DNA from: Coriobacteriia bacterium
GTDB taxonomy: Bacteria > Actinomycetota > Coriobacteriia > Coriobacteriales > Eggerthellaceae
DNA: 64,000 bases
Assembly: GCA_030523425.1 (NCBI GenBank)
Contig: JAUNIP010000002.1
Location: 1-64,000 of the forward strand
Direction of reading: 5' to 3'
The number at the start of each line of letters is the position of its first letter. The stretch's first letter is position 1. The notes beneath the pieces are model-generated. The model was not told where the DNA came from, made no database searches, and worked only from the letters and a program-made list of their open reading frames with translations. The position numbers and the translations under genes are program-made. Shown in pieces: positions 1-64,000 of the stretch.

Positions 1-15
1 CCCAGCGGCCGGCAA

Positions 16-40
16 ACCCCCGCGCCGCGAACGCGGGGGT
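16..40. terminator. GC-rich hairpin, possible terminator
   Basis: A perfect 9-bp stem (ACCCCCGCG at 16-24 with CGCGGGGGT at 32-40) surrounds a 7-nt loop. No T-run follows on either strand, so it is a weak candidate for the terminator of a gene to the left of the window. Nothing else is recognisable in 1-199. Confidence 0.3.
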
Positions 41-199
41 CCAAGCCCCAAAGCAAGGCACTTCCTTTTCTTTGCCCTATAGCCCCAGCGCAGCGCCTGC
101 ATTCCGCCTCATGCGCCCAATGCAAGCGGTCCACGCTTCGATCTAGGCCTCTCTACTCCGCCGCTGCGCGGCTCCGGTCCAGGTGACACGTGCCAAGCG

Positions 200-385
200 C
201 TATTCTTCTTCGTCGTCGAACAGGGCCCATTCGTCTTCGGCGGGGCCGCGGTCTTGGAAGGTTTTGCGCGTGCGCACTTCCCAGATGACGCAAGCAATAA
301 CAGAGAGCACCAAAATGACGCCTACCAGCACACCTATGCCGGCGAAGGTCTCAAACAAGAAGTGGTAAATCTGCCCGAAGTCCAT
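200..385 (-). CDS. Small single-pass membrane protein, unknown function
   Basis: This encodes 61 residues starting at ATG 385. Residues 14-36 form one hydrophobic segment rich in Val, Ile and Leu. A short basic stretch follows (VRTRK), and the protein ends in a strongly acidic tail (DDEEE). A weak purine-rich ribosome site (AGAAAGAG) precedes the ATG. The gene is divergent from serS across about 150 bp that hold a palindromic TATACT motif. Longer readings of the same frame upstream lack membrane-protein character and overlap serS antisense, so the short form is preferred. No family is recognised; it could be a small membrane regulator or partner protein. Confidence 0.6.
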   Translation of the reverse strand: MDFGQIYHFLFETFAGIGVLVGVILVLSVIACVIWEVRTRKTFQDRGPAEDEWALFDDEEE

Positions 386-455
386 AACGTGCTCTTTCTG
401 TGTGCTGCACGCAACGCCTTCTGCCCTGCGTTGCGCGGTATATGAGTGTGTTGGG

Positions 456-465
456 TAGTATACTA
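456..465. promoter_or_regulatory. Palindromic -10-like motif between divergent genes
   Basis: TAGTATACTA is a perfect palindrome containing TATACT on both strands. It could serve as the -10 element for serS (ATG 537) and for the divergent small gene (ATG 385). No convincing -35 box lies at 16-18 bp on either side, so the promoter call is tentative. Confidence 0.3.
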
Positions 466-536
466 TAGTGCATTCGTGCAGCCCCAAGCGCAACGGCCTT
501 CGGGCAGAAAGTTTCAAAACCAAAGGAGAGCGCCCC

Positions 537-1838
537 ATGCTAGACATCAAATTCGTGCGAGACAACCAAGAAGCGGTTGCCCAGGCCATGCAAAATCGCA
601 ACGCGAAGTGGGACGCCGAACGGTTTTCGCAGCTAGACGAAGAGCGTCGCGCGGCCATTTCCGAAGAAGAATCTCTGCAGCAGGAACGCAATGCTGCCAG
701 CAAGTCCATTGGCGCCATGATGAAGGAAGGCCGCAAGGACGAAGCCGAAGCAGCCAAGGAACGCGTGCGCGTGGTGAACGAGCAGTTGGAAGCCGCCAGC
801 GCCCGTCGCGCCGCCGCCGAAGACGCCATCAACGAAGTGCTTATGAGCACGCCGAACATTCCGCACGAAACCACGCCGGTGGGCAAAGACGAAAACGACA
901 ATCCCGAAGTGCGCCGCTGGGGCACTCCGCGCGAATTCGACTTCGAGCCCAAGGCTCACTGGGATTTGGGTCCTGAACTGGGCATCATAGATTCCGAGCG
1001 CGGCGTGAAGCTGGCGCACAGCCGCTTTTACGTGTTGGGCGGCCTGGGTGCTCGCCTGGAACGCGCGCTCATCAACTTCATGGCCAACACCCACGCTTCC
1101 CGCGGGTACAAGGAACATTGGCTGCCGGCCCTTGCCAACAAGGAAACCATGACGGGCACCGGCCAGCTGCCCAAGTTCGAAGAGGACCTGTTCAAGACCA
1201 CTGAAGGCCTGTATCTTATCCCCACCGCGGAAGTGCAGCTTACCAACCTGCATCGCGACGAAATTCTGGACGCGGCCGACTTGCCGCTGAAGTATTGCGC
1301 CTTCACGCCGTGCTTCCGTTCCGAAGCGGGCGCCGCCGGTCGCGACACGCGCGGCATCATCCGCGTGCACCAGTTTTCCAAGGTGGAAATGGTGAAGTTT
1401 TCCAAGGCCGAAGAAAGCCAGGCCGACCTGGAAGCCATGGTGGAAGACGCCGAATACATTCTGCAGCAGTTGGGCCTGCCGTACCGTGTGATCAGCCTGT
1501 GCACGGGCGACATTGGCTTTTCCAGCTGCAAGACCTATGACCTGGAAGTGTGGTTGCCCTGCTACAACGCCTACAAGGAAATTTCCAGCTGCAGCGACTG
1601 CTGGGATTTCCAGGCGCGCCGCGCCAACATTCGCTACCGCGACCCCGAAAACTTCAAGGGTACGCGGTATGCGCACACGCTGAACGGTTCGGGCTTGGCG
1701 GTAGGCCGCACCATGGCCGCGGTCATCGAAAACTACCAGCAGGCCGACGGCTCCATCAAGGTGCCCGACGTGTTGGTGCCTTACATGGGCGGCGTGGAAT
1801 ATATCACCGCCGAAAACGCCGACGGGCGCAACATCTAG
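537..1838 (+). CDS. serS: Serine--tRNA ligase
   Basis: SerRS charges tRNA-Ser (and tRNA-Sec where present) with serine in the cytoplasm. The 433-residue product has the usual length. Residues 1-105 form the N-terminal antiparallel coiled coil that grips the long variable arm, rich in Glu, Ala, Arg and Lys. The class II catalytic core shows motif 2 ([21 protein letters not shown] region, around residue 260) and motif 3 ([17 protein letters not shown], around residue 390). The start at 537 is set by AAGGAGAG seven bases upstream; an upstream in-frame ATG at 468 has no ribosome site and would add non-homologous residues. The next gene begins 11 bp after the stop. A tRNA-Ser(GCT) gene lies elsewhere in the window at 22175. 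Confidence 0.97.
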
Positions 1839-1849
1839 GCTGACCTTCG

Positions 1850-2731
1850 GTGGACCAAACCCCCAACAACGAAATGCCGGGCGCTCCTGCAGGGGCGCCT
1901 GCGCCGTTTGAGGCCGCGCAGCCGCAGCCGGGCACTCCCGTGTCGCAACCGGGCGCTGTGCCCGAACTGCACGTTTCGGCCGGCGGGAAGGAAAAGCCGC
2001 GCCCCAGCGTGGCCAACAAGCGCCGCGCCCAAGCAACCGTGCCGCCCGCAGGCGGCGAAAGCGTTGCGAACGTGCAACCCCAACCAGACGCGCAAACCCC
2101 TGCCAACAATGTCATTCCAAACGGAGCGGGACCTTCAGGTCCCGCGGAGTCGAGGAATCTACCCCGGGATGGAGCCACCCCCGCAACTCCCACAGCCCTC
2201 GCGCCCGATGACGCCCCCGCCAACCCGGACATCCCCGCCACACCCGGCCCCGCCCGCAAAAGCGTGGCGGACAAGCGCAAGAAAGGTCCCGCGTTTGTGG
2301 TGCTTATAGTCCTGCTGGTGCTGGCCTTGCTGGCCGCGGCGGTGTGCGGCGCGTTCGCCTGCGTGCGCTGGGTGTTCCCGCAAGACGCCGCCGACTTGCA
2401 AGGCACGTGGGTGCTGCAAGGCGCGCAAACCCCCATAACCATAACCGACTCACAGATTGACCTGGCAGGCGAAGCGCAGTTCGACTATCAGTTGGACACC
2501 ACGGCGAAAACCATCACGTCTACCTTCTTGGGCGCGCAGGGCCAAAACCACTACCGCTTCAGCCGCGACCGCACCACCGTTGCCATCATAGACGGCGCCG
2601 ACTGCGCGTGGGACGCCACCCTGTGGGCCGACCTGCAATGGATGTGGGCCGACTTCTGGAATTCCACCCAAGACATCGCATCCGACCCCCTAAGCGGCGA
2701 AGCGGGCATAGTGTTGGTCAAGGTGTCGTGA
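1850..2731 (+). CDS. Membrane-anchored protein with Pro/Ala-rich cytoplasmic region
   Basis: The product has 293 residues. Residues 1-140 are low-complexity and rich in Pro, Ala and Gln. They are followed by a basic cluster (KSVADKRKKG), one strongly hydrophobic segment (about 145-170) and a roughly 120-residue C-terminal domain of mixed composition that would lie outside the cell. Two copies of a KxSVAxKR-like motif (near residues 52 and 138) flank the Pro-rich part. Similar domains of the form GTW...(T)ITxx appear in the protein at 30119-30772, so both may be envelope proteins with lipocalin-like strands. The start is GTG 1850, 11 bp after serS, with no good ribosome site; ATG 1874 is the alternative. 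The stop overlaps the GTG of the next gene. Confidence 0.7.
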   Translation: MDQTPNNEMPGAPAGAPAPFEAAQPQPGTPVSQPGAVPELHVSAGGKEKPRPSVANKRRAQATVPPAGGESVANVQPQPDAQTPANNVIPNGAGPSGPAESRNLPRDGATPATPTALAPDDAPANPDIPATPGPARKSVADKRKKGPAFVVLIVLLVLALLAAAVCGAFACVRWVFPQDAADLQGTWVLQGAQTPITITDSQIDLAGEAQFDYQLDTTAKTITSTFLGAQGQNHYRFSRDRTTVAIIDGADCAWDATLWADLQWMWADFWNSTQDIASDPLSGEAGIVLVKVS

Positions 2732-3129
2732 TAACCACCACGCACATAACGGTTGACCGGCAGCGCATCAGCTTCGTGGTGAAGGTTCCCGCCGCACAGC
2801 AACGCACAAGCCCCCAGCTTATGCAGCGCGTGCTGCAAGATTTCCCCCGCCTGCCCCAGCATTCGTGCGTGAACGCCGAAGGCCCGCTGTTCGGCGCCGT
2901 GATGGACCACACGTCCACGCCGCACTTGCTGGAGCACCTTACCATTGATGCGCAGGTGCGCGCCCATGCGCAAGGCCGCTTTCGCGAAACGCTGTTTGTG
3001 GGCAACACCCAATGGGTGGACCAGTCCCAGGGCCTAGCACGCATCCAGGTGAACTACGCTGATGACTTGGTTGCGTTGCGCTGTTTTAATGAATCTGTAA
3101 CCTATCTGAATGCAATCATGCTAGGGTAG
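2728..3129 (+). CDS. Small protein resembling the cyanophycin synthetase N-terminal domain
   Basis: This is a 133-residue product whose GTG start (2728) overlaps the TGA of the preceding gene (GTGA), implying translational coupling. The stretch around LLEHLTIDAQ, then LFVGNTQW and ARIQVNYADDL, resembles the conserved core of the N-terminal domain of cyanophycin synthetases, where an EH(L/V)ALELQ helix is followed by FGRT and a VxFEYxxE strand. No ATP-grasp or Mur-ligase-like domain follows; the reading frame ends and a PLP enzyme begins. The similarity is from motif memory only, so the product may simply be a small uncharacterised protein of that fold. Earlier in-frame starts would lie inside the upstream gene. 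Confidence 0.6.
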   Translation: MITTTHITVDRQRISFVVKVPAAQQRTSPQLMQRVLQDFPRLPQHSCVNAEGPLFGAVMDHTSTPHLLEHLTIDAQVRAHAQGRFRETLFVGNTQWVDQSQGLARIQVNYADDLVALRCFNESVTYLNAIMLG

Positions 3130-3165
3130 CGTGAGTATTTCTGCGGAAATCCGAAAGGCAACTGA

Positions 3166-3171
3166 TAGGCT
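3166..3171 (+). promoter_or_regulatory. Possible -10 of a leaderless transcript
   Basis: TAGGCT fits the TANNNT -10 pattern and ends 8 nt before ATG 3180. No ribosome site lies at the usual distance, which fits a leaderless or near-leaderless mRNA for the aminotransferase. No good -35 box is visible. Confidence 0.3.
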
Positions 3172-3179
3172 GAAAAATT

Positions 3180-4445
3180 ATGTCATCTGCTCATTTAACG
3201 TTCGATACCACGGGTTCTAAGATTGCAAGCCGCGTAAAGGGCATGCGCGCCAGCGCCGTGCGCAACCTGTTTGCGGCCGCCACCAGCGAAGACATCATTT
3301 CTCTTTCAGGTGGCATGCCAGACGTTTCCCTGCTTCCTTCGGAATCTATTGCCAAGGCGGTTGCTTCCACCTTCGCCGCCGACCAAGCGGTGGCCATGCA
3401 ATACGGCGGCACCGACGGCCGTGTGGAAACGCGCGAAGTGGTGTGCGAGCTGGCCCGCGACCTGGGAATTCGCTGCAAGCCGGACGACGTGATGCTTACG
3501 TCGGGCGCCCAACAGGCCCTAGACCTTATAGCGAAGACCTTCATAGATCCCGGCGACATCATCCTGACCGAAGGCCCCACGTATCTGGGCGCCCTGCAGG
3601 CGTTCAGCGCCTACGAACCCGACATCCGCTGCATTCCCTTTGACGACGACGGCATGCGCATGGACCTGCTGGAAGAAGAACTGCAGCGCATAGGCAAGAA
3701 CAACCCGAAGCTGAAGTACCTCTACACCATCCCGAACTTCCAGAACCCGGGCGGCGTGACCATGACGCCCGAACGCCGCCGGCGCCTGATAGAGCTGTCC
3801 CACGAATACAACTTCTACGTGATAGAGGACGACCCGTATGGGCGCTTGCGCTACGAAGGCGGGCACATGATTCCGCTGAAGGTGTTAGACCCCGATGTCA
3901 TCTACTTGGGCACCATCTCCAAGATTTTCGCGCCTGGCCTGCGTATTGGCTGGATTATTGCGCCGCGCACGGTGCTGGCGCGCATCAACTTGGTAAAGCA
4001 AGGGGCCGACTTGTGCGGCAGCTCGTTTGACCAGGTGGTGGTGGAACGCTACTTCCGCGACTGCCCGTGGGAAAGCACGCTGCAGGACTTCATCAACACC
4101 TACGGCGTGCGCCGCAACGCCATGCTGGAAGCGCTGGACAAGTACTTCCCGGCCGAAGCTTCGTGGACCCGCCCGGAAGGCGGCTTCTTCATCTGGGTGA
4201 CGCTTCCCGGTTACGTGGACACCGATTCCATGCTTTCGGAGGCCCTGAAAGCCGGCGTGACGTACGTGCCGGGCAGTGGCTGTTTCCCCGACGGCAAGCG
4301 GGGCAAGAACTGCATGCGCATAGCGTTTTGCTTCGAAGACCCGGACAAACTAGACGAAGCCATCAAACGCCTGGCAGGCGTGATTAACGACCGGCTGGAA
4401 CTGTATAGGGCCTTCATAGAGGCCGGCGCCATCAAGGAAGACTAA
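3180..4445 (+). CDS. PLP-dependent aminotransferase, class I/II (2-aminoadipate/aromatic type)
   Basis: The 421-residue fold-type I aminotransferase belongs to the group of LysN / MocR-like C-terminal domains (transfer of amino groups between amino acids and 2-oxoacids in the cytoplasm). Diagnostic features in order: SLSGGMPD near the N-terminus, TSGAQQALDLI (cofactor phosphate region), YTIPNFQNPGGVTM (Asn contacting PLP), EDDPYGRLRYEG (Asp on the pyridine nitrogen), TISKIFAPGLRIGWI with the Schiff-base Lys at residue 248, and a C-terminal MRIAFCF with the substrate-carboxylate Arg. No N-terminal GntR domain is present, so it is an enzyme and not a MocR regulator. Substrate cannot be told from sequence. 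It lies between two short genes and ddl and may supply amino acids for the wall. Confidence 0.9.
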   Translation: MSSAHLTFDTTGSKIASRVKGMRASAVRNLFAAATSEDIISLSGGMPDVSLLPSESIAKAVASTFAADQAVAMQYGGTDGRVETREVVCELARDLGIRCKPDDVMLTSGAQQALDLIAKTFIDPGDIILTEGPTYLGALQAFSAYEPDIRCIPFDDDGMRMDLLEEELQRIGKNNPKLKYLYTIPNFQNPGGVTMTPERRRRLIELSHEYNFYVIEDDPYGRLRYEGGHMIPLKVLDPDVIYLGTISKIFAPGLRIGWIIAPRTVLARINLVKQGADLCGSSFDQVVVERYFRDCPWESTLQDFINTYGVRRNAMLEALDKYFPAEASWTRPEGGFFIWVTLPGYVDTDSMLSEALKAGVTYVPGSGCFPDGKRGKNCMRIAFCFEDPDKLDEAIKRLAGVINDRLELYRAFIEAGAIKED

Positions 4446-4490
4446 CGGCGGGCGGCACGCTTCGCCTGCTTGGGAAGTTAGGAGTACAAC

Positions 4491-5498
4491 ATGGGTTACA
4501 AAGTGGCAGTCATCATGGGCGGCACGTCGTTTGAGCGCGAATTTTCCCTGAAGTCGGGCAAGAACGTGTGCCAGGCGCTGGAAGAAGCGGGGCACAAGGT
4601 GCTGCCGTTAGACACCACCAAAGACTTGGTGCCCACGCTGCGCAGCGAACGCCCCGATGCGGCCTACATTGCGCTTCATGGCAAACACGGCGAAGACGGC
4701 GCCATGCAGTCGCTGATGGAATTCGTGGGCATTCCCTACGTTGGGTCGGCCGCCCCGGTGTGCCGCAGCACGTGGAACAAAGACAGCCTGCACACCACCA
4801 TGGCTTCCTACCGTAAGGCCGCGGGCGAAGCCCCGATAGCTTCGTGGCCCCAAGGCATCTGCGTGGCGCGGGACTGCTTCAAGAGCATGGGCGCCGCTAC
4901 GGCCTTAGACTTGGTGCAGGAGCGCGTGTACGGCGGCTTCCCCGTGGCGGTGAAGCCGGCCCACGGCGGCTCTGCCATGGGCGTGCACAAGGTGGAAAGC
5001 CAAGAAGAATTGGGCGAAGCCATGTTGGACGCGCTGTCCTTCGACAACCACGTGGTCATTGAGCAGTGGATAGACGGCGTGGAAATGGCCGTTTCGGTGC
5101 TAGGCGAAGGCTGGGATGCCTATGCGCTGCCGCCGGTGGAGATTGTGCCCAAGCAGGGTTGGTTCAACGAAGACGCCCGTTGGAATTCCGACTTGGTTGA
5201 CTACTACGCCCCCGTGCGCAATTCGTCGCTTTCGCCTGACGAAGACCAGGCGCAAGCCATCCGCGCCGAAATTGAGCGTGCGGTGCTGGAGGTGTATAGG
5301 GCCTACGAGCTGCGCGACTTGGCCCGCATAGACTTGGTGTGGGACGGCGCCCAGGCGCGCGTGCTGGAAACCAACGTTTCGCCCGGCATGACGCGCACCA
5401 GTTTGTTCCCCATGGCATGCCAAGCTGCCGGCCTTAGCCTTCCCGCAGTTTTGAATGAATTGGTGGAACAAGCCATCCAGCGTGGTCCTGTGTGGTAG
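4491..5498 (+). CDS. ddl: D-alanine--D-alanine ligase
   Basis: Ddl makes the D-Ala-D-Ala dipeptide of peptidoglycan precursors using ATP, in the cytoplasm. The 335-residue product has the family signatures: GGTSFEREFSLKSG (substrate-binding glycine turn and Ser), HGKHGEDGAMQ (residues 64-74), the ATP-grasp VKPAHGGSAMGV, EQWIDGVEMAVSVL and the C-terminal LETNVSPGMTRTSLFP that binds Mg2+ and D-Ala. TTAGGAG sits 5 nt before ATG 4491. It follows the aminotransferase by 45 bp and is followed by a TATAAT box. A D-Ala-D-Ser or D-Ala-D-Lac specificity cannot be excluded from sequence alone, but there is no vancomycin-resistance context. Confidence 0.95.
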   Translation: MGYKVAVIMGGTSFEREFSLKSGKNVCQALEEAGHKVLPLDTTKDLVPTLRSERPDAAYIALHGKHGEDGAMQSLMEFVGIPYVGSAAPVCRSTWNKDSLHTTMASYRKAAGEAPIASWPQGICVARDCFKSMGAATALDLVQERVYGGFPVAVKPAHGGSAMGVHKVESQEELGEAMLDALSFDNHVVIEQWIDGVEMAVSVLGEGWDAYALPPVEIVPKQGWFNEDARWNSDLVDYYAPVRNSSLSPDEDQAQAIRAEIERAVLEVYRAYELRDLARIDLVWDGAQARVLETNVSPGMTRTSLFPMACQAAGLSLPAVLNELVEQAIQRGPVW

Positions 5499-5504
5499 AA
5501 GCGC

Positions 5505-5510
5505 TATAAT
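5505..5510 (+). promoter_or_regulatory. TATAAT -10 box upstream of the YtxH-like gene
   Basis: A consensus TATAAT stands 7 bp after the ddl stop and about 50 bp before ATG 5563. No TTGACA-like box is seen 17 bp upstream (this falls inside ddl), so the -35 would be weak or the box extended. Confidence 0.4.
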
Positions 5511-5562
5511 GCTTTCTAATGCTACTTACCAAAGATAGAACTTCTTCAAAAAGGAGGTAACA

Positions 5563-6036
5563 ATGGGCAGATTCGTACCGTTTATTGTTGGTGGCTTGGT
5601 GGGCGCTTGCGCGGCCATGGCTTTTACCCCCCGCACAGGCGCTGAAAATCGCGAATATGTGATGGACCAGGTGGAAAACGTGAAGGACAGCCTTGCTGGT
5701 GTGGCCGGTCAAAGCCCGCAGCAGGTGTATCAGGACGTGAAGGAATCCGCCGCGAACTTTGCCCAGGAAGCCAAGGGAACGGTGGAAGAAAAAATTGCCG
5801 ATCTGAAGGCCGGCAAGTCGGGCGAAGACGAGCTGCGTGAAAAGATCGAAGCCGCCCGTCAGCGCATTGCCGACCAGGTGGTGCAAAACGCCGAAGAGTC
5901 CCGCGCGGCTGTTGAGGAAAAGGTTGCAGATGTGACTGAGCCGGTGGTCGAGGCCATCAGCGACGTGGTTGAGGCTGCAACTGACGCCGTGGCCGAAGCG
6001 GCCGAAGCTGCTCCCGAAGCTGCTCCTGCCGAATAA
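5563..6036 (+). CDS. YtxH-like membrane-anchored stress-type protein
   Basis: The product has 157 residues. Residues 4-24 form an N-terminal membrane helix rich in Gly and Ala (VGGLVGACAAMAF), followed by TPRTGAENRE, which fits the YtxH-type pattern (helix, then a P-x-x-G-x-E/K-x-R turn and a long amphipathic helix). The remainder is a long charged helix of repeated Ala, Glu, Lys and Asp, ending in an alternating Ala/Glu/Val tail. A very strong ribosome site (AAAGGAGGTAA) precedes the ATG and TATAAT lies 53 bp upstream, implying high expression. Homologues are general-stress or envelope proteins of unknown mechanism. The downstream PRC-barrel gene has a similar charged-helix tail. Confidence 0.75.
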   Translation: MGRFVPFIVGGLVGACAAMAFTPRTGAENREYVMDQVENVKDSLAGVAGQSPQQVYQDVKESAANFAQEAKGTVEEKIADLKAGKSGEDELREKIEAARQRIADQVVQNAEESRAAVEEKVADVTEPVVEAISDVVEAATDAVAEAAEAAPEAAPAE

Positions 6037-6059
6037 AGCTTCCTAGGTTGGTTTTTGTG

Positions 6060-6084
6060 CGGCGCTGGCCTTAGGCTGGCGCCG
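6060..6084 (+). terminator. Stem-loop between the YtxH-like and PRC-barrel genes
   Basis: CGGCGCTGGCC and GGCTGGCGCCG (6060-6070 and 6074-6084) form an 11-bp stem, two pairs being G-T wobbles, with a TTA loop. TATTGTTAT follows. It may be a leaky terminator or a processing hairpin, because the next gene has its own ribosome site and no obvious promoter. Confidence 0.4.
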
Positions 6085-6138
6085 TATTGTTATGCAGGCC
6101 TTGCAACGCGTGCGTTCGCGGGCCGAAGGAGATGTGCT

Positions 6139-6966
6139 ATGGCGCAACAGGGGACTGGACTTCCCGGGGCGGTAACCACCAAAGATTTGTACGGCCAACG
6201 TGTGTACAAGCAGGGCAAGAAGGGCTTGCAGAAGGTGGGCAAGGTTCACAACTTCGTGTTTCACCCCACGGAGCGGCGGCTGGTAGGCGTGCTGGTGAAG
6301 CGGCCCGATGCCGCCTTGATGTTTCATCGCAAGGATTTGTTTGTGCGCTTGGGCGCGCTGCATATGGAGGAAGGCCAGCTGGTTATTGCCGACGTTCAGG
6401 CTGCCACCGACGCCGCGGCCTGCAAGCACCTGCAGGTAGACTTCGACCAGTGCGTGCTGTGGTGGAACATGCCGCTGTGCACGCAGGATGGCACCTGCGT
6501 GGGGCACACGGGGCTTATAACGGTTGACGGCGAAACGGGCCAGGTGCTTTCCGTGACGGCGGACGCCGGGGCCACCGCCAACACGCTGTTGGGCACGCGC
6601 GAAATACCCGCGGACATGATTCGCGGCTTCAAGCGCGGGCTGGGGCAGGAAGCCGCGCGCACAAGCGAAGAATTGCGCGCAGACGAAGAGATGTTCACCG
6701 GCGCCATATTGGTGGACGATGCGGTGAAGACCGTGGCCTCTACGGGCGGCGTGGCCGAAAAGGCCGGACGTGCCACCGCGAAGGCCACCCACAAGGTGCG
6801 CGTGGTGAAGGCGCAAGCGCAACCCAAGGTGGACGAACTAAAGCAGCAAGCCGGCGAGGCCACCGAAAAAGGCCTGTTCGCCGCGGGCAAGCAACTAGGC
6901 AAAGCCTCCACCATGTTCTCAGAATTCAAGCAAGAATACGAAAAAGCCCGTCACAGCGACGACTAA
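6139..6966 (+). CDS. PRC-barrel domain protein with helical tail
   Basis: This 275-residue product begins at ATG 6139, set by GAAGGAG. Residues 12-85 look like a PRC barrel (TKDLYGQRVY..., GKVHNFVFHPTERRLVGVLV, a hydrophobic FVRLGAL strand). A second, less clear barrel-like repeat follows at about 95-165 (GTCVGHTGLITVDGETGQVLSV). The last 100 residues are a charged helix with Lys and Ala repeats. PRC barrels serve as protein-protein modules in RNA processing (RimM), photosynthesis and stress proteins; the specific role here is unknown. Its pairing with a YtxH-like gene and shared tail style suggests a joint envelope or stress function (inference). Confidence 0.8.
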   Translation: MAQQGTGLPGAVTTKDLYGQRVYKQGKKGLQKVGKVHNFVFHPTERRLVGVLVKRPDAALMFHRKDLFVRLGALHMEEGQLVIADVQAATDAAACKHLQVDFDQCVLWWNMPLCTQDGTCVGHTGLITVDGETGQVLSVTADAGATANTLLGTREIPADMIRGFKRGLGQEAARTSEELRADEEMFTGAILVDDAVKTVASTGGVAEKAGRATAKATHKVRVVKAQAQPKVDELKQQAGEATEKGLFAAGKQLGKASTMFSEFKQEYEKARHSDD

Positions 6967-7088
6967 CCTGCGCCCGCATCAGGCGAAGATCAGACCGAAA
7001 GCATCGCACACAAGCGCCCCCGACCAGTCCAACGACCTACTGCGCCCGGACCAAGGTCGCCCGGCGTTCCTGAAAAGGAGGCCCCGAA

Positions 7089-7376
7089 GCAAAAAGCCGG
7101 CCGTGAACGAACAAACGCGCCCGCGGCGGGGCGACGGGCACTGTCGGGGTCGTAAAAAGCCAGCTGTGAACGAATCGGCGCTTGCCAAAAACGTAAAAAG
7201 CCAGTTATGAACGAATCGATCCAGCGCCTTGCCCCCAAAAGGGCTCCAAGAGGGCGTTTGTTCGTTCACGACCGGCGTTTTACGACCCTGCGTCCCACGC
7301 CCGGCAAGGCAATTCGTTCACGATTAGCTTTTTGCTTTCCCGCGTCCGCCCGATTCATTCACAGCCCGCTTTTTGC
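7089..7376. repeat. Six-motif palindromic repeat element, copy A
   Basis: This 288-bp element fills the 450-bp space between two convergent genes. It holds three direct copies of a motif (A-run, then about 10 nt, then GTGAACGAA) with cores at 7103, 7166 and 7207 (third variant ATGAACGAA), then three inverted copies with TTCGTTCAC cores at 7261, 7313 and 7354 (sixth variant TTCATTCAC). Motif 1 (7096-7118) is complementary to motif 4 (7254-7276) at 22 of 23 positions. Core spacings are 63, 41, 54, 52 and 41 bp, identical to copy B at 36914-37201. Intervals are not multiples of three, which argues against a coding repeat. No known repeat family is recognised. Confidence 0.85.
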
Positions 7377-7416
7377 TGCCAGTCTCCCTGCAACAAGGGG
7401 TCCGGCCGCTTGCTGT

Positions 7417-8181
7417 CTAGATTACCTGCGCGGCCGCCAGCGCGGGGAAGGCTTGTTTGCCTTGCATGCGGGGCTTCGCCAGCGCCACGGTGACTGTGGT
7501 TGCGGGCACGCCCAGGTCACGCAAGTGGGCGCACAGGGCCTCCGCGTGGTTTTCCAGGGAAGCGCGCAGGGTTTCGGTGGGCACGTATATCCATACGCCG
7601 TAAGTGTGTTTGCCCTGCTTGCGCACGTACGCGGCGTTGATGGATTTCACCACGTCGTCGGCTTGTTCGCCGTATACCTGGCATAGGCCCACTTTCAGTA
7701 CTTGCAGCAGCTTGCGCATATTCTCTTCGTCGGCTTCGGCGTAGGCGTCTTCGGTGTCTGGCGCGGCGGGGGCCGGTGTTTCGCCGGACGCCAGGCGCTG
7801 CAGCACATCGGCGAAGGGCTGGCGCTCCTTCATGCCGAAGGTGGATGCGTACAGCTTCACTTTGTCGGCGCGAAAACCCTGCTTGGCCAGGTTCATCTTG
7901 ATGAATTCCTGACGCGCGTCAAGGTCGGCACGAATGGTGGGGTCGTCGGTGTAGATGCGCAGCAGCTTAGGCGGTTTTGCGTTGCCGGGGAATTGACCTT
8001 CTTCGTCCATTACGTACACGCCCTGCACGTGCCGCAGCACCAGCGCAGCAGCCTTTAGCCCGTACACGTCCACAATGGCCTGGGCAAAGGCGGCATGCAG
8101 CCGACGAACGAAGTGCGCCTTGGCGGTGTCTTCATCCATGGAGTTCAGGAAATCCTGCAGGGGCAAGGCAATGTCTTGCAT
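7417..8181 (-). CDS. Conserved-looking hypothetical, partly DciA/DUF721-like
   Basis: The 254-residue protein starts at ATG 8181 behind GAAAGGA; an upstream in-frame ATG at 8214 is less likely. Two related halves can be seen. The first has KLLRIYTDDPTIRADLDARQ...VKLYAST and the second has GVWIYVPTETLRASLENHAE...VTVALAK, each of the form strand, helix, strand with a bound Asp/Glu turn. This pattern (surface strand, then a long helix, then a closing strand) recalls DciA/DUF721 helicase-loader-associated domains and KH-like folds, but the match is not close. A linker rich in Ala, Pro, Asp and Glu joins the halves. It lies convergent to the PRC-barrel gene with the repeat element in between. Function unknown. 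Confidence 0.7.
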   Translation of the reverse strand: MQDIALPLQDFLNSMDEDTAKAHFVRRLHAAFAQAIVDVYGLKAAALVLRHVQGVYVMDEEGQFPGNAKPPKLLRIYTDDPTIRADLDARQEFIKMNLAKQGFRADKVKLYASTFGMKERQPFADVLQRLASGETPAPAAPDTEDAYAEADEENMRKLLQVLKVGLCQVYGEQADDVVKSINAAYVRKQGKHTYGVWIYVPTETLRASLENHAEALCAHLRDLGVPATTVTVALAKPRMQGKQAFPALAAAQVI

Positions 8182-8253
8182 GGTGTCCTTTCGTCGAATG
8201 CGTGCTGCCAGCATAACACGAAGCTGCGCAGGGGAATCAGCCAGATTCTCCCG

Positions 8254-9225
8254 TTAGCATTCGTAGGTTATGGCGCCTAGGTTCGACGCGTCGCAGGGGA
8301 AGGCGCTGGTGAATGCCTTCTTGACCTTCGGGCGCGCCAGCAAATCCTTCAGCTGCCGCAGTGCGTCTTTGGTTTCGGGCGCCTTGCGCACCACCAGGCT
8401 GCTGACCACGGTTTGCAGTGGCACGAACTGAACGCCCGCCACAGCGGCTGCGTCGGCTTCGGTTGCCACGCACACGTCCGCAATGCCTTGCGAAACGCGC
8501 AGGGCGGCCTCATAAGGCGAAATGGCTTCAAAGTCGTAACCTTCAACGGTGCGCGCAATGCCTTCAAGCGCAAGGGCCTTTCCATCAAGCAGAATGCGCT
8601 CCGCAGTGCCTTTCGCCTGATTCACCAAGCGAACGTTGTGACGAAACAGCTTGCTCCAGCTTATCAGCTGCTTGGGGTTGCCTGTTTTCACGACGAAGCC
8701 CACTCGTTGCGTGACCAGGTTGAACACAACCACTGGCTGCCCTGGCGCCATGCGTTGCACGAAGGGCACGTTGCAGGTGTTGGTGCGATGGTCGTACAGG
8801 GTTACCACCGCGGCATCTGCGGTGCCTGCGTACAAGTTGCCCAGCGCTGCGTAGTCGCAAACAGGCTTCTGCACAGCGAGCAAGCCCTGCTGGTGCAAGG
8901 CGCTCACAAGGGCGCTGCACGCCGTGCCCACACCGGCAACACGCAGAGGTGTTCCCGCAGGGGAAAAGGCATCCAGCGCGGCGGCAAGGTCGGCTTCGGT
9001 GCCCGCAGCGCCTTCGGACGGCACCTCTGTCGCCGAAGCCTCCGCATCTTTCCCGCTACACGCACGAAAGTATTCTTCCACGTCTGCAAGGGTGAACAGC
9101 AGCTTGCGCCCCATGCGATACGACTTCAATTCGCCGCGTTTCGCCAGGTCGTACACTGCATTGCGGCCGATGCCCAAAACGGCAGCAACGTCTTCAGCTT
9201 TCAGAGTGTTTTCGTAACGTGCCAT
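8254..9225 (-). CDS. Transcriptional regulator: excisionase-type HTH with PBP-like ligand domain
   Basis: The 323-residue product starts at ATG 9225 with AAAGGGAGG upstream. Residues 5-55 (LKAEDVAAVLGIGRNAVYDLAKRGELKSYRMGRKLLF region) are a MerR/excisionase-type winged helix. Residues 95-320 form a periplasmic-binding-protein-like domain of the cytoplasmic PBP_like type: VGTACSALV, KTGNPKQLISWSKLF and NQAKGTAERILLD match the usual VNRxxGSGTRxLLD signature loosely. Such proteins sense a small ligand, often an oxyanion such as molybdate or tungstate, and regulate transporter or oxidoreductase genes. Here no transporter adjoins it, so the target is unclear. The usual GSGTR is KGTAE, which may alter ligand choice. 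Confidence 0.85.
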   Translation of the reverse strand: MARYENTLKAEDVAAVLGIGRNAVYDLAKRGELKSYRMGRKLLFTLADVEEYFRACSGKDAEASATEVPSEGAAGTEADLAAALDAFSPAGTPLRVAGVGTACSALVSALHQQGLLAVQKPVCDYAALGNLYAGTADAAVVTLYDHRTNTCNVPFVQRMAPGQPVVVFNLVTQRVGFVVKTGNPKQLISWSKLFRHNVRLVNQAKGTAERILLDGKALALEGIARTVEGYDFEAISPYEAALRVSQGIADVCVATEADAAAVAGVQFVPLQTVVSSLVVRKAPETKDALRQLKDLLARPKVKKAFTSAFPCDASNLGAITYEC

Positions 9226-9387
9226 AACAGCCTCCCTTTCACCTGAAATACTAGCGCAAGGCAAGGTGAAAAGGGATGAAAGGGGACGAACCAGAATAAG
9301 AACACAAGGAACAAATCCAACGTTCGCACGTTGGTTCGCATCTAGGAAGCGCCGCTTTAGCCGAAGCGCCCCGCCGGATTGCTCGAC

Positions 9388-9428
9388 TGTTCGCTATGCG
9401 CGCCCTGGCAGGGGGCGCATAGCGAACA
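9388..9428 (-). terminator. Long hairpin after the 1570-residue surface protein gene
   Basis: TGTTCGCTATGCGC (9388-9401) and its reverse complement (9415-9428) form a 14-bp stem, extended inward by a CCC/GGG stretch. It begins 2 bp after the stop of the minus-strand gene. No T-run follows, so it may act as an mRNA 3' stabiliser or a factor-assisted terminator. Confidence 0.5.
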
Positions 9429-9430
9429 AG

Positions 9431-12400
9431 CTACTCCTCTGTGCGTCCTTCGTTTTCGGCGCGACGCTTTTCGTAGGCAGCAACGCCGGCGGCAGTGGCC
9501 CCAGCCAAGGCGGCTAAGGCGGCGGCTTTCATGGACATCCGCAGGTCATCCCCAGTCTTTACGCCGCTTGACGAATTTGTCCCGCCGGAGTTGGTGTTGG
9601 TGCCGGCTGAGCTGCTGGAGTAGTTGGCGGTGGTCACCTCTTGGCTGCCTATCACACTGTCAATCACAGACGTAATGGTGAAGCGGTGTTTGCCGGGGTC
9701 AATGATGGCGCGATTTCCCGTTTCAACCTCAGACATAAGGCGGGCCGAAGCTTCGCTGCTCGCAGTCGCGAAATCGGCGTTGCGGGTTGCGGGGCTCACG
9801 TAGCTGGCGGGCGTGATTACCGGGATGGTGCCTTCTGCCACGCTGGTCAGCTCGCGGAAGGCTGCTGTGCGTTCAACCGTGGGGTCGTCCATGTGGTCTT
9901 CGCAGGCCTCTACACGCACGCCAAACTGGGTGTCGCCTTCAAAACCGGACGGCACGGTGAAGCCAAACTTGTAGGTGCGGCATTTGCCCGGCCACAGGAT
10001 GCCTGCGGTGTCGCGCGCGTCTTCGTTGACGGTGGTTTCGGCAAAGCCATTTTCGTCGGTGATAAGCCTGCCTTCCTCGTCGAAGGAAGCCTGTACGTTA
10101 TCGCAGCTAAATTGCACGTAGGGGCTCAAGTCATCGTAAGTTCTTTCCTCTATCAGATGTTCGTTGGCATCGTAGGCGCCCATTTTCAGCAACGTGATGG
10201 GGGCATTGCCCACGTTGGTAACGTCGATGGTGTACCAGCAGGTGTCGCCAGGTGCCGCAAAGGGCGAAACAGGATTGACGTTTGAGCAGGTGGCAGCCAT
10301 AATCTTCGGCACCGCCACCTGGTACAGGTCAGCTTTGTTCTCATCAATGTTGGTAATGTAGGCAAAGGTGAAGTCAGTGCGCGTGTCGTTGGTTGCCACA
10401 ACGTCAATGTTGTCCGGCACGTGCGAAAGCTGCGCGATGGGGTAGAAGTCGTAGTAGGTCTGCAGTTCGTCCACCCAGCGCGCCTCAAGCAGCTGGTACA
10501 GCTGCACTGGCGAACCATCGTAGTCTGCTTCGCTTTTGTAGGCGGCCGAAGGGCTGTTGTAGGGGCCTTCGGCGGCGTGCAGATTGGTGCTTTGGTCTTT
10601 CAGCAGCTCCTTGGCATGGTCGGTCAAGCCCGGGCCTTCGCCCTCCATCACGCGCACGGTGTACAGGCGCCGCCCGTTGAAAGAGCTGAAGTACCTGATC
10701 TTGTCGGTTTTTCCGGTGTCCTCCACGCTGGAAAGCTGCAGGCTTTCTTTGTCGAAGAGCACCATGCGCAAAGGCTTGGTGTCGGAAGTCTGCGTGGTGT
10801 CGGCGTAACTGAACAGGCCCTGCTGGTCGAGCGACGTCAGCTTCACCACATCGGGAACGCCTGAAAGCAGTATTTCGCTGTGCGTCTGCACGTCAGGCTT
10901 CCACTTGGTGACAGAACCGGACGTGTCGGCCACCATGCTGAAGGTCTGCGAAACAACGAAGCTTAGAGCATTCATGTCGGGGCTCTTCGGGCGCGACCAA
11001 CTGAGCACGGCAACAGACTGGTTGCGGTTGTTTTCGGTGTTGGGAACTTTCATGTTGCGGTCGGGGCAGGCAACTTCGAAGGTGCCCGTGGCCACGGCAT
11101 CGGCGTTCAAATGATACGCGCTGGTGGACAGGATGGGTGTGGGCGGGGCAATGCAGTGGTCGCCCATGCTGCCGCCCTCTGTTGCCGCCATTTCGTCGAA
11201 CACCGTTACGGCGAGGCTGGTATTGCTCCTGTCGCCATTGTCGTTGTATTCGCACATGTAGCTGTACAGCAGGCAGCGCAGGTTTTCTGACCCGTCACCG
11301 GCGTCGAAGTACTGCATCATGATGCGCGGATGGAACAGGCCCTTGCCGGCAATGTTGCTGGAATGGGTTGATCCGGTGGCGATGGGCGCTAACGTGTCTG
11401 GATCCCAGCGCACTATGGAAACGTATTCGCGCTTTTCGTATTCGGCGGGATGCTCGTCGGCTTCGCCCATGGGGCGTGTGGCGCTGGTGATGGCAAGCAG
11501 CAAGGTGCCGTTGTTCACTTCCACGTCGAAGTCCACATCAAAGCTGTTCACGCGGTCGCTTTCGAACACTTCGCCTTCCACGGTGAAGTCGAGCACGTTC
11601 GGGTTGCCCCAGGTCATTTCTTGGTGGTTCCATTCGCTTATGACAAGGCGGGTACGCTGCACGGTTTGGGGGTTGTCGTCGGTTACCAGCTGCGCGCTGC
11701 CGCGCGGTACGGTCAGAACTTCGGGCGAAGGAATAACGCGCTTGTTGCCTTCGTAGGAATGCACACCCAGCTTGCCATCGAAGCTTAGCTTTTCGGCGCG
11801 ATGCACCAAGTTGCCCTCGCTGTCTGCATCGGCTGTATGGCGCCAGAAGGCCTGGCTGGCAAAGCTTTCGACGGTGCCGGGCACTTCGACGTCTACTACG
11901 GCCAAGCGCACCAAAAAACAGCGGTCGTTGGCGAAGCTGCTAGATGTGTCTGCGGTGTCGGTATGCACAATGCGCATGCGCGGGTTGCTGTAGCAGCCTT
12001 CCCACAGCAGCTCTTCCACCGAAGGCACCAGGCCATTGATGGGGTTGTAGTCGGGGTCGGCATCTTCGCCCTCGATTTCGCACCGGGCATAGGGGTTGCG
12101 CACGCCCGCAATGGAAACATCGCCTGTCTTTCGGGGGTTTATGCCAACAAACACGGGCGTGTGCGCGCCAGAGCCCGTATGGACCCAAGTGCCTGTGAAC
12201 TCGGCGCAGCCTGCCAAGTTAGAGTCAGACACAGGGGTCATATCGTCTAGGGCCAGGCCGTTCAGATTTTCGCCCTTTGCACCGCCAAGCAAGCTGTCGT
12301 CGTCGGGGTCATTGGAATAGAAATGAATGTCGTCGAGCTTGGCCACCGTGACGGTCTTCTTGAAGAACAAAAACTGCGCGATAATCTGCACGCCGCAGCC

Positions 12401-14143
12401 CATTTTGATGTCGATGCCAGGATAAAACTCAAAGTCTTGCGGGTTGCCGAAGGTGAATTCGCTTTGAATGTAGCCGTACCCGCGGATGGCCGCGGAAACC
12501 ACGCCCGCCACGCCGGCGCCCAGGGTCAGGCCCACCTCAAATCGAAGCACCACCACGGCATAGGGCCAATGATCCAATCCGCCGGGTTGGTGGTCGCCCC
12601 ACACCACGTTTTCGAAGGCGTTTTCGAACGCGATGCCGAAGGCCAGCTTAAGTCTGATGAAGAAGCTGATGTCGAAGGTCCAGAAGAAGGGCAGGCCGTC
12701 AATTACAATCTCTTGGGTGAAGGCCAGAGAAGTGCTGAAGTTTGCGCCAAGCGCCAAGTCGGCTTCGGTGTACAAGGTCCCGGTTTCGGCGCCTATTTTC
12801 GTAGTGCCATACCCCAACAGGCTTAAGGAAAACGCCAAGTTGTAATACGTCGACAAGTGGCTGTAGCCGCCGTATTGCTCGTTGGGGAAATCCTCCATGT
12901 TGTAGGCTTCTTCGTAATTCTGGATGTTTTGCTTGCACTGGTTTTTGTAGGAATCCCAGCCTTTTACGCCCCACTTGCCGAAGAAGTGGGAGACGCGCTT
13001 TTTCCCCTCCAGCAAATCTTTGCCGTCGCGCTCTTTCATGAAGTTCACCTGCAAGAGGTCTGCGCTGACGCCGAAATTGCCCTTGGCATCGAAGAAAATC
13101 TGGAAGGGGATCATGGGGAAGCACAGATACATGCTGTCGTCTTCGCGATTCATCCATGGGGGCATAATGGCGTATTTGTCTTCGGTGTCAGAGTTGGGCT
13201 GTTCGCCAACAGAGGTCATGATGTTGTTCTGCTGGCCGTCTTCAGAAATCAGCAAGGCATCCACGCATTCAAGCGGCGAGGTGAATTCGTACAGGGTGCC
13301 GCCATTCACGCTGAACTGCAGGCCTATGGTGTCGCCCACGTTCAACTTGGCCAGCCAGGTGTCGGCAAACTGCACGGTTGCAAGGTAGGGGTCGGTGCTG
13401 GCGGCGCTGGCAGACGCGGAGTTAACCACCGCGCCGTTGACCAGCAGGTTTACTGCTGCTGTTGCACCAGCCTGCCGCGTGGCCACCTGCGCTTCGAACA
13501 CTTGGTTTTCTGTATTGCCGGCCCAGATGGGAGCCTCGTTGCCTTGGGTGTATTGGATATCGGCGTCGTCAAGGGTGAAGGCGCGCAGATAGGGTAGGCC
13601 ATCGGTAGAGGGCTGGGTGGGTACATTGATGACGTTGGGCCTGGTGCCGTCTTCGTTGGTGGGCGTGCCGCCTTCTATCCAGCAGCCGCCCATATAGAAC
13701 TGGCGCCAACCGTCTTTTTCTGCAGCCACCGTGCCCCAGAAGTTATAGTACGAAGCCGTGTCGTCGTCCTTTTCGAAGGACAGGCTTTTGACGTTCACAG
13801 GGGCAAAGCCGTCTTTGTCGGTGGTGACGGTCAGGCTGGTGTCGGTATAGTAGGAATAGACGGTCACCTGCACGCCTTCCAAGGGCACCGGGCTTGCGCC
13901 AGACACATCGTAGGCCATGATGGGCACTTCGTACTTGCTTAGCATATAGATAACGAAATGCACTTCGTTGCTTTCGTCTGCCCAGGCTTCCAGCTTGCCA
14001 TTGAACAGGCTGCCTTTGAAGGTGAGTGCTCCTACTACTGCTGTTGCCGAAAGGAACACGCGCCGGCTTATGGGCCTGCCCAAGGCCTTTTCGTGCGGAT
14101 TGCTTGGGCCAGGGGTGCTGCTGGTATGCGAAGTGGTAGTCAT
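9431..14143 (-). CDS. Giant Tat-exported, wall-anchored surface protein
   Basis: This encodes 1570 residues. The N-terminus has a twin-arginine signal (S-R-R-V-F-L at 26-31, hydrophobic core 32-48, likely cleavage after A-W-A at 53-55). The body is mostly beta-rich and acidic with Asp, Gly, Thr and Asn. Residues 70-150 resemble an Ig-like carboxypeptidase-regulatory strand domain (VTVYSYYTDTSLTVTTDKDG). Around 1330-1450 there is a CARDB-like region (CWYTIDVTNVGNAPITLLKMG). The C-terminus is a Ser/Asn/Gly linker, then VKTGDD, a membrane segment and KRR, resembling a sortase-sorting tail with KTGD in place of LPxTG. It starts 12 bp after the upstream gene. Function unknown; adhesion or substrate capture is inference. 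Confidence 0.85.
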   Translation of the reverse strand: MTTTSHTSSTPGPSNPHEKALGRPISRRVFLSATAVVGALTFKGSLFNGKLEAWADESNEVHFVIYMLSKYEVPIMAYDVSGASPVPLEGVQVTVYSYYTDTSLTVTTDKDGFAPVNVKSLSFEKDDDTASYYNFWGTVAAEKDGWRQFYMGGCWIEGGTPTNEDGTRPNVINVPTQPSTDGLPYLRAFTLDDADIQYTQGNEAPIWAGNTENQVFEAQVATRQAGATAAVNLLVNGAVVNSASASAASTDPYLATVQFADTWLAKLNVGDTIGLQFSVNGGTLYEFTSPLECVDALLISEDGQQNNIMTSVGEQPNSDTEDKYAIMPPWMNREDDSMYLCFPMIPFQIFFDAKGNFGVSADLLQVNFMKERDGKDLLEGKKRVSHFFGKWGVKGWDSYKNQCKQNIQNYEEAYNMEDFPNEQYGGYSHLSTYYNLAFSLSLLGYGTTKIGAETGTLYTEADLALGANFSTSLAFTQEIVIDGLPFFWTFDISFFIRLKLAFGIAFENAFENVVWGDHQPGGLDHWPYAVVVLRFEVGLTLGAGVAGVVSAAIRGYGYIQSEFTFGNPQDFEFYPGIDIKMGCGVQIIAQFLFFKKTVTVAKLDDIHFYSNDPDDDSLLGGAKGENLNGLALDDMTPVSDSNLAGCAEFTGTWVHTGSGAHTPVFVGINPRKTGDVSIAGVRNPYARCEIEGEDADPDYNPINGLVPSVEELLWEGCYSNPRMRIVHTDTADTSSSFANDRCFLVRLAVVDVEVPGTVESFASQAFWRHTADADSEGNLVHRAEKLSFDGKLGVHSYEGNKRVIPSPEVLTVPRGSAQLVTDDNPQTVQRTRLVISEWNHQEMTWGNPNVLDFTVEGEVFESDRVNSFDVDFDVEVNNGTLLLAITSATRPMGEADEHPAEYEKREYVSIVRWDPDTLAPIATGSTHSSNIAGKGLFHPRIMMQYFDAGDGSENLRCLLYSYMCEYNDNGDRSNTSLAVTVFDEMAATEGGSMGDHCIAPPTPILSTSAYHLNADAVATGTFEVACPDRNMKVPNTENNRNQSVAVLSWSRPKSPDMNALSFVVSQTFSMVADTSGSVTKWKPDVQTHSEILLSGVPDVVKLTSLDQQGLFSYADTTQTSDTKPLRMVLFDKESLQLSSVEDTGKTDKIRYFSSFNGRRLYTVRVMEGEGPGLTDHAKELLKDQSTNLHAAEGPYNSPSAAYKSEADYDGSPVQLYQLLEARWVDELQTYYDFYPIAQLSHVPDNIDVVATNDTRTDFTFAYITNIDENKADLYQVAVPKIMAATCSNVNPVSPFAAPGDTCWYTIDVTNVGNAPITLLKMGAYDANEHLIEERTYDDLSPYVQFSCDNVQASFDEEGRLITDENGFAETTVNEDARDTAGILWPGKCRTYKFGFTVPSGFEGDTQFGVRVEACEDHMDDPTVERTAAFRELTSVAEGTIPVITPASYVSPATRNADFATASSEASARLMSEVETGNRAIIDPGKHRFTITSVIDSVIGSQEVTTANYSSSSAGTNTNSGGTNSSSGVKTGDDLRMSMKAAALAALAGATAAGVAAYEKRRAENEGRTEE

Positions 14144-14155
14144 GGCGTTAGCTTT

Positions 14156-16675
14156 CTAGTCGGTGATTGCCAAGGCGGCCGGATTGCTTTCGGGAGTGGA
14201 TTGTTCGTCTGAGGGCGGTTCTTGTGCCGTGTTGGGGGTTTGGTTTGTGTCCGCAAGGTCGGGATTGGGGGAGGCGTCAGGGTCGGGCGTGTTTGCTACG
14301 CAAGGCTCTTCGGGCGTGGCGCCGTCAAGTTCTTCTTTGGCAGTGTCAGCCTCGTAAAGATCTTCGCTTTTGTCGTCGCTTTCGCAGCCGTCTGGCTGCG
14401 GTATCTCGTCTTCGTAGGCGTCTATTTCGCTGCTTGCGCTGCTGGTGCTGGCGGCCTTTTCCCAGATGGCATACATCTTCACCGTGTCACCAGGGTTGCC
14501 CAAGTTTGTAACTTCGCGGCCCGGGGCATACACCGTGCCTATGGCGTTGCCTGAAGCATCAATGTGCGCAGCCCAGCCGCTCAGCTGGTAGCCGTCAGGG
14601 GCAATAATCTGGCAGGCGCCTATGCTGAAGTTGTCCCAAAGCGGCGTGGCAACATTGCAGGCGTAACCGGGGTCGTCGTAGTAGTCGGCGCCAAGCAGCG
14701 TGCCGGTTTCGGTGTCCACGAAGGTGCCGCCGTTGGCGCAGTACTCAATGGTGTAGGTGTTGATGCCGTTTGAATCCCATTGGGCAAAGAAGGCCTGGGT
14801 GCCCCATCCCTGCCACATACCCGCGTGGCTGGCATCGGCCCCTTGGCACAGGCCCGCGTCGTAAAGGGCGCCATAGTCTATTTCGCCGGTCGTGGCGTCG
14901 TAGACTTTAACGGTGTCTTCTCCGACTTTAAGGGCATAGCCTGTGAAGGTGTAGCCTTCCCTTTGGGGGAACAGGCTGGAATCCGAAAGAATTTCCGCCA
15001 CGGCGCTTGTCTTCGTGGAGCCCACGATGGTGTAGAAGCTTACTTCGGTGGTGCCGTCGGCGGTTTGGCCTTGGTTGTATTCGATGCGGTTTTGCGTGTA
15101 CCAGGCGCCATTGTTGTAGGCATTGGCAAACTGGGATTCTTCTCGGTACCAGGTGGGCCCGCTTACGTTGCCGCTTGTGCCCCATGCATAGGCAACCACG
15201 ATGCTTGTGTTCAACGCGCAGAAACGCTCTGACGAAACCGTGGTGGTGGGGGCCTCTTGCTGGCTGGCATTCGTGCCGCCTTCGCCGCCGTCCCATTGGC
15301 CTACCGAAGACCTTTCCCCTTTGCCTGTTTCTCCGCCTGCGCTGCGCCCGGCGTCTATGCCTACGGCCAAACCGCCTGCGCCGCCAGAGGCCATGGGCGC
15401 CTGTTCGTCGTCGCTGAAGAGGCGGTGGCGTTTCCACACAATCCCTCCGCCTCCGCCGCCGGCCCCGCCGCCGCCGCCAGGGCCGCCGCAGCCAAAGCCG
15501 GGTGCCGCGGAACCGCCGGCCCCGCCGCCGCCGCCAGAGTTGAAGTTATGGCCGGCATAACTGCTCACATCTTTCACGCCCGCTTCGCCACCTGCGCCGC
15601 CAAGGCCCTTGTTTCCGCCGTACAGGTGGATAGACACGGCGCCAGCAACATACAGATATCCGCAGGTCGCACCGCTTGTGCCAGTAGCGCCCGAATTGCC
15701 AGCGTAACCATCGCTTTGATATTTGTCTTCGTAGGCCCGCGGAGCCCCGACGTTGGCCCCGCCGCTGCCGCCGCCACCGCCTTGTCCGCCGTCGGTGCCA
15801 ATGCCCGCGCCGGCACCGCCGCCGCCGCCGCCGCCGTCCCCGCCTTGTCCGCCGAAATAGTTGCCATTGCGGTCGACTTCATTGTGGAACCCATTTTTTC
15901 CTGCTGCGCCGTCGCTTCCCTTCCCGGCCGAGCCGCCGTAGCAATTTACGGTGCCTTCACCGGTGAAGCACAGACTTTTCCCGTCTGGCAGCAAAATGGC
16001 CGCAAGCCCGCCGTTACTCCATTCGCCATCGGCGCCGTAAACGGTAAGCGTCACGCCGCGTTCCACGTAGATGACGTTGTTGTTGGCGGTAAACCCGTTG
16101 GTGCCGGTGGTACGGCCGTCAATGACCAGGTCTTTAGACACCTTGAAGCGTACGCCTTCGGCTAAGGTCTTGCCCAAGACCTCTTCGGTCAGTTCGTAGT
16201 ATCCGGGCAGGTCTTCGCGCGTGGCGTTTTCGTGCGGGAAGTATTCGATTATGCGCTTTTCGGGGTCATCGGAGGGGTTGTCTGAGGGCTTGTCTGCAGG
16301 ATCCGTGTTGGCCTGGGGCGCTTCGCTGTTAGAACCTGAGCCGCCGTTTGAAGCAGAAGAGCTGCTAGAGCTTGTTGTGTAGCTTGCAGGCTTGCTGTTA
16401 GATGAGGCAGCTGTGTTTGACGTTGGGGAGTTTGTGTTCGATGTCGCGTTAGAGGCTGATGAGTTTGACGTGTTGGAGGTGTTGTTTGGGGCTTCGTTGG
16501 AGGTGACGTTGGCGGCGTCTTGGGAAGATTGCGAGGCTTGATCGTGGGGGACAAGCGCAAAGCAGACGATGCCAGCAATGGCGGCTAACAGCACAACGAC
16601 GATAATGGCTGTCAAGGCCTTACGCTGGGTGGACCCTGAAGTATTGCAACGCTTGGTGGTAGAGCCTTGTTTCAC
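14156..16675 (-). CDS. Large exported Gly-rich protein with InlB-type repeats
   Basis: The 839-residue product starts at GTG 16675, fixed by GAGGAGGC. Residues 19-45 are a signal-anchor, followed by a 90-residue Ser/Asn/Thr/Gly-rich linker. Residues 160-240 are strand-rich (LVIDGRTTGTNGF, IYVERGVTLTVYG) like a beta-helix edge. Residues 245-440 are extremely Gly-rich, in blocks of GGGGG separated by structured strands. Two InlB B-repeat-type modules follow (EGYTFTGYAL...AFFAQW and IEYCANGGTF...GYQLSGWAA...VKMYAIWEKA). The end is an acidic Pro/Asp/Glu tail with no sorting motif. The stop is 12 bp from the giant Tat protein, so the two are probably co-expressed surface partners. Confidence 0.85.
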   Translation of the reverse strand: MKQGSTTKRCNTSGSTQRKALTAIIVVVLLAAIAGIVCFALVPHDQASQSSQDAANVTSNEAPNNTSNTSNSSASNATSNTNSPTSNTAASSNSKPASYTTSSSSSSASNGGSGSNSEAPQANTDPADKPSDNPSDDPEKRIIEYFPHENATREDLPGYYELTEEVLGKTLAEGVRFKVSKDLVIDGRTTGTNGFTANNNVIYVERGVTLTVYGADGEWSNGGLAAILLPDGKSLCFTGEGTVNCYGGSAGKGSDGAAGKNGFHNEVDRNGNYFGGQGGDGGGGGGGAGAGIGTDGGQGGGGGSGGANVGAPRAYEDKYQSDGYAGNSGATGTSGATCGYLYVAGAVSIHLYGGNKGLGGAGGEAGVKDVSSYAGHNFNSGGGGGAGGSAAPGFGCGGPGGGGGAGGGGGGIVWKRHRLFSDDEQAPMASGGAGGLAVGIDAGRSAGGETGKGERSSVGQWDGGEGGTNASQQEAPTTTVSSERFCALNTSIVVAYAWGTSGNVSGPTWYREESQFANAYNNGAWYTQNRIEYNQGQTADGTTEVSFYTIVGSTKTSAVAEILSDSSLFPQREGYTFTGYALKVGEDTVKVYDATTGEIDYGALYDAGLCQGADASHAGMWQGWGTQAFFAQWDSNGINTYTIEYCANGGTFVDTETGTLLGADYYDDPGYACNVATPLWDNFSIGACQIIAPDGYQLSGWAAHIDASGNAIGTVYAPGREVTNLGNPGDTVKMYAIWEKAASTSSASSEIDAYEDEIPQPDGCESDDKSEDLYEADTAKEELDGATPEEPCVANTPDPDASPNPDLADTNQTPNTAQEPPSDEQSTPESNPAALAITD

Positions 16676-16846
16676 GAGAGCCTCCTCGCAAAGTGCTTAT
16701 TACTCCATTGTAGTCATGTTTGAAAGTCGTGGGGGGCAAATGATTCATTTCACGCGGTAGTCACAATTCCTTCGATGCTGTTTGCGCTATCGTCACCTCT
16801 TGCGCCCTGGGTGGGTGGCACGCATCGTGTCTAAGGGCTTCTGAAC

Positions 16847-16878
16847 GAAAAAAGCGTCCCGGGAAGCCCGGGACGCTT
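16847..16878 (-). terminator. Intrinsic terminator of cstA
   Basis: A perfect 12-bp stem (AAGCGTCCCGGG at 16852-16863 and its complement at 16867-16878, AAG loop) is followed on the minus strand by TTTTTT. It lies 63 bp after the cstA stop. Confidence 0.9.
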
Positions 16879-16941
16879 GCAGCAGGTTGGTTCGCCCTAA
16901 GGTGAAGCGCGGCGGACCAACCACGTGGGAAAAGGCAAACC

Positions 16942-18768
16942 TTAGGCTGCGGCTTCTTTCTTCTTGCCGCCGCCGAAGATGATCTTGGCGCCCTTCACGG
17001 CCAGCACAATGGCCAGCACGAACAGCAGGATGGCAATGATCAGCTGAGCAGCAACGCCCATCGCGCCGCCGGCCTGCTTGGCCAACACGTCGGCGGGCCC
17101 CATGAACAGCTGGATCTTTGCCCAGCCGGTCTGCGCCAGCGAAGTAAGCGTGACAATGAGCATGAACACCATGGGGATGTAGAACATCTTGTTGTTGCGG
17201 CCCGCATTGCCCAGCCATGCGCACACGGCCAACAGCGCCAGGGCTGCCAGCAGCTGGTTGGCAGCGCCGAACAGCGGCCAGATGATGGTGTAGCCGGTCA
17301 TACCCAAGCCAACGCCCAGCAGCACGGTCACCACGGTGGCCACGTAGGGGTTCACCAGCACCTTGCGCACGCCGGTGATCTGGCGCGGATCTTCGCCCAC
17401 CTTGGTGAACAGTTCCTGGAACATCATGCGGCCAATGCGGGTGGCGGTGTCCAAGGAAGTCAGGCAGAAGGCGGAAACGGCCAAGATCAGCAGCGAATAC
17501 GCAATGCTGACGATGTCGGCAGAGCTAAGCCCCGGGATGGTGCCAATCATCTGGGAAAGACCCTGGGCGAAGATGGCGGTGGGGGTGGTGTAACCAGCCG
17601 CGCCGCTGATGTAGTTGCCGTACACGTAAGCCACAGCGCACAGCGAAATGATGGCCAGCAGGCATTCCAGCAGCATGCCGCCGTAGGCGATGGGCTGCGC
17701 ATGGGATTCCCTGTCAAGCTGCTTGGACGTGGTGCCGGAAGCCACCAAGGAATGGAAGCCGGAAATGGCACCGCAGGCGATGGTCACGAACAGGGCCGGG
17801 AACAGGCCGCCGGTGGCAGCTGCGGAAGCAGCATTGCCGGAAGCCGCCAAGGCTTCCTTCTTCACGGCGGTGGCGTCGAAGCTGGTGAAGGCGGGAATTT
17901 CCAGATTGCCGGCAGATCCGGTAACGGAAGCGCCCACAATGCCCACAACGGCCAAAATGATCATGCCGTACAGCAGGTAGCTGGACAGATAGTCACGCGG
18001 CTGCAGCAAAATCCACACGGGGGTGACCGAAGCCACCAAAATGTAGATGCCGATGATGATCATCCACGTGGTGGAATCCAGCTGGATAACCGGGAAGTTG
18101 TAGCCGATAGCGGTGATTGCGATGATGACCACGATGGCGCCGATGATGTTCACCGCGCCCGGGATGTTGCGGCCGCGGGTGAGCAGGCCCCAAATGACGG
18201 CCACCACAATGAACAGCACCGAAATCATGGCGGTGCGGCTGTTGGCCAGGTTGCTGGCGGTCACGCTGGCGGCCTTGGCGGGATCATCGGGCACCGCAGC
18301 CACGGCGAAAGTACCAGCCACGATAGAAGCGAATGCAGCCACGACCAGCACCAAGGTCAAGAACGCGAACACGCAGAACAGCTTCTTGGCGGAGTCGTCA
18401 ATGTTTTCGCCCACCACAGCAGCCAGCGTTTGGCCCTTGTGGCGCAGCGAAGCGAACAGCGAACCGAAGTCGTGCATGGCACCGAAGAAGATGCCGCCGA
18501 TGAGCACCCACAAAAACACGGGCACCCAGCCAAACACGGCAGCCTGGATGGGGCCGTTGATGGGACCCGCGCCGGCGATGGACGAAAAGTGATGGCCGAT
18601 GACCACGTACGGCTTCGCGGGAACGTAGTCCACGCCGTCTTCCATGCTGTGGGCAGGAGTTTCACGGGAATCGTCCACGCCCCACTGCTTGGCCAGCCAA
18701 CCGCCATAGAAGATATAACCCAAAATAAGGATTACAGCACCTACCAGCAGAAGCAATAAAGCATTCAT
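16942..18768 (-). CDS. cstA: CstA-family carbon starvation / pyruvate transporter
   Basis: The 608-residue polytopic membrane protein has about 15-16 hydrophobic segments. Family signatures: GYIFYGGWLAKQWGVDD at the N-terminus, YVPAKPYVVIGHHFSSIAGAGPI (residues 48-70) and the GPIQAAVFGW that follows, then a PRDYLSSYLL motif mid-protein. CstA and BtsT import peptides or pyruvate by proton symport when carbon is scarce. The C-terminus ends with a basic GGGKKKEAAA tail. A strong GGAGG overlaps the end of the upstream gene, which lies 6 bp away, so the two are translationally linked. The C-terminus suits the shorter actinobacterial/Firmicute form over the 700-residue E. coli form. Confidence 0.92.
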   Translation of the reverse strand: MNALLLLLVGAVILILGYIFYGGWLAKQWGVDDSRETPAHSMEDGVDYVPAKPYVVIGHHFSSIAGAGPINGPIQAAVFGWVPVFLWVLIGGIFFGAMHDFGSLFASLRHKGQTLAAVVGENIDDSAKKLFCVFAFLTLVLVVAAFASIVAGTFAVAAVPDDPAKAASVTASNLANSRTAMISVLFIVVAVIWGLLTRGRNIPGAVNIIGAIVVIIAITAIGYNFPVIQLDSTTWMIIIGIYILVASVTPVWILLQPRDYLSSYLLYGMIILAVVGIVGASVTGSAGNLEIPAFTSFDATAVKKEALAASGNAASAAATGGLFPALFVTIACGAISGFHSLVASGTTSKQLDRESHAQPIAYGGMLLECLLAIISLCAVAYVYGNYISGAAGYTTPTAIFAQGLSQMIGTIPGLSSADIVSIAYSLLILAVSAFCLTSLDTATRIGRMMFQELFTKVGEDPRQITGVRKVLVNPYVATVVTVLLGVGLGMTGYTIIWPLFGAANQLLAALALLAVCAWLGNAGRNNKMFYIPMVFMLIVTLTSLAQTGWAKIQLFMGPADVLAKQAGGAMGVAAQLIIAILLFVLAIVLAVKGAKIIFGGGKKKEAAA

Positions 18769-18774
18769 GAAGCA

Positions 18775-19443
18775 CTACCTCCTAAACAGTTTCTTCTTTG
18801 CGGGCAAGCCCAGTGCGCTTTCAAGCTGCGGCACCAAGTCTTTGCCCATATTGTTGGTAAACACTTGCTTGGTACTTACGCTTACAGCCGCCAACCGCAG
18901 GTCGGCCCATCCTTCAACCCCCAGCTTGAATTCCTTGTGGAAGCGGGTCTTGCGGATAAGCTTCACGGCTTGCGCATCCACAGATTCGGCGACTAGCACC
19001 AGCGAAATATAGCTGGTCATGTGGTTTGGTTCCGGATGCACCTTCTTCAAGGCTTCTTCGGTCATAAACGCAATCCACGTGCGCACTTCGTCTGCGGAAA
19101 GAGTGCGGGCAACTTCGAAGAACAGGTATTCATGAGCATCGACTTCCCACAGTTTCGCGCTCTTGACGAGAACGTACTTCTCGCCATGAGAGTGAAACTC
19201 GGCATAGCCCGGAAAAAGATGGCCTCCAAAGGAATAATCCCTGGAAACGTCAAACCATGTTTCATGGGCTACCAGCAGTTTCTTCAGAACCTGATGCGGT
19301 TGGTCAAGGTTTTGAAGATCGTCATCCTGGTCGCTTTTGGCGTCCACGATGGAGCACCCTTCTGCCTTTTGCTGGTCGGCGCCGCTGTTTGTAGCGTCAA
19401 CCACCCGGTCTGGCTCCGCCTGTTCGGCCAAGTTTGCACACAC
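18775..19443 (-). CDS. Hypothetical protein co-transcribed with cstA
   Basis: About 222 residues, soluble by composition, with no signal or membrane segment. The well-structured part begins near VLKKLLVAHETWFDV, continues through a YSFGGHLFPGYAEFHSHGEKYVL strand region, a WIAFMTEEALKKV helix and SLVLVAESVDAQAVKLI, and ends GLPAKKKLFRR, mixing strands and helices like a small single-domain enzyme or binding protein. The N-terminal 50 residues are Asp/Gln-rich and may be disordered. The start is uncertain: GTG 19443 is chosen, with TTG 19464 and ATG 19512 as alternatives; a TATACT lies at 19471-19476 on this strand. The last codons form the ribosome site for cstA, which implies a functional link to the transporter (inference). 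No family recognised. Confidence 0.7.
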   Translation of the reverse strand: MCANLAEQAEPDRVVDATNSGADQQKAEGCSIVDAKSDQDDDLQNLDQPHQVLKKLLVAHETWFDVSRDYSFGGHLFPGYAEFHSHGEKYVLVKSAKLWEVDAHEYLFFEVARTLSADEVRTWIAFMTEEALKKVHPEPNHMTSYISLVLVAESVDAQAVKLIRKTRFHKEFKLGVEGWADLRLAAVSVSTKQVFTNNMGKDLVPQLESALGLPAKKKLFRR

Positions 19444-19561
19444 CCCTTTCAGCGTACATACCAACTTGTGAAGTATATGTGAAGAAACCCAACAGATTGG
19501 CGGAAATGGCAAATATTTTGCGAAGGGAAGGACGCGCGCGCGAACGGCCGCTTAAGGCCGC

Positions 19562-19588
19562 GAAAAAGCCTGGCACAGGGCCAGGCTT
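19562..19588 (-). terminator. Intrinsic terminator after tRNA-Arg
   Basis: AAGCCTGGC and GCCAGGCTT form a 9-bp stem (19566-19588), followed on the minus strand by TTTCG after the stem Ts. It lies 12 nt past the tRNA 3' end. Confidence 0.85.
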
Positions 19589-19599
19589 GCGAAAACAAA

Positions 19600-19675
19600 T
19601 GGTGCCCCCGAGATGATTCGAACATCCGACGCACGGTTTAGGAAACCGACGCTCTATCCCCTGAGCTACGGGGGC
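19600..19675 (-). tRNA. tRNA-Arg(CCT)
   Basis: A 76-nt cloverleaf read on the minus strand: acceptor GCCCCCG/CGGGGGC, a D-arm GCTC...GAGC, anticodon loop TTCCTAA giving anticodon CCU (codon AGG), TTCGAATC T-loop and encoded CCA (19600-19602). It sits between the shikimate-kinase-like gene and its own terminator. Confidence 0.95.
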
Positions 19676-19697
19676 AGCGTTCGCTATTCTACCACGG

Positions 19698-20225
19698 TTA
19701 CTGTTCGCAGGCACCTTTTAATGCGGCGGCAACTTTGCGCGCGGCGGCGGTTATAGAAAGCCCTTCAACATTCACGGTTACCTGGGCATACGTTTCATAC
19801 AGCGGCATGCGTTCAGCGAACAGTTGCTCCAGGTTGGAGCTTATGCCTTCCTGCATGACCACGCCTCGGTCTTCGAAGTCCAACAGCCGTGTTTTCAGTT
19901 CTTCGCAGGAAACCTGCAAATACACCACCGGACCTAAGGTGCGCAGGTGATCCATGGCTGCAGGCGAATAGATGGCGCTGCCGCCCGTGGCAATCACGGT
20001 GGGCGTTTCGGGGTGTATGCCGCACAGCACGCTGCTTTCCAAGGCTATGAAGGCTTGCGTGCCTTGGGTGTCTATGACCGTTTGCAAGGTAGACCCGCAG
20101 GCTTGCTGGATAAGCAGGTCCGCGTCCACGAACTGGTAGTTCATGATTTTCGCCAGCACCACGCCTAAGGTGGATTTGCCTACGCCGGGCATGCCTATCA
20201 GTACTATGTTCGGGAGTTGCTCCAT
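19698..20225 (-). CDS. aroK: Shikimate kinase family protein, atypical substrate site
   Basis: The 175-residue P-loop kinase has shikimate kinase layout. Walker A is GMPGVGKST (residues 11-19), followed by FVDADLLIQ (the DxD that binds Mg2+ and substrate), then ATGGSAIYS in place of the usual TGGG, a DRGVVM lid segment and ERMPLYETYA with the conserved Arg of the ER.plY motif. The family normally has FRxxE with an Arg that clamps shikimate; here the equivalent segment is AFIALES, so that Arg is missing, and the third Gly of GGG is Ser. It may still phosphorylate shikimate or may have shifted to another small hydroxylated substrate. It follows the DUF2207 gene by 16 bp. Confidence 0.75.
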   Translation of the reverse strand: MEQLPNIVLIGMPGVGKSTLGVVLAKIMNYQFVDADLLIQQACGSTLQTVIDTQGTQAFIALESSVLCGIHPETPTVIATGGSAIYSPAAMDHLRTLGPVVYLQVSCEELKTRLLDFEDRGVVMQEGISSNLEQLFAERMPLYETYAQVTVNVEGLSITAAARKVAAALKGACEQ

Positions 20226-20241
20226 GGTGGGTCCTTAGCGG

Positions 20242-22056
20242 TTATGCGTTGCGTTTCAGCAGTTCGACGGCATAGCAGCACTGCCATAACGCATCTTGAT
20301 CGCCGGCGGTTTCCGCGCTGTTAAGGGGCGCCAAATCTTCAGCAGTCAAGCCGGATTGTTCGCTTAGTAGCGCGTGTGCCTTGCGGAGGCCTTCGGCTTT
20401 CAGGTTGAACAGGCACGCATACGGCATTAAGGCTGCAAGTTGGGCCGCATCCACGGCTGGCGCATCGGCGCTTTCGCTTTTGATCCAGGTGCGCAAAGCC
20501 TTTGCCTTGGCTACGATTTCGTTGCCAACGGGCGTGCGGCGCGGCACGTAATTGGCCAGCACCGCCACCATGGCCGCAGTGGCAAGGCAGCCCACCAGCA
20601 CCACGGCGTGCCCCAAAAAGAAGAACAGCCCCAGCCCTGCGGCGGCCGTCACCAGCGCCAACAGCAGCAGGCGCACCTGCCACGTGCGGCCGCCCGGTTC
20701 CAGGTAAGCGTCTTGGTCGAACTGGTCATTCAAGGTGTTGCACCAGTCCATGACGGCTTGGGAATACGCTTGGGCTTGGTTGTTCTTGCAGTTTTCAAGC
20801 TGTGCGGCCGAAAGGCTGGTTTCGCCTTGTGCCACTTGGTCGAACAGGAAGGAAAGGGTTGCTTGGTCTATGGGCTTCAGCTGGTCTTCTTGCAGGTTGG
20901 CGCGGCTCAGCACAATGCCTTCTTCTTTCCGCGTAGCGCTCACGGCACCCTTCACCACCAAGTAGTTCAAGGCGGCGTGCAGGTCCAAGGGATTCTTTCG
21001 GTTCCAGCGCCAGATTTGGCCCACAGTGGACGGGTGCAGCGCACGGTCGCAAAACACGGGCTGTGTCCAATATTCGCCCCGGAACTGGGGCAGGCGCACG
21101 CGCCCGTGCCGCACATACATGCATACGCTGAACAGCAGCACAATCAGGCACGCCACCAGGCAATACGCATCGAATGTGTAGTTGTTTATGCTGCGCAGGT
21201 GCCATGCGTCAACCCAGGCGGCTTCTTCGGTTTGGGCGGTGGAAAGATGCAGCTGGCTGCTGTGCTGGCTGGCAAAACGCGGGCTTAAGTTGGTCATCCA
21301 CGAAGTAGGGAAGCATATGCGCAGGTCGGAATATTGCCACACCTGCACGTTGCTTACCGCATGGGTGATCACGCCGTCTTCGCTTACTTCCACCGAAGAA
21401 GTTTCGGGCCCGTGGCTCCATGCGAACACGTTTTGCTGCACCTGGTCGGCGTCCGCGGGCGTGGGCAGCAACACGGTGGTGATGGCTTCCTGGGTGGTGA
21501 CGGTGCTGGTTCCCGGCGCCACCGACCAGTTCACTTCGGTAACGTCCCTGTACGCTGTGACCGCTTCGTCTAAGGTGTAGTCGATGGAAACGGTGACCTG
21601 TCCTGTGGACAGCGGGTAGAACAGGTAAAAGCAGTGTTGGTCGGTGTCAACGGCATAGGCGTGGTAGTTTGGCGTGGCTTGGGTGGTCCGCCATGTTGGG
21701 TTGAAGGGCGCGCGCGAAAGCTCTAGGGCTTCGGTGGTCTGCCCTTCGCCGTCAAGCAGCGTCAGGCGGGCGGACTGCATGGTGAAGTCGGTCTTTTCGC
21801 CCATGTTGTCTAAGTCCCACGTAAGGCGGTCGCAGTCTTCGTTGATAACATACGTGCGCTGTTCGGTCACGTGGATGGACCCATTGGTGTCTACTTGCAA
21901 CAGGGTGTTCGACTTGGAAAGGAAGTACGGTTCCGCCGAAGTAGCGCTTTGGGGCAGCGTGAAGTAGGTGTGTGCAATGTATGCGCAAGCGGCCACCATG
22001 ATGACCACCGCGAACACGCTGATAATTACCCTGGTATGATCCTTGGAAAACCGCAT
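20242..22056 (-). CDS. DUF2207-type membrane protein
   Basis: The 604-residue protein starts at ATG 22056 behind GGGAAAGG. Residues 9-32 are a signal-anchor. An extracellular beta-rich region follows (residues 45-290), beginning VDTNGSIHVTEQRTYVI, which matches the DUF2207 opening (dGsi.VtE). Residues 300-325 are a second membrane helix. The cytoplasmic segment (330-465) includes VGQIWRWNRKNPLDLHAALNYLVVKGAV, the winged-helix-like part typical of the C-terminal half of DUF2207 proteins. Two more adjacent membrane helices lie near residues 485-530. DUF2207 proteins are of unknown function, common in Actinobacteria. It is probably co-transcribed with the aroK-like gene. Confidence 0.85.
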   Translation of the reverse strand: MRFSKDHTRVIISVFAVVIMVAACAYIAHTYFTLPQSATSAEPYFLSKSNTLLQVDTNGSIHVTEQRTYVINEDCDRLTWDLDNMGEKTDFTMQSARLTLLDGEGQTTEALELSRAPFNPTWRTTQATPNYHAYAVDTDQHCFYLFYPLSTGQVTVSIDYTLDEAVTAYRDVTEVNWSVAPGTSTVTTQEAITTVLLPTPADADQVQQNVFAWSHGPETSSVEVSEDGVITHAVSNVQVWQYSDLRICFPTSWMTNLSPRFASQHSSQLHLSTAQTEEAAWVDAWHLRSINNYTFDAYCLVACLIVLLFSVCMYVRHGRVRLPQFRGEYWTQPVFCDRALHPSTVGQIWRWNRKNPLDLHAALNYLVVKGAVSATRKEEGIVLSRANLQEDQLKPIDQATLSFLFDQVAQGETSLSAAQLENCKNNQAQAYSQAVMDWCNTLNDQFDQDAYLEPGGRTWQVRLLLLALVTAAAGLGLFFFLGHAVVLVGCLATAAMVAVLANYVPRRTPVGNEIVAKAKALRTWIKSESADAPAVDAAQLAALMPYACLFNLKAEGLRKAHALLSEQSGLTAEDLAPLNSAETAGDQDALWQCCYAVELLKRNA

Positions 22057-22174
22057 GTGCCTTTCCCTGCTGCGAAAACGCTTCCTGCTTACGTTCTTGC
22101 AAGTTTCGAACGCACAGGGTATCATAGCAAACTGCACCTTGTGGGTGCGGGGAACCCGATAGGGCCCCTTTTGC

Positions 22175-22265
22175 GGAGAGCTGACCGAGAGGCCGAAGGT
22201 GCTCGCCTGCTAAGCGAGTATACTCCAAAAGAGTATCTGGGGTTCGAATCCCCAGCTCTCCGCCA
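22175..22265 (+). tRNA. tRNA-Ser(GCT)
   Basis: A 91-nt class II tRNA with acceptor GGAGAGC/GCTCTCC, anticodon stem CTCGC/GCGAG with loop CTGCTAA (anticodon GCU, codons AGC/AGU), a long variable arm (TACTCC...GAGTA), a TTCGAATC T-loop and encoded CCA. Confidence 0.96.
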
Positions 22266-22277
22266 CCGCAACCAACC

Positions 22278-22297
22278 GAGCCCCCCTTTGGGGGCTC
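22278..22297 (+). terminator. Intrinsic terminator of tRNA-Ser
   Basis: GAGCCCCC and GGGGGCTC form a perfect 8-bp stem with a CTTT loop, followed by GTTGCTTTTA. It begins 12 nt after the tRNA CCA. Confidence 0.85.
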
Positions 22298-22320
22298 GTT
22301 GCTTTTATGGGCTCTCCTGC

Positions 22321-22357
22321 AAAAGACCAGCCCCCGGAAACCATGTCCGGGGGCTGG
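22321..22357 (-). terminator. Intrinsic terminator of the cell-wall signalling operon
   Basis: CCAGCCCCCGGA (22327-22338) pairs perfectly with TCCGGGGGCTGG (22346-22357), loop of 7. TCTTTT follows on the minus strand. It lies 35 bp after the pknB stop and faces the tRNA-Ser terminator. Confidence 0.9.
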
Positions 22358-22391
22358 GGAATTGCTTCGGGCTGTTCGCGGGGGCGGTGCG

Positions 22392-24341
22392 CTAGTTGCC
22401 GCCGCCGCTTTCGCTGTTCACGCTTGCGGTGTTGGTGTTGCCGTTGGTGGTGTTGCCGCCTTGGGTGGTCAGCCAGATGTTTTGGCCTTGGGTGCCCTTG
22501 CCGGTGTCGCTTTGGTTGATGACCACGGCGTTGCCGTCATCGGGGCCGGAAACGCTGACTATGAAGCCGGCCGTGGACATTTTGCCTCGGGCAACCGAAA
22601 GGGTGTCGCCGATAACGTAAGGGATGTCAATCCTGCTAGACCCGGTGCTCACATAGATGGTCACCGTCTTGCCGGTTTCAAGCTTGCCGGAAGAGGGATC
22701 TTGCTTGTACACGTTGCCGGAAGCAACCTGCTCGCTTTCGCCGGTTTGCACTTCCACCTTGAAGCCTGCGGCTTCTAGCGTGCTTATGGCCTGAGACTGT
22801 TCGTAGTTCACCACATTGGGAACGGTCACGGTTTCAACGCCTAGCGACAGGCAATACTGCACGGTGGTTCCCTTGGAAACCTTTTCGTTGGCGGCGGGGC
22901 TTTGGCTCATAATCCTGCCTTGCTCAACGTCGGCGGAGTAGTCGGCATTGCCGGCCACCGACTTCAGACCCAGCTTGGAAAGCGCGGCTTGCGCTTCAGC
23001 AGCGGTCATGTTCTTCAAATCGGGCACCACAATTTGTTCCACGCCTGAAGAAACCACCAAGTTCACAGCGCTGCCTTCGTCTTTGCGGGTGCCGGAAGTG
23101 GGGTCTTGGCTGATGACTTTTCCTTCGGCCACGGTGTCGCTGTTGGCATAGGTGACGCTGCCCACCTTCAGCTTCTGGTCGGTCAGCAGCGTGGTGGCTT
23201 CCTCTAACGAACGGTTGGTCACGTCCGGCACGCTGATGTTACCGCCTTGGCCGAAGATGAACAGGGCCGCAGCGGCAACGATGGCGATGGCGGCAATGAT
23301 GGCCACCACTATGCCCACCGTGCGGCCGGTGCTGTTCTTCTTCGGCGGGTTGTCCGTGGGGGTTTTGTACACCACGTTGCTTTCGGGCTGCCTGGTGCCA
23401 GTGGCGGGCATGCTGGGCATAACCTGGGTTGCCGTGCCCACGGCCACAGGTGCTGCCACGCCGCCCATCAGCTGCGTGCTGGCGTTGGAGAACGTGTTGC
23501 CCACGGCCACCGGGCGTCCTGCCAGGTAGTCATTCAGCGCATGGCGCATGTCAAGTGCGGTGGTGAAGCGGTTTGCCGGGTCTTTCGCCATGGCCTTCAA
23601 GATGATGGCCTCTAGCGCCGGGTCGATTTCGTTGTTGATGGCGCGCGGCGGCACGGGCTCTTCGCTTACTTGCTTCATGGCCACGCTTACGGCGTCCGGG
23701 CCATCGAAGGGCAGTTGGCCGGTGGCGGCCTCATACATGACCACGCCTAGCGAATAGATGTCGCTGGAGGGGCCTAACGTTTTGCCTTGCGCCTGTTCAG
23801 GGCTGATGTAGTGCGCGGTGCCCAACACGCTAGATGTCTGCGTGAGCCCGGCGTTCTTCGCGCGCGCAATGCCGAAGTCCATCACCTTGATGTTGCCGTC
23901 CGGCTGCACCATGATGTTTTGCGGCTTGATGTCGCGGTGGATGATGTCTTGATTGTGGGCCACAGAAAGCGCTTGGCATACCTGGGAACCAATTTCTGCC
24001 ACCTTGCGTTGGTTGATGGCGCCGCGTTGGGAAACGCCGGTCTTCAGATCGGCTCCGCGGACGAATTCCATCACAATGTAGTATTGGCCCCCGTCTTGGC
24101 CCCAGTCATAAATATTGACAATGTAGGGGCTTTGCAGGTTGGCGGCCGACGCTGCTTCTTGGCGGAAACGCTTGGTGAAGGTTTCGTCTTCCGCGTATTG
24201 GGGCAGCATCACCTTGACCGCCACGGGCCGGCCTAATACGTTATCGGTGGCGCGGTACACTTCGGCCATACCACCCAAGCCCACGCGGTCTTCGATGGTA
24301 TATCGGTTGCCAAGAGTCCTGCCTGTCATGCTTCCGGTCAC
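22392..24341 (-). CDS. pknB: Ser/Thr protein kinase with four PASTA domains
   Basis: PknB/Stk-type kinases sense muropeptides or lipid II outside the cell through PASTA domains and phosphorylate wall and division proteins inside. The 649-residue product has a kinase domain at residues 12-275: GLGGMAEV loop, VAVKVM Lys, HRDIKPQNIMV catalytic loop, DFGIAR and YISPEQA. An Asn/Ala/Gly-rich juxtamembrane part and one membrane helix (about 345-368) follow, then four PASTA repeats (SVPDVTNRS, IVVPDLKNMT, VTVPNVVNYE and IDIPYVIGDT). The GTG start has AAGGAG 7 nt upstream. It is last in the FHA/PP2C/FtsW-PBP operon, after an 86-bp gap carrying its own -10-like box. Confidence 0.95.
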   Translation of the reverse strand: MTGSMTGRTLGNRYTIEDRVGLGGMAEVYRATDNVLGRPVAVKVMLPQYAEDETFTKRFRQEAASAANLQSPYIVNIYDWGQDGGQYYIVMEFVRGADLKTGVSQRGAINQRKVAEIGSQVCQALSVAHNQDIIHRDIKPQNIMVQPDGNIKVMDFGIARAKNAGLTQTSSVLGTAHYISPEQAQGKTLGPSSDIYSLGVVMYEAATGQLPFDGPDAVSVAMKQVSEEPVPPRAINNEIDPALEAIILKAMAKDPANRFTTALDMRHALNDYLAGRPVAVGNTFSNASTQLMGGVAAPVAVGTATQVMPSMPATGTRQPESNVVYKTPTDNPPKKNSTGRTVGIVVAIIAAIAIVAAAALFIFGQGGNISVPDVTNRSLEEATTLLTDQKLKVGSVTYANSDTVAEGKVISQDPTSGTRKDEGSAVNLVVSSGVEQIVVPDLKNMTAAEAQAALSKLGLKSVAGNADYSADVEQGRIMSQSPAANEKVSKGTTVQYCLSLGVETVTVPNVVNYEQSQAISTLEAAGFKVEVQTGESEQVASGNVYKQDPSSGKLETGKTVTIYVSTGSSRIDIPYVIGDTLSVARGKMSTAGFIVSVSGPDDGNAVVINQSDTGKGTQGQNIWLTTQGGNTTNGNTNTASVNSESGGGN

Positions 24342-24383
24342 GATTTAGCTCCTTTTGGTCACATGTGAAAGGCATTCATGCAT

Positions 24384-24389
24384 AGTATA
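24384..24389 (-). promoter_or_regulatory. TATACT -10 box in front of pknB
   Basis: On the minus strand TATACT stands about 43 bp before the GTG of pknB inside an 86-bp AT-richer gap. No good -35 is present (GGGTAT at a 17-bp spacing). It may give the kinase a separate transcript besides operon read-through. Confidence 0.4.
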
Positions 24390-24427
24390 AATTCGTACCA
24401 TTCAGAATACCCCATTTCTTCCAAATC

Positions 24428-27172
24428 CTACAAAATTCCTTGAACTGTTAACGCAGTTTCAAACACGGAACGTGCCTTGCCTGCGGCGTTTTCGCTTTTT
24501 TCCAGCGCCAGGGCAACCACCACGGTAGATCCGTTGGAAGGTGCCATGCCCACAAACCAGCTGTCGTCGCCAGCAGGGCTTTCGGCGGTGCCGGTCTTGC
24601 CGGCAATCTGCACGCCGCTTAGGGCCACAGCGGTGCCGGTGCCGTTGTTCACCACGCCTTCCAAAACCTTGCGCACGCGTTCGGCAGTGGATTGGCTGAT
24701 GGGACGGGCCAACACGCTGCCAGAAGCGGTGTAGCTCAGTTCGCCTTGTGCGTTGTGCACGCTTTGCAGCAGGTAAGGCTTCATCAGGGTGCCGTTGTTG
24801 GCAATGGCGCAGCCCACCAAGGCCATTTCCAGCACGCTTGCCTGCGGACCGGCGGGAGAGGTGTGTTCGCCTACGGGTTCGCCGGCAGCGGCCCACGCGG
24901 TTTCCCATGTGGTCATTTCGGCCGGGTCGGGCATCAAGCTGGTGGTCACGGGCAGTTCGAAGTCAATGCTTTTGTTGAACATGAAGGCTTCGGCCGTGCG
25001 CACCAGGGTTTGGGCACCAATTTGGACGCCCAGTTGGCCATACACGGTGTTGGAAGACAGCTCGGTGGCGCGGGCAAGCGTTATGGTGCCGTAGTCGTAT
25101 TTGCCGAAGTTGGTCACATCCGCGTTGCCTATTTCCATAGTGCCCGGGGAATCGAAGGTGGAGTTTTCGTCCGCCACGTTGTTTTCCAGCGCCGCCGCCA
25201 AGGAAACCATCTTGAAGGTGGAACCCGGGGCGTACAGGGCCGAAGTGGCGCGATTGTACATGCTAGACCCGGAAGAGCCATTGGTGGAAGTGTCCAACAG
25301 TGCTTCGAAGTCCGCCGCGTTGTAGGTGGGGCTGGAAGCCAAGGCCAACACGGCGCCGGTTGAGGGGTCTATGACCACGCACGCGCCTGTTTCGCCTTCC
25401 AGGGCAGCCTGGGCAGCCTGCTGGATCTTCGAATTGATGGTAAGCGTCACGTCGTTGCCGCTGGCGGTGGTGCCGGTGGCGGAAGCTAACACGTCGGACC
25501 ACGTGGCGAAGTTGCGCTGGCCTTTAAGGATGTCGTTGCAGGCCGCTTCTATGCCGGCTGTGCCATACTGGGTGGAATAGTAACCCACCACATGCGCCGC
25601 CATGGTGCCGGCGGGGTATGTGCGGCTGAAGGAGCCGTCGCCGTTGTCGGTGCTTTCGGCCAACACCACGCCGTCGTAGGTGGAAATGCTACCGCGCTTG
25701 GAATTCGCTTCCCGTGCTATGGTGTGGTTGTTGGAAGGCATGTTTTGGTAGGTTTCGGCGTTCACCACCATAATGTAGGTAAGGTTGGCTACCAGCGCCG
25801 CAATCATGATGGCAAACACCCAAATGGTGCCCGTTAAGCGCTTGCCCACGGCCACGCGGCCCAAGGTGGAATTGGAATGCAGCGAAGTGGTGGTGGCCAT
25901 TTCTTCGTTTACGCCGGTGGATTCATTGCTGCAGTGCAGCAGCAAGCCCACGATGATGAAGTTCGAAAGCAGGGAAGAGCCGCCCTGCGCCACAAAGGGC
26001 AAGGCCAAGCCGGTAAGCGGAATAAGCCGCGTGACGCCACCCACAATGATGAACGCCTGCAGCACCACGATGGCGGTCAGGCCGGCGGCTATAAAGCAGC
26101 TCACGTCGGTTTTCGCCCGCGCGGCGACGGTGAAGCTCCTGATGGCGAAGCACAGGTACAGCAGCAGCAGCCCGGCGCCGCCCAAAAGGCCCATCTCTTC
26201 GGCAATGGATGCGAAGATGAAGTCGCTTTCCACGATGGGAATCTGGTCGGCCATGCCATTGCCTATGCCTAGGCCTAGCAGGTCGCCGTCGGCCATGCTG
26301 AAGATGGCTTGCGTTAGCTGGTAGCCCGTGTCCTGCGCGTCGGCGAAGGGGTCAAGCCACGTTGCCACGCGGACCTGCACGTGGGAGAAGAAGATGTACA
26401 AGATGACGCCGGCCATGACAGCCAACACCAGCGCCACCACCAGGTACACTTTGCGCCCGGAAGCAATGTAGAGCATGATGATGAACACGAAGAACAGCAC
26501 CAACGCGCTGCCCAGGTCCTTTTCGAAAATGGCCACCGCCATGGCTATGCCCCACATAAGCAACAGCGGGATAAGCACGCTCACGTCGGGCAGGCGCACC
26601 GGCCCAATGCGCACGGTGAACACGGAAAGCAGTTCGCGGTTTTGCGCCAGGTAGCCCGCCAAGAACAGCACTATCAAAATCTTGGCAAGTTCGCCCGGCT
26701 GGAAGGAAATGCCGGCAACGGAAAGCCAAATCTTGCTGCCGTAGATTTCAGTGCCCACCACGGGCAGCAAGGGCGAAAGCAGCAATAGCACGCCAACAAG
26801 CATTAGGGTGTATTTGAAATTGGCGCTTCGGTCTATGTTTTTCACGAACGCCACAATGACCACCATGGCGGCGATGCTCAAAAACAGCCACACCACTTGG
26901 CGCGTGGCCAAGTCGGGCGCCAAGCGGGTCACAAACGCCAGGCCAATGCCGGAAAGCGCGAAGGCAATGGGCAGCAGCGCCGGGTCGGCATTCGGGGTGA
27001 ACTTGCGCACCGCAAGGTGTGCCAAAATGAACGCCGCGAACAGGCACACCGGCACGGCAACGGCGTTCCATCCCAAGGTTTCGCCTTGGGACAGGGCCAA
27101 CATGGCAAACAGCAATATGGCCAGCGGTGAAGCGATGATCAGCAGCACTAATTCCAGGTTGCGTCGCGTCAT
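24428..27172 (-). CDS. FtsW/RodA glycosyltransferase fused to a class B penicillin-binding protein
   Basis: The 914-residue polypeptide joins two enzymes that are normally separate. Residues 1-415 are a SEDS lipid II polymerase with about 10-12 membrane segments, catalytic-type FEKDLGSAL (Asp219), ESDFIFASIAEE (316-326) and PFVAQGGSSLLSN (392-404). Residues 447-470 add a membrane helix, and 480-914 form a class B transpeptidase with STFK (Ser651-Lys654), SSN (706-708) and KTG (859-861). It would polymerise and cross-link peptidoglycan in one chain, fixing the SEDS:bPBP ratio at 1:1. The ATG overlaps the PP2C stop (ATGA). In most actinobacteria rodA and pbpA are adjacent separate genes here. 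No frame break is seen at the junction. Confidence 0.95.
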   Translation of the reverse strand: MTRRNLELVLLIIASPLAILLFAMLALSQGETLGWNAVAVPVCLFAAFILAHLAVRKFTPNADPALLPIAFALSGIGLAFVTRLAPDLATRQVVWLFLSIAAMVVIVAFVKNIDRSANFKYTLMLVGVLLLLSPLLPVVGTEIYGSKIWLSVAGISFQPGELAKILIVLFLAGYLAQNRELLSVFTVRIGPVRLPDVSVLIPLLLMWGIAMAVAIFEKDLGSALVLFFVFIIMLYIASGRKVYLVVALVLAVMAGVILYIFFSHVQVRVATWLDPFADAQDTGYQLTQAIFSMADGDLLGLGIGNGMADQIPIVESDFIFASIAEEMGLLGGAGLLLLYLCFAIRSFTVAARAKTDVSCFIAAGLTAIVVLQAFIIVGGVTRLIPLTGLALPFVAQGGSSLLSNFIIVGLLLHCSNESTGVNEEMATTTSLHSNSTLGRVAVGKRLTGTIWVFAIMIAALVANLTYIMVVNAETYQNMPSNNHTIAREANSKRGSISTYDGVVLAESTDNGDGSFSRTYPAGTMAAHVVGYYSTQYGTAGIEAACNDILKGQRNFATWSDVLASATGTTASGNDVTLTINSKIQQAAQAALEGETGACVVIDPSTGAVLALASSPTYNAADFEALLDTSTNGSSGSSMYNRATSALYAPGSTFKMVSLAAALENNVADENSTFDSPGTMEIGNADVTNFGKYDYGTITLARATELSSNTVYGQLGVQIGAQTLVRTAEAFMFNKSIDFELPVTTSLMPDPAEMTTWETAWAAAGEPVGEHTSPAGPQASVLEMALVGCAIANNGTLMKPYLLQSVHNAQGELSYTASGSVLARPISQSTAERVRKVLEGVVNNGTGTAVALSGVQIAGKTGTAESPAGDDSWFVGMAPSNGSTVVVALALEKSENAAGKARSVFETALTVQGIL

Positions 27173-28392
27173 GCGTTGTTCTCCTGGGTGGTGGGGACTG
27201 CTTGCGCGGCGTCGGCCTGCGTGTTGGCGGCTTGCGGGGTTTCCGCGGCGTTGGCGTTGGTGTTCGCCGCGTTCTCGTTAGTCGCGTTGGAATCGGTTGG
27301 CGTGGTGGTAGGCGTGCTCACAATCTGCGTGATGTATTCTTCCACCAGCTTGTTGGCTTCTTCCAAGTTGTCGGTTTGGATGCCGCCGTTGCGCAGCCTG
27401 TCGGCCGCGTTAGGGGAAAGCAGGTCGACGGGCACGGTGGTTTCGTGGTCTAAGTGGCTGAACTGGATGCCGAACAGTTCGCCCGGGAAGCCCACGTACA
27501 CGGCCACGTTGCCGTCCTTTTCCGCCAAGTAGGCCGTGGTGTTTATCCACCAGTTGAAGGCGAATGCGGTGCCCGCCAACAGCGCTACCAGCAAAAATAT
27601 CACTATGCCAATGTGCACCTTGGTCTTGCGGGCCATCTTGCGCTTGCGCACTTCCGCGAAGCCTTCGATGTTCACCACAATCACGGTTATATTGTCGAAT
27701 CCGCCGGCGGCCACCGCTTCGTTCACCAGCTGCGAAGCGCAGCGCTGCGGGTCGGAAGTGTGCGCCATAATGCGCTGGATTTCTTCGTTGGTTATCATGG
27801 AAGACAGGCCGTCGGAGCACAGCAGCAAACGGTCGCCGGCTTCCACGTTTATCTCGTAGATGTCCGGCTTCATGGACGGGTTGCTGCCCAAGGCGCGCGT
27901 GATCACGGATCGGTTAGGGTGGACGCGTGCTTCTTCTTCGGTAATCTGCCCTGCTTCTATAAGGTCGGCCATCAGGCTGTGGTCGCGGGTTATCTGCTGC
28001 AGTTCGCCTTGGTGAAGCAGGTACGCGCGCGAGTCGCCCACCTGGGCAATGCATACGCGTTCGCCTTCCAGCATGGCGGCGGTCATGGTGGTGCCCATGC
28101 CTTCGCGGCCTCGGCCGTCAGCGGCGGCGGCAATCACTTCCAGGTTCGCCTCTTCTACGGCGTGCGCCAAGGCTTCGGCGTTTAAGTGATCGGGGGCGCG
28201 TTCGGTCAGCACCTCTATGGCAATTTCGGACGCCACTTCGCCGGCAGCATGGCCGCCCATGCCGTCAGCCACGGCAAACAGCGGCGGCGTTACCACCAGG
28301 CTGTCTTCGTTGTGGTCACGCACACAGCCCACATCGGTGCGGCTGCCGAAGGTGCTGTGCGGGCGGCGATTGCTTTTGTTGGTGGTGGCCAT
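27169..28392 (-). CDS. PP2C-family Ser/Thr phosphatase with membrane anchor
   Basis: PstP/Stp-type phosphatases reverse PknB phosphorylation. The 407-residue product has a PP2C domain at 15-245 with SRTDVGCVRDHNEDS, ADGMGGHAAGEVAS (metal-binding Asp-Gly), QVGDSRAYLL, CSDGLSSMI and GGFDNITVIVV. A basic segment and one membrane helix (about 262-285) follow, then an extracellular region of some 120 residues that ends in an Asn/Ala/Thr-rich low-complexity tail. Both ends overlap neighbours: its ATG shares one base with the fhaB-type TAA (TAATG), and its TGA overlaps the FtsW-PBP ATG. Confidence 0.94.
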   Translation of the reverse strand: MATTNKSNRRPHSTFGSRTDVGCVRDHNEDSLVVTPPLFAVADGMGGHAAGEVASEIAIEVLTERAPDHLNAEALAHAVEEANLEVIAAAADGRGREGMGTTMTAAMLEGERVCIAQVGDSRAYLLHQGELQQITRDHSLMADLIEAGQITEEEARVHPNRSVITRALGSNPSMKPDIYEINVEAGDRLLLCSDGLSSMITNEEIQRIMAHTSDPQRCASQLVNEAVAAGGFDNITVIVVNIEGFAEVRKRKMARKTKVHIGIVIFLLVALLAGTAFAFNWWINTTAYLAEKDGNVAVYVGFPGELFGIQFSHLDHETTVPVDLLSPNAADRLRNGGIQTDNLEEANKLVEEYITQIVSTPTTTPTDSNATNENAANTNANAAETPQAANTQADAAQAVPTTQENNA

Positions 28393-28805
28393 TAGGCAAA
28401 CCTCACGCGCATGGCCACGTCACCCACGCGCACCACGTCGTTGTTCTTGCAGGCCGTAGGTTCGGTCACAGGCAGGTGGTTCACGGTGGTGCCGTTGCGC
28501 GACCCCAAATCTTCCACGAACAGGTTTTGCCCCATCAGCGTGAAGCGGGCGTGGCGGCCGGAAACGTAACTGGCGGCAATCACTATATCTGCCCCGGGGT
28601 TGCGCCCCACAATGACGGGACCGCGCACGGGGATGGAAACGCCGCGCAGTTCCTTGGGGCCCTTTTCCACCGAAACGGTCCACACTTTGTCCTTTTGCCG
28701 CTGGCCTTTCACCAGCCCCACGCCGCTGCGCATAAGCGCGAACAGGAACAGGTAGAGCAAAGCCACCAGCAGCAGCCGGCCAATAAGTAAGATGACGTCT
28801 ATCAC
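28392..28805 (-). CDS. fhaB: FHA domain protein, membrane-anchored (FhaB-type)
   Basis: The 137-residue product starts at GTG 28805 with AAGGAG upstream. Residues 3-27 are an N-terminal membrane helix. Residues 55-137 form an FHA phosphothreonine-binding domain: VIVGRNPGADIVI, SGRHARF and EDLGSRNGTTVN. FhaB/FipA in mycobacteria binds phosphorylated wall and division proteins and is encoded at this place of the operon. It overlaps the PP2C gene by one base and follows the fhaA-type gene by 18 bp. Confidence 0.92.
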   Translation of the reverse strand: MIDVILLIGRLLLVALLYLFLFALMRSGVGLVKGQRQKDKVWTVSVEKGPKELRGVSIPVRGPVIVGRNPGADIVIAASYVSGRHARFTLMGQNLFVEDLGSRNGTTVNHLPVTEPTACKNNDVVRVGDVAMRVRFA

Positions 28806-28823
28806 GGAATACTCCTTAGTGAA

Positions 28824-29882
28824 TTACGCCATGGTGAAGAAGAGATTGGTGATGCCCATGGTAATCTGGTCGCCTTCGTAGAGCGTCTGCGCGCCGTCTA
28901 TCAGTTGGCCGTTCAGCAGGGTGCCGTTGGTGGAACCCGCGTCTGCCAACACCCACACGCCGTGGGCTTCCTGGGAAAAGGTGGCGTGGCGGCGGCTGGC
29001 GTTGATGTCGGCAATCACTATGTCGCAGTCTTGGCCGCGGCCGGCAACCAATTGGCGCTTGTTCAGGGGATACACATGGTTGGTGGCAATGTCTATCAGG
29101 CGCGGGCCCGTTGCCGGGCGGGCAGAAGCGTAGGGGTTTGCCGCGTTGGCAGCGCTGGCCGCGTTTGCAGCACCTGCTGCGGCCATCCCTGCGCCCGCAG
29201 CAGCCGCAGCTGCGGCGCCGGCCTGCCCCTGCAAAGGAGCGCTGTTACGGTTTTGGTAGTCTTCGAAGTCTTCGCTGTTGAAGGTGTATTCGCCGTAGTC
29301 TATGGAGCGGTCGATTTCTTCTTCGGGCACATAGGGAAGCTCGTGCGGAGCGTACGGGTCGGGTTGGTAGGGATCTGGCTGCGGGGCGTTGTATGCGGGG
29401 GCAGCCTGGGGCTGCGCGTAGGCAGCGGGCTGCTGAGCTGCGCGGCCGTACGCCTGATTCTGGATAAGGCCGTAGCGCTGCATTTCTTCCTGGCGCAGCT
29501 GGGCTATGATGGGCGCTGCCACGGGTTCGGCCACAATTTCGAACTTGCCATGCTTCAGAGCGTCGTCAGCAATGAAGCGCACCAGCGGCTGGCCGTCCAT
29601 GGCCAAGCCTTCGTCGGCCGCCTTTGCCGCCAAGTAGGTTTCAATTTCGCCGGCCAAGGTGGGGTACATGCCGAACAGGCGACGGTCGTCGTCTACGTTC
29701 ACCAGCACGGTGTACAGGGTGGGGGCGTATTGCTTGCCTGCCCCTACCATCTTTTCCCGGCGCATGGCCTTTTCGGCCTTCTTCGCAATTTGAACAGGGG
29801 AAATGGGGGCATCAGACATACGCCCGGCAGCGCCTTCCACAGCGCCTTCCATCTTGCCCTCAAACTTAGACAGCAACCCCAT
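28824..29882 (-). CDS. fhaA: FhaA-type protein: DUF3662 plus FHA domain
   Basis: The 352-residue cytoplasmic protein begins at ATG 29882 with AAAAGGAG. Residues 1-125 match DUF3662 (MGLLSKFEGKMEGAVEG, IQIAKKAEKAM-like segment, YTVLVNVDDDRRLFG). A Gln/Ala/Pro/Tyr-rich linker (135-245) and a run of alanines follow. Residues 265-352 are an FHA domain (LVAGRGQDCDIVIAD, SRRHATF, DAGSTNGTLLNGQ). FhaA in actinobacteria binds phosphorylated MviN/MurJ-like partners to regulate peptidoglycan export. It opens the operon, with about 235 bp of free DNA upstream where I see no clear promoter. Confidence 0.93.
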   Translation of the reverse strand: MGLLSKFEGKMEGAVEGAAGRMSDAPISPVQIAKKAEKAMRREKMVGAGKQYAPTLYTVLVNVDDDRRLFGMYPTLAGEIETYLAAKAADEGLAMDGQPLVRFIADDALKHGKFEIVAEPVAAPIIAQLRQEEMQRYGLIQNQAYGRAAQQPAAYAQPQAAPAYNAPQPDPYQPDPYAPHELPYVPEEEIDRSIDYGEYTFNSEDFEDYQNRNSAPLQGQAGAAAAAAAGAGMAAAGAANAASAANAANPYASARPATGPRLIDIATNHVYPLNKRQLVAGRGQDCDIVIADINASRRHATFSQEAHGVWVLADAGSTNGTLLNGQLIDGAQTLYEGDQITMGITNLFFTMA

Positions 29883-30118
29883 GTGCTACTCCTTTTCGGC
29901 TACGTTTCAACAACGGGGCGCCCTGAACAAGGCACCTAAACCCTCCAATAATTCAATAGAACATAATGCCACAACTGGACGTCATTAGGGAAAGCATCAC
30001 GGAAACGCCAAATGTGCGCGGGGCCGGGACAGCGGTTGGTGGTTGGCGGCGCAGTGGCAGTGCTACGATGGGGACGGTTCTGGGTGAGTCAAAATGGTGC
30101 AGTCACGCCCCCAGGGGC

Positions 30119-30772
30119 TTATGCGCCAGCGGTTGATTCGAATAGCAGGGTTTGGGAGTTTTCCTGGTATACCACCAGGCGGTTATCTTCCAGGGCGCAG
30201 GTTTCGGTGGCGCCGTCGCTGAACTTCAGCTGGAAGGACCCGTCTTTTTTGCGGTTGCCGGCGGTGCCTTCGTTGGTGCGTATAATGGTGCCGTCGGCGG
30301 CGGTTATGGTGGAAGAAAAGCTGCCGTCGGTGTGGATGGCAATTTCCCAGATGGTGGTAAGGCCGTTGGCTTGTTCGGTGCGCGCCCAACTGCCCACGGG
30401 GGCCCGCATCTGGGTTTCGTTATGCGCGAAGAACACGCCGGAAAGCGCTATGGCGGCCACTATGAGTGCAGCAACAACAATGCCCACCACCACGGCGATG
30501 ACGGTGCGCTTCTTGTTGGTGCTTGCAGCGGCCGGGGCGTCCCCAGCGGGGGATTCGCCGGCTTCGGCGGGCTTTTCTTCGGGCTGGGAAAGCTTTGCGT
30601 GCTTGCCGGAAGGCGCGGGTTTTTCCTGTTCCGGCGCGTCTGTGGAAGCCGCGTTTTTCGCTTCTTTGGGTGCCTTTGCGTGCGTCCCCGCATAGGGTGC
30701 TTCGTCTGCAGAAGACAGCCGCGCATGCTTGCCGATCGGCTTCAGTGGGTTCGTTTTCTCCAGATCGTCCAT
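30119..30772 (-). CDS. Single-pass membrane protein with charged cytoplasmic region
   Basis: The 217-residue product starts at ATG 30772, 7 bp after the stop of the upstream lipoprotein gene; a longer in-frame reading overlaps that gene and is rejected. Residues 1-85 are hydrophilic and contain GKHARLS and GKHAKLS, a short repeated motif near residues 14 and 57. Residues 90-112 form the membrane helix. The outer domain (115-217) is strand-rich with GSWARTEQ, TTIWEIAIHTDGSFSSTI and DGSFQLKF, reminiscent of lipocalin-like or DUF-type small beta barrels. The topology matches the 1850-2731 protein. Co-expressed with the L,D-transpeptidase-like gene; function unknown. Confidence 0.8.
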   Translation of the reverse strand: MDDLEKTNPLKPIGKHARLSSADEAPYAGTHAKAPKEAKNAASTDAPEQEKPAPSGKHAKLSQPEEKPAEAGESPAGDAPAAASTNKKRTVIAVVVGIVVAALIVAAIALSGVFFAHNETQMRAPVGSWARTEQANGLTTIWEIAIHTDGSFSSTITAADGTIIRTNEGTAGNRKKDGSFQLKFSDGATETCALEDNRLVVYQENSQTLLFESTAGA

Positions 30773-30779
30773 GGCGCAC

Positions 30780-32483
30780 CTATTCGAAGATGTGGACCGT
30801 GGTGCCCGTGGGAATGGTGTCGTACACCCACTTGGCGTTTTCGCGTTGTAGGCCCAAGCAGCCTTCTTGGTCATACCCGGTGGTGGTTTGGCCGGTGCCA
30901 TGGACGGAGGCGCAGTCATGGTAGAGCCCCGTAGCGGGATCCTGCCACAGGTATTCTTTGCGCGCGCCGTCCGCCCACGCTTCAATGTAGCACGTTGACC
31001 AGGCGGAAGGATTTTCGCTGCCGTCTGACAGCACGTCGGAATTGGCAATGCAGTTGCCCAGCATCTTGTGCACTACCACGTGGGTGCCGGCGTACGACTT
31101 CTGCCCGAAGTTGCCGTTCCATGTCTTCACGACCACCCATTTCAGCAGGCCGTCTTGATAGACGTATGCGCCCTGTTCGTCTTTTACCTTTTGCAGCACC
31201 ACGAAGCGGCAGCGCGTCCAGTCGGCCATGATGAAGTAGTCGGTGGAGCTGCCCACTTCGCGTGCCAGGTCAATCATGGCGTTCAGATAGAAGGGGTTGT
31301 TCTTCCAGGTGTTTATGGCCAAGGTTGCGTCGTTGGGGCCGAACGGGTCATCGGTGTAGGACAGCACGCCTGTCTCGTCGGCGGCGTAATACGTCCCCTG
31401 GTATTCAATCACGGTGCTGACCAGCACATACCCTTGCGTTTCACTGCCCATATAAGCGTTGCCGTCTGCCGTGAACCAGCCGGTGGTGGCATACAGGTGG
31501 CCATCAATCTCTTGGAAGTAGTAGCGCTGCGGCTCGGCGTCGAAAGCGGTGCCTTCGTACCAGCCAACGCCCAGGTCAGACCCGGCCAAGAAGCCGTTCA
31601 CGTCGGTCAGCAGCACGCCGTTTTCCGTGGGAATCTTGCCGGTGAGCACGTGGCCGGTGGCGGGGTCGGCGTAGAACCAGCCCGCTTTGTCCTTGTATTC
31701 GGCTTCGAACAGGCCCACCTGGGCATACACATGGCCATCGACTTCCTTGAAGTAATAGCGCCGCTCTTCTTCGTCGAACAGGCTAGAGCTCATCCAGCCC
31801 CGGGCCACGTAATTTTCCGCCACGCGCCCGTCGGCTGTGGTGACTATCACGCCGTTTTCCGTAACCAGGCTGCCTACCAGCGGATATCCCGTTTCAGTTA
31901 GGTAGTACGTGCTGTTGTCCAGGGTGGCAAAGCCGGGGGTGCGCACCAGCGCGCCGTCTTCGCCCGCCCAGTATTGGTGCTCTTCGCCTTCGGTGAACGT
32001 GTCGGTGGTAATCCACTGATTCGTTTTGACCAGGCCGTCTTCGCCTGCGAAATAAGTAAGCCCGTTCACCGTGAACGCGCCGCGGGCCACACACCCCGTA
32101 ACAGTGGTGTAGTGCAGGCCACCTTCATCGGAAAAGCCCGTCACACAGGAATGGGTTTTCTCGCTTACATAGTAGCGTTGCAGGCCCTGCCCGTAGTCGG
32201 CCGACGTAAGCCATCCGGAGTCTTCCAAAACGCCTGCGCCGTCTGCCAAAAACACCTGCCCGTTGGAAGCGTAATAGGCGCCCTGAACAGGCGATCCGTC
32301 GGTGTAGGAGCACACGTAGTGCCCCGCCACGTCCTGCGCTATCACCACGTTGTCGCACACGGAAACCGTTTGGTTGGCAGCGCACCCGGAAAGCCCCGCC
32401 GCGCCCAGGGCGCACGCGAAGCCAAGCCCTGCAGCCATCAGGGTCCGCGCGACTATGTGCCCGCCGTGTGTCATGTGCTCCAT
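30780..32483 (-). CDS. L,D-transpeptidase-like lipoprotein with cell-wall-binding repeats
   Basis: The 567-residue exported protein has a lipobox (L-S-G-C, Cys about residue 33). Residues 45-390 contain many Tyr/Trp/Gly repeats of the choline/glucan-binding type (WxxxxxxxYY...DGxxxxG). The C-terminal 160 residues form a YkuD-type domain: AGTHVVVHKMLG, SVHGTGQ and QEGCLGLQRENAKWVYD, with the nucleophile Cys at about 542. In canonical enzymes the Cys follows S/T-H-G; here it follows Q-E-G, so the local motif differs. L,D-transpeptidases make 3-3 crosslinks or attach proteins to the wall. Start ATG 32483 is likely; ATG 32474 is an alternative. Confidence 0.85.
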   Translation of the reverse strand: MEHMTHGGHIVARTLMAAGLGFACALGAAGLSGCAANQTVSVCDNVVIAQDVAGHYVCSYTDGSPVQGAYYASNGQVFLADGAGVLEDSGWLTSADYGQGLQRYYVSEKTHSCVTGFSDEGGLHYTTVTGCVARGAFTVNGLTYFAGEDGLVKTNQWITTDTFTEGEEHQYWAGEDGALVRTPGFATLDNSTYYLTETGYPLVGSLVTENGVIVTTADGRVAENYVARGWMSSSLFDEEERRYYFKEVDGHVYAQVGLFEAEYKDKAGWFYADPATGHVLTGKIPTENGVLLTDVNGFLAGSDLGVGWYEGTAFDAEPQRYYFQEIDGHLYATTGWFTADGNAYMGSETQGYVLVSTVIEYQGTYYAADETGVLSYTDDPFGPNDATLAINTWKNNPFYLNAMIDLAREVGSSTDYFIMADWTRCRFVVLQKVKDEQGAYVYQDGLLKWVVVKTWNGNFGQKSYAGTHVVVHKMLGNCIANSDVLSDGSENPSAWSTCYIEAWADGARKEYLWQDPATGLYHDCASVHGTGQTTTGYDQEGCLGLQRENAKWVYDTIPTGTTVHIFE

Positions 32484-32603
32484 TCGCAACCGTTTGTGTA
32501 AAGATTCATTATAGGGGCAATTCGCCTTAAGCGAATACAACTATTCCTCAGGATGCGGGTAAATTTGAACAATTGCAGCAAATTTGCAGGACTTCGAGCA
32601 TTC

Positions 32604-32640
32604 GCAAAAAAGGTCAGCAACCACAACGGGCTGCTGACCT
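32604..32640 (-). terminator. Intrinsic terminator of tRNA-Thr
   Basis: AGGTCAGCA (32611-32619) pairs with TGCTGACCT (32632-32640). TTTTTT follows on the minus strand (32605-32610). It lies 10 nt after the tRNA 3' end. Confidence 0.92.
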
Positions 32641-32650
32641 GCGGAAACTC

Positions 32651-32726
32651 TGGAGCCAACGGCCGGACTCGAACCGGCGACCTACGCATTACGAGTGCGT
32701 TGCTCTACCAACTGAGCCACGTTGGC
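32651..32726 (-). tRNA. tRNA-Thr(CGT)
   Basis: A 76-nt cloverleaf on the minus strand: acceptor GCCAACG/CGTTGGC, D-arm GCTC...GAGC, anticodon stem ACGCA/TGCGT with loop CTCGTAA (anticodon CGU, codon ACG), TTCGAGTC T-loop and encoded CCA at 32651-32653. Confidence 0.96.
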
Positions 32727-32851
32727 GCTCCTGCGCGTTTGCGCGAGCAAAAAGTATAGCGAAACCCCGCGCTTGCCGCAAGAACATACATTATCATAGG
32801 GGCGTACAAATTTTGCCCTTATACGAACAACCATTGCAGCAAAAGGGAACC

Positions 32852-34825
32852 ATGCCACAACAGCTTCTGCTAGGCAGATATCGCATTTTGGAACAGGCCG
32901 GCCAAGGCGGGTACGGCGCGGTATACGTTGCTTGGGACACCAGCTTGCAGCGCAAGGTGGCCATCAAGGAAATCCAGCTTTCGGAACTGGATGCCTACCG
33001 CGCGGCGCAGGGGCACGCTTCGGCGCCGGAGGCCCTGCCGTGGGAAGAAGACCCGACGGCGGGGTTGGACGTGCTTGCTTATCCGTCTGACCCGGACTTT
33101 CTGGGAGGAGCAGCTGCGGAAGGCCCCCAAGTGCCTGCGGACGTGCGCTTGAACGACGTGGACCAGCAGCGCTTCTTTTCGCACATCCCCGGCCTTGACG
33201 AAGCGCGCGCGGCGGCGCACCTGGAAGACCCCAACATAGTGCAGGTGCACGACTTCCAGATTGTGGGCACCTGTGCTTACATCATCATGGAATACTTGGA
33301 CGGCATGACGCTCACGCAGTTTTTGGCGCGCTATGACGACGAGCTGACGCTAGACATTATCGCAGCCGTGTTCGCTGACGTGGCGCATGCCTTGGAGGTG
33401 GCCCACGAAAACCAGGTGCTGCACTTAGACATCAAGCCCGACAACATTGTGATCACGCGCAAGGGCGTGGTGAAGGTGACCGACTTCGGCTTGGCGGCGC
33501 TGGAAGACCACGAAGGCAACGCGTACACCCATGGCGGTACCATTGGGTATATGCCCCTAGAGCAAATGCGCCAGGAAAGCTTGGACGCGCGCTGCGACGA
33601 ATGGGCCTTGGCCAGCGTGGCCTACGAAATGCTGAACGGCGAAAACCCCTTCTTGGCGCCGGACTTGAAGGGCGCGGAAATGGCCATAGAGCGCGCGGAG
33701 CTGGTTCTGCCTTCGCTGATGTGGAACGAATTCGACGCCCCCGGCGACGACGTGCTGTTTTACGCTTTGGACCCCGACCGCGAAGAGCGCTACGAAACCG
33801 TGACGGATTTCGCGGAGGAGTTTTCGCGCTTCTTGGGCGACCCGAAGGCGGGCAGAAAGGCCCTGCACCAGCTGGTAAGCGCCGGCCCCGCCGAAGAGGA
33901 CGCCGACGAATGGGGCGAAGAGGAACCCGCGCCTTTGCTGCGGGAACGCATTACGCCCAAGCACATAAGCATTGCCAACCGCGTGTTTGCTGCGCTTGCC
34001 ACGGCGGCGGTGGCGGTGCTGGGGGGCATGAACATCCCCGCAGTGGCTGCCTGGGGCCTGGTTGCCGTGGCCGTGGTTGCCGCTGTGGGCGCCGCGCTGG
34101 GGGCCTTGCGCCCAGGGCTGGGCGGCCTGTTCGCGGGGCTTGTGTGGAGCGTTGCGCTGCTGTTCGACCAGTCGTGGCTGTTGGGCGGTGCGCTGCTGGT
34201 GGCCACCTGCGCATGGTGGTGGTACGCAGGGCGCGAAGGCCGCGCGGCGGGCACGCTGGCCGTGGCGCAGCCCCTGTTCAGCGGCATGTTGCTGCCGGCG
34301 CTGGGGCCCTTGCTTGCGGGATACATGCTTCCTGCGGGCAAGGCTGCGGCATCGGCGGGATATAGCTGTTTGCTGTGTTTCGTGCTGGCGGCGGCCGGGC
34401 GCGGCAGCCTGCTGTCGTTCGACCTGCTGCAGGCTTCGCACTTTGCGGGCAGCGCGCTAAGTATCACCATGGTGGCTTCGCAGCTTGTTACCACGCCTGG
34501 CACGTGGGTGGTGGCCGCTTCGTGGGTTGTGGCAGCGGTGGTGCTTTCGCTGTGCTGCGCGCGCGGAGGACGCGTGATGGCCGTGTGCGGCGCGGCGGGC
34601 GCGCTGGCCCTGTGCGTGTTGGGTCTGTGCGGCGCCCAGCTGGCCAACACCAACGGCCTGTCGTTTACGCCCGACGCCCTGCAGGTGCTGCTGGTGGTAA
34701 TCAGCGCCGCGCTGGTGGCGTTAGCCTGCTGGCTGCACGTGCCGTCCCGCACTCCAAAGGACCGCCCCATCAGGGAAGACACCGACTGGGAAGTCCAAGA
34801 CGACCAAGGCTGGGACACCGAATAG
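32852..34825 (+). CDS. Ser/Thr protein kinase with polytopic C-terminal membrane domain
   Basis: The 657-residue product starts at ATG 32852 with AAAAGGGAA upstream. Its kinase domain has a GQGGYGAV loop (17-24), ATP-site Lys39, catalytic loop HLDIKPDNI (Asp193), DFG-type DFGLAAL (Asp211) and GTIGYMPLEQM. The usual HRD is HLD, so this is a non-RD kinase that would not rely on activation-loop phosphorylation. An insert of about 65 residues lies between strand 3 and helix C (acidic, Pro/Gly-rich). Residues 375-640 hold about 9-10 hydrophobic helices with Cys-rich stretches, in place of an extracellular sensor. Its TAG abuts the ackA stop with no gap. Target unknown. Confidence 0.88.
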   Translation: MPQQLLLGRYRILEQAGQGGYGAVYVAWDTSLQRKVAIKEIQLSELDAYRAAQGHASAPEALPWEEDPTAGLDVLAYPSDPDFLGGAAAEGPQVPADVRLNDVDQQRFFSHIPGLDEARAAAHLEDPNIVQVHDFQIVGTCAYIIMEYLDGMTLTQFLARYDDELTLDIIAAVFADVAHALEVAHENQVLHLDIKPDNIVITRKGVVKVTDFGLAALEDHEGNAYTHGGTIGYMPLEQMRQESLDARCDEWALASVAYEMLNGENPFLAPDLKGAEMAIERAELVLPSLMWNEFDAPGDDVLFYALDPDREERYETVTDFAEEFSRFLGDPKAGRKALHQLVSAGPAEEDADEWGEEEPAPLLRERITPKHISIANRVFAALATAAVAVLGGMNIPAVAAWGLVAVAVVAAVGAALGALRPGLGGLFAGLVWSVALLFDQSWLLGGALLVATCAWWWYAGREGRAAGTLAVAQPLFSGMLLPALGPLLAGYMLPAGKAAASAGYSCLLCFVLAAAGRGSLLSFDLLQASHFAGSALSITMVASQLVTTPGTWVVAASWVVAAVVLSLCCARGGRVMAVCGAAGALALCVLGLCGAQLANTNGLSFTPDALQVLLVVISAALVALACWLHVPSRTPKDRPIREDTDWEVQDDQGWDTE

Positions 34826-36085
34826 TTAAAACGCCCAGGGGTCGGAAATGTCTACGCCGGCGGCTATGAACGCGGCGTCGCGGGCTATTTCGGCTTCTTC
34901 GTCGGTGGGGATGACCAGCACTTCCACGGCGGAGTCGTCGGCGGAAATGCGGCGATCCTGCTTGCCGGTTACCATGTTGCGCTCTTCGTCAAGGCGGATG
35001 CCGAAAGGCTCCAGCCCGCGGAAAATCAGGCGCCGCGCGTAGGGGTCGTTTTCGCCCACGCCGGCGGTGCACACAATCACGTCTACGCCGGCCAGTTCGA
35101 AGAAATACGCGCCGATCATGCGACGGATGGACGTTAGGAAGATGTCGTAGGCAAGTTCGGCCTGTTCGTTGCCGAAGCGGATGACTTCTTTGAGTTCCCG
35201 CAGGTCACCAGACACGCCGGACACGCCCAACAGGCCGCTTTCGCGGTTCAAGATGCCGTCCATTTCGGCCGGCGTCAGGTTTTCCTTTTCCATGATGGCG
35301 GTGATAATGGCAGGGTCCACACTGCCGCTGCGCGTACCCATGATCACGCCGTCAAGCGGGGTGTAACCCATGGTGGTGTCCATGCTGATGCCGTGGTCGA
35401 TGGCCGTAACGCTAGAGCCCGACCCCAAATGGCACGTGACCATCTTCAGGTCGCGCGTGCTTTTGCCCAAAAACTTCGCGGCGCGGCGGCTGACGTATTT
35501 GTGGCTCATGCCATGGAAGCCGAAGCGGCGAATACCCAGGTCCTCGTAGTAGCGGTACGGGATGGGATACACGAAGTTGCGCGCCGGCATGGTCTGGTGG
35601 AAGGCGGTGTCGAACGCTGCCACCTGCAGGGTGTTCGGGCACAGCCGCCGGCAGTGCTTCAGCATTTCCAGCGCGCTGTAGTTATGCAGCGGCGCTAACG
35701 GTGCGTATTCTTCTATAACTTCTAGCACGTGGTCGTCCGCTTCCACGCTGCAGCCGAATTCGGCGCCGGCGTGTGCGATGCGATGCCCTATGGCGCCAAG
35801 CTCCGAAAGGCTGGACAGAGGCGCATCTGCGCCTACGATGTCGGAAAGCACCAGGTCAAACGCGTCCGACACGGTGGCAGCCTGCACGGCTACGTCGGCC
35901 GTGCCGCGTTCGTCGGTGCGATGATAGCGGGTGGCTTCGGTGCCGACGGCTTCCACCAGCCCGCGGCACAGCTGCTTAAGCTGCGGCTCAGGATGATGGA
36001 ACGCATCCGCCGCTTCCTGCATGGCAGATTCGAACAGCTTGAACTTCAGCGAGCTGGAGCCGGTGTTCAGAACCAAGATTTTCAT
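34826..36085 (-). CDS. ackA: Acetate kinase
   Basis: AckA converts acetyl phosphate and ADP to acetate and ATP, the energy-yielding last step of acetate fermentation, in the cytoplasm. The 419-residue protein carries VLNTGSSSLKFKLF (N-terminal ASKHA phosphate 1), HRIAHAGAEF, FDTAFHQTMP, GFHGMSHKYV, VTCHLGSGSSVTAID and VCTAGVGENDPYARR. No phosphotransacetylase gene is adjacent, which is unusual because pta normally neighbours ackA. Its ATG overlaps the stop of an upstream receiver-domain gene (ATGA). It is convergent with the kinase gene, stop to stop. Confidence 0.96.
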   Translation of the reverse strand: MKILVLNTGSSSLKFKLFESAMQEAADAFHHPEPQLKQLCRGLVEAVGTEATRYHRTDERGTADVAVQAATVSDAFDLVLSDIVGADAPLSSLSELGAIGHRIAHAGAEFGCSVEADDHVLEVIEEYAPLAPLHNYSALEMLKHCRRLCPNTLQVAAFDTAFHQTMPARNFVYPIPYRYYEDLGIRRFGFHGMSHKYVSRRAAKFLGKSTRDLKMVTCHLGSGSSVTAIDHGISMDTTMGYTPLDGVIMGTRSGSVDPAIITAIMEKENLTPAEMDGILNRESGLLGVSGVSGDLRELKEVIRFGNEQAELAYDIFLTSIRRMIGAYFFELAGVDVIVCTAGVGENDPYARRLIFRGLEPFGIRLDEERNMVTGKQDRRISADDSAVEVLVIPTDEEAEIARDAAFIAAGVDISDPWAF

Positions 36086-36468
36086 GCCTGGCTCCTTTCC
36101 AGCTTGTAGCAGCCCTCAATTTCTTGGATCACCTGGTCCAAGCGGTTGCTGTCAACGGGTTTCGCCAGGTAATCAAGGGGTTCCAGGCCGAAAGGTTCGT
36201 CTTGGTAGTCGCTGTAGGCGGTCATGTAGATGAACATGGGCACATGGGGGATGCTAGGCAGCGCTTCAGGCAGAAGCGTGGTGCCCGCGCCCACGATGTT
36301 GTGGTCGATAAACGCCACGTCAACGCGGGTTTCGCGCATTTTCGCAATGGCTTCCTGCAGGCATACGGCCTCCGAGACCACCTTCACGCGGCCGGTCCGT
36401 TCCAGTTGGTTTGTCAGTTCCACACGCGCTGGCGCTTCATCGTCCACCAGCATTGCCTCAAATATCAT
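36082..36468 (-). CDS. Receiver-only response regulator
   Basis: The 128-residue protein is a single CheY-like receiver: VDDE (acid pair at 8-9), FIDHNIVG with the probable phospho-acceptor Asp at about 54, YMTAYS (switch Thr/Ser) and YLAKPV (conserved Lys). The overall form (PARVELTNQLER, PLDYLAKPV) is like the receiver of LytTR-type regulators, but no DNA-binding domain follows. It starts at ATG 36468 with GGAAAGG, and its TGA overlaps the ackA ATG. Coupling a stand-alone receiver to acetate kinase is notable because acetyl phosphate, AckA's substrate, can phosphorylate receivers directly (established for several regulators); a feedback loop here is inference. No histidine kinase is nearby. 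Confidence 0.85.
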   Translation of the reverse strand: MIFEAMLVDDEAPARVELTNQLERTGRVKVVSEAVCLQEAIAKMRETRVDVAFIDHNIVGAGTTLLPEALPSIPHVPMFIYMTAYSDYQDEPFGLEPLDYLAKPVDSNRLDQVIQEIEGCYKLERSQA

Positions 36469-36586
36469 GCTCAGCCTTTCCCGTAAGATGCCTGCCTATT
36501 ATACCCATGTGGCGTGCTTGGGGGCTTTGGGTGCGCAAAACTGTTTGCCAAGCACGCCCAACTGTGAGAAAATACCCAAACATTCC

Positions 36587-36661
36587 GGTCGATTGGCGCA
36601 GCGGGAGCGCAGGTGCCTTACAAGCACAAGGTCGGGGGTTCAAATCCCTCATCGACCACCA
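36587..36661 (+). tRNA. tRNA-Val(TAC)
   Basis: A 75-nt cloverleaf: acceptor GGTCGAT/ATCGACC, D-arm GCGC...GCGC, anticodon loop CTTACAA (anticodon UAC, codon GUA), TTCAAATC T-loop and encoded CCA at 36659-36661. Its last 21 nt are also the start of a 67-bp direct repeat. Confidence 0.95.
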
Positions 36662-36707
36662 TAAATGGCAGGGCCCCGGCAACGGGGCTCTTTTCCTTGT
36701 TGGGGAA
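36641..36707 (+). repeat. 67-bp direct repeat, copy 1 (tRNA-Val 3' end plus trailer)
   Basis: This copy starts inside the T-arm of tRNA-Val and continues 46 bp past the CCA. It is identical over all 67 positions to 36818-36884. The trailer holds a GGGCCCCGGCAACGGGGCTC hairpin followed by TTTT, which works as the tRNA terminator, so the terminator is duplicated too. Confidence 0.95.
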
Positions 36708-36817
36708 GCTTCCCGGGATTTGAATCCCGCGAGAGTTCGACGGCCCAGTGGGCCGTCGAAGGCCGAGCACGGCGAAGCCGAGCGCAGGCCAGCGCTTTCG
36801 GCGCAGCCGAAAGCGCC
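36708..36817. repeat. 110-bp cassette of three consecutive perfect hairpins
   Basis: Between the two 67-bp repeats lie three palindromes: 36714-36729 (7-bp arms, 2-nt loop), 36736-36760 (TTCGACGGCCC arms, AGT loop) and 36792-36816 (GCGCTTTCGGC arms, GCA loop). The last two share the design of an 11-bp perfect stem with a 3-nt loop. The cassette has no open coding frame of its own. It resembles REP/BIME-like palindromic DNA next to a tRNA. Confidence 0.85.
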
Positions 36818-36884
36818 CAAATCCCTCATCGACCACCATAAATGGCAGGGCCCCGGCAACGGGGCTCTTTTCCTTGTTGGGGAA
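36818..36884 (+). repeat. 67-bp direct repeat, copy 2 (partial tRNA-Val 3' end plus terminator)
   Basis: Identical to 36641-36707. It contains only the last 21 nt of tRNA-Val, including CCA, so it is not a functional tRNA. The arrangement is what site-specific insertion at a tRNA 3' end would leave, though no integrase gene remains. Confidence 0.95.
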
Positions 36885-36913
36885 TTCCCAGGGTCGGCAG
36901 GCGGGGGGCGGAA

Positions 36914-37201
36914 GAAAAATGCCGGCTGTGAACGAACAAACGACTTGCGGCGGGGTCTAGCGGGATTGGCCGGGTTGTAAAACGCTAGCTGTGAACGAAT
37001 CGGCGTATTCCGAAAAAGCAAAATGCTAATTGTGAACGAATCGGCCTGGCGGGATGCTCGTTGAAACCCTGCTCAGGCGCGTTTGTTCGTTCACAGCCGC
37101 TGTTTTTCGGCCAGACCGCGGCGGCCGGGAAGGGCAATTCGTTCACAATTAGCATTTTGCTTTTCTGCGCTTGTGCGATTCGTTCACAGCCCGTCATTTT
37201 G
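36914..37201. repeat. Six-motif palindromic repeat element, copy B
   Basis: Second copy of the element at 7089-7376. GTGAACGAA cores lie at 36928, 36991 and 37032 (direct), and TTCGTTCAC cores at 37086, 37138 and 37179 (inverted). Every core is exactly 29,825 bp from its counterpart in copy A. Motif 3 (37018-37041) is the perfect 24-bp reverse complement of motif 5 (37137-37160), and motif 1 (36924-36942) of motif 4 (37080-37098) over 19 bp. The spacers resemble copy A only moderately. It stands between the tRNA-Val repeats and a broken gene. Confidence 0.87.
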
Positions 37202-37284
37202 CGTCAACGCAATGCGCAGAAGCAGCGATAGCTAGGCGCCAGCCAACACGCAGGCCGTCCTTGAAACAGGCTATCGGCTGCCTT

Positions 37285-37938
37285 ATGCTGAAAGTGGTCA
37301 TGTTTGAGGCCAATGTCCGTCGCTGGCCCATGGCGGTTGCGGGGGTATCGTGCGTGGCGGTGTGGCTGCGGGCCGGGTTGAGCCGCAACGGGCTGTGGCT
37401 GGCGGTAGCCGCCGTGGTGGCCGTTCTTATTCCCGCAGCAGGCGCGTTGGGCGGCATGAAGCTTCCCTACGGCAGGCCAAGCCTGCGATACTACACGGCG
37501 GCCGAGCTAAACGCCATAGAAGCCACCATGTCGGGAGGAGGGGTTCTAGGTTTCACTACGTTTGGGACTAAGTGCCGTCTGTGTCCGAAACAACATCAAT
37601 TGACTTGGTTGGACTCAGCGTGTCTGCAGTCATGACGCTCGTTACAATGTTGGCAACCAGAAACCAAAGCTTTTCAAGACAGTTAGGTGCAGGGGCCGCT
37701 AGCCTTGTTGTGGGGGCGATTGTGGCGGCTGGCTACGAGATGGTTTACTGCAGAACATACGAATACCTTTTTCGCCCAGTCGGTGGGGATGCTCTGGATG
37801 GCATACGTGCTCTCCCCCCAGGGCGGCGCCCTGGACATGGCTTCTGAGCTGCAGGCCTTCTACAAGCTGTTCTGCGGGCTGGACCGCAGCAGGGGTTCCA
37901 TGCCGGAGCTTCTGGGCGAGGGGCCAGCAGATGAGTAG
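37285..37938 (+). pseudogene. Broken membrane-protein gene
   Basis: The coding signal moves between frames. From ATG 37285 it reads a protein with hydrophobic stretches (VAVWLRAGL, LWLAVAAVVAVLIPAAGAL) to about 37545 and meets a stop at 37633. From about 37572 a different frame gives TM-like sequence (LVGLSVSAVMTLVTMLAT, LGAGAASLVVGAIVAAGY) to about 37770. The original frame then resumes with FFAQSVGMLWMAYVLSPQGG and ends at 37938. The middle part (37540-37690) has lower G+C than its flanks. Two frameshifts or a small recombination event explain this. Family unknown. Two separate short genes are possible but less likely. Confidence 0.5.
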
Positions 37939-38031
37939 CCTCGGGCTTACATATCGGCTACGGTCGGAATGGCTGGCGCGTGCTTCCCCATTCCGTCGGA
38001 ATGACGCACGTTTTTCGGTGCTTCGGTTCGC

Positions 38032-38037
38032 TACAAT
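38032..38037 (+). promoter_or_regulatory. Possible -10 box before the tocopherol-cyclase-like gene
   Basis: TACAAT stands 36 bp before GTG 38074. A T-run (TTTTTC, 38011-38016) lies at a short 15-bp spacing. This is weak evidence. Confidence 0.3.
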
Positions 38038-38073
38038 GGAGGCACGGTAAAAGCGCGAAGGGTAGGAGTGCTT

Positions 38074-39210
38074 GTGGACGCTAACACTACTGACGTTAGT
38101 CGCAATCGGTGCATGCTGCGGGGGCCGCTGGCAAGCCGCGGATACGACTGGTGGTGGCATTCGTTTACCGCCCACCATGCCCAAACGGGCGAACAGAAGG
38201 CCTTCTTTGTGGAGTTTTTCCTGATAAACCCCGCATTAGCGGAACTGGACCCCACGTTTGGACAGCTGCCGTTCAACCAAGCCGACCACAAGCCGCCGTC
38301 GTATGTGATGGTGAAGGCGGGTTGCTGGGGCGAAAACGCGCGGCAGCTGCACCGGTTTTTCGCCTGGTCGGACGTGGAAGTGGGCATGGGCGTGCCTTAT
38401 TTTGTGGCCGCCGATGACTGCTTGGCCTGCGAAACCGATCTGATAGGGCGTGTGGATGTGTCTGCCGAAGATGCCGCTGCGCACCCTGAATGGATGAGCG
38501 ACGCCGGCAGCATGCTGTGGGATCTTCGCCTGGACAAGCAGCTGGCCTTCAATGTGGGCTACGGCGCTTCGCCTGCGGTGCGCGCCACCCAGGCCTTCGA
38601 CATGTTTTGGCACGTGGAGGGCATGAAAACCCGTTATTCCGGCACAGTGGTGCTTGATGGAGAAACATATGTGGTAGACCCCGCCACCAGCTTCGGATAC
38701 GCCGACAAGAACTGGGGGCGCGATTTCACGTCGCCGTGGGTGTGGCTGGCTTCCAGCAACATTCGCAGCGAAGAAAGCGGCCGCGCGCTGGAAAACACCG
38801 CATTTGTGGTGGGCGGCGGCAGGCCGAAGGTGGGCCCTGTGGCGTTAGACCGCAAGCTGTTAGGCGCGCTGGTCTACGAAGGCCGCACGTACGAATTCAA
38901 CTTCTCCAAGCCGTGGACGGGCAGCCAAACGCGCTTTGACTGCGGCGAGCAGGACGACCAGATTGTGTGGCATGTGGAGCTGGAAACCTTCGACGCGCTG
39001 CTGGTGTGCGACATTACCTGCCCGCAAAGTCACATGATTTTCGCGAACTACGAAGCGCCCGACGGTGCCAAGCGCTACAGCCGCCTGTGGAACGGCGGCA
39101 CGGGCACCGGCCGGTTGAAGCTGTATGACAAACGCGATGGCGCGCTGGTGCCTGTGGACACCCTGCTGGTGGCCAACGTGGGCTGCGAATACGGCGAATA
39201 CGACGTGTAG
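38074..39210 (+). CDS. Tocopherol cyclase-family (lipocalin-like) protein
   Basis: The product has 378 residues from GTG 38074, preceded by TAGGAG at 5 nt; GTG 38068 is an alternative two codons earlier. The sequence fits the tocopherol-cyclase/carotenoid-hydratase-like beta-barrel family: LRGPLASRGYDWWWHSF and FFVEFFLINP at the N-terminus, MFWHVEGMKTRYSGTVVLDGETY mid-protein, and the diagnostic YADKNWGRDFTSPWVWLASSN. Plants and cyanobacteria use members to close the chroman ring of vitamin E. An anaerobe would not make tocopherol, so another hydrophobic substrate is likely. No membrane segment or signal is visible. The DUF1847 gene follows by 9 bp, so the two are probably one operon. Confidence 0.8.
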   Translation: MDANTTDVSRNRCMLRGPLASRGYDWWWHSFTAHHAQTGEQKAFFVEFFLINPALAELDPTFGQLPFNQADHKPPSYVMVKAGCWGENARQLHRFFAWSDVEVGMGVPYFVAADDCLACETDLIGRVDVSAEDAAAHPEWMSDAGSMLWDLRLDKQLAFNVGYGASPAVRATQAFDMFWHVEGMKTRYSGTVVLDGETYVVDPATSFGYADKNWGRDFTSPWVWLASSNIRSEESGRALENTAFVVGGGRPKVGPVALDRKLLGALVYEGRTYEFNFSKPWTGSQTRFDCGEQDDQIVWHVELETFDALLVCDITCPQSHMIFANYEAPDGAKRYSRLWNGGTGTGRLKLYDKRDGALVPVDTLLVANVGCEYGEYDV

Positions 39211-39219
39211 GGGGGCGCC

Positions 39220-39861
39220 ATGGAAACCAAGAACCCCAGTTGCGTGGATTGCAAGGTGCTTGCCTGCGAAACGAAGAAGGGGAATTACCCGGCGTTTTGC
39301 CCCACGGCGCATGCAGGCGAACAGCGCGCAGAAGACATTGCGCAGCGCTACGGCGAAGACGACCTTCCCCTGCGCGTGATGCATGCGGCCTACGACGTGT
39401 TGAAGGACAGCAGGGCAAACCGCTGGTGCCGCGTGGAGGAAATGATGGCACTGTTCCGCCATCTGGGCTTCACGCGCATCGGCATAGCGTCGTGCACGGG
39501 GCTGCACGAAGAGGCGTCCCTTTTCGCGGACATTCTGCGGGCGCATGGGTTTGAGCCCTATGGCACGTGCTGCAAGGTGGGCGGCGTGCCGCGGTCGCGC
39601 TTCGGGGTGTTCGAAGACGCGTGCGACGTGGACCCGGTGTCGTGCAACCCGCTGATGCAGGCGCAGCTGCTGGAAGAAGCGGGCACGGAAGTGAACGTGG
39701 TGGTGGGTCTGTGCGTGGGTCACGACATGCTGTTTAGCATGTATTCGAAAGCCCCAGTGGTCACGCTGATAGCGAAGGATCGCGCCTTGGCACACAACCC
39801 AGCAGGCGCCCTGTATGCCGCCAAGGGCGATTCCCATTACAGGCGGCTGCTGCACCCGTAA
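39220..39861 (+). CDS. DUF1847 Cys-rich metal-binding-type protein
   Basis: The 213-residue protein opens with CVDCKVLAC and FCPTA, a Cys-rich start typical of DUF1847, then RIGIASCTGLHEEA, GTCCKVGGVPRS, SCNPLMQAQLLEEAGTEVNVVVGLCVGHDMLF and a C-terminal strand with ALYAAKGDSHY. The Cys pattern suggests a bound metal or cluster. DUF1847 proteins occur in anaerobes and lack a proven role. It has a GGGGGG-type ribosome site, lies 9 bp after the tocopherol-cyclase-like gene and is followed by a bidirectional terminator. Confidence 0.85.
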   Translation: METKNPSCVDCKVLACETKKGNYPAFCPTAHAGEQRAEDIAQRYGEDDLPLRVMHAAYDVLKDSRANRWCRVEEMMALFRHLGFTRIGIASCTGLHEEASLFADILRAHGFEPYGTCCKVGGVPRSRFGVFEDACDVDPVSCNPLMQAQLLEEAGTEVNVVVGLCVGHDMLFSMYSKAPVVTLIAKDRALAHNPAGALYAAKGDSHYRRLLHP

Positions 39862-39890
39862 GGGCGGCTGTGGGCAGGCCCGTAGGGACG

Positions 39891-39920
39891 AAAAAAGCCG
39901 GGTGTTGTGCCCGGCTTTTT
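39891..39920. terminator. Bidirectional intrinsic terminator
   Basis: AAAAAGCCGGG (39892-39902) pairs with CCCGGCTTTTT (39910-39920), loop of 7, with T-runs on both strands. It separates the convergent DUF1847 gene and universal stress gene. Confidence 0.92.
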
Positions 39921-39937
39921 GTACGATAGTGGGTTTG

Positions 39938-40378
39938 CTAGCGTTGCTTCATTACCAATACGTCGCAGTTGCAGTTGCGGATTAGGTAGGTGGAAACGCT
40001 GCCTACGAAGGCGTACTTGAAGTTGGACAACCCGCGTTCGCCGCAGATGACCAGGTCGGGGTCGAAGGGCTCTATCAGTTGCTCTAGCAGGGTTTCGTTG
40101 ATGCGGCCGGCGCTCACCTGCAGGTTGATTTCACCTACCACTTCGTTTTCGGTGGCGCGCTCGAACACGTCGTCAAGCTCTTCTTCTATGCGTTCGGCGG
40201 CCGCCTGGCACAAGGCGTTGAAGTCTACGCCGTTGGCTTCGTAGGGCACCGAATCTATGACATGGCCAAACAGAATCTCAGCGCCGTCGTTTTCGGCGAT
40301 GCCTACCGCGTGTTCGGCAACGGCGCGCTGCGTCGATCCACCGTCAAGGGCTGCGAAAATTTTTTTATAGCGCTGCAT
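39938..40378 (-). CDS. Universal stress protein, UspA family
   Basis: The 146-residue cytoplasmic protein has the single Usp fold. It starts KIFAALDGGSTQRAVAEHAV and ends with the ATP-binding signature GERGLSNFKYAFVGSVSTYL (G-2x-G-9x-G-S/T form) and CDVLVMK. AGGAGG precedes the ATG and a TACAAT-like -10 lies at 40420-40425 on this strand. Usp proteins bind ATP or AMP and help survival under stress or stasis; the client is unknown. It is monocistronic and convergent with the DUF1847 gene. Confidence 0.92.
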   Translation of the reverse strand: MQRYKKIFAALDGGSTQRAVAEHAVGIAENDGAEILFGHVIDSVPYEANGVDFNALCQAAAERIEEELDDVFERATENEVVGEINLQVSAGRINETLLEQLIEPFDPDLVICGERGLSNFKYAFVGSVSTYLIRNCNCDVLVMKQR

Positions 40379-40755
40379 AAGGGGCCTCCTAGGTTGTTCG
40401 GCAATTGGATTCGTTGCTCATTGTATACCTACATTCCACCGCACAGGTTGGGATGCTTCAGGCAGTTTTTTGAAGCGGTGGAAAAGGTGTGGATGACGGT
40501 TCTGGGAACCCGCTGATCAGGGTGTTTTGAAAACGGAACGACATTTCGCTTCCTTTTGAGCCAAATGTTGGCGAATCCGTGCAATATCCGTGCAAGGTTT
40601 TTGCGCCAAAATCCTACGTATTTTTCAATCTGGCGCCGCGGACGCGCCAATTAAATGCGCCATCCAAACAATGAAAGTGGGTGTTCCCTGTATGCCCGGT
40701 GCAATATCGCTGCTTCACACTGGGGTGTGTGAAAGCCCTAAGCGAAGGAGCGAAT
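40379..40755. other. Upstream region of the Tad operon
   Basis: This is a 377-bp stretch without a gene, carrying the control region for the divergent usp gene and the Tad locus. Seen in it: a TACAAT -10 for usp (40420-40425, minus strand), a 10-bp direct repeat GTGCAATATC at 40579-40588 and 40699-40708, a TGGCGC/GCGCCA stem near 40630-40650, and a TTCACAC/GTGTGAA hairpin (40714-40733) that ends 10 nt before the cpaB ribosome site. The repeats may be activator sites and the hairpin may modulate translation; both are inference. No clear -35/-10 pair for cpaB. Confidence 0.45.
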
Positions 40756-41529
40756 ATGCAAGACAGAAAAATCTGGATCATTAGCATCGTGTGTGGGATT
40801 GTGTGCGCGGCTTGTGTGCTGTTGTATTTAGCCAGCGTGCAGGGGCAGGTTAATGAAGCCAGAGCTGAAGCGCTTAATCGCTATGGGGGCGATCAGGTGG
40901 AAGTGTGCGTGGCCACGCGGGACCTGGTGCCCGGCGAAACCATTTCTGCGGCTGACGTGGAAATGAAGCTGTGGGTGGCCGCGCTGCTTCCGGCCGAAGC
41001 GCTGCGTGATGCCAGCCAAGCGGTGGGTTCTGTGGTTTCGTCTTCGGTGCTTTCGGGGGAAGTTATAAGCGCAAAACGCTTGGGTTTGGCAGATGTGGCG
41101 CTTAGCATTCCGGAAAGCATGACCGCGGTGAGCGTTCCCGCGAAGAACGTGCAGGCGGTAGGCGGCGCGGTTGTTCCGGGGTTGCGGGTAGACGTATATT
41201 CATCCGGCGACACCACTACCACGCGCATTGGGACCAACCTGTTGGTGCTGGCCACCAGTGCTTCGGGAGAAACCAGCGGCAAGTCGGAGGTTTCCTGGAT
41301 AACGCTGGCGGTAGACCCTGCCGCGGTGCAGGAAATGGTGACCGCCGCGCAAAACGCCACGCTGTATTTCACGCTGCCGGGAGCCGATGCGCTAGACGCG
41401 CAGGCTGCGGCGGATGGCGGCGCGGCTTCAAATGCGAACACGAATGGCAGCGGGGACGTTTCTGCCACGCCGGGAAGCGTTATCGCCGCCACTCCGGCCA
41501 ACACGGCCAACACGGCAACGAACCAGTAG
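40756..41529 (+). CDS. cpaB: CpaB/RcpC-type pilus assembly protein (SAF domain)
   Basis: The first gene of the Tad (Flp pilus) cluster. The 257-residue product starts at ATG 40756 with GAAGGAG. Residues 6-28 are the membrane anchor; residues 50-115 form a SAF domain (VEVCVATRDLVPGETISAADVEMK, GSVVSSSVLSGEVISAKRLG); residues 118-215 resemble the RcpC region (ALSIPESMTAVSVPAKN, GAVVPGLRVDVYSS). An Ala/Asn/Thr tail follows. In Gram-negative Tad systems CpaB supports the secretin; in actinobacteria with no outer membrane it may interact with the wall. It is 31 bp from tadZ. Confidence 0.88.
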   Translation: MQDRKIWIISIVCGIVCAACVLLYLASVQGQVNEARAEALNRYGGDQVEVCVATRDLVPGETISAADVEMKLWVAALLPAEALRDASQAVGSVVSSSVLSGEVISAKRLGLADVALSIPESMTAVSVPAKNVQAVGGAVVPGLRVDVYSSGDTTTTRIGTNLLVLATSASGETSGKSEVSWITLAVDPAAVQEMVTAAQNATLYFTLPGADALDAQAAADGGAASNANTNGSGDVSATPGSVIAATPANTANTATNQ

Positions 41530-41560
41530 AGCGCAAACCGAACAACGAAAGGAGCATTTC

Positions 41561-42868
41561 ATGCAAACGGTAGCTCTGTGCGCTGACGAGATCAGCATTT
41601 CCCATCCACGGGTGTTGGGCTTGGCGGGAGAAAACCTTGCCGCCCAGCCTTGGCTGGCAACGTTTTCCCAGGCTGACCAGGCGCGAAAAGCGCTGGCAAC
41701 CAATGCGAACATCGAAGAGGTGTGGGTGGCTTCTAGCGACCAAATGGACGCCATCAACTTGGCTGCCGCCCTGAAGCAGGACAGGCCAACGCGCAAGGTG
41801 ATGCTGGTGGCCCACGATGCCAGCGGGTCGCTGCAAAGCAGGGCCGTGCATGCGGGGCTTGATTCGGTACTGTGCGAAAAGGACTTTCTGCAGCGGTATG
41901 TTAGGCGCAAGGAAGCTGCCACGGTGGGTGCCGCGCTGGGCGCTTCGCCCGCAGTAAGCCCTGTCACGGGTGCGGCGGACGCTGCTGCTTCCGGGGCGAA
42001 CAGTTCCGCTGCGTGGGTTATGCCGCAGGGAGTCAACCAGACGCAGCTTGCGGCGCCTGATGTGCAAGCAGCCACGGTGGTTTCAGGAAACCAAGGGTTT
42101 TTGCTGCCGGTGGTTTCAGGCAGCGGGGGCGCTGGCAAAAGCACCATTTCATGCTTGCTGGCCTTGCTTGCCCAGCAAGGGGGCTTGAACACGGTGCTGC
42201 TAGACCTAGACCTGCAGTTCGGCGATTGCCGCGAATTGCTTGCCTACACCGAAGCGGTGCGCATAGACCAGCTTGTTGAGGCTCCCGAACGGGTGCAGCA
42301 GGCCCGGCCCGAAGCGGGCAGGGTGGCCCTGATTGCGCCCCCAGAGCACCTGGAGAAAGCGGAGCTGCTAAGCGCCCATCTGCCAGACGTGCTGAACCTG
42401 CTGCGGTCTTCGTTTGACTTGGTGGTGGTTAACACGGGAAGCTTTTGGACCGACGCCCAGGTGACGCTGCTTGAACGCTGCAGCAGGGCGCTGTTTCTTG
42501 TGGACCAGCGGCCGTCTTCCTTGCGCGGATGCTTGAAGGCGCTGGATTTGTGCACGCGGTGCGGCATTGCTGCCAGCCCGTTTGTGTTCGCCGTCAACCG
42601 CTGCTCGAAGCAGGCGTTGTATTCGTCTATCGATATTTCGTGCGCGCTGCATGGGGCGCAGGTGGTGGAAATTCGCGATGGCGGCCGCGACGTGGAAGAC
42701 TTGATGGCGGCTTCTCAGCCGGAAGACATTATTTCTTCGCACAACGCGGTGGTGGACAGCCTGGTGCGCGTGCTGGGGCAATTGGTGCCGGCGGCAAAGG
42801 AAGCGGGCATAGGGCAGGAAGCCGACGGGTCTAAGCAGGGGCTGTTTTCTTCCTTGAGGCGTAAGTAG
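41561..42868 (+). CDS. tadZ: TadZ/CpaE-type pilus-localisation ATPase
   Basis: The 435-residue protein starts at ATG 41561 with AAAGGAGC. Residues 1-115 look like an atypical receiver domain; an Ala/Ser/Gly linker follows. Residues 170-420 are a MinD/ParA-type domain: GSGGAGKSTISCLLA (Walker A), VLLDLDLQFGDCRELL, VVNTGSFWTDAQV and VDQRPSSLRGCLKALDL. The Walker A has Ser in place of the usual leading Lys of KGGxGKT (signature Lys), so dimer-type ATP hydrolysis may differ. TadZ marks the pole or site where the Tad machine assembles. It is 6 bp from tadA. Confidence 0.9.
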   Translation: MQTVALCADEISISHPRVLGLAGENLAAQPWLATFSQADQARKALATNANIEEVWVASSDQMDAINLAAALKQDRPTRKVMLVAHDASGSLQSRAVHAGLDSVLCEKDFLQRYVRRKEAATVGAALGASPAVSPVTGAADAAASGANSSAAWVMPQGVNQTQLAAPDVQAATVVSGNQGFLLPVVSGSGGAGKSTISCLLALLAQQGGLNTVLLDLDLQFGDCRELLAYTEAVRIDQLVEAPERVQQARPEAGRVALIAPPEHLEKAELLSAHLPDVLNLLRSSFDLVVVNTGSFWTDAQVTLLERCSRALFLVDQRPSSLRGCLKALDLCTRCGIAASPFVFAVNRCSKQALYSSIDISCALHGAQVVEIRDGGRDVEDLMAASQPEDIISSHNAVVDSLVRVLGQLVPAAKEAGIGQEADGSKQGLFSSLRRK

Positions 42869-42874
42869 GCTGCT

Positions 42875-44197
42875 ATGTCATTATTGGAGCGAGTAGAAAG
42901 AACGCAGGGATTAGCGACGCGCGAAGCGGTGCCAGCCCGCAGCAATGTTGAGCGGCTTAAGCAGCAAGTGCAGCAGCAGGTTTCCGCCGACGACATTGCC
43001 CGCTACATGGCGGTCAGCCCTTCGCGGGCGCGCAACGAAGTGCGGCGGGCGTGCCGGCACGCCTTTGAGCAGGACGAATGGCTGGGCGTGGGCGAAAGCA
43101 TGCGGGCTGAACTAGTGAACCAAGTGCTTGACAGCGTGTTTGGCTTCGGCCCTTTGGAGGACCTGCTGGCGGATTCCAGCGTCACGGAAGTGATGGTGAA
43201 CGGCCCTTATTCGGTGTTCTTCGAACGCAACGGCAAGCTGTATCCCAGCAACAAGCGCTTCGAAAACGATGCGCAGCTGCGGGCGCTCATCGATCGCATA
43301 TTGGGGCCGCTGGGGCGCCGCGTGGACGAATCTTCGCCCTTGGTGAACGCGCGCTTGGACGAAGGGCATCGCGTGAACATAGTCATCCCGCCGCTTTCGC
43401 TTGACGGACCGGTGGTGACCATCCGCAAGTTCACCGATCGCGTGTTGCGCTTGGACGACCTGATGCTCATGGGGTCGTTTGACGCCCCCATGAGGCAGTT
43501 TTTGGTGTGGTTGGTGCGCCTGCGGAAGAACGTGGCGGTATCCGGGGGCACAGGCAGTGGGAAAACCACGCTGTTAAATGCGCTTTCGTGCGAGATTTCC
43601 CCTGATGAGCGCATCATAACCATAGAAGACTCGGCGGAATTACGGTTTTTGGAGCACCCGCATGTGGTGCGCTTGGAAGCCCGGCCGCGCAACGCGGAAG
43701 GCCGCGGCGAAGTGACTATACGCGATTTGGTGACCAACGCCTTGCGCATGCGCCCCGACCGCATTGTGGTGGGCGAATGCCGCGGCGCGGAAGCCTTAGA
43801 CATGCTGCAGGCCATGAACACGGGCCACGACGGCAGCCTTACCACGTGCCACGCGAACAACCCTGCCGAAGTGATCACGCGCCTGACCACCATGGTGCGC
43901 TATGCGGCTGACCTGCCGGTAGACGTGGTGGAGGCCAACATTGCCAGCGCGTTAGACGTGGTGGTGCAAACGGCGCGCGGGGTGGATGGCCAACGCTACG
44001 TGTCCCACATTGCCGAAATTGGCTACGACGCTGCCACGCGCAGCTGCCAGGTTTCGTTGCTGTTTGAGTGGGACACGCGGGCGCGGGTGGGCCGGTGGCT
44101 GGCCCGGCCAGCGTGGCTTTCGGATGTGGTCGCCTTCGGGCTGGCAGGCGAAAGGGGGGTCCAGCAATGGTTGCAAGATACCTATTTGGCGCAGTAG
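42875..44197 (+). CDS. tadA: TadA/CpaF secretion ATPase
   Basis: The 440-residue hexameric ATPase powers extension and retraction of Flp pili. It shows the N-terminal CpaF helical region, FGPLEDLLADSSVTEVMVNG (typical of this family), VRIKFTD-like VTIRKFTDRVL, Walker A GGTGSGKTTLLNAL, ITIEDSAELRF (Asp box), PRNAEGRGEVTIRDLVTNALRMRPDRIVVGECRG (His box region/Walker B) and MNTGHDGSLTTCHAN. The first ATG has only a weak TAGG site; the short gap suggests translational coupling to tadZ. The gene ends 31 bp inside tadB. Confidence 0.95.
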   Translation: MSLLERVERTQGLATREAVPARSNVERLKQQVQQQVSADDIARYMAVSPSRARNEVRRACRHAFEQDEWLGVGESMRAELVNQVLDSVFGFGPLEDLLADSSVTEVMVNGPYSVFFERNGKLYPSNKRFENDAQLRALIDRILGPLGRRVDESSPLVNARLDEGHRVNIVIPPLSLDGPVVTIRKFTDRVLRLDDLMLMGSFDAPMRQFLVWLVRLRKNVAVSGGTGSGKTTLLNALSCEISPDERIITIEDSAELRFLEHPHVVRLEARPRNAEGRGEVTIRDLVTNALRMRPDRIVVGECRGAEALDMLQAMNTGHDGSLTTCHANNPAEVITRLTTMVRYAADLPVDVVEANIASALDVVVQTARGVDGQRYVSHIAEIGYDAATRSCQVSLLFEWDTRARVGRWLARPAWLSDVVAFGLAGERGVQQWLQDTYLAQ

Positions 44198-45135
44198 CAG
44201 CGCTTTCGGCGTTCGTGCTGTGCTTGGTGGCCCTTCCCGCGGTGTTTGCGCAGGTGAAGCGGTGGCGTTTGCGCGAAGCCAGTGGCTTTGCCGCTGACGG
44301 CATGCGTGCGAGCGACCGTGCGCTGAGCACCGGTATTCGCCCCTTGCACGGTGTTGCGGCGGCGCTGCTGAAGTTTGCGCCTGTCGCGGCTGAATGCGAA
44401 CTGGGAGTGGCATGGTGCGCTTCGCGGGGCGTTTTCGCTTCGCCGCAAGCGTTGTGCTCGCTGCTGGCGGGGGCCTGCCTGGTGGCCTTTGCAGTTGGTG
44501 GCGTTATTGGGTGGTCGCCGCTGGTGGGGCTGGTATGCGCGGTGTTGGTGGTGGTGTTGGCGGTAGTGCGCCTGCACAGCTGGAACGACGCGCGCAACGA
44601 CGCCGTGCGGGAAGCGGTACCCGAAGCGCTTCAATCCATGGAGGCCTGTTCGCAGTCGGGCTTTTCGCTGATGCAGCTGTTGCAGCAGGTGGCGGCAGAA
44701 ACGCCTTCGGGCCTGCGGGAGCTGTTTGAGCGAAGTGCCCATATTTTGCAGGCAGGGGGAACGTCCACTCAGGCGCTGGATAGCCTGCGTGCGGGGTCGA
44801 ATGTTCCGGAATTGGCGTTTGTGGCTGTGGCGTTAGACGTGCAGCATCAAACGGGCGGCAGCATGCGCCAGGTGCTAGAAGCTGCCCGCGACATGGTGGA
44901 AAGCGAACTGGAGCTGCGACGCAGCCTGAAGGTGCAAACGGCCCAAGCGCGTCTTTCGGCGCGGGTGGTAACGGTGATGCCCTTCGTGATGATTGCCCTG
45001 CTTTCGCTTCTGAGCAAAGACTTCTTGGCTCCGTTCTTCCAGAGTTTCGCAGGCGTGGTCACGCTGGTGGTGGCGCTTGCCATGCAGGTTGCAGGGGTGC
45101 TGTTGGTGCGCAAGATGTTGAAGGTGGGTGATTGA
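44167..45135 (+). CDS. tadB: TadB-type pilus assembly membrane protein
   Basis: The 322-residue polytopic protein belongs to the GspF-like platform family. The start at ATG 44167 follows a G-run inside the end of tadA, so it overlaps by 31 bp. Membrane helices lie at about 4-25, 100-150 (two) and 275-315 (two). The cytoplasmic F-domain includes EAVPEALQSMEACSQSGFSLMQLLQQ, and LDVQHQTGGSMRQVLEAARDMVESELELRRSLKVQTAQARLSA is typical of TadB. It pairs with TadC to form the inner-membrane platform. Confidence 0.9.
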   Translation: MVARYLFGAVAALSAFVLCLVALPAVFAQVKRWRLREASGFAADGMRASDRALSTGIRPLHGVAAALLKFAPVAAECELGVAWCASRGVFASPQALCSLLAGACLVAFAVGGVIGWSPLVGLVCAVLVVVLAVVRLHSWNDARNDAVREAVPEALQSMEACSQSGFSLMQLLQQVAAETPSGLRELFERSAHILQAGGTSTQALDSLRAGSNVPELAFVAVALDVQHQTGGSMRQVLEAARDMVESELELRRSLKVQTAQARLSARVVTVMPFVMIALLSLLSKDFLAPFFQSFAGVVTLVVALAMQVAGVLLVRKMLKVGD

Positions 45136-45136
45136 C

Positions 45137-46081
45137 ATGACAGGTGGCGTTGCGTTGATGCTTCAGTGCGCGGCGGGGCTTTCCGCGGCGTGTGCTTCCA
45201 TTACTGCGTCCCAGGGGCTGTTGATCAGGCGCCAAAGGAAGATGTTGCAGCAACAAGCACACGGCTTGGCGGGGGAGCGCGCGGCCGCGGAGACCTTTTC
45301 GGTGGAGGGCGTGCATGCGCACGTGCTGCGCTACCTGGCGCTGCTGTCCAGGAAGATGAGCTTAGGGCTGGCTTCGCCTACGGGCATGTGGGTGCGCGGC
45401 TTTGGCGAATCGTGGTTTCGCACGCGGTGCGCCCAGGCGGGGCTGCACAAGGTGGTCAGCCCCGAAGCGTTTTGCGAAGGGCGCCTGCGCCTGGGGTTGG
45501 CGGGCGCCGCGGCCGGCGCGCTGCTAGGGGCGGTGTTTTCCACACCTTTGATGATTGCGGGCGGCTTGGGTGGTTTGCTGGTGGGCTTTCGCCTGCCGCG
45601 CGGGGCGGTTGTTGCCCAGTGCAAGGCGCGCGTGCACGAACTGGAAACCGAGCTGCCGGAATTGCTGGAGGTGACGGCGCTGGGGCTGCGCAGCGGCTTG
45701 TCGTTCGACCGGAGCTTCGCTTTGTATGCCCAGCACTTTCCCACAGCGTTTGGCAAGGCGTGCGCTGCGGCGCAAACGCAGTGGAACCTGGGTTTGAAAA
45801 CGCGCGAGCAAGCGCTGCGCGAATTGGCGGATGGGTATGAGTATTCGCAGTTCAGGCGCGTGATAGAAACCATTATCCGGGCGCTTCGCTTCGGATCGTC
45901 GCTTTCGGTTGAATTGGAGCAGGCGGCGGCAGAAACCAGAGCAGTGCGCAGGACCCACCGGCAGGAACAGGCGGCAAAGGCCCCGGTGAAGATGATGATC
46001 CCCACCGGGACGCTTATTCTGCCCGCCATGTTGCTGCTGGTGTTAGGCCCAGTGCTGTTGGAAATGATGGGTGGTTTTTGA
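45137..46081 (+). CDS. tadC: TadC-type pilus assembly membrane protein
   Basis: The 314-residue second GspF-like platform protein. ATG 45137 lies 1 bp after the tadB stop; an in-frame GTG at 45128 is a longer alternative. The membrane helix pair sits at about 120-155, and the C-terminal pair at about 280-310. The F-domain reads LETELPELLEVTALGLRSGLSFDRSFALYAQHF and REQALRELADGYEYSQFRRVIETIIRALRFGSSLSVELEQAAAETRAVRR, close to TadC. The Flp pilin gene follows 21 bp after the stop. Confidence 0.9.
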   Translation: MTGGVALMLQCAAGLSAACASITASQGLLIRRQRKMLQQQAHGLAGERAAAETFSVEGVHAHVLRYLALLSRKMSLGLASPTGMWVRGFGESWFRTRCAQAGLHKVVSPEAFCEGRLRLGLAGAAAGALLGAVFSTPLMIAGGLGGLLVGFRLPRGAVVAQCKARVHELETELPELLEVTALGLRSGLSFDRSFALYAQHFPTAFGKACAAAQTQWNLGLKTREQALRELADGYEYSQFRRVIETIIRALRFGSSLSVELEQAAAETRAVRRTHRQEQAAKAPVKMMIPTGTLILPAMLLLVLGPVLLEMMGGF

Positions 46082-46102
46082 TGAATGAAAGGACGGGGAG
46101 CT

Positions 46103-46315
46103 ATGGAACGCATGAGCAAAGCAATTACAAACGGATGGGTGCGCGCGCAGGTGGGGCTGCGCCGTATGGCGCGCGATGTGAGAGGCCAAGGGACCACCGA
46201 GTACGCCATTCTGGTTGGCGTTTTAGTGGTTATCGCCATCATTGCCATAACCGTGTTCAGGCCCAAGCTGGAAGAGCTGTGGAACGCCATAGCGGATGGT
46301 ATCAATTCTTTGTAG
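46103..46315 (+). CDS. flp: Flp-type major pilin
   Basis: The 70-residue prepilin has the Flp signature: a basic leader (RMARDVRGQG), then TTEYAILVGVLVVIAIIAIT. The Gly-Thr-Thr-Glu-Tyr motif is the usual Flp cleavage and Glu5/Tyr site, cut before the hydrophobic helix by a prepilin peptidase (none is in the window). The short tail (PKLEELWNAIADGINSL) fits Flp pilins. AAAGGA gives an 8-nt spacing to ATG 46103; ATG 46085 and 46112 are in frame alternatives. It is the likely major pilus subunit. Confidence 0.88.
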   Translation: MERMSKAITNGWVRAQVGLRRMARDVRGQGTTEYAILVGVLVVIAIIAITVFRPKLEELWNAIADGINSL

Positions 46316-46506
46316 CGAACACGGCTGGGCAGTCCACGGTGGAATTCGCCGTGGTGACGGCTGCCTTGATGGTGGTGGTGTTGGGCTTGGGGGCATTTTG
46401 GCACCTGTTTGGCGACGGCGTGGTGGTGCAGCACGCGGTGCAAGCGGCTGCGTACCACATCCAAGGCGGCGCCGCAGGCGTGTTGGCGGACGTGTTCGCC
46501 GCATAA
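46279..46506 (+). CDS. Small TadE-like pseudopilin
   Basis: About 75 residues with a typical GQSTVEFAVVTAALMVVVLGLGAFW segment (Gly, then Thr-Val-Glu-Phe and a hydrophobic helix), followed by a short amphipathic tail. It overlaps the 3' end of flp in another frame. The start is uncertain: GTG 46279 has GGAAGAG only 2 nt upstream; no nearer ATG/GTG/TTG precedes the motif. It is presumed to be processed like other TadE-type minor pilins. An adjacent TadE-like gene starts 15 bp downstream. Confidence 0.7.
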   Translation: MERHSGWYQFFVANTAGQSTVEFAVVTAALMVVVLGLGAFWHLFGDGVVVQHAVQAAAYHIQGGAAGVLADVFAA

Positions 46507-46521
46507 GGGAAGGAGGACGTC

Positions 46522-47022
46522 GTGGTAGGCGTGCTACGCAGCATAAAAGGACAATCCACCGTTGAAGCGGCGTTTCTTATCCCGGTGTTGCTGGGAGGAA
46601 TCCTGCTGCTGGTGCAGCCGGGGATTGTGCTGTACGACCGCATGATTATGGAATCTGCGGCGGCTTCTGCGTGCAGGTTGATGACCACGCTGCCAGAAGG
46701 CGACCCGGCGGGTCAATGCAAGACGTTCGTGCTGCGCCGTCTTTCGGCGGTGCCGCAGCAGGATTGCTTCCACGTGCACGGCGGCGGCTGTTCGTGGGAA
46801 ATAGAAACCCAAGGGGGCGAAACCAGCGAAACGGTGACGGTGACCATCCGCAACCGCGTGAAGCCCCTGCCGCTGCTTTCGTGGGGGTCAGCCCTGATGG
46901 GCGCGCAAAACGGCGACGGCACGTGGACCATAGAGGTGTCCCGGACCGAAAAAACCCAGCCCGATTGGGCCTTGGCTTCAGCAGATGGCGGGCCCTCTAC
47001 CTGGATTGGGGCGTTTTTGTGA
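46522..47022 (+). CDS. tadE: TadE-like minor pilin
   Basis: The 166-residue product starts at GTG 46522 with AAGGAGG. The N-terminus has GQSTVEAAFLIPVLLGGILLLVQPGIVLYDRMIMESAA, the TadE pattern (R-G-x-x-x-V-E then a hydrophobic helix). The extracellular part has paired Cys (about residues 50, 66, 82 and 90), suggesting disulfides. It ends one base overlapping the TadG-like start (TGATG). Role: minor pilin for pilus initiation or adhesion. Confidence 0.85.
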   Translation: MVGVLRSIKGQSTVEAAFLIPVLLGGILLLVQPGIVLYDRMIMESAAASACRLMTTLPEGDPAGQCKTFVLRRLSAVPQQDCFHVHGGGCSWEIETQGGETSETVTVTIRNRVKPLPLLSWGSALMGAQNGDGTWTIEVSRTEKTQPDWALASADGGPSTWIGAFL

Positions 47023-49133
47023 TGAAGCTGTACGAAAAAGACGGGGGCTATTCTACGTTTGGCATGGTGGTGGCGTTGCTGTTGACGCTTTCGCTGGTGT
47101 TCACCGGTGCCCAGGTGTACCGGGTTACGTCCGCTTCGGCCGCCATCCAGGACGTGGCCGACGCGGCGGCATTAGCGGCTGAAAACCAAGTGGCGGAGTT
47201 CATGATTGCCGTACGGGTTTCTGACGCCGTGGTGCTTTCGCTGACGCTGACTTCCTTGACGGCCACCGGTTTGGGCGTTGCGGCCTTGTGTACCCCGGTC
47301 ACCGCGCCGCTTTCCGAAGCGTTGCTTTCGGCGGGAAAAACCGTTATGAATGCGCGTAACAGCTTCGCCACGAAGGCGGCCGATGCGCTGAACTCCTACC
47401 AAAAGATCCTGCCGTTTTTGGCCAGTGCGAACGCATCCCGCGTGGCGCGCTCCAACGAAAGCGGCACCGCGGGAAGCTCCTACACCACGTTGGCGCTACT
47501 GCTGCCGGGTTCGGGGGAAGACATTTCCGTAGGCACCGAGCAGCAGGCTGAACAGGTGCAACAGGAAGCCGACCAGCAAGCAGACGACATTCGCGATGCC
47601 GCTAACCGCGCCGAGGAGGCCGCCAAGAAGGCCAATGCGGCGAAGCTGAATGCGTACAATCACGATTGCGGGCTGAATCCCGGCTACTGCATGTACCAGC
47701 GTGCGGAAACGCTGGCGGGCATGGGCGGTTCGCGCAACCCCTTCTTCAGCAGCGTGGACAACTGGTCGTTTGTCTATGCGTTGGACCGGGCGAAGGCCTA
47801 TTATTCGGCACGCTTGGCGGGGGAAGGGCCGGATTCTTCAACGGTTGCGGACGGCGTGCGGTCGGCCTTGCGTCGCGACTTCTACGAGTATGCGGTGGAC
47901 CAGATGCGCGGGGGATACGTGCATGAAACGGCAGACACGTTCAGCGCCTATTTCCCCACGCTGCCGCGCAATACGTCCGAAATGCGCGAAACGTACTTGT
48001 ACACGCAGGTGAACTATCCGGTAACGGTGGACGGCGCGGGCGTTCCCACCATGCACGCCTGGCAAGGGTGCCCTTCTGCCGCCGGCACGCAGTGGTGGGG
48101 AAGCATAGAAGACATGGAATCGGGAGGGTATGACACCTGTCCCGACTGCGAATTCAGTGCCGCCAGCATGGGGCGCGTGGCTTCCGCGTCCACAAGCATC
48201 TCCAACGGTTTTGAATACCACTACGTGATAGTGGCCCAAGAAGCAGAAAACTACCAGGCCGCCAAGGAAGAGATGCAGCCTGCGGCGCAGGAAGTGAAGG
48301 ACAAAGCCCAGTCGCTGTTCGACAAGGTGATGGAAGCCTTGAAGGAAGCCGCGAACAAACGCATCAAGGCCACGCCTCCGGGAAGTGACGGCGCCATTGT
48401 TTTGGTGGCGGACCGCGGCGCGTCCGATGCGGGCGCAGGCTTCGAAACCAGTTTCGTGAGCGGGTCGTCCACCTTGGGAACGCGCGCGGCGGTTTCTGCC
48501 TCAACGCTTTTGGCGGACGACTCGGAAGAAACCAAGACGGTGCTGAACGGGCTGTTAGACAACGTGCGCGACCAAGGCGGCATCCTTACCGGCGCGTTGG
48601 GGCTGGTGCTGGATTGCTGGTCGGCGCTGCTGAAGGTGTACACCGGCGGGCAAGACGCCATTACCGATGCCATCGAAAGCGCCGTGAGCACCATACCCTT
48701 CGCCAGCGAAAGCGGGCTGGGGAAGTGGGCGTCCAAGCAGTTCAAAAACGCCGTGAAATCGTTGGGTTTGCAACCAGCGAAGCTGGAATCGCTGCGTCCG
48801 GTGCTGGTGAATTCCGGATATGTGGCCGGCGAATGCGACGAAGCGGTAAGCGTAGGCTTTCTGGCGGCGAAGCAGGCCGCCTTGTCCACCGGGGAAGAAG
48901 GCGGCGTGTTCGGCGCCGTGCTGGGATACGTGAAGTATGCCGCGTTGGGCAAGCTGAACGACAAGTTCGAAATTGCCACCATCAAGCCCTTAGGCGAAAA
49001 CGGGCCGTCCATTCCCCTGACCATAACGCTTCCGGCTGCCGCGCAGGATGCTGCGGGCAACCTGATAGACCAAGCCATTGCCCAGCTGCGCGCAGCAACG
49101 GTGGGGCAAGCGCAGGTGGGCACATGGAACTAG
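47022..49133 (+). CDS. tadG: Large TadG-like putative pilus-tip protein
   Basis: The 703-residue product starts at ATG 47022, coupled to the TadE stop. Residues 13-37 form the membrane helix (FGMVVALLLTLSLVFTG), followed by YRVTSASAAIQDVADAAALAAENQV, which fits the Flp pilus-assembly TadG N-terminal region. The remaining 650 residues are extracellular and include a coiled-coil (QQAEQVQQEADQQADDIRDA), a Cys-bearing segment (CGLNPGYCMY, about 220) and a second Cys pair (CPDCEF). The size and structure suggest an adhesive tip or scaffold. No von Willebrand A domain is apparent, unlike many TadG proteins. Confidence 0.83.
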   Translation: MKLYEKDGGYSTFGMVVALLLTLSLVFTGAQVYRVTSASAAIQDVADAAALAAENQVAEFMIAVRVSDAVVLSLTLTSLTATGLGVAALCTPVTAPLSEALLSAGKTVMNARNSFATKAADALNSYQKILPFLASANASRVARSNESGTAGSSYTTLALLLPGSGEDISVGTEQQAEQVQQEADQQADDIRDAANRAEEAAKKANAAKLNAYNHDCGLNPGYCMYQRAETLAGMGGSRNPFFSSVDNWSFVYALDRAKAYYSARLAGEGPDSSTVADGVRSALRRDFYEYAVDQMRGGYVHETADTFSAYFPTLPRNTSEMRETYLYTQVNYPVTVDGAGVPTMHAWQGCPSAAGTQWWGSIEDMESGGYDTCPDCEFSAASMGRVASASTSISNGFEYHYVIVAQEAENYQAAKEEMQPAAQEVKDKAQSLFDKVMEALKEAANKRIKATPPGSDGAIVLVADRGASDAGAGFETSFVSGSSTLGTRAAVSASTLLADDSEETKTVLNGLLDNVRDQGGILTGALGLVLDCWSALLKVYTGGQDAITDAIESAVSTIPFASESGLGKWASKQFKNAVKSLGLQPAKLESLRPVLVNSGYVAGECDEAVSVGFLAAKQAALSTGEEGGVFGAVLGYVKYAALGKLNDKFEIATIKPLGENGPSIPLTITLPAAAQDAAGNLIDQAIAQLRAATVGQAQVGTWN

Positions 49134-49564
49134 GAAGAAAGGCGTGGTGGCGGCGCGGCCAAAGCACGGTCGAGTTCGCTGTGGTGTTTCCCTTGCTGAT
49201 GGTGGTGGCCGTGGTGGGTGTGAACGCGCTGCTGTTCTTCGGCGAATGCGCGTCGTTTGACCGGGTGGCGCGCCAAACAGTGCGCACGGTGGCCGCTTCG
49301 CCGGCGTATGGGCAAAGCGTGGCTTCAAGCTGCAGCCAAGTGGAAAGCTTGTTGGCCGATGCTTACAACAAAGACTACCTGCAGGTAAGCGTGCAGGCCA
49401 GCGGTTCATGGGAAGGCTATGCCACCTTTGTGTGCACGCTCACGTTTTCGCCCACGCTGTTTGGGCTGGGTCTGAAGGACCAAGTGTTTGGCGTGCCGTT
49501 GCCCAAGCTGCATCACCAGGTGGAACTGACGGTGGACGTGTACAAACCAGGGGTGCTGCTATGA
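49124..49564 (+). CDS. TadE-like minor pilin (second full-length copy)
   Basis: The 146-residue protein starts at ATG 49124, overlapping the TadG-like gene by 10 bp with GGTGGG upstream. The N-terminus reads RRGQSTVEFAVVFPLLMVVAVVGVNALLFF, a very clear TadE signature. The outer part is short and beta-rich, ending VELTVDVYKPGVLL. Its TGA overlaps the next ATG (ATGA), which fixes co-translation. Together with the other small genes it gives at least four type IV-like pilin-shaped products in this operon. Confidence 0.85.
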   Translation: MELGRKAWWRRGQSTVEFAVVFPLLMVVAVVGVNALLFFGECASFDRVARQTVRTVAASPAYGQSVASSCSQVESLLADAYNKDYLQVSVQASGSWEGYATFVCTLTFSPTLFGLGLKDQVFGVPLPKLHHQVELTVDVYKPGVLL

Positions 49565-50001
49565 GGCGTGCGCGGGCATGGACAAAGCGTTTGGTGGCGT
49601 CGGTATGCATAGTGGCCGCGCTGATGGTGGCCTTGCCGTTTTCGCAAGGGGTGTCCCACGCGGTGCAAACAGGCGCGGCGTGGCAGCAAGCTTTGGACCC
49701 GGAAGGGCAAGGCGAAGTTGATGCGGTCTTTCAGGAAGAGGTGTTGGATCTGCGTGAAGAGGCAGAGATGCGCGCAAGCGAAGACGGGCTGACGGTGGGG
49801 TTCACCTATGCGGGTGCGGCAGCGGAAGCCTTCGGCAGTGTGCGTGCGCGTCTGGAAGCAAAGGGGTGGAGCTGCACGATGAGCGGCTTGGACACCTGCG
49901 CCACCTTCACCAAGGAACAGGGCAGCTACCGGTGGCTGTTCGTAAGCTGCACAGCCATAGGCGGGGAAAGCAGCGTGGTGCTTCAATGCGCGAAAGACTA
50001 G
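49561..50001 (+). CDS. Exported protein of the Tad operon, unknown function
   Basis: 146 residues with a signal peptide (basic RRARAWTKR, hydrophobic core 11-28, likely cut near GVSHA). The mature part is acidic and helical at first (QGEVDAVFQEEVLDLREEAEM), then has strands with three Cys (SCTMSGLDTC and VSCTA), possibly disulfide-bonded. No family recognised. Overlap with the upstream TadE gene (ATGA) ties it to pilus biogenesis; a chaperone or anchor role is inference. Confidence 0.75.
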   Translation: MRRARAWTKRLVASVCIVAALMVALPFSQGVSHAVQTGAAWQQALDPEGQGEVDAVFQEEVLDLREEAEMRASEDGLTVGFTYAGAAAEAFGSVRARLEAKGWSCTMSGLDTCATFTKEQGSYRWLFVSCTAIGGESSVVLQCAKD

Positions 50002-50010
50002 GAGACAAGT

Positions 50011-50415
50011 ATGGACCAACAGCACAATGAAAACTGCCAGACCGTCGTGGAAGTACGCGTCGCGCAGCCCTTGCACATTGCTGCAACGCCGCAGGCCAGG
50101 GCCCGAGGCCTGTTCGACCCGCGCCACAAATGGGGAGTGGTGGCCCTGGTGCCCTGCCGCGACATCCACACTTTCGGCATGCGGTGCGCCCTAGACGTGG
50201 CCTTTGTGGACAGCATGGGCACCGTGTTACAGGTCATACGGGGGCTTCCCCCCTGAAGCCGCAGGAAGAACCGAAAAGCCTGCTTGGTGCTAGAACGCCC
50301 CAGCAGCGAAGACCCGTGGTGTTCCCCGGGCGATCAGTTGGTGGTGTCTTTCAGGCACGCACCCGAAGAAAACCGTTTGCAAGGCGAACGGCCAACAAGA
50401 AAGGAAGAACTATGA
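50011..50415 (+). pseudogene. DUF192 gene interrupted by an in-frame TGA
   Basis: From ATG 50011 (AGGAG upstream) the frame gives 81 residues with DUF192 marks (ARGLFDPRH, DIHTFGMRCALDVAFVD) and ends at TGA 50254-50256. Read past that codon, the same frame continues 53 codons without stop. The continuation has the rest of the domain (ACLVLERP...WCSPGDQLVVSF) and ends at TGA 50413-50415, which overlaps the ATG of the next gene (ATGA). A single nonsense change (for example GGA to TGA) explains it best. A truncated 81-residue product, sequencing error or recoding remain possible. DUF192 proteins are small, often secreted, with unclear function. Confidence 0.7.
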
Positions 50416-50822
50416 AAACGTGTCCAACTTGCAATGCAACCTGCTTTGATGACATGCCGGTGTGCTACGGCTGCCTGCACAGCTTCGCAGACGAAGACGC
50501 CGCGCCCGAAGGTGCCACTACAGCTGCCGGATTGCCCAAGCTGCCGGAAAACACCGCCAGCGTTTTGCCGCCCTGCACGCTGCCAGAAGAAGAGTCCGCC
50601 GTGATGGGCGCTCACGCTGCCCGCGAAAAGAGCCCTTCGCGAACGCTTTCTGTCCCCGCCATCACGGTGGTGCCCGAAAAAGGGGCGCATGCCCACAAAC
50701 TGGCAACCAGGGAACAAGGACTTGCCCTCAACCAAGAAGGCAATTGGGTGCTGACTGTACAGGTGCCCAAGAACATGGGCACCTTCACCATACGGTGCGA
50801 AAATCCAGCGTTAGCGGGTTAG
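50412..50822 (+). CDS. Zinc-ribbon protein at the end of the Tad operon
   Basis: The 136-residue protein starts at ATG 50412 (ATGA overlap with the DUF192 frame) with AAGGAAG upstream. Residues 3-20 have CPTCNATCFDDMPVCYGC, a typical zinc-ribbon of two CxxC knuckles. A Pro/Ala/Glu/Thr-rich middle and a short strand-rich C-terminus (WVLTVQVPKNMGTFTIRCENP) follow. The C-terminal part may be an FHA-like or beta-sandwich remnant; no name can be given. The stop overlaps the stop of the convergent ModE-like gene by three bases. Confidence 0.75.
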   Translation: MKTCPTCNATCFDDMPVCYGCLHSFADEDAAPEGATTAAGLPKLPENTASVLPPCTLPEEESAVMGAHAAREKSPSRTLSVPAITVVPEKGAHAHKLATREQGLALNQEGNWVLTVQVPKNMGTFTIRCENPALAG

Positions 50823-51163
50823 CCCAGGTAATGCGTCAGTCGCTCTTCGGCATAAGCCTGCACTTCGGCATTCACCTTGGCGTAGGCTTCCAGCAAGGCC
50901 ATGCCCTCTTCGGTCAGCGTAGACCCGTGGGCGCCGTCGCGGTTCAGCAGCTGAAAGCCCAAGGCCTTTTCGGTGTCTTTCACGATGCGCCAGGCCTTGC
51001 TGTAGGCCATGTGCATGCCTTTTGCAGCGGCGTTAAGCGATCCCGTGTCGCGAACGCCTTGGCACAGCTCGGCCACGCCGCGGCCTAACACCGATCCGCT
51101 GTCGGCTTCGGGGTTCACGATGGACAATCGAATGGCGGGTTTCAGGTAAGAAATATCGTTCAT
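50819..51163 (-). CDS. ModE/LysR-type winged-helix DNA-binding protein
   Basis: The 114-residue protein has one DNA-binding domain: LGRGVAELCQGVRDTGSLNAAAKGMHMAYSKAWRIVKDTEKALGFQLLNRDGAHGSTLTEEGMALL is the ModE N-terminal layout (GSLxxAAxxxxMSYxxAWxxI, then GGxxGGGxxLTxxG). No molybdate-binding C-terminal domain is present. Stand-alone ModE N-domains regulate molybdate-dependent or oxidoreductase genes. It begins at ATG 51163 with GAGGAGAG and lies 39 bp downstream of thrC in the same direction. No molybdenum transporter is in the window. Confidence 0.88.
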   Translation of the reverse strand: MNDISYLKPAIRLSIVNPEADSGSVLGRGVAELCQGVRDTGSLNAAAKGMHMAYSKAWRIVKDTEKALGFQLLNRDGAHGSTLTEEGMALLEAYAKVNAEVQAYAEERLTHYLG

Positions 51164-51202
51164 GGCTCTCTCCTCTGTTTCGAACGGGGCACGCTTTCTG
51201 GT

Positions 51203-52753
51203 TTAAGCTTGTTGCTCCCGTATGAAGGCAATAGTGGCTTGTTGGATGTCTTCGGTAGTGCGATTGATGACGGTGGTGAACCGAATGGGCAGGCTGTCTA
51301 GTTCCGCCAGGCCGGCGGGGATGTGCGAGCATCCGGTTTCTTCGGCTATCAGTTGGTTTAACTGGCAGCCGGAAAGGGCTTCAATCTCCGCCGGCAGGCT
51401 TTCGCCTGGCAAAATGTCGTGCAGCGCGCGATACACATTCACGCCGAACTTGGCCCAGTGCGCGGTACTTGCCACCAACACGGGGTTTTCGCCGCGAAGG
51501 TTTTGCGCCACCTGGTAGGCCACGGCGGAGTGTGGGTCTAGCAGGTAGTTCTTTTCCTGAAGCACCTGCTTGATGGTGGCAAGGCATTGTTCGCTGTTCA
51601 CCGAATCGCTGCGGAACACTTCTTTTACCTTGGCGAAGGTCTCATCGTCAATCTGGAAGCGTTTAAGCTGCTTGAGCTGGGCCATCCATTCGGCGATGGC
51701 CTGCGCGTTGCGGCCGCTCAGCTCGAACAGCTGGCGCTCCAGGTTGGAAGACACCAAAATGTCCATGGAAGGCGAAGGCGTCAGCACGAATTCGCGGTCG
51801 GAAATGTCATAGATGCCGGTGTTGATGAAATCGGTCAGCACGCGGTTGGTGTTGCTGGCGCACAGCAGGGTGCCAATGGGCGTGCCCATCTGCTTGGCAT
51901 AATAGGCGGCCAAGATGTTGCCGAAGTTGCCTGTGGGCACGCACACGTCAAGCGTTTGGCCGGCTTGCAATTTGCCGTCAGCCACCAACTGAGCGTAAGC
52001 CTGCACGTAATACACCACCTGGGGAAGCAAACGCCCCCAGTTGATGGAATTCGCACTGCTGAGCGCTATGCGGAAGTCGTTTTGCAGCGTTTCGGCAAAG
52101 TCGGCGTCGCCAAACACGGCCTTCGCGCCCGTTTGGCAGTCGTCGAAGTTGCCATGCACACCCCACACCTGCACGTTGTTGCCGCGCTGGGTGGCCATCT
52201 GCTTGAATTGGATGTCGGACACGCCACCGTCAGGGTACATAACGCCAATGGACACGCCGGGCACGTCCCGGAAGCCTTCCAGCGCCGCCTTGCCAGTGTC
52301 GCCCGAAGTGGCCACTAGTATCATGAATTCGTGGTCTAGTTCGCCACGGTCACGCAACAGCTGCGCGCTGGCGCTGAAGAAACGCGGCAGGCATTGCAGT
52401 GCCATGTCCTTGAAAGCGCTGGTGGGGCCGTGCCATAGCTCCAAGATGTGCGTGTTTTCGTCCAAGCTGGTAATAGGGCAGATGCTTTCGCTGTCGAACT
52501 GCTTGCCGTAGGCACCCTCCATCAGGGAATCCACCAGTTCATCAGGCATATCAATGTCGAAAGCCTTGTAGATGGTGGCCGCGCGCTGGGCGTAGGGCAG
52601 CTTCGCCAGGTCTAGGATTTCCTGCAGGCTGAAGTGGGGGATGCGTTCGGGCACATACAGACCGCCGCCTGTGGCAAGGCCGTCTACCACAGCTTGCGTG
52701 AAGGGGACAGGCTGGGTGCAGCAGCCGCGCGTATCGATATAGCAATTCGCCAT
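51203..52753 (-). CDS. thrC: Threonine synthase
   Basis: ThrC converts O-phosphohomoserine to threonine with PLP, in the cytoplasm. The 516-residue product is the long (fungal/E. coli-like) type: CYIDTRG opening, GGGLYVPERIP, HGPTSAFKDMALQ with the Schiff-base Lys115, ILVATSGDTGKAALEGF (phosphate loop), GVMYPDGGVSDIQFKQMATQRG, and CVPTGNFGNILAAYYAKQMG. GAAAGG lies upstream of ATG 52753. It is transcribed away from an AT-rich control region. No hom or thrB gene is adjacent. Confidence 0.96.
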   Translation of the reverse strand: MANCYIDTRGCCTQPVPFTQAVVDGLATGGGLYVPERIPHFSLQEILDLAKLPYAQRAATIYKAFDIDMPDELVDSLMEGAYGKQFDSESICPITSLDENTHILELWHGPTSAFKDMALQCLPRFFSASAQLLRDRGELDHEFMILVATSGDTGKAALEGFRDVPGVSIGVMYPDGGVSDIQFKQMATQRGNNVQVWGVHGNFDDCQTGAKAVFGDADFAETLQNDFRIALSSANSINWGRLLPQVVYYVQAYAQLVADGKLQAGQTLDVCVPTGNFGNILAAYYAKQMGTPIGTLLCASNTNRVLTDFINTGIYDISDREFVLTPSPSMDILVSSNLERQLFELSGRNAQAIAEWMAQLKQLKRFQIDDETFAKVKEVFRSDSVNSEQCLATIKQVLQEKNYLLDPHSAVAYQVAQNLRGENPVLVASTAHWAKFGVNVYRALHDILPGESLPAEIEALSGCQLNQLIAEETGCSHIPAGLAELDSLPIRFTTVINRTTEDIQQATIAFIREQQA

Positions 52754-53130
52754 GAAATAAACCTTTCGTTAGATAAATCTAGAGTGAGTATACTAGGTCG
52801 AAAGGAAAAACGATGCTAAAACATTATCTATTTTACAAAAATGAATAATATTCTTGAATAAAGCAACAGAACGTAATTCTGGGATTTGATATTTATTCTT
52901 AGTTAAGAATATTTTTGACAAGTAGCTAAAGTATCACCAGATGAAACAACTAGTTAACGAGAATTATCTTTAATCACGATAATTTCTTGCTTAGAATACA
53001 TAGAGGTTGTTGATTACCTTTGTATGAAATATTCAACTGGTGAATACCCTACCGCCGGACGCCAGTTTGATGCCGCACCGTTTGACCCATGGGTTACCAT
53101 GGTTCTACCACGTTTTACGAAAGGAACACC
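52754..53130. other. AT-rich divergent control region
   Basis: This 377-bp intergenic stretch separates thrC and a 2-hydroxyacid dehydrogenase. From 52861 to 52980 its G+C is about 29%, against roughly 60% around it. Seen in it: a TATACT -10 for thrC (52787-52792, minus), an inverted repeat ATTCTTA-GT-TAAGAAT (52895-52910, T-N11-A type as bound by LysR regulators), an AATTATC/GATAATT stem (52962-52984) and a promoter at 53007-53035. A regulator gene of that type is not adjacent. Confidence 0.6.
53007..53035 (+). promoter_or_regulatory. Sigma70-type promoter for the hydroxyacid dehydrogenase
   Basis: TTGTTG (53007-53012), a 17-bp spacer and TATTCA (53030-53035) make a reasonable promoter about 95 bp ahead of ATG 53131. 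Confidence 0.5.
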
Positions 53131-54093
53131 ATGAACATTGCCATACTTGATGCACAGGCTTTAAACCCCGGAGACTTGGATTGGTCGCCGCTGGAACAGT
53201 TTGGCACTGTGCATGTGTATCCGCTTTCCACCCGCGAACAGCTGCCCGCCCGTGTGCTGCAGGCAGACATCCTTGTGGTCAACAAAATAATTTGCGACAA
53301 GCAGCTGCTTGATTGGGCACCGTCTTGCAAAATGATTGCTGTCACGGCAACAGGCTTCAACATAGTTGACCTGGAAGAATGCGTCCGCCGCGGCATCGTG
53401 GTCAGCAACGTGCCGGCCTATTCCACGCCCGACGTGGTGCAGCACACCTTCGCGCTGCTGTTTGAGCTGGCCCTGCACGTGGGCAAGCACTCCGACCACG
53501 TGATGGCCGGCGGTTGGGCGCAAAGCCCGTGCTTCACGTACAGCCTAACGCCGCTGATGGAGCTTTCGGGCAAAACGCTAGGCATCGTGGGCATGGGGTC
53601 TATCGGTCAAGCGGTGGCCCAAGCGGCGAAAGCGTTCGGCATGAACGTGGTGTTCAACACGCGCCGCCCCAAGCCCGAATGCGTGGAAGAGGGCATTTCG
53701 CAGGTGGACTTCGACCAGCTGCTGGAAGTTTCCGACGTGGTAACCCTGCATGCCCCCGCCACGCCGCAAACCATAGGCCTGTTCAACGCCGAAACGCTGG
53801 CACGCATGAAAGACGGCGCCATTTTGCTGAACACTGCGCGCGGTAACTTGGTGGTGGAACAAGACGTGGCCGCCGCGCTGAAAAGCGGCAAACTGGCCGG
53901 TTTCGGCGCCGATGTGGTGGCCACCGAACCCATGGCGGCAGACAACCCACTGCTGGGCTGCCAAGGCTGCAATATAGTCATAACCCCGCACGTGGCCTGG
54001 GCCACCTACGAAGCGCGCGTGCGCTGCATGCAGGTGACGTTGGCTAATGTGAAGGCCTTCGTGGAAGGCAACCCACAAAACGTGGTAGGCTAA
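53131..54093 (+). CDS. D-2-hydroxyacid dehydrogenase (glycerate/hydroxypyruvate type)
   Basis: The 320-residue NAD(P)-dependent enzyme reduces a 2-oxoacid to a D-2-hydroxyacid, for example hydroxypyruvate or glyoxylate. Features: TATGFNIVDLEECVRRGIVVSNVPAYSTPDVVQHTFALL, the Rossmann loop GIVGMGSIGQAVAQAAKAFGMNV (about 160-182), NTARGNLV (catalytic Arg), ADVVATEP (Glu) and ITPHVAWAT (catalytic His). GAAAGGA precedes ATG 53131. It stands alone and the substrate cannot be told from sequence. Confidence 0.92.
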   Translation: MNIAILDAQALNPGDLDWSPLEQFGTVHVYPLSTREQLPARVLQADILVVNKIICDKQLLDWAPSCKMIAVTATGFNIVDLEECVRRGIVVSNVPAYSTPDVVQHTFALLFELALHVGKHSDHVMAGGWAQSPCFTYSLTPLMELSGKTLGIVGMGSIGQAVAQAAKAFGMNVVFNTRRPKPECVEEGISQVDFDQLLEVSDVVTLHAPATPQTIGLFNAETLARMKDGAILLNTARGNLVVEQDVAAALKSGKLAGFGADVVATEPMAADNPLLGCQGCNIVITPHVAWATYEARVRCMQVTLANVKAFVEGNPQNVVG

Positions 54094-54096
54094 GCC

Positions 54097-54119
54097 GTGT
54101 GCAGGCGCTTTTCGCACAC
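54097..54119 (+). terminator. Weak stem-loop after the dehydrogenase gene
   Basis: GTGTGC (54097-54102) pairs with GCACAC (54114-54119), loop of 11, starting 4 bp after the stop. No T-run follows, so termination is doubtful. The remaining 54120-54213 shows nothing recognisable. Confidence 0.3.
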
Positions 54120-54213
54120 ACCATGATTCGTCTTCCAAGCATTCCAAATCAGGCAAAACCGTGGCTGAAAACGGAGGCTACCGCTGCTGCGGCAATGGTT
54201 GTGATACGGTGGC

Positions 54214-55350
54214 TCACAGGCGCGGGGAATCGCAGGAGCTTATGACGCCGCCGCCTACCACCACGTCTTCCTGATAGAATACGGCGGCCTGTCCGGGAGC
54301 GCAGGCGCGAATGGGTTGGTCGAACAGCAGTGTGGCGTTGGTAGGGCCGGTTTGCGTCAGCAGGGCGGGGGCGGCCTTTTGGCGATAGAACGTTTTGGCC
54401 GTTACGCGCAGCGGGGCATTCAGCTGCGCCACGCTAATCCAGTTCACGTCTTCCACCAGCACGCGGGTGCAGGTGGCTTCTTCAGCCGTGCCTACCACCA
54501 GCTGGTTTGTTTCCAGGTCCTTGCGGCACACGTACAGCGGTTGCGCGGCGGCAATGCCTATGCCTTTGCGCTGGCCAACGGTGTAGCGGTCCAGGCCGGC
54601 ATGCGTGCCCAACACGTTTCCCTGCAGGTCCACGATGGGCCCGGGCTGCAAGGTGCGCCCGGTACGCGCTTCGATGAAGCGCTGGTAGTTGCCGTCGGGC
54701 ACAAAGCAGATGTCTTGGCTTTCAGCCTTCTGGGCGTTTGCGAATCCTGCCGCAGCGGCCACGTCCCTCACCTGCGCTTTCGTGAGTTCGCCTAAGGGGA
54801 ACAGCGTGTGGGCCAGCTGTTCCTGCGTCAGGTTGTACAGCACGTAACTTTGGTCCTTGTCGGCGTCTAAGCCGGTTTTCAGCAGAAAGCGCCCGCGCTG
54901 TTCGTCCCAGCAGCGGCGCGCGTAGTGGCCGGTGGCAAGGTAGTCGCAGTCCAGTTCCGCCCGGCGGCGGTGCAGCGCGGCAAACTTGATGTAGCGGTTG
55001 CAGTCTATGCAGGGGTTAGGCGTGCGTCCCTGCAGGTAGCTTTCGCAAAAGCGGTCTATCACGAAGGTGCCGAAATCGTCGGCGAAGTTGAACACGTAAT
55101 GCGGCATGCCCAGCTGGCGCGCCACTGCGCGCGCGTCTTCCACGTCGTCCAGGCTGCAGCAGGCTTGCGTGTCCCCCCCGGACGCAGCCACGTCGTCCCC
55201 GAACAGCTTCAGGGTTACGCCTAGCACCTGGTAGCCAGCGTCTTGCAGCAGCTTGGCGGTCACGCTGGAGTCCACGCCACCGCTCATGGCGGCAATTACG
55301 TGTTCGCTGGCAGGCGGGGCGGCCTGAGGCTGGGGGTCCAAAGCGGCCAC
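54214..55350 (-). CDS. mnmA: tRNA-specific 2-thiouridylase MnmA
   Basis: MnmA thiolates U34 of tRNA-Lys, -Glu and -Gln. The 378-residue product has AAMSGGVDSSVTAKLL (PP-loop), TPNPCIDCNRYIKF (first catalytic Cys), ATGHYARR, DQSYVLYNLTQEQLAHTLFPLGELTKAQVR, SQDICFVPDGNYQRFI (second Cys), and DRYTVGQRKGIGIAA. Start GTG 55350 is preferred, with AGGTG at the right distance; a longer GTG at 55392 overlaps the upstream gene by 34 bp. It is 8 bp from the amidotransferase-like gene and probably co-transcribed. Confidence 0.94.
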   Translation of the reverse strand: MAALDPQPQAAPPASEHVIAAMSGGVDSSVTAKLLQDAGYQVLGVTLKLFGDDVAASGGDTQACCSLDDVEDARAVARQLGMPHYVFNFADDFGTFVIDRFCESYLQGRTPNPCIDCNRYIKFAALHRRRAELDCDYLATGHYARRCWDEQRGRFLLKTGLDADKDQSYVLYNLTQEQLAHTLFPLGELTKAQVRDVAAAAGFANAQKAESQDICFVPDGNYQRFIEARTGRTLQPGPIVDLQGNVLGTHAGLDRYTVGQRKGIGIAAAQPLYVCRKDLETNQLVVGTAEEATCTRVLVEDVNWISVAQLNAPLRVTAKTFYRQKAAPALLTQTGPTNATLLFDQPIRACAPGQAAVFYQEDVVVGGGVISSCDSPRL

Positions 55351-55358
55351 GGTTACAC

Positions 55359-56411
55359 CTAGCGGGGTTCGCGCAGCGCGGGGTCGTTCCACGCGCGGGC
55401 CCCTTCGCGCACGGGCACCTTGTTAGGCGCCGCCACCACGCAGGCTGTTCCGGCTGCCAGCCGCTCTTCGTAGCGCTGCAGGCTTGCGGCAATAAAGCGT
55501 TTGAACAGCAGCCCCATGCGAATGCGGAAAAATTCCGGGTGCCACTGCACACCCACGAAGAACAGCCGGTCGGGCATTTCCACGGCTTCCACCAGGCCAT
55601 CGGTGGCCCATGCGCAAGCACGCAAGCGGGGCGAAACCGTCTTCACGCCTTGGTGATGCATGGAATTCACCGCCAGGTGGTCCGTCTGCAAAATGTCTCC
55701 CAGCACACTTTCGCGGTCTATTGAAACGAAGTGCGAAGGGCATTCGTAGTGGTCTTGCTGCCAATGCTTCAGGTGCGCGGCTTCCGAGCTTTGCATGATG
55801 CCGTATTCCGCCGTGGTGCGCGCCATGTCCAAGCGGTCCTGGGTGCATGAGGGATGGTCGTGCCCGTCGTAGACGCAGCCCGGGCACAAAATGCGCTGCA
55901 CGTCTTCCACGGAAAGCGGCGCGCTCTCCACCGCGCCGGCGGACCCGTCAGGGATATACACGCCTTCCAAAGCCCATTGGTTGCCGCCGATGGAGCTGTA
56001 TTGTTCGGATAAGTCCTGATACAGCGTGCCACCGAAGTGCACGTTGATCATTTGCATGCCGCGGCACACGCCCAACACGGGAATGTCGCAGTCGTAGGCG
56101 TAGTTCAAAATGCGGTCTTCCATGCGGTCGCGCCCAGGCGTCAGCGGTGAAAGCTTTTCGCTGTGGTATGTTTCGCCGTAGCATTCGGGGCTAATGTCGT
56201 GGCCGCCGGTGAACAAAAAGCCGTCAATCTGCGGCAGCAGGTATTCATAGATGCGCACATCGTCGGTCATGGGCAGGATAAGCGGCATGCCGCCCCACTG
56301 CTCGATGGCCTGGCAGTAGTTCTGCTTCAGGCGAAAGATGTCTTCTTCGGGCACGTAACTGGGCACAATGCCAACCAAAGGCACGTGTTGCCCGTTTTCC
56401 GCTTGCTGCAC
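55359..56411 (-). CDS. Class I glutamine amidotransferase-like hydrolase (peptidase C26, PuuD type)
   Basis: The 350-residue protein starts at GTG 56411 with GGGAGG. The motifs GFLFTGGHDISPECYGE, GVCRGMQMINVHFGGTLYQDL (nucleophile Cys) and the C-terminal GVQWHPEFF (His/Glu) match gamma-glutamyl-GABA hydrolase/PuuD proteins that free glutamate from gamma-glutamyl compounds. An insert between the Cys and His motifs (about 60 extra residues with several Cys: LCPGCVYDGHDHPSC) is longer than in PuuD and could bind metal. It may act on gamma-glutamyl polyamines, peptides or folates; substrate unknown. Confidence 0.88.
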   Translation of the reverse strand: MQQAENGQHVPLVGIVPSYVPEEDIFRLKQNYCQAIEQWGGMPLILPMTDDVRIYEYLLPQIDGFLFTGGHDISPECYGETYHSEKLSPLTPGRDRMEDRILNYAYDCDIPVLGVCRGMQMINVHFGGTLYQDLSEQYSSIGGNQWALEGVYIPDGSAGAVESAPLSVEDVQRILCPGCVYDGHDHPSCTQDRLDMARTTAEYGIMQSSEAAHLKHWQQDHYECPSHFVSIDRESVLGDILQTDHLAVNSMHHQGVKTVSPRLRACAWATDGLVEAVEMPDRLFFVGVQWHPEFFRIRMGLLFKRFIAASLQRYEERLAAGTACVVAAPNKVPVREGARAWNDPALREPR

Positions 56412-56626
56412 GCCAACCTCCCTTCAACTGCACGTGAAGGCTACTTTAGCACGCCTGGGGTACTTGAGCGCAGAAAAGACGTGAACGCGTTGCTTGGTTT
56501 GGAGCGGGCGCAGGAAGATGCGCCCTGTGCCACCTCGACTGGAGGCCCCGCAGGGCGTTGCGGGTTCGAAGACACAGGGGAGGGTCCCGAGCGAACGTCG
56601 CGGTACGCGGCTGCTTGTGCGCGTAT

Positions 56627-57997
56627 CTACCCCAAAAACAACTTGATGGCTTGTAGTTTCCAGTCTTTGTAGGGTTGGTTGCGGAAGGGAAGGTCCAGGT
56701 AGTTGTACTTTTGCAGAATGCTCTTCGTGTGGCTGAAGGTTTCGAAGCTGTGCTTGCCGTGGTAGCTGCCCATGCCGGAAGCGCCCACGCCGCCGAAGGC
56801 CATGCGGCTGGTGGCCAGGTGCACCACGGTGTCGTTGATGCAGCCGCCGCCGAAGGGCACGTAGCGCAGGAAGCGCTGCTGGGTGGCACGATCGTTGCTG
56901 AACAGGTACAACGCCAGCGGCTTTTCGCGGCTGGTGATGAAATCCTGCGCTTCCTTGATGGTGGTGTAGGTAAGAATAGGTAGCACCGGGCCGAAGATTT
57001 CTTCCTGCATCACGGGGTCTTCGGCGTTCACGTCCACCATGATGGTGGGTTCAATCTGCAGGGTTTCGGCGTTGCCTTTGCCGCCGTAGACCACCTTCTT
57101 GGAGTCAATCAAACCCATCACGCGGTCGAAATGCTTTTGGTTGATCATGTGGCCATAGTTGGGGTTTTCGAAAGCGTTCGCACCGTACATGGTGGCCACT
57201 TCGCGACGCAATTCGGCTACGAACCGGTCCTTCACCAACGCGTCTACCAGCACATAGTCAGGCGCCACGCAGGTTTGTCCCAGGTTCAAAAACTTACCGA
57301 ATGCAATGCGGCTGGCCGCGCGGCGCACGTTGGCGTCCTTGGTGACCACGCACGGGCTTTTGCCGCCAAGCTCTAACGTTACCGGCGTAAGGTTGGCGCT
57401 TGCCTTTTCCATGACCGTGCGGCCTACGGCCACGCTGCCGGTGAAGAAGATGTAGTCCCAGCGCTGCTCAAGCAGCTGCGTGTTTTCCGCGCGGCCGCCT
57501 AACACCACATCCACGTGCCCGGGGTCGAACACTTCCTTCACCACTTGGGCAATGGCTTCGCTGGTGGCGGGGCTGTAGGCGCTCGGCTTCACCACGCAGC
57601 AGTTTCCGGCGGCAATGGCGCCAATCAGCGGCTCCATGGCCAACATGAAGGGGTAATTCCACGGGCTCATGACCAAGGTGACGCCGTAGGGTTCGGCCAC
57701 GGTGAAGTACTTGCTGTGGAAGTTGGCCAAATCGGCGCACACGCGGTGGGGCCGCGCCCATCCGCGCACATGCGCAAGTTGGTAGCTCAGTTCCGAAAGC
57801 GTCAGGCCTATTTCGCACATATAGCTTTCTTGGAAGCTTTTGCCCAGGTCAGCCTGCAGGGCTGCGACAATGTCGGCTTCGTGGCGCTGTATGGCTTCCC
57901 GCAGTTGGCGCAGCTTCTTGCAGCGGAATTCCACGGGGATGGTGGCGCCGGTTTTGAAGTAGTCGCGTTGGCGGCTTACGATGTCTTGGATGTCCAT
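56627..57997 (-). CDS. Aldehyde dehydrogenase (class 3/CALDH-like)
   Basis: The 456-residue NAD(P)-dependent enzyme oxidises aldehydes to acids. Key parts: MSPWNYPFMLAMEPLIGAIAAGNCCVVKPSA with Asn114, IFFTGSVAVGRTVMEKA, LELGGKSPCVV with Glu209, LNLGQTCVAPDY with catalytic Cys243, EEIFGPVLPILTY and FGGVGASGMGSYHGKHSFETFSHTKSIL. The length and lack of the long N-terminal oligomerisation arm fit class 3-type ALDHs (AlkH, YwdH), which act on medium-chain or aromatic aldehydes. AAGGAG lies upstream. The next gene on this strand is an alcohol dehydrogenase, so the pair may interconvert alcohol, aldehyde and acid. Confidence 0.93.
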   Translation of the reverse strand: MDIQDIVSRQRDYFKTGATIPVEFRCKKLRQLREAIQRHEADIVAALQADLGKSFQESYMCEIGLTLSELSYQLAHVRGWARPHRVCADLANFHSKYFTVAEPYGVTLVMSPWNYPFMLAMEPLIGAIAAGNCCVVKPSAYSPATSEAIAQVVKEVFDPGHVDVVLGGRAENTQLLEQRWDYIFFTGSVAVGRTVMEKASANLTPVTLELGGKSPCVVTKDANVRRAASRIAFGKFLNLGQTCVAPDYVLVDALVKDRFVAELRREVATMYGANAFENPNYGHMINQKHFDRVMGLIDSKKVVYGGKGNAETLQIEPTIMVDVNAEDPVMQEEIFGPVLPILTYTTIKEAQDFITSREKPLALYLFSNDRATQQRFLRYVPFGGGCINDTVVHLATSRMAFGGVGASGMGSYHGKHSFETFSHTKSILQKYNYLDLPFRNQPYKDWKLQAIKLFLG

Positions 57998-58040
57998 GGG
58001 TTGCTCCTTGTGGGACAGGGTGGGCGGTGCGCCGCGGGCC

Positions 58041-59240
58041 TTATGCCATCACCAGGCGGTAGATGACTTCTAGCTGCTCGGCGGTCATTTCTTTGGGAAC
58101 AGGATACAGCGGGTTGGCTTCCTTGGCCGCGCGCTTTGCCATCAGCGGAATGTCTTCGCAGCGAATACCTTCCAACTTGGTGGGAATATCCAGGCTGGCG
58201 TTCAGGTCGCGAAACCACTGGATGTAGATGCGGCTGGCTTCGGCGTCCGACGCGGCTGCGGGCGCCACGCCGCTTTCGCGTGCCAGCGCGCCCAGGCGTT
58301 TGTGGCAGCTTGTGCCGTACAGGTCCAACACGTACGGGCAGATGACCGCATTGGCCAGCCCGTGCGGTATGCCATATTGCCCGCCTAGGGAATGCGCCAC
58401 GGCGTGCACGTACCCCACGTAGGACTTGCTGAAGGCCATGCCTGCGCGGTTGGCGGCGCGTAGCATGTGCGCGCGGGCTTCCACGTCAGACCCGTCGTCA
58501 TAGGCGCGCTTCAAAAACAGGCGAATGAGCGTGACGGCTTCCACGGCGGCCGCGCGCGTTTCGGCCGTGGTGCTGCGCCCTATGTAGGCTTCCGTGGCGT
58601 GCACCAGGGCGTCTATGCCGGTGGTGCTGGTGATGTGCTTGGGCAGCCCCACGGTGGTGCGGTAGTCCAGGCATGCGTAGTGGGGGATAAGCGGGAAACT
58701 GTTGATAGGGTACTTGTAGTGCGTTTCGCCGTCGGTGATGACGGCCGCTAAGGTGGTTTCGCTGCCGGTGCCGGCGGTGGTGGGAATGGCCACGAACAGC
58801 GGCAATGGGTGCAGCACTTTCAGGATGCCGCGCATTTGCTGCACCGACTGCCACGGCTGCACCAGCCGCGCGCCGCACGCTTTCGCGCAGTCCATGGCGC
58901 TGCCGCCGCCGAAGGCTATCAGGCAGTCGCAGTTGTTTTCCAGGTACTGCGCGCGGGCGTCCTCCACGTTTTGGATGGTGGGGTTCGGCACCGTTTCGTC
59001 GAAGATCACGTAGTCCATTTGGCGCTCCACCAGCGCTTCTTTCAGGCCGTCTATCAGGCCCAATTCGTGGATGCTTTTGTCGGTGACTATCAGCGGGCAC
59101 GTTTTGCCCTTCTGCACCAGCAAATCGGCGGTTTCTTCCACGCTGGCAAGTGTTTCGGGGTCGCGGTAGGGCAGCACGGGAAGGGCCGCGCGAAATACCG
59201 TTTGATACGTGCGGCAGAACAAGGTTTTCGGTGCGTTCAT
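58041..59240 (-). CDS. Iron-containing alcohol dehydrogenase (group III)
   Basis: The 399-residue oxidoreductase starts at ATG 59240 behind AGGAG. Features: LIAFGGGSAMDCAKACGAR (NAD-binding GGGS), VAIPTTAGTGSETTLAAVITD, TGIDALVHATEAYIG (metal Asp and His), AHSLGGQYGIPHGLANAVICPYVLDLYG (second and third His). The family includes 1,3-propanediol, butanol and lactaldehyde dehydrogenases. It is 43 bp upstream of the aldehyde dehydrogenase gene and probably co-transcribed. Substrate not determined. Confidence 0.93.
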   Translation of the reverse strand: MNAPKTLFCRTYQTVFRAALPVLPYRDPETLASVEETADLLVQKGKTCPLIVTDKSIHELGLIDGLKEALVERQMDYVIFDETVPNPTIQNVEDARAQYLENNCDCLIAFGGGSAMDCAKACGARLVQPWQSVQQMRGILKVLHPLPLFVAIPTTAGTGSETTLAAVITDGETHYKYPINSFPLIPHYACLDYRTTVGLPKHITSTTGIDALVHATEAYIGRSTTAETRAAAVEAVTLIRLFLKRAYDDGSDVEARAHMLRAANRAGMAFSKSYVGYVHAVAHSLGGQYGIPHGLANAVICPYVLDLYGTSCHKRLGALARESGVAPAAASDAEASRIYIQWFRDLNASLDIPTKLEGIRCEDIPLMAKRAAKEANPLYPVPKEMTAEQLEVIYRLVMA

Positions 59241-59547
59241 AAGGCTCCTGGATGTGTGTAGCAAGGGCGGGTTGTACGTTTGTGTAGCGCGGTTATGGTA
59301 GCGGAAAAGCGCGCGCAAGGTCATTGATTTAAACAAACGGTTACGTCTGTGGTCTTGTTTGCTCGGCGAAACAGGGGCATGTTTGAAAGCCAAAAGAGGG
59401 CGCATGCTTGCCTGCGTCTTGCAGACGCGGTGCAGGCTGGGCCATCACTTGTGTGGTATTCGTTTAGTCTTTAGTTTTGTCTGGCGTTTTGCGTAGTATC
59501 CTGCAAGGAAACAACACGCCTGTAAGCACTGTGGAAACGGAGCCCCC
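59241..59547. other. Intergenic region between alcohol dehydrogenase and macrodomain genes
   Basis: This 307-bp divergent control region contains one nested hairpin: GCCTGC (59410-59415) with GCAGGC (59432-59437), and inner GTCT/AGAC. An AT-richer patch (TTGATTTAAACAAACGG near 59324-59340) may hold regulator sites. TAGTAT (about 59493) is a possible -10 for the macrodomain gene at a poor spacing from TTGTCT. No gene is seen. Confidence 0.45.
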
Positions 59548-60342
59548 ATGACCGAACTAACGCCCTTAGGACGGGTGCATCTGCTGACGAATTATCTGAT
59601 CAACGAACGCGGCAGCAAGGAATTTCTGCCAGAAGCCACCACGTTCGAAGATGCCTTTGAAGTGTTCCGTGCGTTGGTAAACGTGCGCGATCCCAAGCCC
59701 ATTCCGCAGGAATTCCTGAACGAACAAGACATCATGTTGCAGGGCATGTTGCGCCTGGAAGGCGTTACACGGGCCGTTGACCTGGAACCATGCCCCAACG
59801 ACCCCAAGATTCGCCTGTGGCGGGGCGACATAACCACGCTGGAAGCAGACGGCATAGTGAACGCCGCGAATTCTCAGCTGCTGGGTTGCTTCGTCCCCCA
59901 GCATTACTGCATAGACAACGCCATCCACACCTTCGCGGGCGTGCAGTTGCGTTTGGAATGCCACGACATCATGCAGCAGCAGGGTTTCCCCGAACCCACC
60001 GGCAAGGCGAAGGTGACCAGCGCTTATAACCTGCCTAGCACGTATGTCATCCACACGGTAGGCCCCATTGCCAACGGCAATCCCACGCCCGGGCATCGCA
60101 AAGACCTGACGAACTGCTACACCAGCTGCCTGGATGCCGCCGCCTATCACGACATGCGGTCGGTGGCGTTTTGCTGCATCAGCACCGGCGTGTTCGGCTT
60201 TCCCCAGCGCGAAGCGGCGCATATTGCGGTTGAGGCCGTGCGCGCGTGGCTGGCGGCGCACGAAAAGGCCGACATAGTGGTGGTGTTCAACGTGTATACC
60301 GAACAGGATTACGCCATCTACCAGGACATTTTGGGTGCATAG
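59548..60342 (+). CDS. Zinc-type macrodomain ADP-ribosyl hydrolase
   Basis: The 264-residue protein has an N-terminal helical region (1-90) then a macrodomain. It shows GDITTLEADGIVNAANSQLLGCFVPQHYCIDNAIHTFAGVQLRLEC, where Cys, His and Cys in the GCFxPxHxCIDNAIH segment match the zinc-binding macrodomain group. CISTGVFGFPQREAA is the ADP-ribose phosphate loop. These proteins remove ADP-ribose from proteins and are sometimes linked to SirTM/lipoylation operons; no such partner is here. Instead panE follows by 24 bp. AACGGAG precedes the ATG. Substrate unknown. Confidence 0.9.
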   Translation: MTELTPLGRVHLLTNYLINERGSKEFLPEATTFEDAFEVFRALVNVRDPKPIPQEFLNEQDIMLQGMLRLEGVTRAVDLEPCPNDPKIRLWRGDITTLEADGIVNAANSQLLGCFVPQHYCIDNAIHTFAGVQLRLECHDIMQQQGFPEPTGKAKVTSAYNLPSTYVIHTVGPIANGNPTPGHRKDLTNCYTSCLDAAAYHDMRSVAFCCISTGVFGFPQREAAHIAVEAVRAWLAAHEKADIVVVFNVYTEQDYAIYQDILGA

Positions 60343-60366
60343 GGCCGGCGCAGAAGGAGAACGCTT

Positions 60367-61314
60367 ATGAAGTACGCAATAGTGGGAAGCGGTGCCGTGG
60401 GAAGCATAATTGCTGACTACCTGGTGCAGGCAGGCAAAGAAGTGACGGCCATCGCGCGGGGCAAGCACCTGCAGGCCCTGCAAAGCAACGATGGTCTGCG
60501 CGTTATGGACCCTAACGGCCAAACGCGGCAAAGCCCGGTGCCAGCCACTGCCGCCCAAGATTACGAAGATGTGCCTGACGTGGTGTTTGTGTGCGTGAAG
60601 GACCATTCGCTGGAAAGCGTATACCCCTTCTTGGAGCGCGTGGCCACACCTGAAACCACGGTCATTCCGCTGTCGAACGTGTATGGCACGGGCGACCGCA
60701 TTCGCGCGCATTTGCTTACGGCGAAAGACGCCGAAGCGCCGCTGGTCACCTGCGGCTGCGTCTACTGCGCGGGCAACATTGAGGCCCCGGGGTTTTTGGT
60801 GAAGGATCGCGAACTGTGCCAGGTGGTTTACGGCATGCCCGAACAGCAAGACCATCTGCGCGCGCTGCCGCGACTTTCTGCCATCTGCACCGATGCCAGC
60901 CATGGCAACCTGGACTGCAAGGTGTCATCTGACATTCGCCGCGACCACCTGCGCAAGTTCGCCCACGTGGCTTCCGTGACGGCCACCGACATCATATTCG
61001 GGTGCACCATGGGCGCCATCCAGGGCATCCCCGAAGTGCGCCTGACGTTTTTCAACGCGGTTCAAGAAGTGCAGGCGGTGGCCCAGGCCATGGGCATCAA
61101 CCTGGGGGACGACCTGATAGACGGCAACAGTAAGTTGGTGGCAACCGCGCCGGCCAGCGCCACCACGTCCTGCCAACGCGACTTGGAAGCCGGGCGTCCT
61201 TCCGAAGTAAATGGCCTCATCCGCCAAGTGGTCACCTGGGGCGTGTCCTACGGCGTGCCTACCCCCGTGTTTGCCCGTGCCAGCGTGGTGGCCCGCGACC
61301 GCTTCGGCGTGTAA
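60367..61314 (+). CDS. panE: 2-dehydropantoate 2-reductase (ketopantoate reductase)
   Basis: PanE makes pantoate from ketopantoate with NADPH for coenzyme A. The 315-residue protein starts with AIVGSGAVGSIIADYLVQAGKEV (Rossmann GxGxxG), DVVFVCVKDHSLESV (Lys), VIPLSNVYGTGDRI, and in the C-terminal helical domain DIIFGCTMGAIQGIPE and ATTSCQRDLEAGRPSEVNGLIRQVVTWG (the S/T-S-M-x-x-D and E.N... motif). Family members also act on other 2-oxoacids, so it may be a paralogue. AGAAGGAGA lies upstream. Operon with the macrodomain gene. Confidence 0.9.
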   Translation: MKYAIVGSGAVGSIIADYLVQAGKEVTAIARGKHLQALQSNDGLRVMDPNGQTRQSPVPATAAQDYEDVPDVVFVCVKDHSLESVYPFLERVATPETTVIPLSNVYGTGDRIRAHLLTAKDAEAPLVTCGCVYCAGNIEAPGFLVKDRELCQVVYGMPEQQDHLRALPRLSAICTDASHGNLDCKVSSDIRRDHLRKFAHVASVTATDIIFGCTMGAIQGIPEVRLTFFNAVQEVQAVAQAMGINLGDDLIDGNSKLVATAPASATTSCQRDLEAGRPSEVNGLIRQVVTWGVSYGVPTPVFARASVVARDRFGV

Positions 61315-61359
61315 GACAGGGGTCAGCGGGGTGCTTACGGGCTGGATGACTAAAGGCCG

Positions 61360-61770
61360 CTAATCCAGCGAAATGACGTCCCAGGTTTCAATTTGCAGGC
61401 CGGGGACCCGCTTGAACTCGCGCACGTTGTTCGTGGCCAAAATGGCATTGTTGGCCAGCGCCGTTGCGGCAATCAGCACGTCGTAGGCGCCAATCCGTTC
61501 GCCGCGCTTTTCCAACATCGCGCGAATTTCGGCTGCTTTGTAGGCGCAGGCTTCGTCGAAGGGTGCCACAGCGAAGGGGGCTGCAAATGCCTGCAGCCGG
61601 GCTTCTTCCTTTTTGGGATGGGCGCTTTTCCTGACACCTGTTTCCAGTTCGTGCAACACGATGGCAGGCAGGGCGAAACTGCTGCGCGGCTGGGTGCGCA
61701 AAAACGCATAGAATTCGGGCGTGCGCCCGCGAATGAAATCGATGCAGATGCAGGAATCAAGCAGATACAT
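61360..61770 (-). CDS. vapC: VapC-type PIN-domain toxin
   Basis: The 136-residue PIN-domain ribonuclease has the acidic residues expected for Mg2+ binding: LLDSCICIDFIRG (Asp5), LHELETGVRKS (Glu), GAYDVLIAATAL (Asp) and a C-terminal ILATNNVREFKRV. VapC toxins cut tRNA or rRNA. AGGAGG lies before ATG 61770. The antitoxin stop is 8 bp upstream. Confidence 0.92.
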   Translation of the reverse strand: MYLLDSCICIDFIRGRTPEFYAFLRTQPRSSFALPAIVLHELETGVRKSAHPKKEEARLQAFAAPFAVAPFDEACAYKAAEIRAMLEKRGERIGAYDVLIAATALANNAILATNNVREFKRVPGLQIETWDVISLD

Positions 61771-61778
61771 GCGGCCTC

Positions 61779-62015
61779 CTAATCAAAAGAGGGCGCAGGG
61801 CGCAGGGTGGAAATGTCCGGGTCTTCGGGGCGCTCGAATGTGGGGTCGCTGATGGACCCGTAGGTTGCCCAAAAACTTTCTGGCCATTCGCGGGAAGCTG
61901 CGTCTTGCCTGATGAGCTTGCTTATGTAGCGAGAAAAGGAATTCCCTTGGGCGGCGGCGTTTTCGCGCGCCATGCTTTCGGTTTCTTCGTCTAAATAGAT
62001 GCATGCTTGTCCCAT
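61779..62015 (-). CDS. vapB: VapB-like antitoxin
   Basis: The 78-residue protein has an N-terminal ribbon-helix-helix-like segment (CIYLDEETESMARENAAAQGNSFSRYISKLIRQ) and a C-terminal toxin-binding tail (REWPESFWATYGSI, Pro/Asp-rich end). AAGGAGG precedes ATG 62015. A perfect 21-bp palindrome lies 14 bp upstream of the start and is the likely operator for self-repression by the complex. Confidence 0.85.
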   Translation of the reverse strand: MGQACIYLDEETESMARENAAAQGNSFSRYISKLIRQDAASREWPESFWATYGSISDPTFERPEDPDISTLRPAPSFD

Positions 62016-62028
62016 GTGCGCCTCCTTT

Positions 62029-62049
62029 TATACTATATTATATAGTATA
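62029..62049. promoter_or_regulatory. Perfect palindromic operator/promoter of vapBC
   Basis: TATACTATA (62029-62037), TTA, TATAGTATA (62041-62049): nine-base arms match perfectly. Several TATACT-type -10 boxes fall inside it, so repressor binding would block the promoter. Confidence 0.75.
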
Positions 62050-62134
62050 TCATAGCAGTGCAGAATGTGCCGCGCAGCATTGAGCTTGCAGGGTGTCTTC
62101 TGAAGTTTGACATCAGCGTTTTGTTGCTTTCGGG

Positions 62135-62140
62135 TATGCT
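62135..62140 (+). promoter_or_regulatory. -10 box of a probable leaderless transcript (DMT gene)
   Basis: TATGCT ends 7 nt before ATG 62148 and no ribosome site is present. A TTGACA at 62107-62112 is too far (22 bp) to be a normal -35. Confidence 0.4.
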
Positions 62141-62147
62141 AAGTGCC

Positions 62148-63074
62148 ATGAACAGAAACGAATGGCAGGGGAATATATGCGCGTTTGCGGGCGCCACGTT
62201 GTGGGGTCTTTCGGGCGTGTGCTCGGATTTTCTGCTTTCCGACTACGGCATGAGCGCGCTGCTGCTGACCATGGTGCGCATGGTTGCCGCCGCCGTGCTG
62301 TTTGGCATGGTGTTAGCGGTGCGGCACGGCCAGCGTGTGGCGGCCATGCTGCGTGACGCGTGGACGGTGCGCCAGGTGCTGCTGTTCGGCTGCCTGGGTT
62401 TGTTTGCCTGCCAGGCCACCTACATTTTGTCCATCGGCGCCACCAACGCGGGCACGGCCACGGTTATGCAAAGCTTAAACATTGTGTTTTGCCCGATGGT
62501 GGGGTGGTTTTTAGGCCGCGGCAGGCTTAGCTGGCAAGAAGCGGTTGGTGTGTTTTTGGCCTTCGCCAGTGTGGTGTGCATTGCCACGCAAGGCGACATC
62601 ACCAGCTTGAGCATGCCCGTGATGGGCCTGGTGTGGGGCCTGCTGAACGGCGCGTCCGAAACGTTTTATGTAATGCAGCCCAAGGCGCTGTTCGAAAAGT
62701 GGGGCAGCTTCGCCGGCACGGGGCTGGGCATGATAGCCGGCGCGGTGGTGGCGGTGTTGGTGTGGGCCGTTGCGGGGGCGGTGGACGGCGGCCTTGCCGC
62801 AGGCGCGTGGGCCCCGCAGCTTGATGCAGCCGGCTGGGTGGCGCTTGCGGTGGTGGCGGTGATAGGCACCTTCGTGTCGTTTGCCCTGTTCCTGCGTGGG
62901 GTGCATCTGGTGGGGCCGGTGCGCAGCAGCTTGTTAGGCGCCATGGAACCCATCAGCGCCGCAGTGCTTTCTGCCCTGTGGCTGGGCACGGCGTTCACCG
63001 GCTGGGACTGGCTGGGCCTGTGCCTGATGCTGGTGGTGATTGCCGTGGTCACGCTAGGCGGCGCCAAGCGATAG
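62148..63074 (+). CDS. EamA/DMT-family transporter
   Basis: The 308-residue membrane protein has ten hydrophobic segments in two EamA repeats. The first repeat begins NICAFAGATLWGLSGVCSDFL (GxxxWGxxG), the second MGLVWGLLNGASETFYVM. YILSIGATNAGTATVMQSLNIVFCPMVGWFLG and a repeat-2 GPVRSSLLGAMEPISAAVLSALWLG are typical of amino-acid or drug/metabolite exporters. ATG 62148 is chosen because TATGCT lies 7 nt ahead with no ribosome site; ATG 62136 and 62058 are alternatives. Substrate unknown. Confidence 0.9.
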   Translation: MNRNEWQGNICAFAGATLWGLSGVCSDFLLSDYGMSALLLTMVRMVAAAVLFGMVLAVRHGQRVAAMLRDAWTVRQVLLFGCLGLFACQATYILSIGATNAGTATVMQSLNIVFCPMVGWFLGRGRLSWQEAVGVFLAFASVVCIATQGDITSLSMPVMGLVWGLLNGASETFYVMQPKALFEKWGSFAGTGLGMIAGAVVAVLVWAVAGAVDGGLAAGAWAPQLDAAGWVALAVVAVIGTFVSFALFLRGVHLVGPVRSSLLGAMEPISAAVLSALWLGTAFTGWDWLGLCLMLVVIAVVTLGGAKR

Positions 63075-63173
63075 CGGTTGTTTGCAGGTGCCCCTTCGCC
63101 GTGGGGTGGCCCCGTTCGCGCAAACTTGTTGTTAAACCTTGTGCGCTACGGTGCGCACATTCGCGGCTCCTGC

Positions 63174-63179
63174 TATTAT
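63174..63179 (+). promoter_or_regulatory. -10 box of a probable leaderless transcript (P-type ATPase gene)
   Basis: TATTAT ends 7 nt before ATG 63187, the same geometry as for the DMT gene, and no ribosome site lies between. No clear -35. Confidence 0.4.
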
Positions 63180-63186
63180 GCTGCGC

Positions 63187-64000
63187 ATGGATACTTCAAC
63201 TGAAACTCAAACACCGGCAATCCAGGGCCTTACTTCTGCGGAAGTGGCCGCCCGGGTGGCCGAAGGCAAGGTAAATGCCAATGCCGACGTGCGCACGCGC
63301 ACCATCCCGCAGATTGTGCGGGACAACATCTGCACGCTGTTCAACCTGATCAACATCGTGCTGGCCGTGGCCATTTTCTGGACGGGGGCTTACCGCAACC
63401 TGCTGTTCATGGCCATCATCATTTGCAATATCGTCATCGGCATTTACCAGGAAGTGCGCTCCAAGCAAACCATCGACCGCCTAAGCGTTATCACGCAAGC
63501 GAAGGCGCACGTGCTGCGTGACGGCACCAAGCAAGAAATTGCGCTGGACCAAATTGTGCTTGACGACGTGATTTCCCTTTCCCGCGGCGACCAGGTGCCT
63601 TCCGACTGCGTGTGCTTGGACGGCAAGTGCAGCTGCAACGAAAGCTTGCTGACCGGCGAAAGCGACCTAATGCCGAAAAGCCCTGGTGACGAACTGTATT
63701 CTGGCAGCTTCGTGAGCGCCGGTGCCGTGGTGTGCCGGGTGACCGCCGTAGGTGCGGACAACTACGCCACGCGCATCAACAACGCCGCGAAGGTGTACAA
63801 GAAGACCGTTTCGGGCATCATGGATGCCCTGCGCTTCATCATCAAGCTTTCCACCTGCCTTATCATTCCGCTGGGCATCCTGATGTTTTGCAAGGAAATG
63901 TTTTTAGGCGCGGGCAACCTAAGCGAAACCATCCTGCGCACTTCGGCCGCCTTGGTGGGCATGATCCCGCAGGGCTTCATCTTGCTGACCAGCGCCGTGT
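63187..64000 (+). CDS. Cation-translocating P-type ATPase, 5' part
   Basis: The reading frame runs off the window after about 271 residues. The visible part has the cation-ATPase N-terminal helix pair (IVRDNICTLFNLINIVLAVAIFWTGAY and LFMAIIICNIVIGIYQEVRSKQTIDRLS), the actuator domain with SLSRGDQVPSDC and LLTGESDLMPK (TGES), and a helix pair IKLSTCLIIPLGILMF and LVGMIPQGFILLTSAV (M3/M4, pump-specific M4). The catalytic DKTGT lies outside the window. It resembles the CtpE/HAD-IC group of Gram-positive Ca2+ pumps; the ion cannot be set from this part. ATG 63187 is favoured; ATG 63178 overlaps its -10 box. Confidence 0.88.
   Translation, partial: MDTSTETQTPAIQGLTSAEVAARVAEGKVNANADVRTRTIPQIVRDNICTLFNLINIVLAVAIFWTGAYRNLLFMAIIICNIVIGIYQEVRSKQTIDRLSVITQAKAHVLRDGTKQEIALDQIVLDDVISLSRGDQVPSDCVCLDGKCSCNESLLTGESDLMPKSPGDELYSGSFVSAGAVVCRVTAVGADNYATRINNAAKVYKKTVSGIMDALRFIIKLSTCLIIPLGILMFCKEMFLGAGNLSETILRTSAALVGMIPQGFILLTSAV

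Follow-up and report, generated by a model that had tools for sequence, protein, structure and literature searches.

The locus studied here lies in a window of 64,000 nucleotides (the whole stretch of DNA that was analysed) from a Coriobacteriia bacterium of the family Eggerthellaceae, in which two elements, named copy A and copy B, each carry several inverted arms that resemble one another closely. The question raised by this locus is whether the likeness of the arms marks a structure that pairs with itself, as the first-pass annotation had proposed, or whether it comes from another property of the repeat. The features of the two copies are as follows.

36912..37202, + strand: copy B, whole element with six sites, ends set at the outer A-tracts
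36915..36936, + strand: B site 1, ACAAACG class
36979..36999, + strand: B site 2, 63 bp past site 1
37020..37040, + strand: B site 3, 41 bp past site 2; arm perfectly matched by site 5
37086..37106, - strand: B site 4, ACAAACG class, inverted
37138..37158, - strand: B site 5, 52 bp past site 4, inverted
37179..37200, - strand: B site 6, 41 bp past site 5, inverted
7088..7377, + strand: copy A, whole element
7091..7111, + strand: A site 1
7154..7174, + strand: A site 2
7195..7215, + strand: A site 3
7231..7244, + strand: A central small inverted repeat GCCC-CCAAAA-GGGC, kept, with weak covariation, in many copies
7261..7281, - strand: A site 4
7313..7333, - strand: A site 5
7354..7374, - strand: A site 6

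A repeat family with six sites per copy

A DNA search of the element's own genome (G000; 1.97 Mb in 92 contigs) with copy B as query returned 23 full-length or near-full-length loci. Copies A and B are two of these 23 intact copies, which together with contig-end pieces make up an intergenic, non-coding repeat of about 290 bp, dispersed through one bacterial genome in a total of about 25 copies. Coding sequence was ruled out, as almost every frame is interrupted by stops in almost every copy, and the fixed length of the repeat is thus not due to coding. In the full copies the site consensus reads GYAAAAnGCnnGYTGTGAACGAA; each site is bipartite and about 22 bp long, with an A-tract (GYAAAA), a spacer of 6-8 nt and then the core TGTGAACGAA. 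The core was observed, with a few changes, six times per copy, three facing three, in the arrangement > 63 > 41 > 55 < 52 < 41 <, where the spacings (63-41-55-52-41 bp) run from core start to core start. This six-site order is common to all full copies, and the spacing shifts, found in a few of them, do not exceed 1 bp. Two classes of sites were recognized, with sites 1 and 4 continuing as ACAAACG and sites 2, 3, 5 and 6 as ATCGG or similar, and sites 3 and 5 have in common an upstream A-run and AAAAAGCTAGT. Loss or degeneration affects site 1 more often than any other site (L016, L018, L020, L021 and L028), and three copies lack it altogether (L018, L028 and L021, the last of which runs into a contig end). 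Separately, a degenerate seventh site was noticed in one copy (L013:1755-1812), 63 bp beyond site 6 as a mirror of site 1, which suggests that the element was formerly more symmetric; a symmetric seventh site is absent from every other copy.

Among the 23 aligned copies, the sites have a pairwise identity of 0.78-0.84 as against 0.41-0.54 for the linkers, and linkers 2-3, 3-4, 4-5 and 5-6 each display one single length in 23/23 copies, the few 1-bp shifts falling inside sites in this alignment. Among the four pairs of copies that are most alike, differences were found at 20 of 407 positions in columns that the rest of the family conserves, compared with 106 of 409 in the most variable columns, and the few changes in the conserved columns indicate that constraint on the sites persisted after duplication. 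The profile search of G000 recorded the 23 copies at 152-191 bits; lower scores came from these copies again, matched in part or on the reverse strand, from contig-end pieces and from a solitary motif like site 1. An old inactive repeat would be expected to leave decayed copies behind, but this search found none, nor did it find a split copy enclosing a gene. The same-direction spacings of 63, 41 and 52 bp deviate by no more than 1 bp from multiples of 10.5 bp (about 6, 4 and 5 helical turns), a phasing that would arise by chance in about 1% of random sets of three spacings and that few independent spacings underlie. Invariant length and phasing together point to proteins bound on double-stranded DNA.

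The notable feature of this family is its fixed, phased six-site architecture without decay. With about even confidence, we read each copy as a probable DNA-level array for nucleoprotein assembly rather than a folded RNA, the array being either host-maintained or a transposon-end-like MITE. The copies share a common architecture, fixed spacing and protected sites, and are intact, non-coding and intergenic, from which we infer the binding of protein itself. Several copies of one protein would bind the candidate sites, lying on the same helix face with three facing three, the two halves of the array may be brought together in a synapse, and the copies would have spread early in their own lineage and been retained by selection since then. 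Resemblance between the arms of one copy would then be a by-product of short gene conversion, or of template switching, between similar sites and not what the array is for. If selection keeps about 25 arrays intact amid linker drift, the arrays probably serve the chromosome, and if they are selected, their binder should be findable by pull-down. Counted against the array are the ability of the element to fold as RNA on either strand, the covariation of sites 2-6 and 3-5, neighbour genes without a theme or a constant orientation, and the small number of spacings from which the phasing derives.

The copies lie between genes, and where both neighbours could be called, their orientations were ++ in 7 cases, -+ in 5, +- in 4 and -- in 1. 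The neighbour genes, as judged by inspection of their sequences, include those of DnaK-, TrkA- and phosphofructokinase-like proteins and show no common theme. An association with promoters, terminators or tRNA genes was rejected, given that gene orientation is mixed and that only 3/23 copies, including B, have a tRNA gene within the upstream flank retrieved. Copy B starts (36912) about 250 bp downstream of tRNA-Val (36587-36661), and in L013 and L017 the distance from a tRNA gene to the start of the copy downstream is about 130-145 bp.

Nine of the 23 copies are situated no more than 1.6 kb from a contig end (p 0.004). Several copies of the element are adjoined by another family of intergenic repeats (CCTGCGGGGGATGGCGGATTCCTTTCGGGCG in L007), at the following positions.

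L007:1817-1943: second repeat family
L010:18-144: second repeat family
L020:25-95: second repeat family
L022:1770-1839: second repeat family
L015:1-51: second repeat family

These adjoining repeats are a possible cause of the contig breaks near copies, and together with the contig-end bias they imply that the assembly may have collapsed near-identical copies. Again, the end of L087 (G000:C3), the start of L088 (G000:C12) and the end of L092 (G000:C83) harbor the same stretch of about 50 bp through site 2, and its occurrence at three contig ends indicates that at least two near-identical copies were merged or broken by assembly.

Possible transposon-like ends and distribution across genomes

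That the element is itself a non-autonomous transposon (MITE), with fused left and right ends, several transposase sites in each (Tn7-like or Mu-like) and spread in trans, is possible, and we consider it rather doubtful. About 25 dispersed copies with sharp ends and mostly unrelated flanks fit such an origin, and so does a feature of the MITE type, namely several inward-facing site-like repeats per end, three facing three, at fixed spacing. Mu-like transposon ends (MuA) bear similar inward-facing multi-site arrays. Tn7-like ends also carry arrays of spaced TnsB sites, and the element resembles them in having sites of about 22 bp, several per end, facing inwards, with the spacing being important (PMC11406308). 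Unlike Tn7-like or Mu-like ends or MITEs derived from them, however, the element has no cargo and a dispensable outermost site, and its ends read GYAAAA, not TG..CA. An rve-domain transposase was rejected as partner, since no PF00665 match was detected in G000, and the ends that were inspected by eye showed no sign of a target duplication. Mobility should require a terminal site, yet it is the outermost site 1 that is most often lost or degenerate, and decayed copies are missing despite strongly diverged linkers.

The site pattern and the family profile were applied to 140 genomes from 48 genera of the bacterial family, with stricter filters for the profile in this set, and the element was found in G000 only and in none of the 139 other genomes. 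This privacy to one genome of 48 genera, which agrees with a MITE, indicates that the spread happened within the element's own lineage. Four site-pattern matches in named genomes were rejected, none of them being the element: three are simple tandem repeats, and the fourth, in SAR324, proved to be a short run of a different TTCGTTCAT repeat. A 21.8-bit profile match in G002 lacked a site array. Phage or plasmid origin was likewise rejected, with no match among the phages, plasmids and viral contigs searched. The literature searched yielded no relevant paper on repeats in Eggerthellaceae and no description of this repeat family. The nearest genus is already distant, with 68-70% identity in the FtsW-PBP fusion protein. 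At 24428-27172 on the minus strand of the window, FtsW-like and PBP2-type transpeptidase domains are found in one frame of 914 aa, which was matched in 140/140 family genomes, in a few as split matches.

Inverted arms, folding and covariation

Read from the sequence, the arm matches reported by the first-pass annotation are correct. In copy B, 37018-37041 (GCAAAATGCTAATTGTGAACGAAT, at site 3) is the reverse complement of 37137-37160 (at site 5) over 24/24 nucleotides, and 36924-36942 (GGCTGTGAACGAACAAACG, at site 1) that of 37080-37098 (at site 4) over 19/19, while the 1/4 arms of copy A (7096-7118 and 7254-7276) agree at 22/23. By repeat search, the 3/5 arms of B extend to 34 nt at 94% and the 1/4 arms of A to 28 nt at 93%. 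The observation that arms match better inside than between elements also holds over the 23 copies, though by a small margin, sites 1-4 being alike at 20.6 of 26 positions within copies vs 20.2 between copies, and sites 3-5 at 21.4 vs 20.5. Most of the likeness of the 1/4 and 3/5 arms is class likeness, common to all copies.

A structured RNA, or a bidirectional terminator-like hairpin formed when the element is transcribed, would have 2-6 and 3-5 nested with site 4 in the loop, and seems unlikely. The element is comparable to structured non-coding RNAs and attenuator-like hairpins in its long foldable inverted arms and in some covariation of nested pairs. Against dinucleotide shuffles, the folding z-scores were -5.5 for the plus strand of B, -6.5 for the plus strand of A and -6.4 for the minus strand of B, and no shuffle folded as well as the elements (0/100 being stated for two of the three tests); an A-run and T-run at the hairpin base also agree with this reading. 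In the alignment pair counts, 3-5 and 2-6 were above 500/500 shuffles in both percent paired and covariation score, whereas 1-4 and the control 2-5 did not beat all shuffles. On the other hand, the covariation term of RNAalifold amounts to only -1.1 of -43.9 kcal/mol, no Rfam match was found on the element, and its orientation to genes is mixed. Unlike structured RNAs, the element is near-symmetric on both strands, and its unpaired linkers keep fixed lengths, which would be unexpected for RNA loops.

Sites that cannot pair with each other also co-vary. In the copy permutation with all columns, likeness within copies was strongest for 3-4, 3-5, 2-3 and 4-6, and with variable columns only, an excess was seen for 3-4, 1-4 and 3-5. 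Under a tree-aware null, in which each site column was simulated along a tree from the linkers (110 columns, poorly resolved) and 15 pairs were tested, the approximate z-scores were 3.8, 3.7 and 2.7 for the inverted pairs 3-5, 3-4 and 2-6, 3.0 and 2.9 for the direct pairs 2-3 and 4-6, and 1.75 and 1.05 for the weak pairs 1-4 and 2-5. The within-copy excess is real, yet unspecific to pairable sites, and its presence in direct, non-pairable pairs favours homogenisation, by template switching or gene conversion, over selected pairing. Homogenisation of inverted-repeat arms by template switching is known (PMC8604942), and compensatory-looking changes can come from the same process (PMC8794818). 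The inverted pairs would be explained by template switching and the direct ones by short gene conversion. For claims of structure in general, covariation of arms within one element calls for caution, as it can stem from template switching, and comparison with site pairs that do not base-pair exposes covariation of this kind.

With respect to the first-pass annotation, its view of compensatory change or intra-element gene conversion as the sign of a pairing structure is upheld as far as the within-copy excess survives the tree-aware null, but the step to pairing is weakened by the similar excess in 2-3 and 4-6. The pseudoknot of 1-4 crossing 3-5 was not borne out, the pair 1-4 being weak (p 0.04, with its covariation score reached by 55/500 shuffles), and in the nested scheme 1-6, 2-5, 3-4 the pairs 1-6 and 2-5 are unsupported. 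The covariation check that it had put forward, run on the copies of the element, showed that 2-6 and 3-5 covary and 1-4 does not. The nested pairing that covaries is 2-6 with 3-5, a scheme absent from that annotation.

REP-type repeats and a different array in a neighbouring genus

An origin as REPIN- or BIME-like repeats moved by resident RAYT-like (Y1) transposases is improbable. Three Y1_Tnp (RAYT-like) genes exist in G000 (C6:12516-12845, C50:12621-12956 and C61:430-759, in L094-L096), and the element resembles REPINs with their RAYTs in its conserved inverted arms, diverse interior spacers and persistence as a population in the genome. REPINs form a long-lived intragenomic population in which decaying REP singlets are typical (PMC8049555), but such singlets are absent from the element family, which moreover has six sites and not two. 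According to one description, inverted REPs flank RAYT genes in every case (PMC2817692), whereas the fetched flanks of the three Y1 genes contain no element sites, and these genes were rejected as partners. One core with 2 mismatches, without site context, occurs near the Y1 gene of L096, and the Y1 gene of L094 has an inverted repeat of about 100 bp on both sides. BIMEs, which have been proposed as protein platforms (PMC2817692), are like the element in being dispersed intergenic composites of regularly spaced units in opposite orientations. The units of the element are nevertheless not REPs, as each site combines an A-tract with TGTGAACGAA and is not a palindrome with a GTAG head; the six sites keep a single order and an unchanging spacing, in about 25 copies vs the usual >100 REPs.

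A neutral, old and functionless repeat, with arm likeness due to inheritance and template switching, was already disfavoured and is very improbable: it accords with homogenised arms (PMC8604942), with mimicked compensatory change (PMC8794818) and with the excess in non-pairable site pairs, but leaves the protected sites in close pairs, the fixed linker lengths and the missing decayed copies unexplained.

Concerning the preferred reading, that of an array for nucleoprotein assembly, a multi-site array search was carried out on some 300 kb from G115 and 400 kb from G078; the search recovers most of the G000 copies, and nothing else in the window. In G115, which belongs to a neighbouring genus, a separate dispersed family was disclosed, with palindromic CTATGnnnnCATAG sites spaced at 61-52-61 bp in C16, C19 and C62.

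L132:48-385 (C16): G115 array
L136:2134-2330 (C62): G115 array
L149:1439-1640 (C19): G115 array
L156:1500-1570 (C67): G115 array

The array in C16 has six sites, with extra spacings of 62 and 63, and is about 72% alike to that in C62, the three copies being diverged. This array occurs in number in G115 only and not so in G114, another species of the same genus, and it is not homologous by sequence to the G000 element. It repeats the same design, that of a dispersed array with a fixed spacing of about 5 to 6 turns, and the parallel may be a coincidence. Tentatively, both may belong to a family-wide class of chromosomal assembly sites, consisting of dispersed, long-lived arrays of 4-7 candidate protein sites at near whole-turn spacing, in which the site sequence and the binder would be replaced from genus to genus; the sole basis of this reading is the parallel between 63-41-55-52-41 with TGTGAACGAA in G000 and 61-52-61 with CTATGnnnnCATAG in G115. 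A further stretch of G115 (L130:260-680, in G115:C14) displays inverted pairs of the form TGTGnGAACG...CGTTCnCACA about every 40-53 bp.
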